Shown here piece by piece: positions 1 to 64,000 of a stretch of DNA of 64,000 nt; the stretch's first letter is position 1; every line of letters begins with the position of its first letter. The stretch spans positions 1,736,001-1,800,000 of the forward strand of contig NZ_OBEL01000001.1 in NCBI RefSeq assembly GCF_900215605.1. The letters run 5' to 3'. This DNA is from Cohaesibacter gelatinilyticus (GTDB lineage: Bacteria; Pseudomonadota; Alphaproteobacteria; Rhizobiales; Cohaesibacteraceae). The position numbers and the translations under genes are program-made. Under the pieces are notes generated by a model. That model was not told the DNA's origin. It worked only from the letters and a program-made list of their open reading frames with translations, and did not search any database.

Positions 1-123
1 AATTTTAACGCATCTTACGTTAACTGCTTTAGTTGAATGAGGCGATTTATCCCCAAGCTTACTTGCTTGAATACATCATTTGCTCCGATTTTGAGATATG
101 TGATATTGCCCGGGCCGTTGGCC

Positions 124-549
124 CTATTCTGAGCCACCCTTCACCATACCCACATCAGTGATCTCTGTCGGGCCTCCTGCTTCCAGCCAGGCGCCATATC
201 CTCCCTCGATGTGAGCAACAGGTGTCAGCCCCATGCGTTGAAGTTGTTGGGCAGCCAATGCACTGCGCCATCCTCCAGCGCAAAAGAAAATGAACTTCTT
301 GGTCTCACTGAAAATTTCACGATGATAAGGACTTTCAGGATCAACCCAAAATTCCAACATACCGCGTGGTGCATGAATGGCACCCGGTATCCGCCCAACC
401 TGATCCAGCTCACGAATATCACGGATATCAATAAAGATATGCAGATCATCTCCCAACAAGGGCATGGCCTCGGCTGCGGTGAGTGTCTCGATCTCCCGCT
501 CTGCCTCAACAAGCAATTGCTTATATCCTAATTTGATCGTCTGGCTCAC
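124..549 (-). CDS. Rhodanese-domain protein
   Basis: Single-domain rhodanese of 141 residues, probably cytoplasmic because no signal peptide is seen. The active-site loop CAGGWRSA carries the persulfide-forming cysteine at about residue 90, and the DIRD and GRIPGAIHAP stretches are typical of the fold. Proteins of this class move sulfane sulfur, but the physiological acceptor cannot be read from sequence. The start chosen is a GTG with GGAGG eight bases upstream; an ATG five codons earlier (position 564) has poorly placed Shine-Dalgarno sequence. It stands alone, with a non-coding stretch on each side. Family assignment is secure, substrate unknown. Confidence 0.88.
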   Translation of the reverse strand: MSQTIKLGYKQLLVEAEREIETLTAAEAMPLLGDDLHIFIDIRDIRELDQVGRIPGAIHAPRGMLEFWVDPESPYHREIFSETKKFIFFCAGGWRSALAAQQLQRMGLTPVAHIEGGYGAWLEAGGPTEITDVGMVKGGSE

Positions 550-723
550 CCTGTCATCCTCCATCTCCGGGTTACGGATATAGATGAGAATGGTCCGGCC
601 AAGGCGCTAAAATCAAGCCTTTTACCAATCAAATCGATATCATGAGATTTTCAAAAAGTTATAGTAGAATAACTAAACGAGTTGATCATTCAGATCTCAT
701 GAACACAAATCCAGAATCCAAGG

Positions 724-753
724 CAAAAAAAAGCGCGGGTCAAACCCACGCTT
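724..753 (-). terminator. Rho-independent terminator after the 28-residue ORF
   Basis: On the minus strand AAGCGUGGG and CCCGCGCUU form a nine-pair stem (one G-U) with a five-base loop, followed by a run of about eight U. It lies 37 bases beyond the stop of the small ORF at 791-877. Confidence 0.75.
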
Positions 754-790
754 GATCTTGTCGTTGTCACACCCCAATGGGGCAGAAACT

Positions 791-877
791 TTAAGAGGCA
801 GCAATCGCTGCAGTCTCGAATGCCCCAAACAGGTAAACAATTGCCAGAATAGCACCCAGTGCCAGCACGGCTTTCAT
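791..877 (-). CDS. Small membrane peptide (28 residues), unknown
   Basis: A short ORF starting MKAVLALGAIL and ending ETAAIAAS. Residues 2-19 form one hydrophobic segment, so the product is either a single-span membrane peptide or an isolated signal-like peptide. A G-rich ribosome-binding site (GGGGGG) sits five bases before the ATG, and a strong terminator lies just downstream, so the unit looks like a complete small transcript. No family is recognised. Translation is inferred only from these signals; a non-coding small RNA with a chance ORF is the main alternative. Confidence 0.5.
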   Translation of the reverse strand: MKAVLALGAILAIVYLFGAFETAAIAAS

Positions 878-1179
878 TGTTACCCCCCAACAAGAAACTT
901 CCAATTCGTTGTCCATGTAACCTCGTTCGTCCAGGACGATTGTTAGCCGAGAAATCAAAAACACGCTGTCGGCGCTAGAAACCCCTTGTTAACGGCTCGT
1001 AAAGATTTAGGCAACAATTAAGGCATGCAAAGTTTGCAATGCAGCCATGCACAGGGCGAGTATGATTGTTTATCAATATCCTACCAACGAATAATTCTGT
1101 GGGTTAAGTTGAACACAATTGGATGAAGCTGCCACATTCCCTTTGGGCACTTCCAAACAATATTCAATGGAGTGCCAAA
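878..1179. other. Intergenic region between divergent small ORF and DUF599 gene
   Basis: No coding potential is seen. The stretch is AT-rich and must hold the promoters of the flanking divergent genes. A TTAA-N7-TAAA pattern near 1003 resembles a degenerate CtrA half-site pair but is too weak to call. Confidence 0.4.
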
Positions 1180-1872
1180 ATGAATCAGCTCTCAACACTG
1201 GATCTGGCTGCCCTGAGCTGGTTCATTTTAATGTGGGGCGGCTTTTCGTTGATTGTTGATACAAGTCCCTTGCGCAAGAAATCCCTCTCATATCATATGA
1301 ACCAGCACAGACTGCGCTGGATGCAAGCATTGGCCGAGCGGGAAATGCGAATGGTGGATACAGCCATTATTACAGGGCTGCAAAATGGCACCGCTTTTTT
1401 TGCTTCGACATCACTCCTGGCCATAGGTGCGGGCTTTGCCCTACTGAACTCTACGGATCTCGCCCTTCAGATCTCCTACGACCTCAACCTGCCAGTAGAA
1501 GTCAGTCGTGGCCTCTGGGAAGTTAAGGTTCTCGCCCTCATCACGCTCTACATTTATGCCTTTTTCAAATTCGGTTGGGCCTACCGATTATTCAATTATA
1601 CGTCCATCTTGATTGGTGCATTTCCTCCACCCGACAAAATAGAGTCAATCGAGATGAGTGAAGCGATTCATCAGGCTTCGGAAGCCAACTCTCTTGCCGG
1701 ACGTCATTTCAACCGGGGTCTTCGTGCCTTCTTCTTCTCACTTGGTCTTTTTGCCTGGTTTATACATCCCTTGTTATTCATCGGAACAACAACCTATATT
1801 GCGCTGGTACTCACCAGACGCCAATTCCTCTCCCGTTCCAGCAAACTTGCTTCCAGACTGGTAGAAGAATAA
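1180..1872 (+). CDS. DUF599 family inner-membrane protein
   Basis: Protein of 230 residues with predicted membrane segments at about 8-26, 72-90, 113-132 and 184-208. It matches the DUF599 pattern common in alphaproteobacteria: a short N-terminal span, a basic HRLRWM region, EREMRMVDTAI and a C-terminal pair of helices. Molecular function is not established for this family. The ATG at 1180 is preferred over an upstream ATG at 1123 because GGAG lies seven bases before it and the extra 19 residues are unlike the family. The DMT transporter gene follows 76 bases downstream on the same strand. Confidence 0.85.
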   Translation: MNQLSTLDLAALSWFILMWGGFSLIVDTSPLRKKSLSYHMNQHRLRWMQALAEREMRMVDTAIITGLQNGTAFFASTSLLAIGAGFALLNSTDLALQISYDLNLPVEVSRGLWEVKVLALITLYIYAFFKFGWAYRLFNYTSILIGAFPPPDKIESIEMSEAIHQASEANSLAGRHFNRGLRAFFFSLGLFAWFIHPLLFIGTTTYIALVLTRRQFLSRSSKLASRLVEE

Positions 1873-1948
1873 CCTTTGCGACAATTCCTTCCCCATCCGG
1901 TTGCCCACCGGCCCTTTTTCACGACCCAACCAATAGTCCCATACCCAT

Positions 1949-2884
1949 ATGTCTCACGCCATCCGCAAGCCAACAGCTCTGGATCTAGCCAGTCTGCTTT
2001 TCCTGACGTTCATCTGGTCTTCCGCCTTTCTGGCGATCAAAGTGGCAGTTCCACAAACAGGTCCGATCTGGCTGGCCACGATCCGCGTTCTCATCGGTTT
2101 TGTTGTCCTGCTTCCATGGATGCTCTATCGAGGTATTATCTTACCCATAGGCATGCGGAACTGGAGTCTTTTGATCTTTTTCTCCCTGATCAATGTCACC
2201 CTGCCATTCCTGCTCATCTCCTGGGCGGAACTGACCATCAGCGCAGGCATCACCTCTCTGTTGCTTGGAAGCGGCCCATTGCTTGCATTGGTTCTTGCGC
2301 ACTTCACCACTCAGGATGACAAGATCAGTTGGCCAAAACTTCTCGGCATAGCTTTCGGCTTTACAGGGGTAGCGCTGGTAGTTGGAGGCCAAGCCCTTGA
2401 TGACGTAGGCGACACCGCCCTTCTCTCTCTGCTTGCCGTGCTGGCAGCCTCATTCTGCTATGCTCTATCCGGCGCACTGGTACGCAAGATCACTGATATT
2501 CCACCAACACGTCTGGCGACGTTGGTCTTGGGTCTTTGCAGTATTCAGCTACTCGCTCTGGCATTCCATGAAGGACTGCCCGACTTTACCCGAATTGACG
2601 ACAAAGGTTGGTTCAGCCTTATTTTCCTCGGCCTTCTGCCAACTGGCGTCGCAACGATATTGCGCTATCGCCTCATCAATACCATTGGCGCAAGCTTCTT
2701 CTCGCTGGGATTGAACCTAATTCCTGTCTTCGGAATCATACTGGGTGCCATCGTTCTATCCGAAACAGTACCATTGGAGGTTTGGGGCGCTCTGGCCTTG
2801 ATTGTGACCGGCCTGTTCGTCTCTCGTATCCCGACGAAAGGCAAGGCTACCCAAGAAAGAAAGGCCGGACAAGCCGGCCTTTAA
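1949..2884 (+). CDS. DMT-superfamily permease (EamA type)
   Basis: A 311-residue integral membrane protein with about ten hydrophobic segments arranged as two EamA repeats (roughly residues 12-145 and 155-290). The first helix carries the WSSAFLAIK pattern usual for drug/metabolite exporters. Such permeases export amino acids, nucleosides or other metabolites; the substrate cannot be deduced. The C-terminal tail is lysine-rich and cytosolic. No strong Shine-Dalgarno is seen before the ATG. The last codons overlap a hairpin (2860-2882). Confidence 0.88.
   Translation: MSHAIRKPTALDLASLLFLTFIWSSAFLAIKVAVPQTGPIWLATIRVLIGFVVLLPWMLYRGIILPIGMRNWSLLIFFSLINVTLPFLLISWAELTISAGITSLLLGSGPLLALVLAHFTTQDDKISWPKLLGIAFGFTGVALVVGGQALDDVGDTALLSLLAVLAASFCYALSGALVRKITDIPPTRLATLVLGLCSIQLLALAFHEGLPDFTRIDDKGWFSLIFLGLLPTGVATILRYRLINTIGASFFSLGLNLIPVFGIILGAIVLSETVPLEVWGALALIVTGLFVSRIPTKGKATQERKAGQAGL
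2860..2882. terminator. Hairpin at end of DMT gene
   Basis: A perfect nine-pair stem AAAGGCCGG / CCGGCCTTT with a five-base loop overlaps the stop codon. The plus-strand U-tract is short. The minus side is followed by a T-rich run, so the hairpin may serve convergent transcription. Confidence 0.5.
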
Positions 2885-2935
2885 GGGAGGAGGAACATAT
2901 ATCCTTATTGGGGGACATATTTCTTTGAATGGTTG

Positions 2936-2967
2936 TTTGAAAAAGCCCGCACAAAACACAGGCCTTT
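2936..2967 (-). terminator. Terminator after isovaleryl-CoA dehydrogenase gene
   Basis: On the minus strand AAAGGCCUG pairs with CGGGCUUU (G-U pairs included) across a nine-base loop and runs into five U, ten bases past the stop at 2977. Confidence 0.65.
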
Positions 2968-2976
2968 CTCATATTC

Positions 2977-4140
2977 TTATGCAGTCGCATTGAAGAGTTC
3001 ACGACCAATCAACATACGGCGAATCTCGGACGTGCCCGCACCAATCTCATAAAGCTTGGCATCACGAAGCAGTCGGCCTGTGGCATATTCATTGATATAC
3101 CCATTGCCACCCAGAATCTGAATCGCCTCCAAAGCCATTTGTGTTGCCTTTTCTGCGGAAATCAGGATTGCGCCAGCTGCATCCTGGCGGGTCGTTTCGC
3201 GGCGATCACAAGCTTGTGCCACCTGATAAACATAAGCACGGCACGCATTCATATTCACATACATGTCCGCAATCTTGCCCTGCATCAGCTGGAAGGTGCC
3301 GATTGGTTTTCCGAACTGTTCACGTTCATGCACATATGGCATGGCAATATCCATACAAGCCTGCATGATACCAAGCGGGCCACCTGAAAGAACCGTACGC
3401 TCATAATCAAGACCGGACATCAACACACGAACGCCTTTATTGACCTCGCCAACAACATTTTCAACCGGCACTTCGCAGTTCTCAAAAACCAGTTCACCGG
3501 TAGAGGAGCCGCGCATACCAAGCTTGTCCAGCTTCTGCGCCACCTTGAAACCCGGCATATCCTTCTCAATCAGAAAGGTCGTGATACCTTTTGGACCAGC
3601 TGCCGGATCAGTCTTGGCATAGACCAGCAGGATGTCCGCATCAGGCGCATTGGTGATCCACATCTTGGAACCGTTCAGAACATAGTGATCGTCCTTTTTC
3701 TCGGCCCGCAACTTCATGGACACAACATCAGACCCGGCACCAGGCTCAGACATTGCCAACGACCCAACATGCTCACCGGAAATCAGCTTTGGCAGATATT
3801 TCTCTTTCTGCTCTTTGGTACCATTGCGGTTCAGCTGGTTCACGCACAAATTGGAATGTGCGCCATAAGACAGGCCAACGGAAGCAGACGCGCGGGAAAT
3901 TTCCTCCACAGCGATCACATGCTCAAGATACCCCATGCCTGCGCCACCAAACTCTTCTGGTACGGTTATTCCCAACAAGCCCATATCGCCCATTTTATTC
4001 CACAATTCCCGTGGAAAGGCGTCGTTCTTATCGATATCAGCAGCAATTGGCGCCAGCTCATCCGCAGCAAAAGCAGCCACCGCATCGCGCAGCATGTCAG
4101 CTGTTTCACCCAGATTGAAATTGAACATCAGACCACTCAT
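2977..4140 (-). CDS. ivd: Isovaleryl-CoA dehydrogenase
   Basis: Acyl-CoA dehydrogenase of 387 residues that oxidises isovaleryl-CoA to 3-methylcrotonyl-CoA in leucine breakdown, passing electrons to ETF. All three domains are present: helical N-terminal (to about 125), beta (about 126-235) and C-terminal helical. The catalytic base is placed as in the IVD subfamily, within [15 protein letters not shown] (Glu247), not near residue 370 as in short/medium-chain enzymes. WITN and [10 protein letters not shown] are flavin/substrate motifs. GGAG precedes the ATG by six bases. It is the last gene of a MerR / thioesterase / IVD unit, which supports a role in branched-chain acid degradation. Confidence 0.93.
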
Positions 4141-4231
4141 CTTATTCTCCGTAAGTCTTAAAGACGCCCTGCCCGAAGGTGCGCCATCAAATCATCCTTC
4201 ACATGGATACAGATCGCCAGGACATATGCCC

Positions 4232-4690
4232 TCATGGCTCCAGACCTTCTGCTCGCACCATGGTAAAAAGTCCTGTCGCCACATGGATCTCATTGCCATC
4301 CAGATAGCTATACACATCACCCTGGCAAACGGTCAGCGTCCTGCCGGGTTTGATGACCCTTCCCTTCGCAATCAGCTTTTCACCACGCGCAGGGTTCAAC
4401 AAATTCGCTTTGAATTCACTGGTAAGAACGCCATCTCCGGCGCCAAAGAGCGAGAAAGCTGCATAACCGGCCGCCGAATCCATAATCGACGTGGTCACAC
4501 CGGCATGGAAAAATCCGTGCTGTTGCTGCAGCCCCTTTTTCGCCTCCAAGGTGATATCCACCTCTCCTGGCGCAAGATGGGTAATGGTTCCGCCGAGGGT
4601 TTCCAAGAAGCTCTGTTTGCCAAAACTGGACAAAACCCGTTCCTGGTAATTCTCCGCCCTTGTTTCAAATTGTACCAAGTCCCCTCCCAA
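4232..4690 (-). CDS. PaaI-type hotdog thioesterase
   Basis: Hotdog-fold protein of about 152 residues with the signature stretch QHGFFHAGVTTSIMDSAAG, where the His-Gly turn and the Asp on the long helix are the expected active-site elements. It probably hydrolyses an acyl- or aryl-CoA; the preferred substrate is unknown. The reading frame opens 12 bases after the MerR stop and has no early ATG. TTG at 4690 or TTG at 4678 (with GGAGGGG just upstream) are the candidate starts. Its place between the MerR regulator and isovaleryl-CoA dehydrogenase suggests a housekeeping role in leucine/isovalerate CoA metabolism. Confidence 0.8.
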   Translation of the reverse strand: MGGDLVQFETRAENYQERVLSSFGKQSFLETLGGTITHLAPGEVDITLEAKKGLQQQHGFFHAGVTTSIMDSAAGYAAFSLFGAGDGVLTSEFKANLLNPARGEKLIAKGRVIKPGRTLTVCQGDVYSYLDGNEIHVATGLFTMVRAEGLEP

Positions 4691-4702
4691 GAACTTGCCC
4701 CA

Positions 4703-5092
4703 TCAGCCTTTTAAATCGCCCAATTCCGTCAAACGCACCCGGCAGGATTCTTCCACCGCATCCAATTCAGCAATTGTCTCTTCAATATCGACCAGCTTCT
4801 GGCGCAAATCCTTTCGCCTCGCGTCAATCTTTTCCATCAACATGGCAAGCTGTCCTGCTTCGCCAGGAGGCTGGCGATACATATCAATCACTTCGCTAAT
4901 TTCACCAAGCGACAAACCCAATCGCTTGCCACGTAAAATCAGTTTCAATCGCGTGCGATCACTTGGTCGATAAAGACGCTGGCGCCCTCTGCGCACGGGC
5001 TTTATCAGCCCTTCATCTTCATAAAACCGTAAGGTTCGCGTGGTCAGTCCAAACTCGTTGGTCAATTCCGTGATTGTAAGATAGTCAGCCAT
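4703..5092 (-). CDS. MerR-family regulator, LiuR-like
   Basis: A 129-residue regulator. The N-terminal winged helix-turn-helix holds the MerR signature (ITELTNEFGLTTRTLRFYEDEGL, then RGRQRLY), and a C-terminal coiled coil spans about 75-118 for dimerisation. No metal-binding cysteine cluster is present, so a metal sensor is unlikely. As the first gene of an operon with isovaleryl-CoA dehydrogenase it fits the LiuR group that controls branched-chain amino acid and fatty acid degradation; this is inferred from context. GGAGG precedes the ATG by six bases. A palindrome in its own promoter suggests autoregulation. Confidence 0.85.
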   Translation of the reverse strand: MADYLTITELTNEFGLTTRTLRFYEDEGLIKPVRRGRQRLYRPSDRTRLKLILRGKRLGLSLGEISEVIDMYRQPPGEAGQLAMLMEKIDARRKDLRQKLVDIEETIAELDAVEESCRVRLTELGDLKG

Positions 5093-5102
5093 TCAACCTC
5101 CG

Positions 5103-5136
5103 ACCTTGATTAAATATACGTTTTACGTAAAAGTCA
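5103..5136 (-). promoter_or_regulatory. Promoter and palindromic operator of the merR-ivd operon
   Basis: TTGACT (minus strand) is followed by the 12-base perfect palindrome TTTTACGTAAAA, which overlaps the inverted repeat TACGT-TTT-ACGTA (5117-5129). It lies about 25 bases upstream of the regulator's start codon. A dyad in the spacer of an over-long promoter is the usual MerR-family arrangement, and ACGT-centred sites have been described for LiuR. Identity of the binding protein is inferred. Confidence 0.6.
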
Positions 5137-5198
5137 ATAAAGATAAATTTATCAATAAAAATCAATAAATTATATCAAAAATGACTTACATATTAGAA

Positions 5199-5618
5199 TC
5201 AGAAACGATCATTCGCCCAGATCCCTGGCGTTGCCAGTTCAACAACATTATCAAACGGGTCCCGGAAATAGAGGCTCTCCCCTCCTCCGGGCCATTGAAC
5301 ATGACTATCGATTACGATCTCATGTTCATTCAGATATGCACTCCACACATCCAGTTCATCAGTCTTGATACGAAATGCGAAATGCCCAGCTCCGTCCATT
5401 CTATGACCCGGAACAACATCATCATTCACAAGCGCATCCTGATCACAGACACCACGAAGAAAGGTGATGAGAACCTGGGAGGGTGCAACATCAAACGCAC
5501 AAATGCGACTGCTTTCTACCATCACAGGAAGCCCAAGAATGCCAGCATAAAAGTCTTTAGCCACAGCCATGTCATCCACATAGACTGGTGTTTCCAACAC
5601 TCCAATGATCTCAGGCAT
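5199..5618 (-). CDS. VOC (glyoxalase/bleomycin-resistance fold) protein
   Basis: About 139 residues forming one vicinal-oxygen-chelate module pair. The second half carries GHFAFRI (His ligand candidate) and ESLYFRDPFDNVVELATPG with the C-terminal glutamate ligand expected of metal-binding members. The reaction is not predictable: glyoxalase-like, dioxygenase-like and fosfomycin/bleomycin-type proteins all share the fold. Start ATG at 5618 has GAGGTG eight bases upstream; other in-frame ATGs at 5624 and 5639 are less well spaced. It is transcribed alone toward the MerR operon. Confidence 0.8.
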   Translation of the reverse strand: MPEIIGVLETPVYVDDMAVAKDFYAGILGLPVMVESSRICAFDVAPSQVLITFLRGVCDQDALVNDDVVPGHRMDGAGHFAFRIKTDELDVWSAYLNEHEIVIDSHVQWPGGGESLYFRDPFDNVVELATPGIWANDRF

Positions 5619-5814
5619 TCTCATCTCACCTCGTTGCACGGATGCCCCTCCTATCTATAACTCTGACTTTTCATACAGAGCCATTAGCCAATGGGAGTAG
5701 CACTAACCTTTGATAGTAAACACAAAATCAAAAGACAGCAACGTAAAGGGAAGATCTATCTTACTCACGATGAGCAAGACTGCCTAAATACTCTGACAAA
5801 ATAATAGGAAAGGA

Positions 5815-7221
5815 TCAGACTAGACCGAACCACCACGCAGCAAGGCCAAGAAAAGCAAAGAAGCCAACCACATCGGTAACAGTGGTAATAAAAACACTGG
5901 AGGCCACGGCTGGATCTGCACCGAGTTTCTCAAGCCCCAAAGGAATCAGAATACCGGATAAACCTGCAAAAAACAGATTGATGACCAAAGCTGCTCCAAT
6001 TACCAGGCCAAGATCGAAATTCTCAAACCAGAACCCGGCTATCGCTCCGACAAGCACTGCGAAAGCCGCACCATTTAGCAACGCCACCAATACCTCACGC
6101 GAGACAACGCGCATCATGTTGAAGCTGTCAATCTCCTGGGTTGCCAAGGCTCGAACAGCCACAGTCATGGTTTGAGTCGCAGCATTGCCGCCCATAGAGG
6201 CAACAATCGGCATCAAAACCGCTAGAGCGACCATTTGCTCAATCGTGGAATCGAACAGAGCAATCACCCAGGATGCCAGAATGGCTGTCAGCAAATTGAC
6301 TGCAAGCCATGTAAAACGAGATCGAACTGTCTCGATCACCGTATCGGTAATTTCTTCATCACCCACACCACCAAGGCGTTTGATGTCTTCTTCAGCCTCT
6401 TCGTGAATCACATCAACGATGTCATCAATGGTCAGAACACCGACCAAACGCTCACTCTCATCCACCACAGCAGCAGACAGCAAATCATAGCGTTCAAACA
6501 GGCGAGAAACTTCTTCCTGATCCTCTTCCGCGGTCACATAGTGACGCGTCTCATCCATGATCTCGGTAATCTTGGTCGGTCGGCGAGAACGCAGCAATGT
6601 ATCCAGAGAGACCGACCCCAACAGCCTATGGGCAGGATCAATCACGAAAATCTGGTTGAACTCATCCGGCAGATCGATGGTCTCACGCATATAATCAATG
6701 GTCTGACCGACGGTCCAGAACGGAGCGACTGCAATGAACTCGGTCTGCATACGCCGACCAGCAGAGTCTTCCGGGAAATCCAAGGAACGTTTCAGCTGAA
6801 TGCGATCCATAACCGGAAGTTGGGCGAGAATCTCTTCGCGATCCTCCTCTTCCATGTCTTCCAGAATGATAACCGCATCATCTGAATCGAGCTCTTTAAC
6901 CCCTTCGGCCACTACCTCATTGGGCAGGGCATCCACGATCTTCAAACGCAGAGAATCATCCAGCTCGGTCAGAGCAGAGAAATCAAAATCTTCAGCAAGA
7001 AGGTCGAGAAAATCCTGACGATCACGCGGGCCAAAGGCCTCAATCAAATCCCCCATGTCCGCTTCATGCAGATCCTGGGTCAGTTCAAGAAGAAGCTCGC
7101 GATCACGTTGCTCAATCGCAGCTTCAACCTGATCAAAGTAATCTTGAGCAATCAGGCCACGCTCATCACGCACTTCAAGATCATTGGACAGGGCAATCTC
7201 TGCTGGATTGTCACTTCTCAT
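5815..7221 (-). CDS. mgtE: Magnesium transporter MgtE
   Basis: A 468-residue Mg2+ channel. It has an acidic N-terminal superhelical domain (about 25-145), two CBS domains (about 150-275) that sense cytosolic Mg2+, a connecting plug helix (about 280-303), and five membrane helices (305-468). The conserved GGNAATQ at 344-350 and the aspartate in TTVTD (450), which corresponds to the selectivity-filter Asp of the Thermus protein, are present. AGGAGG precedes the ATG by five bases. No RNA magnesium sensor is evident upstream. Monocistronic. Confidence 0.94.
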   Translation of the reverse strand: MRSDNPAEIALSNDLEVRDERGLIAQDYFDQVEAAIEQRDRELLLELTQDLHEADMGDLIEAFGPRDRQDFLDLLAEDFDFSALTELDDSLRLKIVDALPNEVVAEGVKELDSDDAVIILEDMEEEDREEILAQLPVMDRIQLKRSLDFPEDSAGRRMQTEFIAVAPFWTVGQTIDYMRETIDLPDEFNQIFVIDPAHRLLGSVSLDTLLRSRRPTKITEIMDETRHYVTAEEDQEEVSRLFERYDLLSAAVVDESERLVGVLTIDDIVDVIHEEAEEDIKRLGGVGDEEITDTVIETVRSRFTWLAVNLLTAILASWVIALFDSTIEQMVALAVLMPIVASMGGNAATQTMTVAVRALATQEIDSFNMMRVVSREVLVALLNGAAFAVLVGAIAGFWFENFDLGLVIGAALVINLFFAGLSGILIPLGLEKLGADPAVASSVFITTVTDVVGFFAFLGLAAWWFGLV

Positions 7222-7456
7222 CCTGCCCTCCTATTGATCTCAATGGTGAATCGATTGCTTCCTTGTTGTGCCTGAAAGCAAGGGCCAACTGCAAGCCCGA
7301 TTTCCATTCAAGCCCATATTCATGAAGGAAAGCAAGGCGCTCCACTCATCAGCACTGTTTATGGAGCCCTTATGACAACCATGCGACCAGATGACCTCGT
7401 CAACAATCGATTTGACTGGTGAGTATCAGAACAAGTTGTTACGGAGTATAACAAGA

Positions 7457-7813
7457 TCAGGGAACAACGATATAAAGAGAACCAAGTTTCTCATTCTTAC
7501 CTAATGCCAGCGTCTCATAAACTGATAGTTCATTGGCCCTCAGAATCAAGCGCTGAGGAATATGATCAAAACGATCCAGAAAGAAGCAATCATTATTCTC
7601 AATCGCTGCCCCCAAATTCTCAGGCGCCAATCCTGATTTCTGAATTTTCAGAGCCAGCTTTTCAGTTCGACAGGCAAAGAGATCATCTCCCTTTGCCAAC
7701 GAGCCAACAGAATAATTATCAGACGCCAATGCCGCGTATGGCAGGACACCAAGCCCTGCCAGAAAAACAAGCATACACGCACTCAATTTCAAGACTTTGG
7801 AGAGAAGCATCAT
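7457..7813 (-). CDS. Small secreted protein of unknown family, partner of cupredoxin
   Basis: A 118-residue protein with a clear signal peptide (hydrophobic about 9-29, cleavage after the ALAS region), so the mature protein of about 87 residues should be periplasmic. The mature part has two cysteines (FACRTEK and NNDCFF) that could form a disulfide, and no haem or metal motif. Its ATG overlaps the stop of the cupredoxin gene by four bases, implying translational coupling and a joint function. No family is recognised. Stretch 7222-7456 behind it holds no gene. Confidence 0.7.
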   Translation of the reverse strand: MMLLSKVLKLSACMLVFLAGLGVLPYAALASDNYSVGSLAKGDDLFACRTEKLALKIQKSGLAPENLGAAIENNDCFFLDRFDHIPQRLILRANELSVYETLALGKNEKLGSLYIVVP

Positions 7814-8274
7814 TTGGAAACAATCACCCGGCCGATCATATCATCGCTTTCCCAATGCGGACCACATAGATAGGGAAACTCACCGGTCGCAAAGTCAAAG
7901 GTCATCTCAAGCTTCTCTTCCGGGAATAGACGAGCATCTTCCTCTTTGCCTGCGTCCTTGAACCAGGTGGAATGGCTGGTGCGTTTATCGACATTTACCC
8001 AGCGAACGGTGTCACCCAGCTTCACGTCAATCACTTCGGGACAGAAAGTGTATTTGTACATCATGACAACATGCACATCTTCGTCTGACGGCTTCTTGCC
8101 ATAGAGCTTCTCATAGCGCGCTTCTGCCTTACCGCAAATCTTGGCGATCTTGGCCGGATCACGCTTGGATTCAAGGCGCATATCACTGGCATTACCACTG
8201 ATGGAATTGCCAATCAAAACAACCATTCCAGCCAATGACGCAACCATCCATTTCGAAATCATTTCAAACGTCAT
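7810..8274 (-). CDS. Secreted cupredoxin (blue-copper protein)
   Basis: About 154 residues with an N-terminal signal or anchor segment (about 9-28). The copper site can be read as His101 in RTSHSTWF, then Cys137, His140 and Met146 in the LCGPHWESDDM stretch, the type-1 order. The Cys-His spacing is usual, but five residues lie between His and Met. Two further cysteines (47, 78) are unusual for this fold. Pseudoazurins and related cupredoxins donate electrons to nitrite reductases, so with the cd1 gene nearby this is a likely periplasmic electron carrier (inference). Start ATG 8274 has GGGAG six bases upstream; a TTG two codons earlier is less likely. Confidence 0.82.
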   Translation of the reverse strand: MTFEMISKWMVASLAGMVVLIGNSISGNASDMRLESKRDPAKIAKICGKAEARYEKLYGKKPSDEDVHVVMMYKYTFCPEVIDVKLGDTVRWVNVDKRTSHSTWFKDAGKEEDARLFPEEKLEMTFDFATGEFPYLCGPHWESDDMIGRVIVSK

Positions 8275-8344
8275 GATCAACTCCCGCTATATAAGGAATA
8301 TTCGGATTGTGTCAGAACCCTAATTCCATAGTGTGCCAAAATTC

Positions 8345-8350
8345 TGTCAA
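8345..8350 (-). promoter_or_regulatory. Possible -35 box of the cupredoxin gene
   Basis: A TTGACA hexamer on the minus strand lies about 70 bases upstream of the cupredoxin start and downstream of a terminator, so the cupredoxin pair may have its own promoter. No convincing -10 hexamer is seen at 16-18 bases. Confidence 0.25.
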
Positions 8351-8370
8351 AACCTACATGCCCAGAACGC

Positions 8371-8400
8371 AAAATGGCCGGAGAAATCCCCGGCCATTTT
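8371..8400. terminator. Terminator after the NirT/EB_dh fusion gene
   Basis: An 11-pair perfect stem AAAATGGCCGG / CCGGCCATTTT with an eight-base loop lies 17 bases past the stop at 8418. The U-tract on either strand is only four, so readthrough into the cupredoxin gene is possible. Confidence 0.65.
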
Positions 8401-8417
8401 CTTGATTATCATTGAGC

Positions 8418-10250
8418 TTACTTGCCAACCACATTGATCTCAGCTTCCGGATTATCAAGCGCCAGCTTGTATTCCAGAGAGACATGATGGAAGCGAGCAT
8501 TGGTGTAATCATCATGGATCGCAAAACCAACAGTATAGGTCTTGCCGGGCTCCAATGCGATATCGCCAGGACCGGAAGCTTTCAAAGGACGCTTCAGAAC
8601 CACTGTCCAGGTGTCCCCTTCCAGCTTGCCTTCAGCCATGACGCTCTTGGCTTCATCCATCTTGCGTTCCGTAAGAATGGAGCTGTTAACACCACCAACT
8701 TTCGGAATATAACGCATCAGATCCATGAAGGCACCGTTGGCCAGCTGTCCATCCAGATCGCCCTGGTCTTTCAGCTTTTCCCAACCACCGCGTTTTTTGC
8801 CGCGACGACCTTTGACTTCAACCTTGGTCCGGGATTCGGCCAGATATTTGGTCACACCATCTTTGACATCGATCCGCTCACCCACTTCTGGGAACTTGGC
8901 AATGTCTTCACCGGCAGGAGCGTGTGGCATATAGCGGCTGTCATGGTGACAGGTAGCCCAGCAACCAGCTTGCTCTACAAGCTTGATGTCGTTACCAGCA
9001 ATCATCATGGCGACCTTGACTTCATTCTCAGGATCCATTTTGCCACCGTCGACAAATGGTACCGGATTATGAGGGCCATTTTCCCACTGCATGCGGATAT
9101 AGAGATTTTCCTTATCGTGGGTTGCCTGCAAAGTCATGTCGATATGACCACGTTTGCCTGGGATTGGAGTTTCTTCCGCCTTCTCGCCAGAGACGATCTT
9201 GGCACCCATATCCTTCAGCTCTTTGGCATGACAGGTCGTGCAGCGATCACCTGCTTTGGTCACAGGACGAGCACCACCATGGTTTTTACCATACTGGACC
9301 CACTCGAAAGAAGCCTGACCAGGGTAGAAGAGTGTCATGCTCTTCTCATCAACGGCATTCCAGTCAACGTTGCCGGCAATGCTATCACCTGATGATGGAG
9401 CGGCAGCGCTATCGCTGGATCCACCAGAAGCAGCGGCAGCAGCTTTTGCCTGTTCCTTGGCAACAGCAGCTTCAACAGCCTTGGCAATCTTGGCTTTCAT
9501 TGCGTCAGCAGCAGCTTTCTTGGCTTCTTCTTCTGCTTTGGTCTGCGCGGCCTCGATCTCTTCAATTTTCTTCAGACTAGCGAGATAGGTTTCTGGCACT
9601 TCACGAATGAAATCAGGATTTGGAGCTTCCAGAGCTTCCAGTTCTTCATCGGTCAACAGATCACGAATATTCTTATGCGCGATCCCTTTGTGACAATCGA
9701 TACAAGTCTGGCCAGTCTTGAAGGCATTCAAATGCTGTTTACGCGCACGTGGTTTCTGGAATTCAGGAGCCATGCTTTCGAAGTTATGACAGTTGCGGCA
9801 TTCGCGACTGTCAGTGTTCTTCATGGTGTTCCAGACACGCTTGGCGAGATAGAGACGTTTGGCTTCAAACTTCTCTTTAGTATTGATCGTGCCAGTGATC
9901 TTGCCCCAAACTTCCTTGGAGGCTTCTACCTTACGAACCATTTTATGGATCCAGGGATCAGGCACGTGACAGTCAGAACAGGTCGCACGCACACCGGTAC
10001 GGTTCTGATGGTGAATTGTTGGCTTATATTCTTCGTATACGTTATTCTCCATCTCATGACATGAGATGCAGAAAGTCATCGTATTGGTCGCTTCCATCGC
10101 AGTGTTGAAGCCACCCCAGAAAATAATACCGAAAACAAAGAAAATAGCGGCCCCGGTCAGCGGAACGCCGAAAATCAGGGTGCGCTTCAGCCAGGCACTC
10201 ATGCCTTTGCCTTTAGCATCTTGTGTGGTGTTTTCGGAATTGTCAGACAT
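8418..10250 (-). CDS. NapC/NirT tetrahaem cytochrome fused to an ethylbenzene-dehydrogenase-like haem domain
   Basis: A 610-residue membrane-anchored multihaem protein. Residues about 25-46 form one membrane helix; CISCH (61-65), CSDCH (91-95), CRNCH (151-155) and CIDCH (183-187) are the four haem sites of a NapC/NirT quinol dehydrogenase. A Glu/Lys then Ala-rich helical linker (about 224-292) leads to a second domain with CTTCH (337-341) and an odd C-x3-C-H site, CWATCHHD (430-437), resembling the haem domain of the ethylbenzene dehydrogenase / cytochrome c-552 group. It probably takes electrons from quinol and passes them to periplasmic partners such as cd1 or cupredoxin (inference). GGAGG precedes ATG 10250 by five bases; a GTG one codon earlier is possible. 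Confidence 0.88.
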   Translation of the reverse strand: MSDNSENTTQDAKGKGMSAWLKRTLIFGVPLTGAAIFFVFGIIFWGGFNTAMEATNTMTFCISCHEMENNVYEEYKPTIHHQNRTGVRATCSDCHVPDPWIHKMVRKVEASKEVWGKITGTINTKEKFEAKRLYLAKRVWNTMKNTDSRECRNCHNFESMAPEFQKPRARKQHLNAFKTGQTCIDCHKGIAHKNIRDLLTDEELEALEAPNPDFIREVPETYLASLKKIEEIEAAQTKAEEEAKKAAADAMKAKIAKAVEAAVAKEQAKAAAAASGGSSDSAAAPSSGDSIAGNVDWNAVDEKSMTLFYPGQASFEWVQYGKNHGGARPVTKAGDRCTTCHAKELKDMGAKIVSGEKAEETPIPGKRGHIDMTLQATHDKENLYIRMQWENGPHNPVPFVDGGKMDPENEVKVAMMIAGNDIKLVEQAGCWATCHHDSRYMPHAPAGEDIAKFPEVGERIDVKDGVTKYLAESRTKVEVKGRRGKKRGGWEKLKDQGDLDGQLANGAFMDLMRYIPKVGGVNSSILTERKMDEAKSVMAEGKLEGDTWTVVLKRPLKASGPGDIALEPGKTYTVGFAIHDDYTNARFHHVSLEYKLALDNPEAEINVVGK

Positions 10251-10378
10251 CACGTCCTCCGCGTCCTTTAGCGGTCCTTCAGGTTCAACCTTTGATCCGA
10301 AATTTGCGGGGACAGGTCTCCTGATCCTGAAAGAGCCGACGGCCCTTTTCTCATTTCAATGGAAATGAGCTGAGATAA

Positions 10379-10404
10379 AGAAGGCGGGGAAATCCCCGCC
10401 TTCT
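10379..10404 (-). terminator. Hairpin between nirS and the NirT/EB_dh gene
   Basis: A 12-pair perfect stem (AGAAGGCGGGGA and its complement) lies 19 bases past the nirS stop. The minus-strand sequence after it (TTATCTC) is only modestly U-rich, so this may be a partial terminator or an mRNA 3'-end stabiliser that sets different levels for the two genes. Confidence 0.55.
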
Positions 10405-10422
10405 CAATGGGATATGTTCAGC

Positions 10423-12066
10423 TTACGTTACGTGGTGAGCACGGTTGTAAACGTTGAACTTACCAGTTGGTGCGAAGAAGCCTTTAATGCGGGTTTTCTC
10501 TTCAAGAGTTTCCGCATCAAAAACAACGATCTCACCATTTGGCTCAAGGCTGGTAGAACGGTTCCAGATGGATACCCATACTTCAGAGCCATCAGCGTTG
10601 AACTCGGAGTGAACCACAGCATAACCAGGCTTGTCGGTCAGCTGCATTGTTTTCACGATTTCACGGGTATCTTTAGAGATAACCTGGATGGACTGTTGTA
10701 CTTCTGGATCCGGATGCTTGGTCTGATCAGCCCATACATACTTGCTCTTCGGATGGGTACGAATGAACAGGCCAGGACCGTCGGTTTCTACAGTGTAGCA
10801 GACTTTCCAAGCTTGATCTGGATGACCTTTAGGGTCGTTACCCCATACAGTGACAGTACCTTCACCAAGGTGAGTGGTGCCACCAACTGGGCCACATTCT
10901 TTATCATTCCAGTTAGCACCAGGACCCGGATGAGGCAGCTTGCCAACATCAATGGTCGCTTCATGCTTAGCTGTTTTCGCATCAACCACAACCATCTGGT
11001 TGGAAGCGTTTGCAGCAATCTGGAAGTACTGGGAAGTTGGGTCGAAGAAACCGTCATGCAGGAACTTGGAAGTATCCATCTGGGTGATTGCAAGGTTTGC
11101 AACATCATCCAGATTGACCTGCCACATCTGACCCAGCTCCTTCATGGAAACCAGAACGTCATTGGTGTTAGGCACAGCATAGATAGCAGCGACACGGGAC
11201 TCTTCAACATAGTCGCCGTCAACGTTCACACCGCGGGAAGAAACAACTTTCTTCGGCTCCATGGTTTCTGCGTCAACGATAACGAAGTGTGGAGGCCAAT
11301 AACCACCGCCAACGATGTATTTGCCATCGCCAGAAACAGCAACGTCACGAGCATCGTAAGCAACCTGAACTTCAGCTACGCGCATTTTATCAGGTGTCTG
11401 CCACAGATCGATTTTGGTCAACTTGCCATCACGACCCATGGTGTACCAGAAGCGGCCCGGATCTTTAGCTGCACCTTCCATAGTGGATTTTTCGGTGCCT
11501 TTGATCACGTGCACAGCATAACCGGTATCCAAATGAGCAACGATTTCGTGCTTGTCACCGTCAACGATAGCAACTTTACCAGCGTCACGCTCGATCACAA
11601 CGAAGAAGTTTTCCCAGTTGCGGCCATGCAGAGGCTTTGTTGGATAATCTTTAGGATCCACATAAACTTTCATGCGGTCCTTCATCAGAGTGATATCCAT
11701 CTCTGGTGGTTTCGGAGCTTCGAGCTGGATATAGGTAGCCATATCCTTGATCTGCTGCTCGGTCATGATATCGTCAAAGTTGTTCATGCCACCTTCGGTA
11801 CCGAGGGTGATGATTTTCTCAAGACGCTCTTGACCCAGCTTGCGGGTAGCTTCTGGCTCAAGGTTTTTACCGGTAGCACCTTTACGCAGAACACCATGAC
11901 AACCCGCGCAGCGCTGGAAGTAAAGAGTTTTGGAGCTTTCATATGCTTCTTTGGAAAGCTTTGGCTCTTCAGCCAGAGCAGCGCCAGGAAGCGCAAAAGA
12001 AGCAGCGAATGGAAGAGCAACAGCAGAAAGCAGAGCTGTTTTTCTCATAAATGACTTAGGGTTCAT
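10423..12066 (-). CDS. nirS: Cytochrome cd1 nitrite reductase (NirS-type)
   Basis: A 547-residue periplasmic protein with a signal peptide (about 1-32). The cytochrome c domain has CAGCH at 53-57 and a candidate Met ligand in GGMNNF (94). The eight-bladed d1 propeller keeps the proximal His in DTGYAVHV (186) and both distal active-site histidines, FLHDG (337) and TTHLGEG (399), matching His182, His327 and His369 of the Pseudomonas enzyme from memory. Nitrite reduction to NO is therefore likely. The last residues (NVYNRAHHVT) differ from the usual NVYNTQHDVY-like end. No nirF/D/L/G/H/J/E haem d1 genes lie in this window. GGGGAG precedes the ATG by about eight bases. NirN-like roles are a less likely alternative. 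Confidence 0.9.
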   Translation of the reverse strand: MNPKSFMRKTALLSAVALPFAASFALPGAALAEEPKLSKEAYESSKTLYFQRCAGCHGVLRKGATGKNLEPEATRKLGQERLEKIITLGTEGGMNNFDDIMTEQQIKDMATYIQLEAPKPPEMDITLMKDRMKVYVDPKDYPTKPLHGRNWENFFVVIERDAGKVAIVDGDKHEIVAHLDTGYAVHVIKGTEKSTMEGAAKDPGRFWYTMGRDGKLTKIDLWQTPDKMRVAEVQVAYDARDVAVSGDGKYIVGGGYWPPHFVIVDAETMEPKKVVSSRGVNVDGDYVEESRVAAIYAVPNTNDVLVSMKELGQMWQVNLDDVANLAITQMDTSKFLHDGFFDPTSQYFQIAANASNQMVVVDAKTAKHEATIDVGKLPHPGPGANWNDKECGPVGGTTHLGEGTVTVWGNDPKGHPDQAWKVCYTVETDGPGLFIRTHPKSKYVWADQTKHPDPEVQQSIQVISKDTREIVKTMQLTDKPGYAVVHSEFNADGSEVWVSIWNRSTSLEPNGEIVVFDAETLEEKTRIKGFFAPTGKFNVYNRAHHVT

Positions 12067-12098
12067 GTCGTTCTCCCCGACAAACGGACCAGGCAGAT

Positions 12099-12104
12099 TA
12101 AATA
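12099..12104 (-). promoter_or_regulatory. Candidate -10 box of nirS
   Basis: TATTTA on the minus strand, giving a start near 12092, about 26 bases upstream of the nirS ATG. This places the TTG-N8-CAA site close to -43, the class II activator position. Confidence 0.5.
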
Positions 12105-12128
12105 TTGTTCATGTTGCCCAAAGTCCCC

Positions 12129-12142
12129 TTGATGATCGTCAA
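12129..12142 (-). promoter_or_regulatory. FNR/NnrR/Dnr-type activator site upstream of nirS
   Basis: TTGATGATCGTCAA keeps the TTG-N8-CAA half-sites common to FNR, Dnr, NNR and NnrR, with one mismatch to the FNR consensus TTGAT-N4-ATCAA. It lies about 70 bases upstream of the nirS start codon. Low oxygen and/or nitric oxide control of the locus is the inference. Confidence 0.7.
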
Positions 12143-12379
12143 GCAGAGAAAAACACTGTAAAATATAACCGCATTATTGAGAGAAAACGGCAGTTTTCTG
12201 CCAACCCAATTTCACAATCAAGACGGGAAAATTTCAAAGAAGATGAGATGAAAAAAGCGATACCGAACCTCACATGATCAGATTGATGGGATAGGTATCT
12301 CATTACGCATACAATCCGTGACACAGTGATTCATGAATTCACAGGGCCTGGTTCAATTATCTGTACGAGTTGAAAACAG
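12143..12379. other. Intergenic region between the DEAD-box gene end and the nirS promoter
   Basis: AT-rich, no gene recognised. It contains a short hairpin GGCAG-TTTT-CTGCC at 12189-12202, followed on the minus strand by GTTTTCTCTC, which could end helicase transcription. Confidence 0.4.
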
Positions 12380-13879
12380 TCAGGTGCGTCGCAACGCTCT
12401 CTTGGCCGCAGCTTTGCGTCGAGAGGCAGAGCGCTTGGCAGAAGCTTTTTTTGCTTGCTTCCCCTTCTTGGCTGGAGCCGAGCGCTCTACAAACGCTGTC
12501 CCTTGCTCTACTTCATTAGCACTTTTTTTGGGGCGTCGTTTTTTGGTTGGCTTTTCACTTTCCAACGGGTTCCAGTTTTCAACCTGTAAGGTTGCCGTCT
12601 TGGTTTTCGCGGATAAGGGACCAGAACGAGAAGAAGATCCGTCATTGACAGCCTGTACCTTTGCGTTAGATGTGCCGCGTCCGCTCTTCCCAGACGTCTT
12701 TTTTACAGGTTTGGCACCATATTTTCTGATTTCCTCAGCTGTTGGACGCTCACCAGAGGCAACAGGAAGCCGCTTGCCCAAAAGCTTTTCAATCTCGGCC
12801 AACAAATGCAGATCGACCGGACGGCAAAAACTTATCGCTTCCCCTTCAGCACCAGCGCGTGCAGTGCGACCAATACGGTGCACATAAATTTCAGGAACGT
12901 CTGGGAGATCATAATTGTAGACATGGCTGACACCGGAGATATCAATTCCGCGTGCAGCAACATCTGTCGCCACCAAAATATTGGCCTTACCCGATTTAAA
13001 ATCTCGAATGGCCTTGTCTCGTTGCGCCTGACTTTTATTGCCATGTACAGATTCGGCGGCAAAACCCTCATCAACCAGCACATTCTTCAGCTTTTCCGTA
13101 CCACGCTTGGTACGTGCAAACACAACACTGACACCATCCATATGCTCAGCAAGACAATTTTTGAGGAAGTCCACCCGATTTTGTGTGCCAATATAATGCA
13201 CCCATTGAGTAATTTTATCGGCCGTTCGACCCGCAGGAGCCACCTCGATCCGTACGGGATCGTTTTGAAAATCTCGTGATAGCCTGGCAATTGGTGCTGG
13301 CATGGTCGCAGAAAATAACAGCGTCTGACGAGGAGCAGTCAATATCTTTGTCAAATGTCGCAACACATGAATGAAACCAAGATCCAACATCTGGTCCGCT
13401 TCATCCAAAATCAGGGTATCCACACCATCCAGGAAAAGAGCTTCACGCTCATACAGATCCATCAACCGACCCGGAGTCGCTACCAGTATGTCAGTCCCTT
13501 TGAGCAGAAACTTAATCTGCACATTGATGGACGCGCCACCGACCACACTCAGAATGCGCAAATCTGAGCCCTGGGCATAGCTTTTCAGCGCTTCTGCTAT
13601 CTGAAGGACCAATTCACGTGTAGGTGCCAAGATAAGAGAGCGAACCTGTCGCTCACTTAGATCTGTGTCTAACGCGGTCAGTTTCTGAATAAGAGGAAGG
13701 CCAAAAGCAGCCGTCTTACCGGTGCCCGTTTGTGCCAAGCCAAGTACATCCCCACCCTTCAGAACAACGGGAATAGCTTGCTCCTGAATGGGGCTTGGAG
13801 CACTGTAACCCGCAGCTTCCACTCCCTTGAGCAAAGCCGTGTCCAATCCCAGTTCAGCAAATCCAGTCACAAGAAACAT
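12380..13879 (-). CDS. DEAD-box ATP-dependent RNA helicase, RhlE-like
   Basis: A 499-residue helicase. Motifs in order: an upstream FxELGLD element and Q motif (PSPIQEQAIP), Walker A AQTGTGKT (49-56), PTREL, VATPGRLMD, DEAD, SAT, a second RecA domain with ATDVAARGID, and HRIGRTARAG. After about residue 385 comes a low-complexity Lys/Arg/Ala/Ser tail ending KRALRRT, typical of RhlE-type enzymes that act in RNA decay or ribosome assembly. GGAAGG abuts the ATG, so GTG at 13870, nine bases after it, may be the true start. Confidence 0.92.
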   Translation of the reverse strand: MFLVTGFAELGLDTALLKGVEAAGYSAPSPIQEQAIPVVLKGGDVLGLAQTGTGKTAAFGLPLIQKLTALDTDLSERQVRSLILAPTRELVLQIAEALKSYAQGSDLRILSVVGGASINVQIKFLLKGTDILVATPGRLMDLYEREALFLDGVDTLILDEADQMLDLGFIHVLRHLTKILTAPRQTLLFSATMPAPIARLSRDFQNDPVRIEVAPAGRTADKITQWVHYIGTQNRVDFLKNCLAEHMDGVSVVFARTKRGTEKLKNVLVDEGFAAESVHGNKSQAQRDKAIRDFKSGKANILVATDVAARGIDISGVSHVYNYDLPDVPEIYVHRIGRTARAGAEGEAISFCRPVDLHLLAEIEKLLGKRLPVASGERPTAEEIRKYGAKPVKKTSGKSGRGTSNAKVQAVNDGSSSRSGPLSAKTKTATLQVENWNPLESEKPTKKRRPKKSANEVEQGTAFVERSAPAKKGKQAKKASAKRSASRRKAAAKRALRRT

Positions 13880-13935
13880 CCTTCCGGCCTGTCCAGAGCC
13901 AAATCGTCATTTTCAAAAGAGCTATTATAATAACA

Positions 13936-13970
13936 AAAAAGCTCTCAAGGCTGTGCCTTGAGAGCTTTTT
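13936..13970. terminator. Terminator after tRNA-Leu
   Basis: A 16-pair perfect stem (AAAAAGCTCTCAAGGC and its complement) with a three-base loop gives U-runs on both strands, four bases past the tRNA 3' end. Confidence 0.85.
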
Positions 13971-13974
13971 GATA

Positions 13975-14061
13975 TGGTGCGGCCGAGAAGACTCGAACTT
14001 CCACGGGAGTTACCCCACAGCGACCTCAACGCTGCGCGTCTACCAATTCCGCCACGGCCGC
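13975..14061 (-). tRNA. tRNA-Leu (GAG)
   Basis: An 87-base class II tRNA. The acceptor GCGGCCG pairs with CGGCCGC, the anticodon loop is TTGAGGT with GAG at 34-36, and a long variable arm (GTGGGGTAACTCCCGT region) marks a leucine tRNA. TTCGAGT forms the T loop, and the CCA end is encoded. Confidence 0.95.
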
Positions 14062-14175
14062 TAATCCGCAATGCGTCAAGACATGTCGTCTTGTTGGTGG
14101 CGTGTAACTAGCAAACTGTTTGAGATCGCACAAGTATTTAAGTATCAGATCAACAGCTTTGTGAAAAAGAAATGA

Positions 14176-14451
14176 CTATCCCGCTTCTACTCTGTTGATA
14201 CCCCGTAAAGGACGCCAGGACGGGCTGCGTGTCAGGACTCTGGTAATGGAAACACCAACTTTCTCACCACGCAATATGACCTGCCCATGAGCAACCGGCA
14301 CATCATTGGCCAAAATCAGACAATCATCTTCTTCAAAGGCATCGAGCTCGATCACCGCCCCACGGCCCATACGCAGCAATTGATGGATGGGAATCATGGT
14401 TTCTCCCAGCTGCACGGAAATGTTGATTGCAATATTGTCGAGATTTGTCAC
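14176..14451 (-). CDS. FliN/FliM-type SpoA-domain protein
   Basis: About 91 residues consisting of one SpoA (flagellar switch/type III secretion C-ring) domain: [28 protein letters not shown], then [22 protein letters not shown]. FliN binds FliM in the flagellar C-ring, and this copy is near minimal length. GTG 14451 is chosen because GGAAGGG lies six bases upstream; the frame is open to a GTG at 14475. No other flagellar gene is in the window, so it may be a stray FliN paralogue. It is divergent from lipB. Confidence 0.8.
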
Positions 14452-14553
14452 GATTATCCCTTCCGTGAACCTCACGGATCGCTTATGTCAGTTGTTAATA
14501 GAGTGTTACCCCATCTGGTAAATGAAGTCTTAACAAAAGAGCTCCAATCGACC

Positions 14554-15258
14554 ATGACCACCGACCGTTCCACAATTGCAGGCCACTCCATGCTGTCAAA
14601 CCACAACGAGCCTGTGGAGTGGCGCATAACCGATTCTCTTGTCCCCTATCCAGAGGCTCAGAGCTTCATGGAGGAACGGATCAAGCAAATCGCGAACGGA
14701 ACCGCTCCAGAATGCGTCTGGCTGCTGGAACATCCGCCCTTATACACAGCAGGCACCAGCGCCAATCCTGCCGATCTGATCGCTCCTGACAGATTCGATG
14801 TCTTCGAGACCGGCCGCGGTGGAGAATATACCTATCACGGCCCAGGACAGCGTATTGCCTATGTCATGCTAGACTTAAAACGCCGCTCTCAAGATGTGCG
14901 TCTTTTCGTCGCCACATTGGAAGAGTGGATCATCAACACACTGGAAGCTCATAATATCAAAGGTGAGCGCCGAGAAGATCGCGTTGGAGTATGGGTAGAA
15001 CGCCCGGAAAAGGGCCAAGGCATAGAAGACAAGATCGCCGCAATCGGGATTCGCTTGCGCAAATGGGTTACGTTCCACGGCATCAGCCTGAATGTAGAAC
15101 CTGACCTATCTCACTATAGCGGTATCGTGCCCTGTGGAATCGAAAAACACGGCGTTACTTCTTTTGTGGACCTGGGCTATCCCATCACCATGCCTGAGGT
15201 GGATATGACCTTGCGTGAAGAGTTCGAAAAGCTGTTTGGCCCGACACAGCAAGGGTAA
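14554..15258 (+). CDS. lipB: Octanoyl-[ACP]:protein N-octanoyltransferase LipB
   Basis: A 234-residue cytosolic enzyme that moves octanoyl from acyl carrier protein to the lipoyl domains of E2 and H proteins. The substrate-tunnel motif [13 protein letters not shown] (87-99), catalytic lysine in [13 protein letters not shown] (Lys160) and catalytic cysteine in GIVPCGI (Cys194) are all present. The frame is open far upstream through the divergent FliN-like gene. ATG 14554 gives the normal family length; ATG 14485 and 14590 are alternatives, and none has a strong ribosome-binding site. Confidence 0.93.
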
Positions 15259-15310
15259 GGCCAAACAAAAAACGCCTGGCCTGAACTAGCAAACATTTGG
15301 GAAGCAATGT

Positions 15311-15588
15311 TTACGGATGGCCCGCTCCATCCATCAAAGTTGCTTTTGGCATGGGAAGATCCATGAAATTGGCGGTGATATCCTGAAAATCGGATCTACA
15401 GCTGAGAGAGAAGATTGTATTTCCGTGCTGAACAGTTCCGCTGGCATAATCAGCTCCGATACCCTTCAGTTTTCCCTGCCCTACCGACCAGCCTTCACGT
15501 TGGCAGATAAGGAGAGACCAAGGAGCACTCCTGCGGCCATAATTCCAACCTGTCCCAAGTGCTTCAAAAAATCTGCTCGCATTCCCAT
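15311..15588 (-). pseudogene. Possible frameshifted small secreted protein
   Basis: On the minus strand an ATG at 15588 begins a convincing signal peptide (MGMRADFLKHLGQVGI, then a hydrophobic core and a SANVKAG end), but this frame stops at 15481-15483. A one-base (-1) shift just before that stop joins an open frame that runs on for about 55 residues (KLKGIGADYASGTVQ near its start) to a TAA at 15311. The joined product would be a secreted protein of about 90 residues. A broken gene, a sequencing indel, or chance are all possible. No family recognised. Confidence 0.3.
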
Positions 15589-15668
15589 CACAATTACCCC
15601 AGCTTTTGTATTCGCTCAGAACAAAATACGAATGCGATCTGTTTTTTTGCCGAGCAACAATTGGGACA

Positions 15669-15684
15669 TATGTATCAATACATA
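15669..15684. promoter_or_regulatory. Inverted repeat between divergent units
   Basis: TATGTATCAATACATA is a seven-base perfect dyad with a two-base centre, between the possible secreted-protein gene (minus) and the Flp-like gene (plus). CTTAAG repeats follow near 15708-15720. An operator is possible; the regulator is unknown. Confidence 0.3.
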
Positions 15685-15791
15685 AGCTTGAGCGAAGATC
15701 ATGCTTAAGGCTTAAGCTTAACAGAACCTATCTGCGAATAAACAAATCTATTAACTGGACATTAAGCATAAGTGACGCGCAAAGTCGCCTC

Positions 15792-16025
15792 ATGCAATCC
15801 TTGATGAGTAAATCCATGTTGATACAATTCGATCCCCCTTCTTGTTCTTTCTTGTCAAAAAGCAAAGAATTTCTGGCAGACGAAGACGCCAGCACAGCTC
15901 TGGAATATGCACTCATGATGTCACTGGGTGTTGGCATCGCCTATCCAGTCGCCACCGAAACCAAAGACATCGTGATCAATTTCTTCGAAAGAATCAGCGA
16001 TGCTCTTGATGGTGTTGCCAGATAG
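15792..16025 (+). CDS. Flp/Fap pilin-like peptide
   Basis: A peptide of about 77 residues whose centre, FLADEDASTALEYALMMSLGVGI, resembles the Flp pilin region with the conserved Glu-Tyr pair followed by a hydrophobic helix. The usual glycine at the prepilin cleavage site is replaced by Asp (DASTALEY), so processing by the TadV peptidase is uncertain. No tad/cpa genes are nearby. Three in-frame ATGs (15792, 15804, 15816) are possible starts, none with a good Shine-Dalgarno. The 500 bases before it hold only the doubtful gene at 15311-15588. Confidence 0.6.
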   Translation: MQSLMSKSMLIQFDPPSCSFLSKSKEFLADEDASTALEYALMMSLGVGIAYPVATETKDIVINFFERISDALDGVAR

Positions 16026-16074
16026 CAAGCGATGAGATCCCCGGCATCTTCTGAAAACTGACATGAAAACCCGC

Positions 16075-16971
16075 TCAGGAAACGTTGATATCCAGCCCGA
16101 GATCAAAAACAGGAGATGAATGCGTGACGAAGCCGGTAGAAATATAGTCAATTCCTGTTTCAGCGATAGAACGCACTGAATCCGGAGTGATACCACCAGA
16201 TGCTTCTGCAATAACACCACTTCCCTCCAACATCGTAACCGCCTCACGCAGCTTGTCTGGCTCCATATTATCAAGCAGAACAACGTCAGGACTCGCAGTG
16301 AGAGCCTCAGCCAATTGTTCCAGCGTATCGACTTCCACTTCGATCTTGACCAGATGCCCGACAAAATCCCGCGCTTGTCTTATTGCGCCTGCAACAGATC
16401 CTGTTACGGCAATATGGTTATCCTTGATAAGAACGGCGTCATCTAGGCCAAAGCGATGATTGGAGCCGCCTCCACATCGCACCGCATATTTTTCAAATGC
16501 TCGCAAGCCAGGAGTTGTTTTGCGTGTGCAGGTAACTTTGGCACCGGTACCCTCAATCAGATCGACAAATGTTCGGGTCGCTGTCGCAACTCCTGACATA
16601 CGCCCCATATAGTTCAGCGCGACCCTTTCAGCCGAGAGAAGCAAGCGAGCCGGGCCCGCAATCCTGGCAATCACATCACCTTGCTGAACGCTTACCCCAT
16701 CCTCAACAACCGGTTCAAAATGTAGTTCCTCGCCCCGTCGATCTCCAATCAGCTTGAATGCTCTTTCAGCAACGGGCAGGCCGGATATGATCCCCTTGTG
16801 GCGTGCGGCAATAACTGCTTGTGCATTGGCAGCATCCGGAATCGTCGCCAGCGTGGTAATGTCTCCAGCCCGACCAAGATCCTCAACAAGGGCAGCCTGA
16901 ACCGCCGCATCAACAAGCGGGCGTGGCAGATAGAGATTATCCGCAGCAAAAGTGCCGGATTGGATGGTCAT
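16075..16971 (-). CDS. nadC: Nicotinate-nucleotide pyrophosphorylase (carboxylating)
   Basis: A 298-residue quinolinate phosphoribosyltransferase that converts quinolinate and PRPP to nicotinate mononucleotide. Diagnostic stretches are CTRKTTPGLR, the GGGSNHRFGLDD turn, VLIKDNH and the C-terminal LLDNM / EASGGI phosphate-binding strands. The ATG at 16971 lies one base past the nadB stop; the frame is open further upstream, but that extension overlaps nadB and is unlike the family. Last gene of nadABC. Confidence 0.95.
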   Translation of the reverse strand: MTIQSGTFAADNLYLPRPLVDAAVQAALVEDLGRAGDITTLATIPDAANAQAVIAARHKGIISGLPVAERAFKLIGDRRGEELHFEPVVEDGVSVQQGDVIARIAGPARLLLSAERVALNYMGRMSGVATATRTFVDLIEGTGAKVTCTRKTTPGLRAFEKYAVRCGGGSNHRFGLDDAVLIKDNHIAVTGSVAGAIRQARDFVGHLVKIEVEVDTLEQLAEALTASPDVVLLDNMEPDKLREAVTMLEGSGVIAEASGGITPDSVRSIAETGIDYISTGFVTHSSPVFDLGLDINVS

Positions 16972-16972
16972 A

Positions 16973-18619
16973 TCACACTCTTTTCTTGGATTTTTGGGCC
17001 GGCGTGGAAAGAGAAGACGGTGCCAGAATGTCAGCGATGGCCTCATCAACCTGCCGGAGATTGATGAATGTCCGATGTTGCCAATTCGCTTCAGAGTTTG
17101 GGAAATCCATCCGATAATGTCCCCCTCTGCTTTCCTGGCGCAACCAGGCAGCAACGGCGATCATTTTTGCGACAGTCAACTGGTTCACAAAACTCTGACT
17201 GACGGCCTTCTTTTCAAGATCAACAAAGACCTGCAATGCTTCTTTCAGCCCTTCGGCATTACGCTCGACACCGACATAGAGGCTCATTGTTTTACGCAGA
17301 AGATCCACGTCTTCTGAAGGTTGGACCTGATCAGGAAGCAGATCTTCCCCGTCATATTCCGGCCATTTCACTATGTTCGATGCATGGAGTTGTCCATTTA
17401 TGTCCTCCGCCACACAGGAAGCAAACACCACCGCTTCCAGAAGAGAATTGGATGCCAACCTGTTGGCTCCATGGGCTCCGGTGGAAGTCACCTCACCTGC
17501 AGCCCATAGACCATCTAAACTGGTCCGCCCTCTGGCGTCAGTCAACACACCACCCATATGATAATGGGCTGCCGGTACAACGGGTAGCGGATCAGTCATC
17601 GGGTCCAGATCGGCATCAACTGCATATCCATGGACTGTCGGAAAATCCCTTGCAAAATGCTTTCCGACGGCTTCTCGACAATCCAGAAACGCACCATTGC
17701 CAGATATGACCTGTCGATGGATAGCCCGAGCCACAATATCACGTGGAGCAAGTTCTGCATCCTCATGCTCTTCAAGCATGAAACGCTTTCCATCCCTGTC
17801 AATCAGATACGCACCATGCCCCCGCAAGGCTTCCGTCGCCAAAGGAGCCGGATCCTTATCAACATCAAGTGCAGTCGGGTGAAATTGTACAAATTCCGGA
17901 TCGGCAATCATGGCCCCTGCCCGGGCAGCCATTGCCATACCATCACCATTCGCCTCGGACGGATTGGTTGTCACCTTGTAAAGATGTCCGACACCGCCAG
18001 AAGCCAGAACAACTGTGCGTGCAGGAAACAACACTGCTTCACTTAAACGGTTTTCATCGCTTCGTCTGCGGGCAATCACACCCACCACATGCCCCTCGCC
18101 CATATGCAGGCTTTCGGCCTGATACCCTGAAACCAGCCGGATGGATCTTGTACCCAGCACACGTCGTTTCAGGGCCTCCATGATAGCCGCACCGGCACGA
18201 TCACCAGAAACCCGGACGATCCTGTGTGTCGAATGGGCCGCCTCGCGGGACAATAACAGCTTACCTTCCAGATCCTTGTCAAACGGAACACCAACTTCGA
18301 GCAGATCAAGGATGCGATCTGCAGCATGAGAGCTCATGAGAGTGGCAATTTCCTCATCGACGATGCCTGCCCCGGCCTTAAGCGTATCGGCAACATGTGC
18401 TTCGACACTGTCACCTTCAGATACAGCTGCAGCTATTCCACCCTGTGCCCAAACAGAAGATGATCCCTCACCTATTGGCGCTGCACTCAGGACCGTCACT
18501 GGTATAGGAGCAAGCTTGAGAGCACAGAACAAGCCTGCAAGTCCCCCACCCACAATGATGACATCATCATTGTGGGGCCATCTGGCTGGTCGAGTCGTAT
18601 TTGGAATGGAAGCAATCAT
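16973..18619 (-). CDS. nadB: L-aspartate oxidase
   Basis: A 548-residue flavoprotein of the succinate dehydrogenase/fumarate reductase family that oxidises aspartate to iminoaspartate for NadA. The N-terminal dinucleotide fold is [10 protein letters not shown] (21-30). [27 protein letters not shown] and the [17 protein letters not shown]-binding stretch near residue 385 are characteristic. A C-terminal helical domain follows. The stop is one base from the nadC start; nadA ends 22 bases upstream. Confidence 0.95.
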
Positions 18620-18641
18620 GGAACTTATCCGCCAACCAGTC

Positions 18642-19721
18642 TCAGGACTTGAGATTGATCATACGTTCCACCGCCCGGCGAGCTTTGTCGGCCACGAACG
18701 GATCAACCGTCACCTCTTCTTGCATATAGAGCAGACTGTCGAGAATTTTGGGCAGCGTGATCTTTTTCATATGCGGACAAAAATTACAGGGCCGAACAAA
18801 GTTCACATCCGGCGTTTCACTGGCCACATTGTCTGCCATGGAACATTCGGTGATCATCATCACCTTTTCAGGACGATTGTTCTTGACCCAATCGATCATG
18901 CCTTTTGTAGACCCACAATAGTCTGCTTCCGCCACCACTTCGGGCGGACATTCGGGATGGGCAATAATCTGCACATCAGGCATGGATTTGCGATAATTCT
19001 GCAATTCCTCAGCTGTGAACCGTTCATGCACTTCACAGGACCCAGCATAAGTTAGAACTTCCACATCAGTTTGTGCGGCCACATTGCGCGCCAGATATTG
19101 ATCCGGAATCAGAAGCACCCGATCCGTTCCCATGCTTTCAACGATTTGAACCGCATTGGAAGATGTACAACAAATATCACATTCCGCTTTCACATCCGCT
19201 GACGTGTTCACATAGGTGATGATTGGAACACCGGGATATTGTTCCCTCAGAGCCCTCACATCGGCAGCAGTGATGGAACTGGCCAACGAACAGCCAGCTG
19301 TCGCATCAGGGATGAGTACCGTTTTTTCCGGACATAGAATTTTTGAGGTTTCCGCCATGAAGTGTACGCCACACTGAACAATCAGATCAGCGTCTGACCG
19401 CGCCGCCTCAATTGCCAGCTGCAGGCTGTCACCCTTGAAATCCGAAACACCATGAAAAATTTCCGGTGTTTGGTAATTATGAGCGAGAATCACGGCGCCG
19501 CGCTCTTTCTTGATCCGGTTGATCGCGGAAATATAGGGCGCGTGAAATGGCCACTCTATCGGTGGAATCACATCCTTGACCTTCTCATAGACATGAGCGG
19601 TCTCCGAGGCGATTTCGTCCGTAAATTCGAGTGACGGCGCTGGCAGGATACCTCGATTCAAGGCCGCCTTTGACAGATCGCGGGTGGCAAAATCGGTCAC
19701 AGTTTGTGCAGGCAACAACAT
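18642..19721 (-). CDS. nadA: Quinolinate synthase
   Basis: A 359-residue iron-sulfur enzyme that condenses iminoaspartate with dihydroxyacetone phosphate. Three expected [4Fe-4S] cysteines are visible: Cys117 in [10 protein letters not shown], Cys229 in AGSCEVHE and one of the two cysteines in PCNFCPHMK (312/315). HNYQTPEI and the [10 protein letters not shown] region are substrate-binding stretches. GAGGAGG lies about ten bases before the ATG. First gene of nadABC, with its promoter in the AT-rich stretch upstream. Confidence 0.95.
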
Positions 19722-20171
19722 GGGGTCTATGCCTCCTCTTTTTCTCAGCTATATGCTGTATGGGTCCTTCGAGCAGCACCCGGCCCTCCCTCCAAACAAA
19801 CCTTGTCACAATGCTTGGGGGCTTCGCCTTTGCTTCCCTAACTTACTTATACTAATTTTGAGCATAAGCAAGGCTATAAAATGGTCAACAAGATTTCACT
19901 CCTATTGCCACGAGATAATAATCAACAAAAACAAACAATTAGAGTTTTAAAAAAATCTCATCATGACGTTCATTTGGACGACAAAAATACAATCACGCAT
20001 TTTAGATGGCTTCAATTTCACTTACCCAGCGCAAACCCAATAACAGTTTCATTTCATTTTCAAAGGGTTGGATTTTCAAGCTCATCTCAATCTCGCTTCC
20101 AATTTATCTGAAATTATTCTGCCCCCAAGGCGCGTATTACTGCCATCACTAGCGAAGGGCTGGCAGGCATA
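19722..20171. other. AT-rich intergenic region upstream of nadA
   Basis: About 450 bases without a convincing gene; a 76-codon plus-strand frame at 19881-20111 has no ribosome-binding site and unremarkable composition. A near-dyad ACTTAT / ATAAGC (19845-19869) overlaps a TATAAG hexamer on the minus strand, about 120 bases before nadA, and could be a promoter with an NAD-linked operator. Confidence 0.35.
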
Positions 20172-20202
20172 AAAAAACCCGGCCAAACTGGCCGGGTTTT
20201 TT
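20172..20202. terminator. Terminator after pccA
   Basis: A 13-pair perfect stem AAAAAACCCGGCC / GGCCGGGTTTTTT with a five-base loop, 23 bases past the pccA stop; works on both strands. Confidence 0.9.
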
Positions 20203-20224
20203 GAACTTTTAATTGATCTGAGTT

Positions 20225-22255
20225 TTACGCGTCATCACCAGATGCAAACTCCATGATCACGGCATCAACGGCCAAGCTATCACCAGGAACAGCATTGATC
20301 TTTGAAACAACCAGATCACGCTCAGCACGCAAAATATTTTCCATTTTCATGGCTTCTACGGTCGCCAAAGCTTCACCAGCCTGCACCTGCTGACCTTCCT
20401 GAACGGCGATGGACACCACCAAACCGGGCATCGGGCAAAGCAGAAGATTGGATGTATCTGGCGGAATGCGAACCGGCATCAGGGCCTCCATGGCCGCAAC
20501 ATTCGGGCGCATAACCTTGGCATCAACCTGTACACCGGAATGGGTCAGTTGATAAGAATTAAGACCAGCACGAACCTGCACAGTCAGTTTCTTGCCGCCA
20601 ACAGTACCAGTCCAGAGATTGGCTCCAGGCACCCAGTCAGACACCACAGCAACCTTCGAACCATCTTCATAGCGCATATCCATCTCGATAGGCGTCGACG
20701 GCATACCAGCGACAAAATTCACTGCAACGCGATTTTCCTTGGAAAGCGCAACAACCCATTCCTGCCTGGTCTCACCAGAGTGAGGTGCCATGCGATCAAT
20801 GAAGTCGTCCAGACGATTCTTGCGAACCAGTTCCATGGAAAGAGCCACAGCAGCCAAGGCTTTCTCGCTCTCTTCATTCAACGACACGCCCTCAAAGCCG
20901 TCAGGATATTCCTCATCAATGAAGGCAGTGGTCAAATTACCAGCTTTCCAACGTGGATGATCCATCAGAGCGGCAAGGAACGGCACGTTATGTTCAATCC
21001 CATCCACAACGAATGCATCCAGAGCGGTAGACATATGAGCAATGGCAGCTTCGCGACTATTTGCATGCGTACAAAGTTTTGCGATCATCGGGTCATAGAA
21101 CATGGAAATTTCAGAACCCGAAACCACACCGGTATCATTGCGGATGGTCAGGCCATCAACAGTACCCTCTTGTGGCGGCATGTAATTCACCAGACGACCG
21201 ATGGACGGCAGGAAGTTGCGGAACGGATCTTCAGCATAAATGCGGCTCTCAATAGCCCAACCATTGAGTTTCACATCGTCCTGCGCAATTTCCAGCTTCT
21301 CACCATAGGCAACGCGAATCATCTGTTCGACCAGATCAACGCCGGTGATCAGCTCGGTAACTGGATGCTCCACCTGCAAACGCGTGTTCATTTCCAGGAA
21401 ATAAAAGTTCTTGTCCTTGTCGACAATGAATTCCACGGTGCCTGCAGAGCAATAATCCACCGCTTTGGCCAGAGCCACAGCCTGTTCACCCATGGCTTTG
21501 CGGGTTTTCTCATCCAAAAAGGGCGATGGAGCTTCCTCAATCACCTTCTGGTTACGGCGCTGAATGGAGCACTCGCGCTCACCCAGATAGACAGCATTGC
21601 CATGCTTGTCAGCCAGAACCTGAATTTCGATATGGCGCGGGCCAACAACGAATTTTTCGATAAAGCAGCGATCATCACCAAAGGATGATTTGGCCTCGGA
21701 CTTGGCCAGCTGGAAACCTTCACGGGCTTCATCTTCATCCCAGGCAATACGCATGCCTTTACCGCCGCCGCCAGCAGATGCCTTGATCATGACAGGAAAA
21801 CCGACATCCCTGGCGATGCGCACCGCGTGCTCGGCATCTTCGATCACGTCCATATGGCCGGGAACGGTGGAAACTTCGGCTTCATTGGCGAACTTCTTCG
21901 ATTCAATCTTGTCGCCCATGGCCTTGATCGCGCCAGTAGGTGGACCAATGAATTCAATGCCGGCTTCTGCCAGCGCCTTACAGAAATCAGCATTCTCGGA
22001 GAGGAACCCATAACCCGGGTGAACAGCTTCTGCACCGGTATCTTTACAAGCCTGAATGATCTTGTCACCCAGCAGGTAGGATTCTGCCGCTGCTGGTGGG
22101 CCGAGATGAACAGCTTCATCGGCCATTTTCACATGCAGAGCGTCCTGGTCCGCGTCGGAATAGACAGCGACGGTTTTAATACCCATCCGCTGAGCTGACT
22201 TAATCACGCGGCAGGCGATTTCCCCGCGGTTAGCAATCAAAATCTTTTTGAACAT
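20225..22255 (-). CDS. pccA: Acetyl/propionyl-CoA carboxylase, biotin carboxylase and carrier subunit
   Basis: A 676-residue alpha subunit. It has a biotin carboxylase N domain (FKKILIANRGEIACRV), an ATP-grasp core with the glycine-rich loop ASAGGGGKGMR, a biotin carboxylase C-terminal domain (to about 445), a linking beta-barrel region, and a C-terminal biotinyl domain with the biotin lysine in EAMKMEN (Lys637). With PccB it converts propionyl-CoA to methylmalonyl-CoA (odd-chain acids, Ile, Val, Met breakdown). AGGA precedes the ATG 22255; the upstream extension in the open frame is not family-like. The beta subunit is 2.7 kb away, beyond the fol genes. Confidence 0.93.
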   Translation of the reverse strand: MFKKILIANRGEIACRVIKSAQRMGIKTVAVYSDADQDALHVKMADEAVHLGPPAAAESYLLGDKIIQACKDTGAEAVHPGYGFLSENADFCKALAEAGIEFIGPPTGAIKAMGDKIESKKFANEAEVSTVPGHMDVIEDAEHAVRIARDVGFPVMIKASAGGGGKGMRIAWDEDEAREGFQLAKSEAKSSFGDDRCFIEKFVVGPRHIEIQVLADKHGNAVYLGERECSIQRRNQKVIEEAPSPFLDEKTRKAMGEQAVALAKAVDYCSAGTVEFIVDKDKNFYFLEMNTRLQVEHPVTELITGVDLVEQMIRVAYGEKLEIAQDDVKLNGWAIESRIYAEDPFRNFLPSIGRLVNYMPPQEGTVDGLTIRNDTGVVSGSEISMFYDPMIAKLCTHANSREAAIAHMSTALDAFVVDGIEHNVPFLAALMDHPRWKAGNLTTAFIDEEYPDGFEGVSLNEESEKALAAVALSMELVRKNRLDDFIDRMAPHSGETRQEWVVALSKENRVAVNFVAGMPSTPIEMDMRYEDGSKVAVVSDWVPGANLWTGTVGGKKLTVQVRAGLNSYQLTHSGVQVDAKVMRPNVAAMEALMPVRIPPDTSNLLLCPMPGLVVSIAVQEGQQVQAGEALATVEAMKMENILRAERDLVVSKINAVPGDSLAVDAVIMEFASGDDA

Positions 22256-22577
22256 GACAATCCTGCACATGCGTTTGGTTTTTCTTCTGGTCCCATGTTG
22301 TAGGACGAGCCAAACAGATAAACAACTCGGACGAACGGCGGACGTAGCCAAAAAACAGGCAAATCTGTGCACGGAAGGGCAAAAATTCGCCTTTGGTTTA
22401 AGCCTTTATGGGTCAAAATGGACCATTTGACCGCCCCAGCTTGAGGATAACTAAGCCCAGATGTCGCTTTTGATGCCTTTCACTTGATCTTAGGGCGATA
22501 GGTAGCCCAAAAAAGAAGCGATAAACACACAGCCGGAGCGCTGTCCAATCTGAACAAAACCGACAGGAGTTGTGATC
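22256..22577. other. Divergent promoter region pccA / folP with palindrome
   Basis: No gene seen. At 22411-22432 the arms GGTCAAAATGG and ACCATTTGACC form an imperfect dyad of about 11 bases per arm, midway between the divergent genes; a TTGACC hexamer on the minus strand overlaps it. An operator is plausible, the regulator unknown. Confidence 0.4.
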
Positions 22578-23414
22578 GTGAGCAAATCTCTTGCCCCCCG
22601 ACCATTGGGACCAATTGAGTGGCAACCGGATAGCATGCCTTTGATCATGGGCATCATCAATGTCACACCCGATTCTTTCTCCGACGGTGGTTTGTTTGAC
22701 GAAGAAGACAAAGCTCTTTCCCACGCCAGACAACTAGCCCGGGAAGGTGCGCATATTCTCGATATTGGCGGCGAATCAACTCGCCCGGGCGCACAGGTCG
22801 TCGGACTGGACGAAGAACTGAGCCGTATCAAACCCGCAATTGAAGCCATTGCAACTGCAAAGCTTGGTACGGCCGTCTCAATCGACACTTACAAAGCCAA
22901 GGTCGCGGATGCAGCCCTCAAATCTGGTGCCCATATCGTCAATGATGTTTGGGGTTTACAGCGTGAACCGGATATTGCAAAAGCAGCGGCTGATCATCAG
23001 GCGCCGGTCATCGTCAATCATTGGGAAAAGAGCATTCCCGCCGACGTCGATCTGCTGGAGGCCATGAAACGTTTTTTCGATCGCTCAATCGAGATCGCCC
23101 TAAAGGCAGGTTTGAATGATAGTCATATCATCCTTGATCCCGGCATCGGCTTTGGCAAAAGCTTTGAGGATAATCTGGTCATCCTCAATCGTCTGGAAGA
23201 GATCGCCGCTTGGGGATACCCGTTGCTGATGGGCACCTCTCGCAAGAGTTTCATTGGCAAGCTGTTGGACAAAGAGCCTCAGGATCGCCTCTTCGGCACC
23301 ATAGCATCCAACGTGATTGCCCAGATGAAAGGCGCGCATATCTTCCGTGTGCATGACGTTGAAGCACATCTGGACGCCTTGAAAATCACCCGAGCCATTC
23401 AACAAGCCAAATGA
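22578..23414 (+). CDS. folP: Dihydropteroate synthase
   Basis: A 278-residue TIM-barrel enzyme that joins p-aminobenzoate to dihydropterin pyrophosphate. The two family signatures are MGIINVTPDSFSDGG and GGESTRPGA, followed by SIDTYK, the DPGIGFGK loop and GTSRKSFIG. The second GTG (22578) has AGGAG eight bases upstream and is preferred to the GTG at 22572, which is too close to it. First gene of folP-folB-folK. Confidence 0.95.
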   Translation: MSKSLAPRPLGPIEWQPDSMPLIMGIINVTPDSFSDGGLFDEEDKALSHARQLAREGAHILDIGGESTRPGAQVVGLDEELSRIKPAIEAIATAKLGTAVSIDTYKAKVADAALKSGAHIVNDVWGLQREPDIAKAAADHQAPVIVNHWEKSIPADVDLLEAMKRFFDRSIEIALKAGLNDSHIILDPGIGFGKSFEDNLVILNRLEEIAAWGYPLLMGTSRKSFIGKLLDKEPQDRLFGTIASNVIAQMKGAHIFRVHDVEAHLDALKITRAIQQAK

Positions 23415-23447
23415 AGCTGCAACAAGAAGCCGAATAAAGGACTCATA

Positions 23448-23822
23448 ATGGATAGAATCATTCTGCGCGATCTGGCTTTCTTCGCCTATCACGGCGTTTA
23501 TCAGGAAGAGGCCAATCTCGGCCAGCGCTTTTACTTCGATCTCGACTGCTATCTGGATCTACGCCCGGCAGGTGAGACAGACGATGAGCATCAGACCGTA
23601 CGCTATGACCATATCGCCAAACGCGTGGAAACAATCGTCACCAAGCAGCGGTTCAACCTGATCGAAGCTCTGGCAGAAGCGGTGGCCAGGGATTTGCTGA
23701 GCAATATGGACAAGCTGCAAAGCTTGCGCTTGAAGGTAAGAAAGCCCGAAGCACCAATCCCGGCAATTGTCAAAGATATTGCGGTGGAGATCACCCGCGC
23801 ACGCAAGGATTACAATCTATGA
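23448..23822 (+). CDS. folB: Dihydroneopterin aldolase
   Basis: A 124-residue enzyme that cleaves dihydroneopterin to hydroxymethyl-dihydropterin and glycolaldehyde. DLAFFAYHGVYQEEANLGQRF holds the expected active-site glutamate, and the C-terminal RKPEAPIP holds the catalytic lysine. Its stop overlaps the folK start by four bases (ATGA), giving coupled translation. Confidence 0.94.
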   Translation: MDRIILRDLAFFAYHGVYQEEANLGQRFYFDLDCYLDLRPAGETDDEHQTVRYDHIAKRVETIVTKQRFNLIEALAEAVARDLLSNMDKLQSLRLKVRKPEAPIPAIVKDIAVEITRARKDYNL

Positions 23823-24292
23823 TCCGCGCCTTTCTGAGCCTTGGCGGCAATATCGGTGACGCAGCCCAGAATATCCGCAATGCCGTCGATCGATTGGACG
23901 AGCACCCGAATATCAAGCTGACCGCTCTATCAGGTTTCTATAAAACTCCGCCCTGGGGAAATGAAAATCAGGCCCCTTTCGTCAATGCTTGCGCAGAAGT
24001 GGAAACATCCCTGCCTGCGGAAGAGCTTTTGGTTCAATGTTTGCAAACAGAGCATGACATGGGTCGAGAACGAATTGAACATTGGGGACCTCGGATCATC
24101 GACATCGATATCCTGACCTATGGGGATGAAAGAATTCAGCAAGATAACCTCTCTGTTCCTCACCCCTACATGATGGAACGCGCTTTCGTACTGGTGCCAC
24201 TAAAGGACATCGCTCCAGAATTCACAATGAAGGGACAGAGCATTGATCAGGCTCTGACACATCTCGATATCAGCGATATCAAGCGCCTTTGA
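23819..24292 (+). CDS. folK: 6-hydroxymethyl-7,8-dihydropterin pyrophosphokinase
   Basis: A 157-residue kinase that adds pyrophosphate to hydroxymethyl-dihydropterin, the substrate of FolP. The signature GPRIIDIDILTYGD has the two magnesium-binding aspartates; LSLGGNIGD and PHPYMMERAFVL are the other conserved parts. Last gene of the fol operon, convergent with the potassium channel gene. Confidence 0.95.
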   Translation: MIRAFLSLGGNIGDAAQNIRNAVDRLDEHPNIKLTALSGFYKTPPWGNENQAPFVNACAEVETSLPAEELLVQCLQTEHDMGRERIEHWGPRIIDIDILTYGDERIQQDNLSVPHPYMMERAFVLVPLKDIAPEFTMKGQSIDQALTHLDISDIKRL

Positions 24293-24304
24293 AATCAAAA
24301 TGAG

Positions 24305-24326
24305 AGGGGATCAGAAATGATCCCCT
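24305..24326. terminator. Hairpin between convergent folK and channel genes
   Basis: AGGGGATCA-gaaa-TGATCCCCT is a perfect nine-pair stem with a tetraloop that includes the channel stop codon. U-tracts are weak on both sides. Confidence 0.5.
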
Positions 24327-24745
24327 TCGGTAAAGGGACCATAACGAGTGCTGGCGGTAATCAGATAGGCCGTTGACCAACCGATATGAATGAAGCCCGC
24401 AATCCCTTCCAACGCTCCCAGAATACGCCATTTCTCCTCGAGAATGACATCACCATAGCCGAGCGTGGAAAAAGTGACGGTTGAGAAATAGAGCGACATC
24501 TGAAAATCCGGCAGTGCCCCGATCAACCAATAGGTAAAAGCCCAAACCCAGATCTGAAACGCATGGATCCCGAAAATACCCAGAACCGTTGCTACCATCA
24601 GCCAGATTTTCTTGTAATGAATGGTGATATTTGCACCAAAGCGTGCCAATGCTTTGACCCGCACACTCAGCTCAATCACACCAAAAATCTGTATGAAGAC
24701 GCAGACGGCGATCACACAGCTGCCAACGATCAAGCTCAATAACAT
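24311..24745 (-). CDS. Two-helix potassium channel
   Basis: A 144-residue ion channel of the Ion_trans_2 group: membrane helices at about 3-24, 48-75 and 105-130, a pore helix at 82-93 and the K+ selectivity filter STLGYGD at 93-99. No RCK or cyclic-nucleotide domain is attached, so gating is unknown. It follows the fol operon tail to tail. Confidence 0.88.
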   Translation of the reverse strand: MLLSLIVGSCVIAVCVFIQIFGVIELSVRVKALARFGANITIHYKKIWLMVATVLGIFGIHAFQIWVWAFTYWLIGALPDFQMSLYFSTVTFSTLGYGDVILEEKWRILGALEGIAGFIHIGWSTAYLITASTRYGPFTEGDHF

Positions 24746-24835
24746 AACATACGTCCATCTTCCAAAGCCATCAGCACCCTATCTGTCTGGCGCGATATCC
24801 TCACTCACCACCTACATAGATGAGCCTAGACAAAA

Positions 24836-24868
24836 AAAATCGCGCTTCAGTTAACAAAGCGCGATTTT
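24836..24868. terminator. Terminator after pccB
   Basis: A 12-pair stem AAAATCGCGCTT / AAGCGCGATTTT with a nine-base loop, 43 bases past the pccB stop, with an A/T run on both sides. Confidence 0.85.
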
Positions 24869-24910
24869 CTTAAAATCTGACAAAATCTCAAAAGATCAAA
24901 ACTATTCTTC

Positions 24911-26443
24911 TTAGAGCGGAATATTGTCGTGCTTCTTCCAAGGATTCTCCAGCTGTTTGTTGCGCAGCATGCGAAGAGCGCGTGCCAAACGGCGACGTGT
25001 GGATTTTGGCATGATCACTTCATCAATAAAGCCACGCTCTGCTGCCACGAAAGGCGACAGGAAGCGATCTTCATAATCAGCGGTGTGCTGTGCAATCTTC
25101 TCTGGATCATCCATATCTTTACGGAAGATAATCTCAACAGCACCCTTGGCACCCATCACCGCAATTTGCGCAGAAGGCCATGCATAGTTTACGTCACCAC
25201 GCAGATGCTTGGACGCCATCACATCATATGCACCACCATAGGCTTTACGGGTAATCACGGTCACCTTTGGAACAGTCGCTTCAGCATAAGCAAACAAAAG
25301 CTTCGCGCCATGCTTGATCAAGCCGCCATATTCCTGATCAGTTCCAGGCAGAAAGCCAGGAACATCAACATAAGTGACAACCGGAATATCAAAGGCATCG
25401 CAGAAACGAACAAAACGAGCAGCTTTGCGGGACGCATCAGAGTCCAGCACCCCCGCCAGAACCATCGGCTGGTTGGCGACAAAACCAACTGTACGACCTT
25501 CAATGCGACCAAAACCGGTAATGATGTTCTGAGCAAAGGATTCCTGAATTTCGAAGAAGTCACCTTCATCGACAGTCTTCAGGATCAACTCTTTCATATC
25601 ATATGGCTTGTTCGGATTTTCCGGCACCAAGGTATCGAGAGAATCTTCAATACGATCCCACGGATCATAGGTCTCGATTTCCGGCACTTCGCCAACATTG
25701 GAAGATGGTAGGAAGTCAATCAGACGACGCATCTGAAGCAGAGCTTCGACATCATCGTCATAAGCACCATCAGCAATGGAAGATTTAGTGGTATGAATGG
25801 AAGCACCACCCAATTCTTCCGCAGTCACTTCTTCATTGGTCACGGTTTTCACAACGTCAGGACCGGTCACGAACATGTAGGAACGATCACGAACCATGAA
25901 GATGAAGTCAGTCATCGCAGGAGAATAAACATCACCACCAGCACATGGGCCCATGATCACCGAGATCTGCGGTATTACACCGGATGCCAACACATTGCGC
26001 TGGAACACTTCACCATAACCGCCAAGCGCTGCAACACCTTCCTGAATACGAGCACCACCAGCATCAAAGAGACCGATGATCGGCGCACGATTTTTCAGCG
26101 CCATATCCTGGATTTTGATGATCTTCTGAGCGTGTGTCCAGGAAAGGGAACCACCAAGTACCGTGAAGTCCTTGGCAAAGATATAGACGGTACGGCCATT
26201 GACGGTACCCCAACCGGTGACAACACCATCACCCGGCATCTTGACCTTTTCCATACCAAAATCAGTACAGCCATGCTGCACGAACATATCGAATTCTTCA
26301 AAAGAATCTTCGTCGAGAAATGCTTCAATACGTTCACGAGCCGTCAATTTGCCTTTGGCGTGCTGAGCATCAATACGCTTCTGACCACCGCCGATACGGG
26401 CTTGAGCCCGGCGTTCTTCAAGCTCATCTAGGATTTTGGACAT
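24911..26443 (-). CDS. pccB: Propionyl-CoA carboxylase beta subunit
   Basis: A 510-residue carboxyltransferase with two crotonase-like halves. [16 protein letters not shown] and [12 protein letters not shown] form the acyl-CoA site; [13 protein letters not shown] and, in the second half, [16 protein letters not shown] and [13 protein letters not shown] form the biotin/oxyanion sites. The [23 protein letters not shown] region favours propionyl-CoA over methylcrotonyl-CoA as substrate. It pairs with the PccA gene at 20225-22255. Confidence 0.94.
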
Positions 26444-26615
26444 GGTAGAGCCTTCTTCATAGATTTATCGTTGATACGCTGGTTAGCACGGATCGGGCTG
26501 GCGACAAAGTTGGTCGATGGACGGACCCTATGGGAGAAAAGGCTAAGTCGGGGATAAATATCCCGACTTTTTGAATTTTTCGATCTCAAAAGAGCGTTAA
26601 GTCCACTCAAAACTC

Positions 26616-27440
26616 TTATTTGGCAGAGAATGCATCAATGATTGAGCCAGCAGCATCACAATCTGCTCGGCGATAGACACGGCGCTTGGTCGCCTCTTCA
26701 TCCTCGCCCCACATCTCCACATTCCAGTCTTCATCCACCATGGCAGCCGCCCACATGGCATCTCGGGACAGATAGCCCTTCCAATAAGCAAGCGGCAATA
26801 GAGCAGATCCCGTCAGCGTCATCAGAGAATGAACTGCACCAAGCTGGAAGATATCAAGATCAGACCAAATTTTTCGCAAATTCTCACCCAATACCGGGCT
26901 TTGCTCGACAGCCAAAATGCCACTGGCTTGCACGAACTTGCCACCCAAAAGCTCCCCCGCCCAATCCAGCACAGGTTGCCAATGTTCTTTCTGACGGTCC
27001 AGCAGACGCTCAGGGTGACTTGCCGGATAGCAGATAAAATCGTTCCCCATATAAGAGACAATTTCATCAAGCATTGCTTCACGCGCATCTTCCACGCCAT
27101 CAATGATGGAATTGACTAGACGGGTCAGCGGCATGGTAGCCGGATCGATCTTGTCAATCTGCGCCGCCCATTCCGCCACCAAGACTTCAGCAATGGCACG
27201 CTTTGGCACCGAAACAACCTTCTTGGCCGGACTTTTGATAGAACGACCATCAAGCAACACCTGAAAAGAGCCGCCCTCTTCGCCAATGCTCACTTCCTTA
27301 TAGAAGCGTTTGGGAAGATCATTCTTCATCATTTCCTTGGCACGCATCATGGGCGTCTCGGTGCTGTCTTGTTTACCAGGAACAAAATCACCAAACAGAG
27401 CCTCAGTCTCGATACCGTTTTTCTTGTCGTTATCTGCCAT
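26616..27440 (-). CDS. ATP12-family F1-ATPase assembly chaperone
   Basis: A 274-residue protein of the ATP12 family, whose mitochondrial members bind F1 alpha subunit during ATP synthase assembly; the bacterial role is inferred. Conserved stretches are KRFYKEVSIGEEGG, LLDGRSIKSPAKK, AEWAAQ, DPATMPLTRLVNSIIDG, and YPASHPERLLDRQKEHWQPVLDWA. It follows the HAD hydrolase by 16 bases and is probably the last gene of the Do-protease / rarA / fluC / rluC / HAD series. This family is largely restricted to alphaproteobacteria among bacteria. Confidence 0.9.
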   Translation of the reverse strand: MADNDKKNGIETEALFGDFVPGKQDSTETPMMRAKEMMKNDLPKRFYKEVSIGEEGGSFQVLLDGRSIKSPAKKVVSVPKRAIAEVLVAEWAAQIDKIDPATMPLTRLVNSIIDGVEDAREAMLDEIVSYMGNDFICYPASHPERLLDRQKEHWQPVLDWAGELLGGKFVQASGILAVEQSPVLGENLRKIWSDLDIFQLGAVHSLMTLTGSALLPLAYWKGYLSRDAMWAAAMVDEDWNVEMWGEDEEATKRRVYRRADCDAAGSIIDAFSAK

Positions 27441-27456
27441 TGGTCAGGCCCTTCCC

Positions 27457-28119
27457 TTACAATTCTTTCAGCAGCTGATGCAGCGCGGTATAATCATCAA
27501 CGATATGGTGGGCACCAGATGCGTGAAGCATGTCTTTGCTGTGATAGCCCCAGCTCACGCCAATGGCCATCACCCCAGCATTCACTGCCATGTCCATGTC
27601 ATAAGTGGTATCGCCAATCATGACGGTTGCCTCGCGCTCCGCACCAGTCTCCCCCATGGCCTGCAAGATCATTCCCGGGTGCGGCTTGGAGGGTGCACGA
27701 TCAGCCGTTTGCACGGTAACGAAATGGTCATGCCAATCATGACAATTGAAAAGATGAACAACACCGCGATAGGCCTTGCCTGTTGCAATACCCAGCAGGA
27801 TATCATCTTCCTTGGCAAGACTCTCAATCACATGCTTGGCACCATCATAGAGCGCCTCATCATCCTCACCATTTTCGCGCTTTGCGATGCAGAAGGATTT
27901 GTAGTCCTCGACAACCTTATCAATCATTTCATTGGAAAGGGTTTTATCCAATTTCGCGACTGCCGGCGCAAGAGACAATCCTATAATAGAGCGCGTTGCT
28001 TCATTACCGGGAGGTGTCAAATCATTCACCCGAAAGGCATGATCCATGGATTCAACAATGGTATGCTGACTATCAACAATGGTGCCATCACAGTCAAAGA
28101 TGAACAACTTTGGTGTCAT
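27457..28119 (-). CDS. HAD-superfamily phosphatase, Gph-like
   Basis: About 220 residues with the HAD motifs: nucleophile pair in FIFDCDGTIVDS (Asp9, Asp11), motif II in GIATGK, the lysine in SKPHPG, and MIGDTTYDMDMA with the metal-binding aspartates. A helical cap lies between about 15 and 85. Phosphoglycolate-phosphatase-like activity is plausible, but the substrate is not determined. ATG 28119 is preferred; upstream in-frame ATGs at 28134 and 28158 would put residues ahead of the nucleophile strand. Lies between rluC and the ATP12 gene. Confidence 0.88.
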   Translation of the reverse strand: MTPKLFIFDCDGTIVDSQHTIVESMDHAFRVNDLTPPGNEATRSIIGLSLAPAVAKLDKTLSNEMIDKVVEDYKSFCIAKRENGEDDEALYDGAKHVIESLAKEDDILLGIATGKAYRGVVHLFNCHDWHDHFVTVQTADRAPSKPHPGMILQAMGETGAEREATVMIGDTTYDMDMAVNAGVMAIGVSWGYHSKDMLHASGAHHIVDDYTALHQLLKEL

Positions 28120-28171
28120 GAAGATTTCTTTCATATGAAATGAGAAAAGACCAATCAAGCAATTGATCCAT

Positions 28172-28198
28172 GAAATAAAGAAGGAGGATTACTCCTCC
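28172..28198 (-). terminator. Weak terminator at the end of rluC
   Basis: GGAGG / CCTCC five-pair stem across the rluC stop, followed on the minus strand by TTCTTTATTTC. May reduce readthrough into the HAD gene. Confidence 0.45.
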
Positions 28199-29199
28199 CC
28201 CAATTCCTCTTCGATGTCCGGATCATAATTGCTGACATCAAAGCCAAGCAGGTTCCAGCTCTGTTGCATATGTTGTGGCAGCGGCGCTGTAACATCCAGA
28301 ATGCCACCCTTTGGATGGGGAATGCGAATTCGGCGCGCATGCAGATGCAACTTCTTTTGAATGCCGCCTGGGAACTCCCAATTCTCGACATTGAAATATT
28401 TCGGATCGCCCAGGATCGGGCATTCCATATAAGCGGTATGAACGCGTAACTGATGGGTTCGCCCTGTCACTGGCTTCAGTGTCAGCCAGGAGAGTTTCTG
28501 CCCCACCTGATCAACCACGCTATAATGGGTTACAGCATGCTGCGCACCATTATCACCGTGACGGGCAATGCGCATGCGATCCCCATCTTCCGCCTGATAT
28601 TTGGCCAGATAAGTCGAGACACGCGCCTGCTTTGGTTTTGGAACCCCACGCACCAGTGCCCAATATGTCTTCTGCGTCGAGCGTTCACGGAAAGCCTTGG
28701 TCAGCGCAGTCGCTATAGAGCGTTTACGAGCCACGACAAGCACGCCAGACGTATCGCGGTCCAGACGATGCACCAAACGCGGTTTCTGTCCGTGTTTGTC
28801 TGTCAGTGCTTCCAGCATGCCATCCATGTGACGTGTCAGTCCGGAACCAGCCTGCACAGCCAAACCGGCAGGCTTGTTGAAGACATAGATATCCTTGTCT
28901 TCATATAACAGGATGGAGCGCAGGAAATCAGCGTCATTCTCATCCACGCGCGGCATGGCACGCTTTGGCGCTGCACTCTGGCTTTTCTCATCCGTCGCCA
29001 ATGGTGGAATACGAACCTGTTGGCCCTTGATCACGCGGCTATTGGTCTTCGCACGTTTGCCATCGACACGCACCTGTCCGGTGCGCATAAGCTTTTGCAA
29101 TTGACCAAAAGACAGGCCCGGATAATGTTCCTTGAACCAGCGATCCAGACGCATGCCGTCTTCTTCACCGGTTACTTCGCGAAATTGAATTGTAGCCAT
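28189..29199 (-). CDS. rluC: RluC/RluD-family 23S rRNA pseudouridine synthase
   Basis: A 336-residue enzyme with an N-terminal S4 RNA-binding domain (about 15-66) and a RluA-type catalytic domain whose HRLDRDTSG motif carries the catalytic Asp147. GRTHQLRVH further on is typical. RluC (positions 955/2504/2580 in E. coli) is favoured by domain layout and operon context, but RluD cannot be excluded. It begins 12 bases after fluC. Confidence 0.87.
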   Translation of the reverse strand: MATIQFREVTGEEDGMRLDRWFKEHYPGLSFGQLQKLMRTGQVRVDGKRAKTNSRVIKGQQVRIPPLATDEKSQSAAPKRAMPRVDENDADFLRSILLYEDKDIYVFNKPAGLAVQAGSGLTRHMDGMLEALTDKHGQKPRLVHRLDRDTSGVLVVARKRSIATALTKAFRERSTQKTYWALVRGVPKPKQARVSTYLAKYQAEDGDRMRIARHGDNGAQHAVTHYSVVDQVGQKLSWLTLKPVTGRTHQLRVHTAYMECPILGDPKYFNVENWEFPGGIQKKLHLHARRIRIPHPKGGILDVTAPLPQHMQQSWNLLGFDVSNYDPDIEEELGEE

Positions 29200-29211
29200 G
29201 TCTAGTGTGCC

Positions 29212-29589
29212 CTATGCCAGCGCCCGTGCAGCAGCCAGCCCGGCAAAGAGCGCAACGATGGCGCCAGCCAGTGAGACCGCAATATAGAACAGAGCAAGGC
29301 CGCTTTGCCCGCGCTCCGTCAACGACACCACATCCAGCGAAAATGTGGAAAAGGTGGTAAAGCCCCCAAGCAGGCCTGTTGTCAAGAGCAAGCGCAACTC
29401 CGTGCCCATATTAAAGCGCAAAGCCATCAATTCGATCAGCAATCCCATCAAAAAAGAGCCGCCAATATTGCAAATCAGCGTTCCATAGGGAAATCCGCTG
29501 CCAAACGCGCGCAAGGCCATAAGCCCAACCAGATGGCGTAAGCTGGCCCCAGCTGCACCACCAATCGCTACCAAGAGAAAATGGTTCAT
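29212..29589 (-). CDS. crcB: Fluoride ion channel FluC/CrcB
   Basis: A 125-residue four-helix membrane protein that exports toxic fluoride as a dual-topology dimer. GGAAGASLRHL at the N-terminus, ICNIGGSFLMG in the second helix and the GGFTTFSTFS stretch (sodium/fluoride track) are characteristic. The ATG overlaps the rarA stop by four bases. No fluoride riboswitch is visible, as expected for an internal operon gene. Confidence 0.93.
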   Translation of the reverse strand: MNHFLLVAIGGAAGASLRHLVGLMALRAFGSGFPYGTLICNIGGSFLMGLLIELMALRFNMGTELRLLLTTGLLGGFTTFSTFSLDVVSLTERGQSGLALFYIAVSLAGAIVALFAGLAAARALA

Positions 29590-30908
29590 TTGTTCCGTTC
29601 CATCCTTAGTCGCGACCAATAATCCAATCTCTTGCGCAAGTCACGTTCAAATCCGCGTTCAACCGGCTCATAATAGGTCTGCCGACCAAGATCCGTCGGA
29701 AAATAGTCCTGCCCGGAAAAAGCATCTGGCTGATCATGATCATAGAGATAGCCATCCCCATAGCCTTCATTGGCCATCAACTTGGTTGGCGCATTCAGGA
29801 TATGTTTTGGTGGAGAGAGGGATCCGCCCTTTTTCGCAGATCTCATGGCTGCCATATATGCCATCTTCGCAGAATTGGACTTGGGGGCTGTCGCCAAATA
29901 GATCGTGCATTGTGATAAGGCAAACATCGCTTCGGGCATGCCAATCAGCTCATAGGCTTGTCTTGCAGCATTTGCTTGAACCAGTGCATTGGGATCAGCC
30001 AGTCCAATATCCTCAGATGCGATAACCGTCATCCGACGCAGCAAGAACATTGGATCTTCACCTGCATCCAGCATTCGGCACAAATAATAAAGCGCCGCAT
30101 CCGGATCCGAACCGCGAATAGATTTATGCAAGGCTGAGATCAGATTGTAGTGACCGTCCTTGGATTTATCATAAATTGGAGCACGACGCTGGAGAATATC
30201 ACCCAACTGCTCGGCCGTGAAAATTTCGCCTTCATGGGCCGCTCGCCAGACTTCTTGAGCCAAAGTGAGCGATGACCGACCATCCCCATCCGCCATGCGA
30301 ATAAGAGCTTGTCTTGCTTCCTCGTCCAAAGGCAAATTTCGACCCAGAGCAATCTCGGCACGCTGCAACAGCTCCTTGATCGCCTCTTCATCAAGGCTCT
30401 TCAAAGTCAGAACCTGAGAGCGTGATAACAAAGCGGCATTGAGCTCAAAGGATGGATTCTCGGTTGTCGCCCCAACAAGCACGACGGTACCATCTTCCAT
30501 GACAGGAAGAAAGCTATCCTGTTGAGCACGATTGAAGCGATGGATCTCATCGACAAACAACAAAGTCGTCTTGCCGGTGCGACGACGGGTACGGGCAGCT
30601 TCAAAAACCTTCTTCAGATCGGCAACACCGGAAAAAATCGCCGATATCTGTTCGAAATGCAGATCAGTTCCATCCGCAAGCAATCTTGCTATGGTGGTTT
30701 TACCTGTTCCTGGCGGCCCCCAAAGAATAAGGCAACCGAGCGAGCCGGAATTCAACATGCGGGTCAATGTGCCATCTGCTCCAACCAGATGATCCTGCCC
30801 TACCACCTCATTCAAATGTGCAGGCCTCAATTGATCTGCGAGAGGACGACCGATACCACCCTCTCCTTCTGGTTCTTCGAGACCAGCACTTTCAAACAAA
30901 CTTGTCAT
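29586..30908 (-). CDS. rarA: Replication-associated recombination protein A (RarA/MgsA)
   Basis: A 440-residue AAA+ ATPase acting at stalled replication forks. Walker A GPPGTGKT (64-71), Walker B LLFVDEIHRFN (Asp120-Glu121), sensor and arginine-finger regions (VGATTENPSFELN, LLSR) are present, and the C-terminal tetramerisation domain contains LYDHDQPDAFSGQDYFPTDL. It starts 19 bases past the Do-protease gene and overlaps fluC. Confidence 0.95.
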   Translation of the reverse strand: MTSLFESAGLEEPEGEGGIGRPLADQLRPAHLNEVVGQDHLVGADGTLTRMLNSGSLGCLILWGPPGTGKTTIARLLADGTDLHFEQISAIFSGVADLKKVFEAARTRRRTGKTTLLFVDEIHRFNRAQQDSFLPVMEDGTVVLVGATTENPSFELNAALLSRSQVLTLKSLDEEAIKELLQRAEIALGRNLPLDEEARQALIRMADGDGRSSLTLAQEVWRAAHEGEIFTAEQLGDILQRRAPIYDKSKDGHYNLISALHKSIRGSDPDAALYYLCRMLDAGEDPMFLLRRMTVIASEDIGLADPNALVQANAARQAYELIGMPEAMFALSQCTIYLATAPKSNSAKMAYMAAMRSAKKGGSLSPPKHILNAPTKLMANEGYGDGYLYDHDQPDAFSGQDYFPTDLGRQTYYEPVERGFERDLRKRLDYWSRLRMERNK

Positions 30909-30927
30909 TGCGCCCCAATCATCCGCT

Positions 30928-32328
30928 TCAGCCGCTTATCGCCGTTCGAATTAACTGACCATCACGTTCAATTTTCAGGCGCCATATACGGAAATCCTGT
31001 TTGGACAGAATTTCCAGCACCTTGGTCGAAGTAATAGCCTCGCCATTGATCTCACGTACGATATCACCACGACGAACACCAAAGCGCGCTGCCCGGCTTC
31101 CTGGCACCACCTTAAAAATTACAACACCGGTCAGATCCGTTGGCAAACCAAGTTCTTGTGCAACAGCAGGAGAAAGGTTGAGAACATTTGTCCCTGAGAA
31201 TGGCGAATAGCCTTCAATTCTCCGCTGGTCACGAGGAACCGTTTCCGGTGCAACGGTAGCTTGCAAGGTCAACCTGATCTGCTTGCCACGCCGTATCAAG
31301 GTCAGATCCACGCTCTTACCAAGGCCAATGGTCGCCAGACGATAGCCAAAGCCGTCAGGGCTATCCACTGGATGCCGCCCAACATTCAAAATCAAATCAC
31401 CAACCTTCAGACCGGCTGCGGCAGCCGGTCCCTTTTCTACCACATCGGTCACCAGAACACCTTGCGGTCGCTCCAATCCCAGTCCCTCTGCTATATCGGA
31501 AGTAACGGCTTGCAGCTGAGCCCCCAACCAAGCCCGCTGTACCCCTTTTCCCGAGATCGCACCTTCCGCTACCAGACGAACCATATTGGCTGGAATAGCA
31601 AAGCCAATACCATTGGAACCGCCTGAACGCGAAAATATGGCTGTATTCACACCAACCAGTTCACCACGCATATTCACCAAAGCACCACCGGAATTGCCCG
31701 GATTAATCGCTGCATCAGTTTGAATGAAGAACTGATAGTCTGAAATACCAACTTGTGTGCGGGCAAGCGCAGAAACAATACCACTGGTCACTGTCTGACC
31801 GACACCAAACGGATTTCCGATCGCCAGAACCAGATCACCAACTTTCAAGTCATCGCTATTGGCAAAAGTAAGCGCGGGAAACTTTCGTTTTTCATTGATC
31901 TTTAGGATGGCCAGATCCGTCTTTTCATCAGTCAGAATGACTTTGGCGTCAAACTCCTGCCTATTGGCAAGCGCTACCCGGACTTCCGTTGCACCAGCAA
32001 TCACATGATGATTGGTCACCACGACACCACTTTCAGCAACAATCACGCCAGAACCAAGAGAGCGCTCAATGCGCTTGCTAGGCGCACCAAATCCATTGCC
32101 ACCAAAGAAACGTTGAAAAAAAGGATCATCAAAGAAAGGTGAGCGTGATCGGCTTTGAACCGTCTTTGTAGCGTAAACATTCACTACAGACGGAGCTGTC
32201 GCCTCCACCAAGGGGGCAAAGCTCAGTTGCATCTCTGTCTTACTGGTTGGAACTCTGTCTTGTGCCTGCCCATTTGACATCGCACAAAGTACCAGAATGG
32301 CAGCGAACATTAGCTCTCGAACGCGCAT
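30928..32328 (-). CDS. Do/DegP-type periplasmic serine endoprotease
   Basis: A 466-residue exported protease with a signal peptide (about 1-22). The trypsin-like domain holds the triad His108 (TNHHV), Asp138 (KTDLA) and Ser213 (GNSGG). A Phe-rich loop (PFFDDPFFQRFFGG) resembles the LA loop of Do proteases. Two PDZ domains follow (about 268-350 and 385-460). It degrades or refolds misfolded envelope proteins. First gene of the unit that continues into rarA. Confidence 0.92.
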   Translation of the reverse strand: MRVRELMFAAILVLCAMSNGQAQDRVPTSKTEMQLSFAPLVEATAPSVVNVYATKTVQSRSRSPFFDDPFFQRFFGGNGFGAPSKRIERSLGSGVIVAESGVVVTNHHVIAGATEVRVALANRQEFDAKVILTDEKTDLAILKINEKRKFPALTFANSDDLKVGDLVLAIGNPFGVGQTVTSGIVSALARTQVGISDYQFFIQTDAAINPGNSGGALVNMRGELVGVNTAIFSRSGGSNGIGFAIPANMVRLVAEGAISGKGVQRAWLGAQLQAVTSDIAEGLGLERPQGVLVTDVVEKGPAAAAGLKVGDLILNVGRHPVDSPDGFGYRLATIGLGKSVDLTLIRRGKQIRLTLQATVAPETVPRDQRRIEGYSPFSGTNVLNLSPAVAQELGLPTDLTGVVIFKVVPGSRAARFGVRRGDIVREINGEAITSTKVLEILSKQDFRIWRLKIERDGQLIRTAISG

Positions 32329-32384
32329 GACGAACCTTTCAAAACAATCTTTCTTTGAGCATCATAAACCAAGTCGGGGCAAAA

Positions 32385-32909
32385 TTAGGAACTTTGAGCG
32401 ATGGTGCGCAATCTTCTCACAGGATTCATCAGGCCCTTGCCGCCGAAAATCAACCAGATTCCAATTAGCGTCATGATGAGCGGATGCAAAAGCAGATAGA
32501 ACAAATTCTGCAAATCACTGAAGCCACTCAGTTCCAAACCCTGAGCAGTGAATGTGTAAAGCGAACTTGTGAGTGATAGCGCCGACGGCACCAAAAAGAA
32601 TAACCCAAGACAGACAAATGCCAAAGCCTGCAGATCATTATAAGCCAATCCCACCTCCAGATCTTTCTCCCAAAGAGCCCCAGAGGTAAGCACCTTGACT
32701 GCATGCATCGGCAATAGCACGAGATACAGTCCCAGACCAAGTTTGGAGCCACCAACAATAACTTCAACAAATGTGGCAGCGTCCAACATACTTACATCAA
32801 TGACGCTGATATTCATCAAGGCCAATAGTCGTCCAAACAGACAAGATGAGATAAAACCCTGCAATGCGAAGACATAAACCGACAAGCTGTGATCTGCACA
32901 CAACAACAT
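32385..32909 (-). CDS. Membrane protein of unknown family
   Basis: About 174 residues with four or five hydrophobic segments (roughly 8-30, 52-75, 95-118 and 135-160 from the chosen start) and short polar loops. No family recognised. The open frame extends to a TTG at 32954, inside the rplQ terminator; ATG 32909 is preferred, although its ribosome-binding site is weak. It lies between rplQ and the Do protease on the same strand, and readthrough from the ribosomal operon could contribute to its expression. Confidence 0.6.
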   Translation of the reverse strand: MLLCADHSLSVYVFALQGFISSCLFGRLLALMNISVIDVSMLDAATFVEVIVGGSKLGLGLYLVLLPMHAVKVLTSGALWEKDLEVGLAYNDLQALAFVCLGLFFLVPSALSLTSSLYTFTAQGLELSGFSDLQNLFYLLLHPLIMTLIGIWLIFGGKGLMNPVRRLRTIAQSS

Positions 32910-32936
32910 CCCAAACTCAAAAACATATCTACCAAT

Positions 32937-32970
32937 GAAAAAAGGGGCAGCCAATGAAGGCCACCCCTTT
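32937..32970 (-). terminator. Terminator of the alpha (rpoA-rplQ) operon
   Basis: AAAAGGGG / CCCCTTTT with an inner GCC/GGC stem, followed on the minus strand by six T, 24 bases past the rplQ stop. Confidence 0.8.
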
Positions 32971-32993
32971 TGATTTCGTGCGACAAGAAGCGC

Positions 32994-33416
32994 TTATGCT
33001 GCTTCTTCTTCGCTCTCTACTTCCTGGGTAGGACCAGAATCTTTACCGCGAGCTTCAACATCGCGGTCAACCAATTCGATCACAGCCATTGGCGCATTAT
33101 CGCCATAGCGGAAGCCAGCTTTCAGAACACGGGTATAACCACCATTACGTTCTGCGTAGCGTGAACCAAGAACTTCAAACAACTTCTTCACCATGTCTTT
33201 GTCACGGATCTTGGAAATTGCCTGACGGCGAGCGTGAAGGTCGCCTTTTTTGGCCAGAGTGATGAGTTTGTCTGCAATCGGGCGAAGTTCCTTCGCCTTA
33301 GGCAGAGTGGTAACAATCTGCTCATGCTTGATCAAAGCAGCAGCCATGTTGGCAAACATTGCTTTGCGATGAGATGCTGTACGATTGAGCTTGCGACCTG
33401 ACTTACCGTGACGCAT
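32994..33416 (-). CDS. rplQ: 50S ribosomal protein L17
   Basis: A 140-residue large-subunit protein near the peptide exit tunnel. N-terminal [20 protein letters not shown] is the L17 signature, and the C-terminus has an acidic extension (ESEEEAA) common in alphaproteobacteria. Last gene of the rpsM-rpsK-rpoA-rplQ unit, closed by a terminator. Confidence 0.97.
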
Positions 33417-33467
33417 TGCCCTCTCCTTTATTCTATCCGGCGGCGTCCCACCGCTGGCGTGAATTTC

Positions 33468-34484
33468 TTAATACTGATCTTCGTAGCGCTTGGCGAGATC
33501 ATCAATGTTCTCAGGCGGCCATGCCTGAACTTCCATGCCTAGATGCAAACCCATCTGAGCAAGGACTTCTTTGATCTCGTTGAGCGACTTGCGACCGAAG
33601 TTCGGAGTGCGAAGCATTTCCGCTTCCGTCTTCTGAATAAGATCACCGATGTAAACAATATTGTCGTTCTTCAAACAGTTCGCAGAACGGACAGACAATT
33701 CCAGCTCGTCTACTTTCTTCAGCAGTGCCGGGTTGAATGCCAATTCCTGTGTCTGCTCCTGAACAACCTCTTTCTCTGGCTCTTCGAAATTGACAAAGAT
33801 GGACAACTGATCCTGCAAAATACGAGCAGCAAAAGCCACCGCATCATCAGGCTTGATGGAACCATCAGTCTCAATGTTCATGATAAGCTTGTCATAGTCG
33901 AGAACCTGACCCTCACGGGTGTTCTCAACCTTGTAAGCAACACGCTTGACCGGAGAGTAAAGGCTATCAACCGGAATAAGGCCGATTGGAGCATCTTCAG
34001 GACGATTTTGCGTAGCAGTCACATAGCCCTTACCGCTATCAACGGTAAATTCCATGCGCAACTCTGCACCAACATCCAAAGTGCACAAAGGCAATTCCGG
34101 GTTCAGAATTTCAACATCGCCAACAGCCTGAATGTCGCCGGCACGCACGACACCTGGACCTTCTTTACGAAGAACCATGCGTTTTGGACCTTCACCTTCC
34201 ATACGCAACGCGATTTCCTTGACGTTCAGGATCAAGTCCGTCACATCTTCGCGAACACCGGAAATAGAAGAGAATTCGTGCAGAACGCCTTCAATCTGAA
34301 TTGCAGTCACTGCAGCACCCTGCAGAGACGACAGCAGAACGCGACGCAGGGCGTTGCCCAGTGTCATACCAAAACCACGTTCAAGCGGCTCGGCAACCAC
34401 TGTAGCGAGACGCAACTCGTCGTCGCCCGGAGTGATTTCGAGCTTGGTTGGCTTGATAAGTTCCTGCCAGTTTTTTTGAATCAC
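33468..34484 (-). CDS. rpoA: RNA polymerase alpha subunit
   Basis: A 338-residue subunit: N-terminal dimerisation domain (to about 235, with [17 protein letters not shown]), a flexible linker rich in Glu/Gln, and the C-terminal domain (about 255-330) with the [14 protein letters not shown] and [14 protein letters not shown] regions that contact UP elements and activators. The start codon is GTG. Confidence 0.98.
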
Positions 34485-34562
34485 GTCTCAACCCTTTCGT
34501 TTTATCGGGATGATTACCCAGAAAGATCGCAGTGAACGATCTAGCAGGTGACAATTTTCCAA

Positions 34563-34952
34563 TTAGACGCGACGGCGCTTGCGCGGACGACAGCCATTAT
34601 GTGGAATTGGGGATACATCACGGATAGAAGTGATGGTGAAGCCGATTGCCTGCAAAGCACGCAGGGCAGATTCACGACCTGAACCAGGACCGCGAACTTC
34701 AACTTCCAAAGTCTTCATACCATGTTCTGCAGCTTTTTTACCTGCATCTTCACCAGCCATCTGTGCAGCGAATGGGGTGGACTTACGAGAGCCCTTGAAA
34801 CCCATAGCACCTGCTGAAGACCAGGAGATGGTGTTCCCCTGCGCGTCAGAGATGGTGATCATGGTATTGTTGAAGGTCGAATTCACATGCGCTACGCCAG
34901 ACGTAATATTCTTACGTTCGCGACGTTTAACGCGTGAGGCATCTTTTGCCAT
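34563..34952 (-). CDS. rpsK: 30S ribosomal protein S11
   Basis: A 129-residue small-subunit platform protein. [17 protein letters not shown] and the basic C-terminal end CRPRKRRRV identify S11. The ATG at 34952 (MAKDASRV) is the normal family start; the frame is open 15 codons further. Confidence 0.97.
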
Positions 34953-35012
34953 TTTATAACCTCGATCTCTACACCGCCGTAGTACCAGCGGCTCCACCGG
35001 ATAAACCGTGGA

Positions 35013-35381
35013 TTATTTCTTCTTACCAGCAATCGCTTTAGCCGGACCCTTGCGGGTGCGGGCATTCGTATGAGTGCGCTGACCGCGAACAGGCAAGCCA
35101 CGACGATGACGCAGGCCGCGGTAGCAGCCAAGGTCCATCAGACGCTTGATGTTCATTGCGGTTTGACGACGAAGGTCACCTTCAACCGTAAAGCCAGCAT
35201 CGATGACTTCGCGGATTTTCAGGACTTCGGCATCAGACAGCTCATTCACACGACGCTCTGGAGCGATATTGACTTGTTCAATAATATCCTGGGCAAATTT
35301 TGCACCAATGCCATGGATATATTGAAGCGCAATAACTACGCGCTTATTCGTCGGAATATTGACGCCAGCAATACGTGCCAC
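35013..35381 (-). CDS. rpsM: 30S ribosomal protein S13
   Basis: A 122-residue head protein contacting tRNA and S19. Begins at GTG 35381 ([12 protein letters not shown]), with GGAG eight bases upstream; [19 protein letters not shown] is the C-terminal signature. About 230 bases separate it from adk, enough for a promoter or a leader; that gap contains a short GTTCTT / AAGAAC hairpin. Confidence 0.97.
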
Positions 35382-35615
35382 GCTCGTGTCTCCTTTTACA
35401 GATGGACAATCCTGCCCTCTGCCTGTCTCGTTTAATCTCCCTCCCCTCCACGGTAACGAATTACACAGGGAAAGAGATGTTTTGTTCTTCAAAAGAACGC
35501 AAAAAACGATGTCCGAGGGCAAAGCCTCCGAACACCGATCACGGAAAACCGCAATTAGCGCCGGTTAGTACCGGATTCTTCAAAGGAAAGTCAAGCCAAA
35601 ATCGACGGAACGAGA

Positions 35616-36188
35616 TTACTTGGACAAGACCTCTTTGATTGACGCAGCCACAGCTTCGATATCCTGCATGCCGTCAACTGTCTTCAGTTGGCCGGATTTG
35701 CCATAAAAATCGATCAATGGAGCGGTCTGTGCATTGTAAACTTCAAGACGCTTTTTAAGGGCATCCGCGTTGTCGTCGGCTCTGGGGCCTCCAACAGTTT
35801 CCAAAGCACGTTTTTCGATTCTGGAGAGCAGAATGCCTTCATCGACACGAATCTCGACAACGCCATCCAGTTCCAGATTTTTAACAGCCAGCAACTCAGT
35901 CAGAGCTTCGGCCTGTGCGATTGTACGCGGAAAACCATCAAGGATAAAACCATTCGCACAATCTGGCTCGTCAATGCGATCAGAAATAATCGCACAAACA
36001 ATCTCATCAGAAACGAGTTCACCTCGTTCCATGATCTCTTTCGCTTTCAACCCAACCGGTGTCTTGGCAGCAACAGCCGCACGTAACATATCACCAGTGG
36101 AAAGCTGAGTAATCTTGAAGTCATTGACCAAGCGTTCAGCCTGGGTACCCTTCCCTGCACCCGGAGGCCCTAACAGAATCAATCTCAC
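35616..36188 (-). CDS. adk: Adenylate kinase, short-LID form
   Basis: A 190-residue kinase that equilibrates ATP, ADP and AMP. P-loop [10 protein letters not shown] (7-16), AMP-binding DGFPRT and the C-terminal arginine region are seen. The LID is short ([17 protein letters not shown]) with no zinc cysteines. The GTG start overlaps the secY stop by four bases (GTGA). Position between secY and rpsM is typical of alphaproteobacteria. Confidence 0.96.
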
Positions 36189-37516
36189 CGACGTTTCCCC
36201 CTCAGTTTCGATTTCTTGACCAGCCCTTCATACTGATGGGCAAGCAGATGTCCCTGAATTTGAGACACAGTATCCATGGTTACTGATACAACGATCAGCA
36301 AGGATGTGCCCCCAAAATAGAATGGTACACCGGTTGCAGAAATAAGAAACTCAGGCAAAAGGCAAACAAGAACAAGATAAATCGCACCAAGAACAGAAAT
36401 TCGGGTCAGGATACGATCAATATATTCTGCAGTCCGCTGCCCAGGTCTGATACCGGGAATGAAACCACCATGCTTCTTCAGGTTATCCGCAGTCTCTTGC
36501 GGATTGAACACAATAGCTGTGTAGAAGAAAACAAAGAAGACAATCAAGGCAGCATAAAGAATCATATACAGAGGTTGCCCGTGACCAAGCAGCGCAGTCA
36601 CAGTGGTCAGCCATTCAGGCCCCTGCCCTGAGGCAAAGTTAGCCACAGTTACCGGGAGGAGAAGAAGCGATGAGGCAAAGATCGGCGGAATAACACCGGC
36701 GGTATTCAGCTTCAACGGCAGATGGGACGAATCACCCTGGAACATTTTGTTCCCTACCTGACGCTTCGGATATTGAATGATCAGACGACGTTGAGCACGC
36801 TCCATGAAGACAATGAACGCAATCACAACGATGGCAAGAATGATCACACCGAGAATCAGAGGTGTGGACAAAGCGCCCTGACGACCAAGTTCAAGGGTAC
36901 CCGCGATAGCTGTCGGCAACTCTGCAACGATGCCTGCGAAGATGATCAGGGAAATACCGTTACCGATGCCACGCGCAGTGATCTGCTCGCCAAGCCACAT
37001 CAGGAACATGGTGCCACCAACCAAGGTCAGAACGGCGGAGAAACGGAAAAACAGGCCCGGATCGGTCACAATATCGGTAGAGCCTTCCAGCCCGACCGAA
37101 ATACCATATGCCTGCAAGGTAGCGAGGAAAACCGTACCATAGCGAGTATATTGGTTGATAACCTTACGGCCACGCTCACCATCCTTCTTCAGCTGTTCCA
37201 GTGTTGGAGACACTGTAGTCATAAGCTGAATGATAATGGAGGCGGAAATATAGGGCATGATGCCCAGAGCGAAGATGGCCATACGTCCTACCGCACCACC
37301 GGAGAACATATTGAACAGACCGATGATACCGGTCTGCGCCTGGTTGAAGGCCTGTGCCAGAGCTTCTGGATTGATTCCAGGCAATGGAATGTAAGTACCT
37401 AGGCGATAAACCAACAAAGCACCCAGCGTGAACCAGATGCGTTTCTTAAGCTCTTCTGCCTTGGCAAAAGCACCAAAATTAATATTGGCCGCGAGTTGTT
37501 CAGCTGCCGATGCCAT
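36185..37516 (-). CDS. secY: Preprotein translocase subunit SecY
   Basis: A 443-residue channel subunit with ten membrane helices; the plug and pore ring lie in the N-terminal half ([21 protein letters not shown]). The fifth cytosolic loop carries [15 protein letters not shown], used for ribosome and SecA contact. Coupled to adk by overlap. A U-tract hairpin precedes it (37539-37564). Confidence 0.97.
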
Positions 37517-37538
37517 CTTCTACCCCATCTACTGGAAT

Positions 37539-37564
37539 CAAAAAAGGAGGGCTCGGGAGCCCTC
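37539..37564 (-). terminator. Intra-operon terminator/attenuator between rplO and secY
   Basis: On the minus strand GAGGGCTC / GAGCCCTC forms an eight-pair stem with a very tight loop, followed by CC and six T. It sits 21 bases past the rplO stop and 23 bases before the secY start, so it should lower secY-adk transcription relative to the upstream ribosomal genes. Confidence 0.7.
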
Positions 37565-37584
37565 ACTCTTATAATCTTTTTGGC

Positions 37585-38049
37585 TTACTCTTCACCAACA
37601 ATCTTGACGGTACCACCGGCTTTTTCAACGGCTTCAATTGCTGCTTTGGAAGCACCTTCAATCTCGAAGGAAACCTTGGCAGAAATTTCACCATCGCTCA
37701 GCAGACGAACACCATCCAGAATGCGACGAACCACGCCAGCCTCTTTCAGGGAAGCTACAGTAACTGTCGCGGAAGCATCCAGTTTACCGGCATCGATGGC
37801 CTGCTGAATGCGACCAACAGATACTGCGTTGAAATTCTTCGCAAAGATGTTGTTAAAGCCACGCTTTGGAAGACGACGATGCAAGGGCATCTGACCGCCT
37901 TCAAAGCCTTTGATAGCAACACCAGAGCGGGATTTCTGACCTTTGACACCACGGCCACCGGTTTTACCGATGCCCGAACCGATGCCGCGACCAACGCGCT
38001 TGCGAGAATGCGTAGCGCCGTCGTTATCGCGAATTTCGTTGAGCTTCAT
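37585..38049 (-). CDS. rplO: 50S ribosomal protein L15
   Basis: A 154-residue protein with the glycine/arginine-rich N-terminal extension ([17 protein letters not shown]) that threads into 23S rRNA and a globular C-terminal domain. Upstream of secY in the spc operon. Confidence 0.97.
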
Positions 38050-38067
38050 AATACTCTTCCTCGCCCC

Positions 38068-38265
38068 TTAAGCTTCGTCCACTACGCGAACGAGATGAGA
38101 GACTTTACGGATCATGCCGCGAACTTCAGGAGTATCCTTCAGCGTACGACGACGATGCAACTTGTTGAGGCCAAGACCAACCAGCGTAGCACGCTGATCT
38201 TTCGGCCGACGAAGTGGGCTGCCGATCTGTTCTACAGTAACAGTGCCCTGTTCCTTATTAGCCAT
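38068..38265 (-). CDS. rpmD: 50S ribosomal protein L30
   Basis: A 65-residue protein; the [24 protein letters not shown] stretch is characteristic. Eighteen bases separate it from rplO. Confidence 0.96.
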
Positions 38266-38310
38266 GTCGGGCTCCTCTTATCTAGGTATGACAAGACTGC
38301 GCTTCAAGCC

Positions 38311-38859
38311 TTAAGCTTCAGCGCGGCCTCCGTCAGATACGCGACGACGAGCCTGAAGCGTGGAAACCTTGAGGCCACGACGAGCAGCAACACCACGTGG
38401 GCTGTCTTCTGCTTTCAGAGCATCAAAAGTTGCACGGATCATGTTGTAAGGGTTGGAAGTCCCGATGGACTTGGCAACAACGTCCTGCACACCAAGGGTC
38501 TCAAATACTGCACGCATTGGACCACCGGCAATGATACCAGTACCTGGAGGCGCCGCACGCAATACAACTTTACCAGCGCCGTGACGACCAGCAACGTCAT
38601 GATGCAAAGTGCGACCCTCACGCAGAGGAACACGGATCATGTTGCGTTTGGCAGCTTCAGAAGCCTTGCGAATGGCTTCTGGAACCTCACGAGCTTTACC
38701 GTGACCAAAGCCTACACGGCCCTTTTGGTCACCAATTACTACAAGCGCTGCAAAACCGAAGCGACGACCACCCTTAACCACTTTAGCGACGCGGTTAATA
38801 TGGACTAGTCGGTCGACGAATTCGCTTTCGCGCTCTTCACGATCATTTTTCTTGGTCAT
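38311..38859 (-). CDS. rpsE: 30S ribosomal protein S5
   Basis: A 182-residue protein with a double-stranded RNA-binding-like N-terminal domain ([21 protein letters not shown]) and a C-terminal S5 fold ([15 protein letters not shown]). It shapes decoding accuracy with S4. The loop residues after VKGGRRF look wild-type for spectinomycin response. Confidence 0.97.
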
Positions 38860-38901
38860 GATATATTTTTCTCTCGTCTGAGCAATCGGTTGCCCGACGC
38901 A

Positions 38902-39264
38902 TTAGAAATTCAATCCGCCTTCACGCGCAGCATCTGCGAGTGATTTGATGCGTCCATGGTAGATATATCCACCACGATCAAAGACCACGTCCTTCACGCC
39001 AGCAGCAACAGCTCGTTCAGCAATGAGCTTGCCAACTTCAGAAGCGGCGGCTACATCCGCGCCGGTTTTCAGCGTATCACGCAGAGATTTCTCGATAGAA
39101 GACGCAGAAGCCAGGGTCACACCCTGCACGTCATCGATGATCTGTGCGTAAATATGCTTGGAAGACCGGTTTATACTCAAACGCGGACGGCCGTTGGCAG
39201 TCTTTTTCAGCGCGCGCCGTACACGAGCACGACGACGCTCAAACTGAGATAATGCCTTCGCCAT
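38902..39264 (-). CDS. rplR: 50S ribosomal protein L18
   Basis: A 120-residue 5S-rRNA-binding protein; [20 protein letters not shown] and [24 protein letters not shown] are the family landmarks. Confidence 0.97.
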
Positions 39265-39276
39265 AGTTTTTTTCCG

Positions 39277-39810
39277 TTACTTCTTCTTACCTTCCTTGCG
39301 GAAGATATATTCGTCAACATATTTAACACCTTTGCCTTTGTAAGGCTCGGGTGGGCGGTACTTGCGGATTTCAGCAGCAACCTGGCCAACAGCTTGCTTA
39401 TCAATGCCGCTTACAGTGATCTCTGTTGGCTTTGGACAAGCAACAGTAACACCTGCAGGCACTTCATAAACAACATCGTGCGAGAAACCAAGTGCAAGTT
39501 GAAGGTCTGTGCCCTTCATTTGCGCGCGGTAACCAACACCGTTGATAGCCAGCTTCTTCTCAAATCCGGCAGAAACACCGGTAAGGATGTTGAGAATCTG
39601 GGTGCGAGACATACCCCACAATGAGCGAGCGGTCTTGGATTTACCGCGTGGCTCTACCAGAATACCATCATCCGTCATTTTAGCATCGACATCGTCAGAA
39701 AGCACGAAAGAGAGTTCACCCTTTGGGCCTTTTACTTTGACGGTCTTGCCATCGATTGTCGCAGTAACGCCCGCAGGCACTGCAACAGGCTTTTTGCCAA
39801 TTCTTGACAT
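39277..39810 (-). CDS. rplF: 50S ribosomal protein L6
   Basis: A 177-residue protein with two repeated L6 domains; starts at [14 protein letters not shown] (ATG 39810) and ends in the [20 protein letters not shown] region near the factor-binding site. An upstream extension of the open frame is not used. Confidence 0.97.
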
Positions 39811-39851
39811 AAGACTAACCTGTCCGGATCTAGAGCAACAAGGAGGCCGCG

Positions 39852-40250
39852 TCAGAAGACGCGGCACAGAACCTCACCACCCACGTTGTTCTCACGTGCA
39901 TCATGATCGGCCATCACACCTTTTGGTGTGGAGACGATCGAAATACCAAGACCATTGTTGACGCGTGGAATATTCTTCACAGACGCATACACACGACGAC
40001 CAGGCTTGGATACACGCTGGATTTCACGGATCACCGGCTCTCCATCGAAGTATTTCAGCTCGATCTCGAGCTCGGACTTGCCGCCTTCGAATTCGACGGT
40101 GGTGTAGCCGCGGATGTACCCTTCTGAAGCCAAAACGTCAAGTACACGTTGACGCAATTTGGAAGCAGGAGTGGAAACTTTTACTTTGCTACGCATCTGC
40201 GCATTGCGGATACGGGTGAGCATATCCCCAAGAGGATCAGTCATTACCAT
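39852..40250 (-). CDS. rpsH: 30S ribosomal protein S8
   Basis: A 132-residue 16S rRNA-binding assembly protein; [15 protein letters not shown] and the C-terminal [18 protein letters not shown] identify it. In E. coli S8 represses the spc operon by binding the rplE leader; such control here is only inferred. Confidence 0.97.
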
Positions 40251-40263
40251 GATACCGCGCTCC

Positions 40264-40569
40264 TTACCAGCTCGATTTTACCAGGCCAGGGATCTTGCCC
40301 TGATTACCCAGTTCACGAAGAGAAATACGTGACATCTTCAACTTGCGATAGTAACCGCGTGGACGGCCAGTTACTTCACAGCGGTTGCGGACGCGGATCG
40401 ATGCGGAGTTGCGCGGAAGCTCGGCAAGCTTCAAGCGAGCCTTAAACCGCTCTTCAAGCGACAGAGACTCATCTTTCGCCATTGCTTTCAATGTTGCACG
40501 CTTTGCAGCGTACTTTGAAACCAGGCGGTCACGAGCTTTGTTCTTCTCAACAGCGCTCTTTTTAGCCAT
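40264..40569 (-). CDS. rpsN: 30S ribosomal protein S14 (zinc-free form)
   Basis: A 101-residue protein of the long, C-minus type: the CxxC zinc knuckle is absent, and [18 protein letters not shown] is the conserved core. Confidence 0.97.
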
Positions 40570-40598
40570 TGTTCTTTCCTCGTACTTTCCGCAGGGCC

Positions 40599-41156
40599 TT
40601 AACGGCTGAACGGGAAGTTGAATTCGGTCAGCAGGGCGCGTGCTTCATCATCATTGTTTGCAGAGGTGCAAACGATGATATCCATGCCCCAGATCTGATC
40701 AACTTTATCATAATCGATTTCAGGGAAAACGATATGCTCTTTCAGGCCCATGGCGAAGTTGCCATTGCCGTCGAAGCTTTTCCCATTCAAACCACGGAAG
40801 TCACGTACACGAGGCAGTGCAATCGTGATCAGACGATCAAGAAATTCATACATGCGCTCGCCACGAAGGGTAACCTTCACACCGATTGGCATGCCTTCAC
40901 GCAGCTTGAAAGTCGCAATAGACTTACGAGCTTTGGTGATTACTGGTTTCTGACCAGCGATCTGTTCCAAATCACCCAGTGCAGATTTGATCTTCTTGGA
41001 ATCGCCGACGGCTTCGCCAACGCCCATGTTAAGAACGATCTTTTCCAGTTTAGGCATCCGCATAGGATTGCTGTACTGGAATTTTTCCTGCATCTTGGCG
41101 CGGATAACGTCTTCGTACTGCGTCTTCAGACGCGGAGTGTAAGCAGCCTCAGCCAT
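40599..41156 (-). CDS. rplE: 50S ribosomal protein L5
   Basis: A 185-residue 5S-rRNA-binding protein at the central protuberance; [11 protein letters not shown] and [19 protein letters not shown] are diagnostic. ATG 41156 overlaps the end of rplX by eight bases. Confidence 0.97.
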
Positions 41157-41466
41157 CAATCACATCTCCTGAACGTTTTGCCACGCGTACTTTGGCACCG
41201 TCTTCCTGGATTTTGAAACCAACGCGAGTTGGCTTGTTATCCTTTGGATCGGCCAGAGCCAGATTGGACAGATGAATAGCGGCTTCCTTGGTAATGATGC
41301 CACCCTCTTGTCCCTGGGTCTGACGCTGATGACGCTTGACCAAATTAACGCCTCGAACGATTGCCCGCTCTTCAGCAGGCAAGACCTGAACGATCTCACC
41401 GCTCTTGCCCTTGTCTTTACCGGCAAGAACAATGACGCGATCACCCTTCTTGAGTTTCGCAGCCAT
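41149..41466 (-). CDS. rplX: 50S ribosomal protein L24
   Basis: A 105-residue assembly initiator with an N-terminal KOW motif ([20 protein letters not shown]). Its ATG shares a base with the rplN stop (TAATG). Confidence 0.97.
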
Positions 41467-41834
41467 TACAGCACCTCCGGAGCAAGGGAAATGATTTTCA
41501 TATGGTTGTGAGCACGCAGCTCACGAGGAACCGGGCCGAAGATACGAGTACCTACGGGTTCCTTATTGTTGTTCACCAGAACAGCAGCATTACGATCAAA
41601 ACGGATGACAGAGCCATCCGGACGACGGATTGCTTTTGCGGTACGAACCACAACAGCTTTCATCACATCGCCCTTTTTCACGCGTCCACGAGGAATAGCT
41701 TCCTTGACGGAAACGACAATGATGTCGCCTACGCCAGCATATTTCCGCTTGGAGCCGCCGAGCACTTTGATGCACATGACACGACGTGCGCCGGAGTTAT
41801 CCGCGACGTCAAGGTTTGTTTGCATCTGAATCAT
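41466..41834 (-). CDS. rplN: 50S ribosomal protein L14
   Basis: A 122-residue protein at the subunit interface; [18 protein letters not shown] and FGPVPRELR are signatures. Confidence 0.97.
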
Positions 41835-41902
41835 GACTGGCCGCCTTTTTTATTTTCCCGACCGCATCACTGCGACGGGCTTACGTCCAAATTCAAGAGG
41901 GA

Positions 41903-42148
41903 TTAAGAGGCAGGAGCGTCCTTGCCAACTACAATCCAGCGTTTCGACTTAGAAATAGGTGCAGTTTCCTGAATGAAAATCTGGTCACCTACTTTGAAGG
42001 AATTACCTTCGTCATGAGCCTGGTAGCGCTTGGAGCGACGCACAGTCTTCTTCAGAAGCGGGTGCGTAAAACGGCGCTCTACCTTCACAACAACGGTCTT
42101 ATCCTGCTTGTCGCTGACGACGAGACCTTGCAATACTCGTTTAGGCAT
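41903..42148 (-). CDS. rpsQ: 30S ribosomal protein S17
   Basis: An 81-residue OB-fold protein; starts [20 protein letters not shown] at ATG 42148. The short upstream extension in the open frame is not family-like. Confidence 0.96.
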
Positions 42149-42158
42149 CTCGTCCTCC

Positions 42159-42359
42159 TTATTCTGCTGCCGCTGCACGCTTCTCACGTGCAATGGTCAT
42201 CAGGCGTGCAATGTCACGACGAACCTGTCGTACACGCACGGTGTTTTCCAACTGACCGGTTGCAGCCTGAAAGCGCAGATTGAACTGCTCTTTCTTCAGC
42301 TTTACCAACTCATCAGCGATCTGGTCCGACGTCATCGCGCGGACATCTGATGCTTTCAT
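42159..42359 (-). CDS. rpmC: 50S ribosomal protein L29
   Basis: A 66-residue two-helix protein near the exit tunnel; [20 protein letters not shown] is the signature. Confidence 0.96.
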
Positions 42360-42378
42360 GGGTTTATCCCTTCACACC

Positions 42379-42792
42379 TTAGTCGGCGATGCGCTGTACG
42401 AAGCGTGTCTTGATAGGCAACTTCGCAGCAGCAAGCCGCATGGCTTCCCGAGCAACATCGTTCGGTACGCCATCAATTTCAAACATAATGCGGCCCGGCT
42501 TCACACGAGCTGCCCAATATTCAGGAGAACCTTTACCTTTACCCATGCGGACTTCGGTAGGTTTCTTGGATACAGGCACATCAGGGAAGATGCGGATCCA
42601 CACGCGACCGGCACGTTTCATGTGACGGGTCATAGCACGACGCGCAGCCTCGATCTGACGAGCGGTGATACGCGCAGGCTCTTGAGCCTTCAGGCCGTAG
42701 GCGCCAAAATTGAGCTCGAAGCCCCCTTTTGCAACGCCATGAATGCGGCCCTTGTGCTGCTTGCGATATTTTGTGCGCTTTGGTTGCAGCAT
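42379..42792 (-). CDS. rplP: 50S ribosomal protein L16
   Basis: A 137-residue protein by the A-site tRNA elbow; begins [16 protein letters not shown] and holds the [12 protein letters not shown] loop with the conserved arginine that can be hydroxylated in other bacteria. Confidence 0.97.
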
Positions 42793-42823
42793 TGATTTTC
42801 TCTCTTACCTCAGCTGGTACAAA

Positions 42824-43540
42824 TCAAGCAGCGGGCTTATTACGCCGACGCTGGTTGTTGTTGCCACCTTCCTGGCCCGCAAGTGCACGCTTCTCAGACG
42901 CCATGGGATCGTGTTCCATGATTTCGCCTTTGTAGATCCACACTTTAATGCCGGAAATGCCGTAAGCCGTCAGAGCTTCTGCAGTACCGTAATCGATATC
43001 GGCACGCAGAGTATGAAGCGGTACGCGGCCTTCACGATACCATTCGGTACGAGCGATTTCTGCTCCACCCAAACGGCCAGCGCAATTGATACGAATGCCT
43101 TCGGCACCCATACGCATTGCAGACTGAACGGCACGCTTCATAGCACGACGGAATGCGACACGACGCTCCAGCTGCTGAGCAATAGACTGAGCAACCAGGT
43201 TTGCATCGGTCTCTGGCTTGCGCACTTCAACAATGTTGATATGCACATCAGAGTCCGTCAGTTTGCCAACCTTGCGACGAAGTTTCTCAATATCAGCGCC
43301 TTTACGGCCGATAACGATGCCCGGACGTGCAGAGTGAATGGTCACACGGCACTTCTTATGTGGGCGTTCGATCACGATCTTGGAAACAGCAGCCTGCTTG
43401 AGAAGCTCGGACAGCATGTTCCGAATAGCGTAATCTTCATGAAGAAGAGCACCATATTCGGTTTTACCAGCATACCAGCGAGAATCCCAAGTCCGGTTGA
43501 TGCCCAGACGAAGACCAATCGGATTTACCTTATGACCCAT
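42824..43540 (-). CDS. rpsC: 30S ribosomal protein S3
   Basis: A 238-residue protein at the mRNA entry channel; type II KH domain ([15 protein letters not shown], about 55-105) and a C-terminal domain ending in a basic, Asn/Gln/Arg-rich tail. TGATG overlap with rplV. Confidence 0.97.
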
Positions 43541-43920
43541 CAGGCTGTCTCCTCGACTTCACGAACAACGATCGTCAGGTTGGAGAAAGGCTTGAGGATC
43601 TTGCCAACACGACCACGAGCACGTGGCTGCCAGCGTTTCATGACCAAAGCCTTACCAACATAGGCTTCTGCAACAACCAATGCATCAACATCCAACTCGT
43701 GGTTGTTTTCAGCATTAGCAATCGCAGATTCCAAACATTTCTTAACATCACGAGCAATGCGCTTGGATGAGAAAGTCAAATCAGCCAGAGCTGTATCGAC
43801 TTTCTTACCGCGAATCATTGCAGCGACAAGGTTCAGTTTCTGGGGAGAAACACGAAGCATACGGCTTACTGCCTTTGCTTCATTGTCTTTCAATACGCGT
43901 GCGCGTTTTGCCTTACCCAT
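43540..43920 (-). CDS. rplV: 50S ribosomal protein L22
   Basis: A 126-residue exit-tunnel protein; the extended hairpin carries [13 protein letters not shown]. Overlaps rpsS (TAATG). Confidence 0.97.
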
Positions 43921-44198
43921 TATTTCCTCCGAGCCTTTTTATCAGCACCATGACCGTAGTAGGTGCGGGATGGAGAAAATTCACCGAACTTGTGTCCCAC
44001 CATCTCTTCAGAGATGAGGACAGGTACATGTTTCTGGCCGTTATACACACCAAAGGTGAGTCCAACGAAGTGAGGCAAAATGGTAGAGCGACGGCTCCAC
44101 GTTTTGATCACTTCGTTGCGGCCGGAAGCGCGAACCTTGTCTGCCTTCTTCAGAAGGTATCCGTCTACAAACGGACCTTTCCAAACAGAACGTGCCAT
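43920..44198 (-). CDS. rpsS: 30S ribosomal protein S19
   Basis: A 92-residue head protein paired with S13; [15 protein letters not shown] and the [16 protein letters not shown] tail are characteristic. Confidence 0.97.
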
Positions 44199-44208
44199 CG
44201 GTTAACCC

Positions 44209-45042
44209 TTATTTCTTGCGCTGATGACGACTACGAACAATAAACTTGTCGGTCGTCTTGTTGCTGCGAGTACGCTTACCCTTGGTAGGCTTACCCCATG
44301 GAGAAACAGGATGACGGCCACCAGAAGTACGGCCTTCACCACCACCATGTGGGTGATCTACTGGGTTCATAGCAACACCACGCACCTCTGGACGTTTACC
44401 CAACCAGCGGGAACGACCAGCTTTACCGTGATTAATGTTCGAATGCTCGGGGTTGGATACAGCACCGACGCTTGCCATGCAAGTGCCAAGTACCAATCTT
44501 GTCTCCCCGGAGTTCAAACGAATGATCGCATAACCCTGATCACGACCCACCAACTGTGCATAAGCCCCGGCAGAACGGGCGATCTGACCACCTTTACCAG
44601 GCTTCAGCTCGACATTGTGGATGATCGTGCCAACTGGCATGTTCGCCAAAGGCATTGCGTTGCCCGGCTTGATGTCAGCAGATTCGCTGGCAATCACCTT
44701 GTCCCCTGCAGCAATACGCTGTGGAGCCAGAATGTATGCCTGCTCACCATCTGCATAATTCACCAGTGCGATGAATGCAGAACGGTTAGGATCATATTCC
44801 AGACGCTCAATCGTGCCTTCTACGTCAAACTTGCGACGCTTGAAGTCGATCATGCGGTAGGTACGTTTATGACCACCGCCGCGGCGGCGGGACGTAATAC
44901 GACCTGTGTTGTTGCGGCCACCAGACTTGGTCAAACCTTCAGTGAGTTTCTTGACCGGCTTGCCCTTCCAAAGGCCAGAACGATCAACAATCACCAATTG
45001 GCGCTGTCCAGGGCTAGTGGGTTTAAAGGTCTTGAGTGCCAT
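44209..45042 (-). CDS. rplB: 50S ribosomal protein L2
   Basis: A 277-residue core protein required for subunit joining and peptidyl-transferase structure. [18 protein letters not shown] and the catalytic-site-proximal [16 protein letters not shown] loop are intact. Confidence 0.98.
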
Positions 45043-45066
45043 GACTTCAGCCTATCCCAAAATTCC

Positions 45067-45360
45067 TTAAAGACCAGTCGTGACGTCGATTGACTGACCA
45101 TCTTCGAGGGTCACAATCGCTTTTTTCACGTCTACCTGCTTGCCGACAATGCCTTTGAAACGCTTCACTTTACCCTTACGGACCAAAGTGTTAACGCTTT
45201 TGACTTTGACAGAAAACAGCGCTTCAACAGCGGCCTTGATTTCTGGTTTAGTCGCATCCTGGGATACATTGAAAACAACCTTGTCCTGTTCGGACTGAAT
45301 GGTTGCCTTCTCAGTAATCACTGGGCTGCGGATGATATCGTAATGACGAAGGTTGGTCAT
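45067..45360 (-). CDS. rplW: 50S ribosomal protein L23
   Basis: A 97-residue docking site for trigger factor and SRP at the exit tunnel. [12 protein letters not shown] and [15 protein letters not shown] are signatures. ATGA overlap with rplD. Confidence 0.97.
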
Positions 45361-45977
45361 TTGAACCGTTCCTCCAGAGCATCGACTGCGGCCTTGGTCA
45401 GAACCAGAGTGTCGCGACGCAGAACATCAAGAACATTGATGCCCTGAACTGGCAACACATCGATACCGACGATATTGCGAGCAGCTTTAGCAAAGTTGCT
45501 ATCGACTTCCTGACCAGCAATGAACAATGCGTTCTCGATGCCAAGACCTTTAACCTGTGCAGAAACTGCAGCAGTCTTAGGTGCATCAGCCTTCACATCA
45601 TCAAGAATGATCAGAGATTCATTCTTCAACTTGGAAGACAGAGCATGTTTCAGCGCCAGCGCACGAACTTTCTTTGGCAGCGCAATCGCATGATCGCGAA
45701 CAACTGGACCAAAGGCACGACCACCACCACGGAACTGAGGCACTTTCTTGTTGCCGTGACGAGCGCCACCGGAGCCCTTCTGGCGAAGGTACTTCTTGGT
45801 GGTGCCAGTGATTTCAGCACGTGTCTTGGTCTTATGGGTGCCGGACATCCGTTTCATCTGTTGATAACGAACCATACGGGCCAGAATATCGGCACGTGGC
45901 TCAAGACCAAAGACTTCATCAGAAACGGATACAGAACCCGCATCCTTACCATCGAGGGTTTTAACTTGCAGTTCCAT
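45357..45977 (-). CDS. rplD: 50S ribosomal protein L4
   Basis: A 206-residue protein lining the exit tunnel; the [20 protein letters not shown] loop reaches the tunnel. L4 is the S10-operon repressor in E. coli; whether it regulates here is unknown. TAATG overlap with rplC. Confidence 0.97.
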
Positions 45978-46681
45978 TATTCTTCGCCCTCCTTAGCAGC
46001 AGCTTCAGCTGCACGGACAGCGCCAGGAACAGGTGCCTCGGCAGGACGCGCACGTTTTACCGCATCCTTGATCAGGATCCAGCCGCCTTTGGAACCAGGA
46101 ACAGCGCCCTGAACCAAAACCAGACCACGCTCAGCGTCGGTCTTGACGACCTTCAGGTTCTGGGTGGTGACACGGGTAGCACCCATGTGACCGGCCATCT
46201 TCTTACCTTTGAAGACCTTACCAGGATCCTGACACTGACCGGTAGAACCGTGAGCACGGTGGGAGATGGAGTTACCGTGCGTTGCACGACCACCACCAAA
46301 GTTGTGACGCTTCATGGAACCGGCAAAACCTTTACCGATAGAAGTACCAACAACATCCACATGCTGACCAGCTACATAATGATCCGCAGTCAGCTCGGAA
46401 CCAACCTCAATGAGGTTGTCTTCGCTTACACGGAACTCAGCCACTTTACGTTTCGGCTCAACTTTAGCCACTGCAAAGTGGCCGCGCATCTGCTTCGAAA
46501 CGTTTTTAACTTTGGCTTTACCTACACCCAACTGAAGTGCAGTATAACCATTTTTTTCTACAGTTCGCTGAGCAACAACCTGGCAATTCTCAACTTTGAG
46601 AACCGTCACTGGTACATGTTCACCAGTTTCGGTATAAATGCGGGTCATTCCCAACTTCTGTGCGATCACACCAGAACGCAT
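45977..46681 (-). CDS. rplC: 50S ribosomal protein L3
   Basis: A 234-residue assembly initiator; [12 protein letters not shown] and [10 protein letters not shown]-like loop ([18 protein letters not shown]) near the peptidyl-transferase centre. The C-terminal end is an Ala/Glu-rich extension beyond the usual fold. Confidence 0.97.
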
Positions 46682-46705
46682 GGCTACTCTCGCCTTTCGC
46701 TCAAG

Positions 46706-47014
46706 TTAGAGCTTAATTTCAACGTCCACACCGGCCGCAAGATCAAGCTTCATGAGGGCATCAACCGTCTGCGGGGTCGGGTCGATAATATCGAGAAGAC
46801 GCTTATGCGTGCGGATCTCGAACTGCTCACGGCTTTTCTTATTTACGTGCGGCGAACGGTTGACAGTGAACTTCTCGATCCGTGTTGGCAGCGGAACCGG
46901 GCCGCGAACATTGGCGCCGGTACGTTTCGCAGTGGAAACAATTTCCTTAGCCGAAGTATCAAGAATGCGGTGGTCGAATGCCTTGAGGCGGATTCGAATA
47001 TTCTGACCGTTCAT
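46706..47014 (-). CDS. rpsJ: 30S ribosomal protein S10 / NusE
   Basis: A 102-residue protein with double roles in the 30S head and in NusB-dependent antitermination; [14 protein letters not shown] and [19 protein letters not shown] are diagnostic. First gene of the S10 group. Confidence 0.97.
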
Positions 47015-47034
47015 AATTTAATCCTCAAAAGACC

Positions 47035-47066
47035 GGGGTGCATCTGGATGCATCCTTATGCACCCC
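47035..47066 (-). promoter_or_regulatory. Hairpin between tuf and rpsJ (S10 leader or attenuator)
   Basis: GGGGTGCAT / ATGCACCCC forms a nine-pair stem; its loop contains the palindrome GGATGCATCC, which could fold separately. On the minus strand it is followed by GGTCTTTTG. Placed 11 bases after the tuf stop and 20 bases before the rpsJ start. Confidence 0.55.
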
Positions 47067-47077
47067 TGCCCTAATGA

Positions 47078-48268
47078 TTACTCGACGATAGAACCGACGA
47101 TGCCGGCACCTACGGTACGGCCACCTTCGCGGATAGCGAAGCGCAGCTTTTCTTCCATAGCGATTGGCACGATCAGCTCAACATTCATCTCGACGTTATC
47201 GCCAGGCATAACCATCTCGGTACCTTCGTTCAGGGTAACAACACCCGTCACGTCAGTGGTACGGAAATAGAATTGTGGACGATAGTTGGTGAAGAACGGA
47301 GTATGACGACCGCCTTCTTCTTTCGTCAGGATGTAAGCTTCTGCTTTGAACTTGGTGTGTGGAGTAACGGAAGCTGGTGCACACAGAACCTGGCCACGCT
47401 CGACATCTTCACGCTTGGTACCACGCAGGAGAACACCAACATTGTCACCAGCTTCACCGCTATCAAGCAGCTTGCGGAACATTTCAACACCGGTACAGGT
47501 GGTTTTCTGGGTGTCTTTGATACCGACGATCTCAATCTCGTCACCAACATTGATCACGCCACGCTCAACACGACCGGTTACCACAGTACCACGACCAGAG
47601 ATGGAGAATACATCTTCGATAGGCAGCAGGAATGGCAGATCCTTTGGACGCTCTGGAGTTGGGATATAATCGTCAACAGCAGCCATCAGTTCCATGATTG
47701 CTTCACGGCCGATTGCAGCGTCACGGTTCTCAACAGCAGCAAGAGCAGAACCTTTTACGATAGGAATATCGTCGCCTGGGAACTCGTAAGAATCCAGCAG
47801 TTCGCGAACTTCCATTTCAACAAGCTCAAGCAGCTCTTCGTCATCAACCTGATCAACTTTGTTCAGGAACACTACCAGAGCAGGAACACCAACCTGACGG
47901 GCAAGCAGGATGTGCTCACGCGTCTGTGGCATTGGGCCGTCAGCTGCAGAACAAACCAGGATAGCACCGTCCATCTGAGCAGCACCGGTGATCATGTTCT
48001 TCACATAGTCAGCGTGACCTGGACAGTCAACGTGAGCATAGTGACGGTTCTCTGTCTCATACTCAACGTGAGCAGTAGAGATCGTGATGCCGCGAGCTTT
48101 CTCTTCTGGCGCACCGTCAATCTCATCATAAGCCTTAGCCTCAGCACCGCCCTTTTCAGCAAGGGTCATGGTGATAGCTGCGGTCAGGGTGGTTTTACCA
48201 TGGTCAACGTGACCAATCGTGCCGATGTTTACATGCGGCTTATTACGTTCAAACTTTTCCTTAGCCAT
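47078..48268 (-). CDS. tuf: Elongation factor Tu
   Basis: A 396-residue GTPase that brings aminoacyl-tRNA to the ribosome. P-loop [22 protein letters not shown] and NKVD motifs; domains II and III follow residue about 205. Immediately follows fusA. A second tuf copy elsewhere in the genome is common but not visible here. Confidence 0.98.
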
Positions 48269-48317
48269 AGGAAATAGCTCCAGTTTAGAATTTCATTAAG
48301 TGCGTGAAGCGTGAGGT

Positions 48318-50393
48318 TTAGGCATATTTTGCCTGAACCTCGTCTGCAACGGCCTGCGGCACTTGTGAATAGTGATCAAACACCATGGAATACTGAGCAC
48401 GACCCTGGGACATGGAACGAAGATTGTTCACATACCCAAACATGTTCGCCAGTGGAACCATGGCAGTGATGACGGTTACAACACCACGAGCTTCAGTGCC
48501 GGAAATCTGACCGCGGCGAGAGTTGATGTCACCGATGATGTCACCCATATATTCTTCAGGGGTAACAACTTCGACTTTCATCATTGGCTCAAGCAGCTTT
48601 GGACCAGCGGCACGACAACCTTCGCGGAAGCCCGCGCGAGAAGCGATCTCAAAGGCAAGAACGCTGGAGTCAACGTCATGGTATGCACCATCAGTCAGCT
48701 CAACTTTCACGTCTACCATTGGGAAGCCAGCGATAGGACCAGAGGTCATAACGGACTGGACGCCCTTCTCAACACCAGGGATGTATTCTTTTGGAACGTT
48801 ACCACCGACAATAGAGCTCTTGAATTCGAAACCAGCGCCTGGCTCGTTTGGCTCAATTGTCAATTTCACGCGAGCGAACTGACCAGAACCACCAGATTGT
48901 TTCTTGTGGGTGTAGTCAATGTTCTCAGAGCGAGAAATGGTTTCGCGGTAAGCAACCTGCGGAGCACCAATTTGCGCTTCCACCTTGAATTCACGTTTCA
49001 TACGATCAACAAGAATATCAAGATGCAGCTCACCCATACCAGCGATAATGGTCTGACCGGATTCTTCGTCAGTCTTCACGCGGAAGGATGGATCCTCGGC
49101 AGCCAGACGATTCAGGGCAAGACCCATCTTCTCCTGGTCGGCCTTGGTTTTAGGCTCAACAGCAATTTCGATAACTGGATCCGGGAATTCCATACGTTCC
49201 AGAATAACCGGGCGCAGTGGATCACACAGAGTATCACCAGTTGTAGTGTCTTTCAAACCAGCGATCGCAACGATGTCACCAGCATGTGCCTGCTTGATGT
49301 CCTCACGAGAGTTGGAGTGCATCTGAAGCATACGACCAACGCGCTCGCGCTTTTCCTTCACGGTATTGAGAACGGACGTACCAGTCTCAAGAGTACCGGA
49401 ATAGATGCGGCAGAAAGTCAAGGAACCTACAAACGGGTCGTTCATGATCTTGAACGCCAGCATGGAGAACGGCTCTTCGTCAGACGCTTCGCGAGTGGTT
49501 TCCTCTTCGGTCTTAACATCAACGCCCTTGATGGCTTCAATTTCGACCGGGCTAGGCAGATAGTCTACCACTGCGTCAAGCAAAGGCTGAACACCTTTGT
49601 TCTTGAACGCGGTACCACAGAGGATAGGAACAAACTCGTTGGCAATGGTGCCCTTGCGGATCAGTTCCATGATCTTTTCATTGGATGGCTCATCACCCTC
49701 CAAATAGGCTTCCATCGCTTCTTCGTCGCATTCAACAACACTCTCAATAAGAGTTTCGCGATATTCAGCAGCCTGATCTACGAGCTCGGCAGGAATATCG
49801 CCAATCTCGAATTTAGCGCCCAGAGACTCTTCCAGCCAGATGATTGACTTCATCTGAACCAGATCGATAACACCTGAGAATTCGCTCTCAGCGCCAATCG
49901 GCAACTGAAGGCAAAGAGCAGTCGCACCGAGGCGCTCCTTGACCATGTCAACGCAGCGGAAGAAATCAGCACCAAGCTTGTCCATCTTGTTGACAAAGAT
50001 CATCCGAGGAACGTTGTACTTATCAGCCTGACGCCAAACGGTCTCGGTCTGCGGCTCAACACCAGCATTGGCGTCAAGTGCACAAACCGCACCATCGAGA
50101 ACACGCAAGGAACGCTCAACTTCAATAGTGAAATCAACGTGACCTGGAGTATCGATGATGTTCAGACGCTTTTCGCGCCAGAAACAGGTGGTAGCAGCAG
50201 AGGTAATGGTAATACCACGCTCTTGCTCCTGCTCCATCCAGTCCATGGTAGCTGCGCCATCATGAACTTCGCCAATTTTGTGGCTTTTACCGGTATAGTA
50301 GAGGATACGTTCCGTAGTGGTCGTCTTACCAGCATCGATGTGAGCCATGATGCCGAAGTTACGATAGTCCTCAATCTTGTGGCTGCGTGCCAT
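48318..50393 (-). CDS. fusA: Elongation factor G
   Basis: A 691-residue translocase. G domain with [32 protein letters not shown] and [10 protein letters not shown]; domains II-V follow, including domain IV ([18 protein letters not shown]) that enters the decoding site. Lies 18 bases past rpsG in the str operon. Confidence 0.98.
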
Positions 50394-50411
50394 GACTTCG
50401 CCCCTAAAGGT

Positions 50412-50882
50412 TTACCAGCGATAATGCGAGAAGGCACGGTTGGCTTCGGCCATACGGTGCGTATCTTCGCGTTTTTTAACTGCGGAACCGCGATTGTTAA
50501 ACGCATCAAGAAGCTCGCCAGAAAGACGATCAATCATGGTGCGCTCATTCCGGCCGCGAGCGGCGGAAATGATCCAGCGGATAGCCAGGGCCTGCTTGCG
50601 TTCAGTACGAACATCAACAGGAACCTGATAGGTTGCACCACCAACACGGCGGGAACGAACCTCAACAGAAGGCATTACATTTTCCAGAGCAGTGTGAAAC
50701 ACCTCTACTGGATCCTGCTTGAGTTTACCTTCGACAGAATCAAGAGCACCGTAAACAATCCGTTCAGAAACGGACTTTTTACCATCCAGCATGATGCTGT
50801 TCATGAATTTGGAAATAACGATATCACCGAACTTCGGGTCCGGGTTGATAGTACGTTTTTCTGCACTATGGCGACGTGACAT
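50412..50882 (-). CDS. rpsG: 30S ribosomal protein S7
   Basis: A 156-residue 16S 3'-domain assembly protein; starts [19 protein letters not shown]. In E. coli S7 represses the str operon by binding the rpsL-rpsG spacer; the 24-base spacer here is too short to show that element. Confidence 0.97.
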
Positions 50883-50906
50883 GTGACCTGTACTCCAAAG
50901 AACGGC

Positions 50907-51278
50907 TTATTTAGGCCGCTTCGCGCCATATTTGGAACGACGCTGCTTACGGTCTTTAACACCCTGGGTATCGAGAACACCACGCAGAATGTGGTAACGA
51001 ACACCAGGCAAATCTTTTACACGTCCGCCGCGGATCATCACAACGGAGTGTTCTTGAAGGTTATGGCCCTCACCAGGGATATAGCCGATAACTTCAAAAC
51101 CGTTGGTCAAGCGAACCTTGGCAACCTTACGCAAAGCCGAGTTAGGCTTTTTAGGCGTAGTGGTATAAACGCGCGTACAAACGCCCCGCTTCTGTGGGCA
51201 GGCCTCCATGGCCGGTACTTTATTTCGCTTTACCGGCGCCTTGCGCGGCTTGCGAATAAGCTGGTTAATGGTTGGCAT
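50907..51278 (-). CDS. rpsL: 30S ribosomal protein S12
   Basis: A 123-residue decoding-site protein. [10 protein letters not shown] (43-51) and [12 protein letters not shown] (85-96) carry the lysines changed in streptomycin-resistant mutants; both are wild-type. The aspartate in VKDLPG is the usual beta-methylthiolation site. First gene of the str operon. Confidence 0.98.
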
Positions 51279-51819
51279 ATAGCGTGCCTTTCAGATCTCT
51301 CTGAACGAATTACCAAAAATGCACCGTCCGCACGCACAAAAGCGCACCATCGCACGACTTCTGCCGCGAACAGCACTGTGAAAACCAGAGGATCACGGAA
51401 ACCCGCGATCATGAGCCAGTCAATCTCAGCTTCATTTTAATGGACAGCGTTTAAATCGATTTGGTTCAAAGACGTGTCGTCTCTGATTGGATCGGTTTAC
51501 CGCCTGTCCGAGAAGTGGCGCGAACATATGCCGAAGAACTCGCCTCGTCAACCCCCTATGCAAAGATTCAGGGGAGCTACGAGCTTGCTATGCGAGAGGG
51601 TAATATTATTTCAAAAAAAAGCACGATTAAACAATAAATGAATTGGAAAATTTCCAACGGTTAGAATCGGCTAAATCCCTAACAAAAATACAAGATCAAA
51701 GAGGGCTTAACAGAAATATGACCACAGATTCGAAGATGCGAATCCCTCTCCTGCTGATCATTGGAATCCAACTCGATTCTCACCCGGAAGGCAGATCATC
51801 GTCCAGAATTCAAACAACA
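51279..51819. other. Upstream region of the str operon
   Basis: About 540 bases without a gene, between the rpoC terminator and rpsL. The AT-rich part at 51600-51640 has T-runs and a TAATAT hexamer on the minus strand, which could belong to the str promoter, but no clear -35 partner at standard spacing is seen. An 87-codon plus-strand frame runs into rpoC and is not credible. Confidence 0.4.
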
Positions 51820-51849
51820 AAAAAGGCCGCCCAAATGAGCGGCCTTTTT
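51820..51849 (-). terminator. Terminator of the rpoBC operon
   Basis: AAAAAGGCCGC / GCGGCCTTTTT, an 11-pair perfect stem with an eight-base loop, 21 bases past the rpoC stop; U-run on the minus strand. Separates rpoBC from the str operon. Confidence 0.9.
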
Positions 51850-51869
51850 CATAAATTTATGCAATCCGA

Positions 51870-54800
51870 TCACTCGCCCGGGGTACCAGACAAATCGGTG
51901 ATCTGAGGAGTCGTGGACAGAGACTGTGCTTTCTGCTTCTCTTCCAAAATCAGATCATCGCGATGTGAAGCAACGCGGCGCAGACCGGACATCACACGAC
52001 CCGTACCTGCTGGGATCAAGCGACCCACAATCACGTTTTCCTTCAGACCTTCCAAAGTATCGATCTTGCCCTGAACCGAAGCTTCGGTAAGAACGCGAGT
52101 GGTTTCTTGGAAGGATGCAGCAGAAATAAAGGAGCGTGTCTGCAAGCTTGCCTTGGTGATACCAAGCAGAACCGGCTTGCCTTTGGCCGGATGTTTGCCT
52201 TCAGCTATCAAACGCTCATTTTCTTCATCAAACTCAAGGCGATCAATTTGCTCGCTAGCAAGGAAATCACTATCACCACGCTCTTCGATCTCTACCTTCT
52301 GCAGCATCTGGCGAACGATAACTTCGATATGCTTATCGTTGATACCCACACCCTGCAGACGATAAACGTCCTGGATCTCATTGACCAGATATTCAGCCAG
52401 AGCAGCAACGCCCTTAACAGCCAGAATATCATGCGGTGCCGGATTACCGTCGAGAATATAATCGCCCTTCTCGATCGCATCACCTTCCTGCAAGTGGAAA
52501 GGACGACCTTTCGGGATCAGATATTCGATTGGCTCCACACCATCTTCCTGAGATTCCAGAACGATGCGACGCTTGTTCTTGTAGTCACGACCAAACTTGA
52601 TGATGCCGTCCATATCGGCAATAACTGCATGATCCTTCGGACGACGTGCTTCGAACAATTCAGCAACCCGTGGCAGACCACCGGTAATATCCTTGGTTTT
52701 CGCACTTTCCATAGGAACACGAGCCAAAACGTCACCTGCTCCGACCTTGGTTCCTGGCTGTACAGACAGAATAGCATCGACAGAAAGAAGATAGCGAGCA
52801 TCGCCACCACGATCCAGAGGCTTGATCGCACCACTATCATCCTTAATGGTGATGGCGGGCTTCAGATCCGCAGATCTTGGATTTGAACGCCAGTCGATAA
52901 CGACACGCTTGGTGATACCGGTTGATTCATCAGTTGTCTCACTGACGGACAGGCCTTCAGCAACATCTTCAAAGTCAACCACACCACTGGCTTCGGACAG
53001 AACCGGGCGGGTATATGGATCCCATTCTGCCAGTCGCTGGCCTGGTTCCACCTTGTCGCCTTCGTCGACATGCAGATGAGAACCATATGTCAGTTTGTTG
53101 ACAGAGCGCTCATTACCTTCGCTGTCTTCAATCACGATGGTCACGTTGCGTCCCAGAGCAACAAGCTTGCCCTCGGAGTCGCGTGCAATATTGCGATTGC
53201 GGATGCGAATGGTGCCTTCGAAATTGGATTCGATGAAGGAGGAGTCAACAACCTGCGCAGTACCACCGATATGGAAGGTACGCATGGTCAGCTGAGTACC
53301 AGGCTCACCAATGGACTGAGCCGCAATAACACCAACAGCCTCACCAATATTCACCTCAGTACCACGTGCAAGGTCGCGACCATAACAAGCGGCACAAACA
53401 CCATGACGAGTGTTACAGGTCAGTACAGAGCGAACCTTGATGGACTGTAGACCACACTCTTCGATCTCTTCCAAATGCTCTTCGGAAATGATTTCACCAG
53501 CTGGCACAATCACATTGGATGTCTTCGGATTGACAACATCCGCCGCAGCTGTACGACCACGCACACGCAGGCTCAGAGATGCAACCACCTGACCGGCGTC
53601 AACGATCGCTTGAACGTCAAGACCGTCCTCTGAACCACAATCAACCTCGGTGATGATGCTGTCCTGAGCAACATCCACCAGACGACGGGTCAGATAACCG
53701 GAGTTAGCGGTCTTCAAAGCCGTATCCGCCAGACCTTTACGAGCACCGTGAGTGGAGTTGAAGTACTCGAGAACTGACAATCCTTCTTTAAAGTTCGAGA
53801 TAATTGGTGTTTCAATAATCTCGCCAGAAGGCTTGGCCATCAGGCCACGCATACCTGCAAGCTGTTTCATCTGAGCAGGTGAACCACGAGCACCGGAGTG
53901 AGCCATCATGTAAACAGAATTCATCTGTTTCTGACGCTTGGTCTCTTCATCAAACTCAACAGCCTGAATGCGCTTCATCATCTCGTCAGCAACGCGATCG
54001 GTACATTTCGCCCACGCGTCAACAACCTTGTTGTATTTCTCGCCTTGCGTAATCAGACCATCGTTATATTGCTGTTCGAATTCCTTGGCCAGAGAGTTGG
54101 TTTCAGACACCAGACCATGCTTGGTATCCGGAATAACCATGTCATCCTTACCAAAGGAAATACCAGCACGGAACGCGCGGTTGAAGCCAAGACCCATGAT
54201 CTGGTCACAGAAGATAACCGTCTCCTTCTGACCACAGTGACGATACACTGTATAGATCATCTTGGAGATTTCTTTCTTGGTCATCAACTTGTTGCAGACG
54301 TCGTAAGGCACTTCGACATTACGCGGCAGCAACTCACCAATCAACATGCGACCAGGAGTGGTCTCGTAAATCTTTGAAACCGGATTGCCATTTTCATCAA
54401 CGGTCTTGAAGCGACCTTTGACTTTGGCATGCAGAGTAACTGCCTTGGTTTCCAGCGCATGATGCAACTCACCAAAGTCAGAGAACAGCATTCCCTCACC
54501 TGGCTCATTGTCATTCATAATCGACAGATAATACAGACCCAGAACAATATCCTGAGACGGTACGATGATTGGCTCACCGTTTGCCGGATGCAGAATATTG
54601 TTGGTGGACATCATCAGAACGCGCGCTTCAAGCTGTGCTTCCAAAGACAGAGGCACGTGAACAGCCATCTGGTCACCATCAAAGTCAGCGTTAAACGCAG
54701 AACAGACGAGCGGGTGCAACTGGATTGCCTTGCCTTCAATCAGGGTGGGTTCAAAAGCCTGAATGCCCAGACGGTGAAGGGTCGGCGCGCGGTTCAACAT

Positions 54801-56069
54801 GACCGGATGCTCGCGAATAACCTCATCGAGGATATCCCAGACTTCCGGTTTGCCCTTTTCAACCAGTTTCTTGGCCTGTTTCACGGTCGTGGAATAGCCT
54901 TTGGCATCCAGACGTGAATAAATGAACGGCTTGAACAGTTCCAGAGCCATCTTCTTAGGAAGACCACACTGATGCAGTTTCAGCTCTGGACCCACCACGA
55001 TCACAGAACGACCGGAATAGTCAACACGCTTACCAAGAAGGTTCTGACGGAAACGACCATGCTTACCTTTGAGCATGTCGGACAGAGACTTCAACGGACG
55101 TTTGTTGGCACCCGTGATCACACGACCACGACGACCGTTATCAAACAGAGCGTCTACAGATTCCTGCAACATGCGCTTTTCGTTCCGGATGATGATATCC
55201 GGGGCACGCAGTTCCATCAGACGCTTCAGACGGTTGTTACGGTTGATTACACGGCGATACAGATCGTTCAGATCAGATGTGGCGAAACGACCACCATCCA
55301 GTGGCACCAATGGGCGCAGATCGGGTGGTATCACAGGCACAACGGTCATGATCATCCATTCTGGGCGGTTGCCAGATTCGATGAATGCTTCAACGATCTT
55401 CAGACGCTTGGCCAGCTTGATTGGCTTCAGGGTCGAGGTGCTTTCGGCGATTTCCTGACGAAGTTTCTCGGAGATCTGTTCCAGATCCAACGATGCCAGA
55501 ATTTCACGAATAGCTTCGGCGCCAATCATGGCTGTGAAGCTGTCTTCACCATACTCATCCTGAGCAATCACATATTCTTCTTCAGTAAGAAGCTGATACT
55601 CTTTCAGAGGCGTCAGGCCAGGCTCGACCACGATATAATTCTCAAAATAGAGAACGCGCTCAAGATCCTTGAGCGTCATGTCCAGCAGCTGACCGATACG
55701 GCTTGGCAAAGACTTCAGGAACCAGATGTGAGCAACAGGAGCAGCCAGCTCGATATGCCCCATGCGTTCACGGCGAACACGGGACAGAGTGACTTCAACA
55801 CCACATTTTTCACAAATGATGCCTTTATATTTCATGCGCTTATATTTGCCGCACAAGCACTCATAGTCCTTGATCGGGCCAAAAATACGCGCACAGAACA
55901 AACCATCACGCTCAGGCTTGAACGTACGATAATTGATGGTTTCAGGCTTCTTGATTTCACCAAATGACCAGGACAGGATCTTTTCCGGACTCGCGATGGA
56001 GACACGGATCTGATCAAAGGTTTGGGCCTGAGCCTGCGGGCTGAAAAGATTCATGACCTCTTGGTTCAT
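51870..56069 (-). CDS. rpoC: RNA polymerase beta-prime subunit
   Basis: A 1399-residue catalytic subunit. The N-terminal zinc site is [20 protein letters not shown] (about 71-90), the catalytic magnesium loop is [16 protein letters not shown] (near 460), and the second zinc cysteines lie in [16 protein letters not shown]. Trigger-loop/bridge-helix and a C-terminal end close to omega follow. Lies 92 bases past rpoB. Confidence 0.98.
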
Positions 56070-56161
56070 GGCTTCTCTCCTACGGGTTGACGGACCGCGG
56101 GGTTCCCTCCCCCTCGGTCCGTTCCGAATATAATCTCGGGTTCACGCAACCGCCGACGCTG

Positions 56162-60304
<4,143 letters not shown>

Positions 60305-60404
60305 CGTCGCTCCTCGTCTCGCTCAGTGGGCGGTTGGCCAAAAAGCCCGCGACAGGATTGTGCAGGCTCTTGAGATAAACGCCCGTTAAGTTACGGACTA
60401 CCAA

Positions 60405-60442
60405 CAAATTAAACAGACTCCGGAGAATCACTCCCCGGAGTC
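60405..60442 (-). terminator. rplL-rpoB attenuator
   Basis: GACTCCGG / CCGGAGTC eight-pair stem 19 bases past the rplL stop, followed on the minus strand by TGTTTAATTTG. A partial terminator at this place is known from E. coli and sets the ratio of ribosomal protein to polymerase mRNA. Confidence 0.6.
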
Positions 60443-60460
60443 CATATTAAGGCCTAAACC

Positions 60461-60832
<372 letters not shown>

Positions 60833-60886
60833 CGTAATAATTCCTGTTAGTTCGAACCTAAATTCTGTAAATGTTTGAGAACGGCC

Positions 60887-61405
60887 TTATGCCGCTTCGT
60901 CCTTCTTGGCATATGCACCGAATACACGCGCAAGCTGACCGCCTGGTGCTTGAAGTACCTGAGCAACCTTGGTCGCTGGTGCCTGAAGAACACCAATGAT
61001 TTTGCCGCGCAGTTCGTCAAGCGATGGCATGGTAGCAAGTGCTTTCACGCCATTTGTATCGAGTACGGTGGAACCCATTGCACCGCCCAGAATAACGAGT
61101 TTTTCGTTTTTCTTTGCGAACTCAGAGGCCACCTTCGGGGCTGAAACCGGATCGTCAGAAGTGACGATAACAGTCTGACCTTTAAACAGATCAGCAATTG
61201 GTTCAGCATCCGTGCCTTGAAGAGCGAGCTTGACAAGACGGTTCTTGGCAACCTGTACGTTTACGCCAGCTTCGCGGGCAGAACCGCGAAATGCTGTCAT
61301 ATCAGCAACAGTGAGGCCAGCATAATGAGCAACAACCACAACCTCAGAGCCTTTCAGCTCCTCATGAAGGGTAGCGACAAGCGCTTGCTTTTCCGCTCTA
61401 TCCAT
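60887..61405 (-). CDS. rplJ: 50S ribosomal protein L10
   Basis: A 172-residue stalk base; [18 protein letters not shown] and the C-terminal L7/L12-binding helix ending KKDEAA. L10 autoregulates the rplJL leader in many bacteria. Confidence 0.97.
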
Positions 61406-61705
61406 GCCTTCTCTCCAGTTACTACCCTTTGAGGCGAACCTCGCGGGATAGAGTTACACTTACCAGCCCTTCACACTGAAACAGCAAGAAGATCTGGCAC
61501 GAAGGGACCTGTCCTCCTTGCCGCCTCAAGGGCAAGCAAGCTGTAGGCTCGAACCAAACAACAAGTAACCTTGTTCATCTGATTCACCCCCATCTGTGCG
61601 GGCGATTAAGTCTTGCGACTCCCGCAGTCTTGGACAGGTTTCTGGCAAACGCCAGAAATCCTCCCGACAAGAATCGGGAGGAATCACGTTAGACTTCTAA
61701 TCGAC
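61406..61705 (-). ncRNA. rplJ leader region (probable L10 autoregulatory leader)
   Basis: Three hundred bases between rplA and rplJ without a gene. The first part after rplA holds two adjacent stems: CCTCCCGA / TCGGGAGG (61660-61681) and TTTCTGGC / GCCAGAAA (61640-61658). The part nearer rplJ is GC-rich and can fold. An L10(L12)4-binding leader is expected here by analogy; its fold was not modelled. Confidence 0.5.
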
Positions 61706-62398
61706 TTAGTCGATAGAAGCAAGATCTACGCGCACACCTGGCCCCATTGTGGAGGACAGGCTCATACGCTCCATGTAAGTGCCTTTGGCACCTGATGGCT
61801 TGGCCTTGGTAACAGCAGCAATAAATGCCTTGACGTTGTCAACCAACGCAGCTTCTTCAAAGCTCACTTTACCAACGCCACCATGGATGATACCGGCCTT
61901 CTCGACACGAAACTCAACGGAGCCACCTTTAGCCGCCTTGACAGCACCAGCAACATCAGGAGTAACGGTACCAACCTTTGGATTTGGCATCATGCCACGT
62001 GGGCCAAGAACTTTACCCAGACGACCAACCAGAGGCATCATGTCAGGAGATGCAATACAACGATCAAAATCGATGGTACCGCCCTGAACAACTGCCAACA
62101 GATCTTCTGCACCAACAATCTCTGCACCTGCAGCTTTAGCTTCTTCAGCCTTATCGCCACGTGCAAAAACAGCAACACGAACATTTTTACCAGAGCCCGC
62201 AGGCAGCTGACATACACCACGAACCATCTGGTCCGCATGACGCGGGTCAACACCGAGGTTCAGGGAGATTTCTACGGTCTCATCGAATTTGGCAGATGCA
62301 GCACCCTTGACCAGCTTCACAGCTTCTTCAACGGAATAAACCTTGTTTGCATCAACTTTTTCACGAGCAGCGCGGATACGTTTTCCTACATTAGCCAT
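61706..62398 (-). CDS. rplA: 50S ribosomal protein L1
   Basis: A 230-residue L1-stalk protein; [19 protein letters not shown] and [18 protein letters not shown] are signatures. L1 represses rplKA translation in E. coli. Four bases separate it from rplK. Confidence 0.97.
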
Positions 62399-62402
62399 TG
62401 GA

Positions 62403-62831
62403 TTATCCTACCACCTCGAGGCCCATGGAACGGGCAGAACCCTCAATCATCAACATCGCGGCTTCGATGTCGTTGGCATTGAGATCTTTCATCTTCTGCT
62501 CAGCAATTTCACGAACCTGATCCTTGGTCACGGAACCCGCCACATCACGACCAGGCGCACCAGAGCCCTTAGGCAGCTTGGCAGCTTTTTTCAGAAAGAA
62601 AGACGCCGGAGGTGTCTTCATTTCAAAAGTGAAAGACTTGTCCTGGTAAATGGTAATAATCACCGGAACCGGCGCATTTTTTTCCATTTCCTGCGTCTTG
62701 GCGTTAAACGCCTTACAGAATTCCATGATATTCAGGCCGCGCTGACCAAGAGCAGGACCAATTGGAGGGGATGGATTAGCAGCCCCTGCAGGAACCTGAA
62801 GTTTCAGGTAACCTTGAATCTTTTTTGCCAT
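62403..62831 (-). CDS. rplK: 50S ribosomal protein L11
   Basis: A 142-residue GTPase-centre protein; the proline-rich [19 protein letters not shown] site of thiostrepton action is intact, and the C-terminal rRNA-binding domain ends [10 protein letters not shown]. Confidence 0.97.
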
Positions 62832-62933
62832 TTTTCTTTCCCTCGGCGCAAAGCACCTTCAGATAGACATGAGAAAGGGCGCGGTCGGACGGCTCGTTCG
62901 GCAAACGAACCAAATCTCCCGCACCTGTTATGA

Positions 62934-63470
62934 TCAGAGTTTTTCAACCTGATTATATTCAAGCTCGACTGGTGTCGCACGACCAAAGATCGATACGGTA
63001 ACCTTGAGGCGCGCACGCTCTTCGTCCACTTCCTCGACAAGCCCATTGAACGAAGCAAACGGCCCATCGGAAACCCGAACCTGCTCGCCAACTTCGAAAC
63101 TGACGGTCGGCATCGGTTTCTCGACACCTTCCTGAACCTGATTCAACAAGCGATCCGCTTCCGCATTGGAAATTGGCATCGGCTTGTTGTCATTCCCCAG
63201 AAAGCCAGTGACTTTCGGGGTATTCTTGATCAAATGATAGGCGTCATCTGTCATTGCCATCTTCACCAGCACATAACCGGGGAAAAACTTGCGCTCAGAT
63301 TCGACCTTGCGTCCACGACGCACTTCTACAAACTTCTCGGTCGGAACAAGAACTTCATCAAACAGATCACCAAGACCGGTCTGATCAGCCTTTTCACGAA
63401 TAGCCTCCGCTACTTTCTTCTCGAAGTTCGAGTAGGCATGAACGATATACCACCGCTTTGCAATCGCCAT
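62934..63470 (-). CDS. nusG: Transcription antitermination factor NusG
   Basis: A 178-residue factor with an N-terminal NGN domain (WYIVHAYSNFEKKVAEAI; KFFPGYVLVKM) and a C-terminal KOW domain (FEVGEQVRVSDGPFASFNG) that binds Rho or S10. Five bases past secE. Confidence 0.97.
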   Translation of the reverse strand: MAIAKRWYIVHAYSNFEKKVAEAIREKADQTGLGDLFDEVLVPTEKFVEVRRGRKVESERKFFPGYVLVKMAMTDDAYHLIKNTPKVTGFLGNDNKPMPISNAEADRLLNQVQEGVEKPMPTVSFEVGEQVRVSDGPFASFNGLVEEVDEERARLKVTVSIFGRATPVELEYNQVEKL

Positions 63471-63475
63471 GTCTA

Positions 63476-63673
63476 TTAACCTCCCAGGCCAAGCACGAAG
63501 CTGACGCCAAATGACATGATCTGGTCAGCCAGCAAGAAAAAGATTGAAGCCAGGAAAACCATGACAAAAACCATCACAGTAGTAATGCCAGTCTCCTTCT
63601 GGGAAGGCCAGGTTACCTTCGATGCTTCAGATTTAACCTGCTGCAGAAAATCAAATGGGTTGGTCTTTGCCAT
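63476..63673 (-). CDS. secE: Preprotein translocase subunit SecE
   Basis: A 65-residue single-span subunit: NPFDFLQQVKSEASKVTWPSQKE amphipathic helix with the conserved TWPS, then a membrane helix (about 32-55). ATG 63673 (MAKTNP) is preferred over an ATG four codons upstream. Confidence 0.95.
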   Translation of the reverse strand: MAKTNPFDFLQQVKSEASKVTWPSQKETGITTVMVFVMVFLASIFFLLADQIMSFGVSFVLGLGG

Positions 63674-63771
63674 GGAACCGCTCACATATAATAACGCGCG
63701 AAACAGAATTTCGCGCGTTCATAAGATTCTCACTACATATAATATCTTGCCATGCAAGATCAAGTGCGAAA

Positions 63772-63847
63772 TGGCAGGGGCGGAGGGACTCGAACCCCCG
63801 ACCCTCGGTTTTGGAGACCGATGCTCTACCAGCTGAGCTACACCCCT
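63772..63847 (-). tRNA. tRNA-Trp (CCA)
   Basis: A 76-base tRNA: acceptor AGGGGTG / CGCCCCT, D-loop with AGCTGGTAGAGC, anticodon loop CTCCAAA (CCA), T-loop TTCGAGT, encoded CCA end. Upstream of secE-nusG, as in many alphaproteobacteria. Confidence 0.96.
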
Positions 63848-63882
63848 ACTTCGCAAAACTTAGTGAAAACCAAGTTGGAGAC

Positions 63883-63911
63883 TAACTATTGGAGTTCACA
63901 GACAACTGCAA
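63883..63911 (-). promoter_or_regulatory. Candidate promoter of tRNA-Trp
   Basis: TTGCAG and TAGTTA with a 17-base spacer on the minus strand, placing a start about 30 bases before the tRNA 5' end. The rest of the window end (63912-64000) is AT-rich with no gene seen. Confidence 0.4.
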
Positions 63912-64000
63912 GCGAAAAGATGACGAAATACAAAAAAATCAACAAGGGATCATCAAAACTTCATGAATTGTGACTCCATCCACAAAACCAACCTTCGATA

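Follow-up and report, generated by a model that had tools for sequence, protein, structure and literature searches.

The locus is very probably a nitrite reductase module of a denitrifier, combining nirS with a fused nirT-nirB gene and a cupredoxin gene; it would be fed by quinol and supplied with haem d1 by genes located approximately 930 kb away. The features, all on the minus strand of the window, i.e., the whole 64-kb stretch of DNA that was analysed, are listed in Table 1. An earlier note on this DNA had described four minus-strand genes, for a cd1 protein, a NapC/NirT domain fused to an EB_dh-like domain, a cupredoxin, and a small secreted protein; all four frames are open, and secretion of the last is suggested by an apparent signal peptide.

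Table 1. Features of the nirS module, in window coordinates.
Feature	Position	Strand	Description	Basis
Small protein	7457..7813	(-)	118 aa; apparent signal peptide (by eye)	Start overlaps cupredoxin stop
Cupredoxin	7810..8280	(-)	156 aa; apparent signal peptide (by eye)	Pfam Copper-bind; type-1 ligands by eye
nirTB, predicted NirT + NirB fusion	8418..10253	(-)	611 aa; start GTG 10253 or ATG 10250	ORF, Pfam, haem motifs, relatives
EB_dh/NirB domain of fusion	8478..9260	(-)	aa 332-592	PF09459, E 2.4e-34; fold match to EBDH gamma 2ivf_C
Sixth haem motif	8946..8963	(-)	CWATCH, CX3CH type, aa 431-436	CWxxCH in relatives
Fifth haem motif	9228..9242	(-)	CTTCH, aa 338-342	Cys and His invariant in relatives
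NapC/NirT domain of fusion	9669..10148	(-)	aa 36-195; invariant Lys108/Glu114	PF03264, E 4.5e-72
nirS, predicted cytochrome cd1 nitrite reductase	10423..12066	(-)	547 aa; CAGCH haem c motif	ORF, Pfam, bit scores, His alignment
Possible Fnr/Dnr-like box	12129..12142	(-)	TTGACGATCATCAA; 1 mismatch to TTGAT-N4-ATCAA	About 60 bases 5' of nirS start

Judged by its sequence, the cd1 protein is a true NirS, because it scored 434 bits against the NirS chains of P. aeruginosa, compared with 187 bits against NirN (6rtd); the score against NirF was 66 bits, and by this comparison its cd1 architecture resembles NirS more closely than either NirN or NirF. Pfam assigned a Cytochrom_D1 domain and a c-type domain. 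Specifically, His186, His337, and His379 align with His182, His327, and His369 of P. aeruginosa NirS, which we take to be the d1 ligand and the two catalytic histidines. All three residues are intact, as the earlier note had maintained, and so is the haem c motif; the protein is predicted to carry haem d1 and to reduce nitrite to NO. By eye, its N-terminus has the appearance of a signal peptide. The Fnr/Dnr-like box upstream of nirS is suggestive only: with up to two mismatches, the motif has 55 matches in the 64-kb window, where 45.5 are expected, so that the window shows no enrichment and the box count is not significant.

With the nir queries tried, no homologue of haem d1 synthesis proteins was found in the 64-kb window; the NirN, NirF, and third cd1 queries matched nirS only, and the other nir queries matched nothing. 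The lack of d1 genes alongside, which the earlier note had pointed out, would fit a decayed or repurposed cd1 paralogue working without haem d1, but the intact histidines and haem c motif speak against such a protein, and the d1 genes are present in the genome. A nirE-C-F-DL-G/H-J-N set is located together with nor and nos genes approximately 930 kb from the module on the same contig. NirJ scored 612 bits (cut-off, 515), NirF was identified by PF02239, and the sirohaem decarboxylase chains and the uroporphyrinogen methyltransferase (NirE) were likewise identified. The search proposed in the earlier note, for nirF, nirJ, nirE, nirN, and nor, thus returned every gene; its expectation that haem d1 is made by genes elsewhere was borne out, and its proviso that the protein must do something else if these genes are absent is refuted. 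The note had also considered a normal nirS cluster elsewhere with this copy being decayed. The genome holds four places with a cd1 domain, and besides nirS these encode NirN, NirF, and a divergent third protein; no second normal nirS was found among them, which leaves the decayed paralogue an extremely unlikely explanation.

A remote location of the d1 genes relative to nirS characterises this genus; in 10 of the 12 relatives from the same order that have a full-length fusion, they are found close to the module. Two of the 11 genus genomes have nirS together with an unlinked nirF, and nirF occurs in none of the nine that lack nirS. In these nine, a clean empty site between the MgtE and DEAD-box helicase genes was not found, and the window's DEAD-box helicase gene is not adjacent to MgtE in the genus stretches read.

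The gene whose nirT part sits directly 3' of nirS encodes, as read from domains and motifs, NirT fused to NirB. Pfam assigned Cytochrom_NNT and EB_dh domains, and the protein contains five CXXCH motifs and one CX3CH motif. Four CXXCH motifs (at residues 62, 92, 152, and 184) lie in the NirT half, whereas the NirB half has one CXXCH and the CX3CH, so that NirTB would bind six haems, including one at CX3CH. The two halves are joined by a helical linker rich in Ala, Lys, and Glu. In the predicted model, the NirT half features an N-terminal membrane helix (residues 31 to 54), a segment that is hydrophobic by eye. Lys108 and Glu114, invariant in 13 of 13 and in 38 of 38 aligned sequences (numbered one lower in the set of 38), align with the Lys/Asp pair of NrfH, which presumably forms the quinol site, and the NirT half is predicted to oxidise quinol. 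CWxxCH is kept in all 77 fused, double, or split relatives, and the NirB half shares its EB_dh domain and its two haem motifs with 22 of 22 separate NirB frames. A fold search with the NirB half matched the ethylbenzene dehydrogenase (EBDH) gamma subunit (2ivf_C, E 4e-10) and NXR-C (7b04_C, E 4.7e-8), followed, at E < 0.001, by five more chains from CBM9 and another carbohydrate-binding protein, which match as beta-sandwiches. EBDH gamma and NXR-C share the fold of the NirB half but bind a single haem b (PMC8387239, in excerpt), in contrast to the two covalent haem motifs of NirB. When solved structures were searched by sequence with the fusion, NrfH was a weak match; the fusion profile, at E values up to 0.1, also matched NXR-C and EBDH gamma over a short stretch each, and five other chains, mostly BAG-domain, were treated as chance matches.

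The module represents a variation on a system already known and not something new, because the d1-haem genes sit elsewhere on the same chromosome. In Pseudomonas/Stutzerimonas stutzeri (clade 1b), nirT and nirB are reported immediately downstream of nirS (PMC13086519, in excerpt) and, as in the window, represent a tetrahaem protein of the NapC/NirT family and a dihaem cytochrome of the EB_dh family; the window differs in that NirT and NirB form one polypeptide, with the cupredoxin gene 3' of it and the d1 genes far away. A donor chain from NirT via NirB to NirS has been proposed for P. stutzeri (excerpts of PMC8954225, PMC13086519, and PMC5554334). Halomonas sp. 2A is reported to have a fused NirTB, also tied to nitrite reduction (Li et al. 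2018, cited in the excerpt of PMC13086519), which is likened to ours by description only. The published NirB is a dihaem cytochrome c552, which the motif pairs of 22 split relatives match. P. stutzeri RCH2 has, two locus tags on from nirS, a gene (Psest_0817) annotated 'Ethylbenzene dehydrogenase'; this annotation and the split homologues would link the NirB half to P. stutzeri NirB. Given a published fused NirTB and 22 relatives with split genes, the fusion was rejected as a novel hybrid. The earlier note's statement that NirS is normally fed via bc1 accordingly omits NirT, the published P. stutzeri donor; of the alternative quinol-to-cd1 route that it proposed, the by-pass of bc1 stands as the natural reading, whereas its novelty does not. 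In the literature listings searched, we found no description of a fused NirTB with a cupredoxin, which does not prove its absence.

Relatives were collected by NirT peptides, and the 80 loci compared are the best 80 of at least 590; the proportions among them are therefore not population frequencies. Of these best 80, 49 encode a fusion with one NirB, 6 a fusion with two NirB, and 22 NirT and NirB in separate frames; 3 show no NirB. Every NirB of the 22 contains a single CXXCH and a single CX3CH motif. At one locus scored as split (L111), a frame change may have interrupted a fusion. Carriers of the module include Ruegeria and Pseudovibrio strains. In the named-genome scan of these 80, nirS lies directly 5' of 51 of 55 fusions; the remaining four lie just after a contig end or scaffold gap, and one of the fusions (L090) is uninformative on linkage because the gap is 50 bases upstream. 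The same scan scores L107 as lacking nirS because the start at this locus was called too early; the gene is present. At L119, nirS is divergent. The three genes nirS, fusion, and cupredoxin recur in all 12 other genomes of the order with a full-length fusion, and for both reasons their grouping is beyond chance. The conserved co-occurrence of four genes, on which the earlier note had made its reading depend, holds for these three; the small fourth protein is not conserved, matching no Pfam family and being present in 2 of 297 order genomes, i.e., in one relative, from the same genus.

This linkage, with nirS directly before 51 of 55 fusions and before all 12 in the order, makes it most improbable that NirTB is a quinol dehydrogenase for another acceptor merely adjoining nirS. 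Such a role would accord with 8 of the 22 split loci, among the best 80 relatives, in which the nirT-nirB pair is without nirS in the fetched stretch; at L109, for example, it precedes genes for a decahaem cytochrome and for an MtrB/PioB porin, and at L116 it follows a chlorite dismutase gene. L116 is comparable to pcrQ/pcrO of perchlorate reduction islands, a tetrahaem quinol dehydrogenase and an EB_dh-gamma homologue that, unlike the fusion, are separate genes proposed for perchlorate reduction (PMC4623255, in excerpt). That the same pair serves other acceptors elsewhere also counts against a dedicated NirTB route to NirS.

Of 112 complete NirS sequences extracted, 106 were used for a tree; L121 (cut in NirT) and five rows scored 'none' with fewer than 1000 bases downstream were dropped. 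NirTB presence follows NirS phylogeny, with 3 changes over the 106 rows, and NirTB is kept in 54 of 56 rows of the window's clade, many of which were picked for having it. Two genomes of this clade (L139 and L140) carry a cupredoxin gene beside nirS but lack a NirB match at E 1e-8, which means that these two, at least, can do without NirTB. As a guess, the NirS of the split group corresponds to clade 1b and that of the marine group to clade 1k.

The window cupredoxin has, by eye, type-1 copper ligands (His, Cys-x2-His-x5-Met), and the ligand loops are readable in 39 of 40 relatives' cupredoxins. Of 50 checkable fusion loci, 40 have this gene 3' of the fusion; 9 show none, which weighs against the route. 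In one MAG (L080, not in the tree because its NirS is cut), the cupredoxin forms the C-terminal part of a single protein with NirT and one NirB, which points to transfer from NirB to cupredoxin.

We infer the direction and order of electron transfer, and the cupredoxin's place, as follows. The membrane-anchored NirT half would oxidise quinol and pass electrons along its four haems and on to the two of the NirB half, which would reduce the cd1 enzyme directly or via the cupredoxin; NirS would convert nitrite to NO, using haem d1 from the distant nir set. Such a chain from quinol to NirS, by-passing bc1, is likely. The genome also encodes bc1 cytochrome c1, which leaves room for a bc1 route, and NirTB might instead be a reductive activator of cd1, with turnover electrons coming from bc1 via the cupredoxin or a cytochrome c. 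P. pantotrophus NapC can activate cd1 reductively (Zajicek 2004, cited in the excerpt of PMC13086519), and the two loci with nirS and cupredoxin but no NirTB would suit an activator. We consider it unlikely nonetheless, given that P. stutzeri ZoBell reportedly requires NirT to reduce nitrite (same excerpt), that NirTB is so widely kept in the NirS clade, and that the cupredoxin is joined to NirTB in the MAG.

For annotation, these results indicate that NirB, in many cases fused to NirT, is what an 'ethylbenzene dehydrogenase' label next to nirS stands for; they also indicate that the type of donor adjoining nirS tracks NirS phylogeny. NirTB as a marker of NirS lineages, and the NirT-NirB-NirB and NirT-NirB-cupredoxin proteins, are perhaps new. 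If the route is real, many marine denitrifiers by-pass bc1 in nitrite respiration, and the energy yield assigned to them changes. More tentatively, a largely marine NirS lineage may be committed to a bc1-independent quinol:nitrite chain, with hexahaem NirTB and its own cupredoxin, in sulphur-oxidising gammaproteobacteria with octahaem NirT-NirB-NirB, and in one case with a single NirT-NirB-cupredoxin protein, NirS having co-evolved with its donor; the energy conserved per nitrite in that share of marine denitrification would then be lower than by the textbook route.

The four minus-strand genes of the locus were confirmed by gene reading and domain matches at the place where the earlier note had put them, and its statement that the cd1 histidines are intact was upheld. 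The nirS product scored 434 bits against the P. aeruginosa enzyme, 411 against Paracoccus-type NirS chains, 187 against NirN, and 66 against NirF; its haem c motif and three histidines, which we take to be the d1/catalytic residues, are all preserved. The small protein, whose gene translationally overlaps that of the cupredoxin, was present in only 2 of 297 Rhizobiales genomes, both Cohaesibacter members carrying this nirS module.

Features of the locus, of the genome, and of related loci (locus genes by window position; L, fetched genome stretches around relatives; C1 and C2, contigs of the window's genome)
Feature	Position	Strand	Remark
nirS	10423-12066	minus	cytochrome cd1; bit scores and intact residues
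NirT-NirB fusion	8418-10253	minus	NapC/NirT domain aa 36-195, EB_dh domain aa 332-592
type-1 cupredoxin	7810-8280	minus	third gene of locus
small protein	7457-7813	minus	no family match
NirF	C1:815328-816410		PF02239 place
NirN-like protein	C1:810457-811539		PF02239 place; 505 bits to NirN, 114 to NirS
divergent third cd1-type protein	L007:8861-10477 = C2 about 738861-740477	minus	PF02239 place, 172 bits
double-NirB fusion	L060:2279-5179
double-NirB fusion	L065:4091-6931
double-NirB fusion	L078:9929-12760
double-NirB fusion	L082:3795-6317		cut
double-NirB fusion	L086:4347-7154
double-NirB fusion	L094:209-2959
NirT-NirB-cupredoxin protein	L080:863-3007		714 aa
NirT and NirB in different frames	L111:9875-11697		Aliamphritea spongicola
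NirT and NirB genes, decahaem cytochrome, porin	L109:9944-14838		Sphingomonadales MAG

The full-length fusion was found in 13 of the 297 order genomes, including the window's own, all with five CXXCH motifs and one CX3CH; four further genomes showed weak, partial EB_dh matches alone, and one of the 13 has a second, weak EB_dh place too. Seventeen stretches were fetched. The 12 with a fusion all carry nirS upstream and a cupredoxin gene downstream, and 10 have d1 genes nearby, the others being L035, from Cohaesibacter genome G273, and L040, which runs into a contig edge; the five with weak EB_dh places have no nirS alongside. A scan of named genomes yielded at least 590 relatives, of which the best 80 were used: 49 are fusions with a single EB_dh domain and 6 are fusions with two, whereas in 22 NirT and the EB_dh protein are encoded in adjacent frames and in 3 no EB_dh gene was found within the stretch. 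CWxxCH occurs in 77/77 EB_dh proteins of these 80. Among the 22 split cases, L111 has NirT and NirB in overlapping, different frames sharing the linker; this may be a fusion disrupted by a frameshift, either a real one or one introduced in assembly.

The AlphaFold model of the fusion (38 rows, mean pLDDT 72.1, pTM 0.68) is of moderate quality and lacks haems; it predicts a helix at residues 31 to 54, a NirT part made up of helices, an extended helix as linker (220 to 275), and a beta-sandwich whose best match is the ethylbenzene dehydrogenase gamma subunit (2ivf_C, E 4e-10, TM-score 0.65 by target length).

The split relatives show the same arrangement as published nirSTB. According to excerpts of these papers, the locus tag two after nirS in P. 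stutzeri RCH2 is annotated "Ethylbenzene dehydrogenase" (PMC5554334), clade-1b Stutzerimonas carry nirT and nirB directly downstream of nirS, nitrite reduction is said to need NirT, a fused NirTB is reported from Halomonas sp. 2A (PMC13086519), and a chain NirT to NirB to NirS has been proposed (PMC8954225). The window protein is therefore NirTB, likened to P. stutzeri NirB through gene order and annotation, and the hybrid of the earlier note is a known combination, already published in fused form.

Linkage in relatives, which the earlier note suggested comparing, proved conserved for three of the four genes, nirS, fusion, and cupredoxin, and not for the small protein. Of the 55 loci of the best 80 that are fused or double, 51 have nirS directly upstream (in some cut by a contig end); of the exceptions, L073, L083, and L094 start at a contig end and L090 has a scaffold gap 50 bases upstream of the fusion. 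Every fusion locus whose upstream sequence can be read therefore has nirS. A cupredoxin gene follows in 40 of the 50 fused or double loci with enough sequence, the copper loop being read in 39, and nine of the 50 show none. In the gammaproteobacterial MAG L080, NirT, NirB, and a C-terminal Copper-bind domain (PF00127, E 1.6e-10) form a single open frame behind a cut nirS; this protein, seen in one MAG, joins the proposed carriers in a naturally occurring fusion. Of the 22 split loci of the best 80, nirS was detected by script in 12 and is present in L107 too, L119 has a divergent one, and eight (L109, L112 to L117, and L120) have none within the stretch. The L116 pair is located behind a chlorite dismutase gene and resembles pcrQ/pcrO of perchlorate islands as described in part of PMC4623255. 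The L109 genes are directly followed by those for a decahaem cytochrome and an MtrB/PioB outer-membrane porin, and the pair may supply electrons to an extracellular conduit or draw them from it.

NirT fused to two NirB domains measures 916 to 966 aa where complete and carries six CXXCH and two CX3CH motifs, hence eight possible haems; hosts are Sedimenticola, Thiodiazotropha, a Ctena symbiont, and one other gammaproteobacterium. On the NirS tree, the five of these loci in which nirS can be read fall into a single group.

NirS searched alone was positive in 37 of 297 order genomes, including all 13 with the fusion, and in 50 of 398 phylum genomes; flanks were read at the places with loci given, 30 in each set with two shared. 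On a tree of 106 NirS, a quick tree with a long-branch warning and rows in part selected for NirT, three changes between "NirTB beside" and "none" were counted. A large group of 56 rows comprises 48 fused, 5 double, 1 split, and 2 without NirTB, a second group of 19 comprises 12 split and 7 fused, and the remaining 31 rows lack NirTB. L139 and L140, the two rows of the large group scored "none", have a cupredoxin gene adjoining nirS, and their genomes (G022 and G014) gave no NirB match at E 1e-8; they offer a natural test of a cupredoxin alone serving NirS. The main text of a published NirS clade study contains no mention of "nirT" (PMC10999283).

The inference that haem d1 genes lie elsewhere was correct. 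A genome-wide PF02239 search returned four places, the window and those listed in the table. Surrounding NirF and NirN on C1 are nirE, nirC, nirF, fused nirDL, a nirG/H gene, nirJ, nirN, and a CbiX gene, followed by norC, norB, norQ, norD, and norE, with nosZ and nos genes on the opposite side; nirF, nirJ, nirE, nirN, and norCB, which the earlier note suggested looking for, are thus all located here. Family models support NirJ (612 bits, cut-off 515), sirohaem decarboxylase chains, uroporphyrinogen methyltransferase, Sec-type NosZ, CbiX, NirF, NorQ, and NosD, while NirC, NorC, NorB, NorD, and NorE have general domain matches and are named from position and relatives; one nirG/H gene was read, the place for a second spanning the border of two pieces. 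This cluster lies about 930 kb from the window's nirS on the same contig, and no d1 gene was found within the 64-kb window; the genome therefore looks like that of a complete denitrifier whose nirS module lies separate from the remaining genes. The third cd1-type protein has a haem c motif and all three d1 histidines, is close to neither NirS nor NirN, and adjoins an apparent Crp/Fnr-type regulator gene. Within Cohaesibacter, this nirS occurs in 2 of 11 genomes examined, the window's and G273, and nirF in the same two, being absent from the other nine; G273 has the d1/nor cluster in the same order (L213), on a contig other than that of nirS. Such co-occurrence of two unlinked loci fits one pathway.

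Quinol oxidation is placed at the NirT half because a Lys/Glu pair aligned with the NrfH Lys/Asp, presumably the quinol-oxidizing residues, is invariant in 38/38 sequences. From NirT, electrons would reach the haems of NirB and then NirS, either directly or via the cupredoxin. The order NirB to cupredoxin to NirS is favoured since the cupredoxin is joined to NirTB in L080. Because L139 and L140 keep the cupredoxin without a NirB match, we argue that it can serve NirS without NirTB, its electrons then presumably coming from bc1, which the window's genome has (cytochrome c1). Likewise, NirTB can, we argue, serve NirS without the cupredoxin, as nine fusion loci show none. The locus represents a system of a known kind, the combination of nirS with NirT and NirB, here in its fused version and with the d1 genes elsewhere on the chromosome. 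Beyond what was found in print, the range over which the fused form occurs, its association with NirS lineages, and the cupredoxin partner represent a modest advance, as do the double-NirB proteins and the one NirT-NirB-cupredoxin protein.
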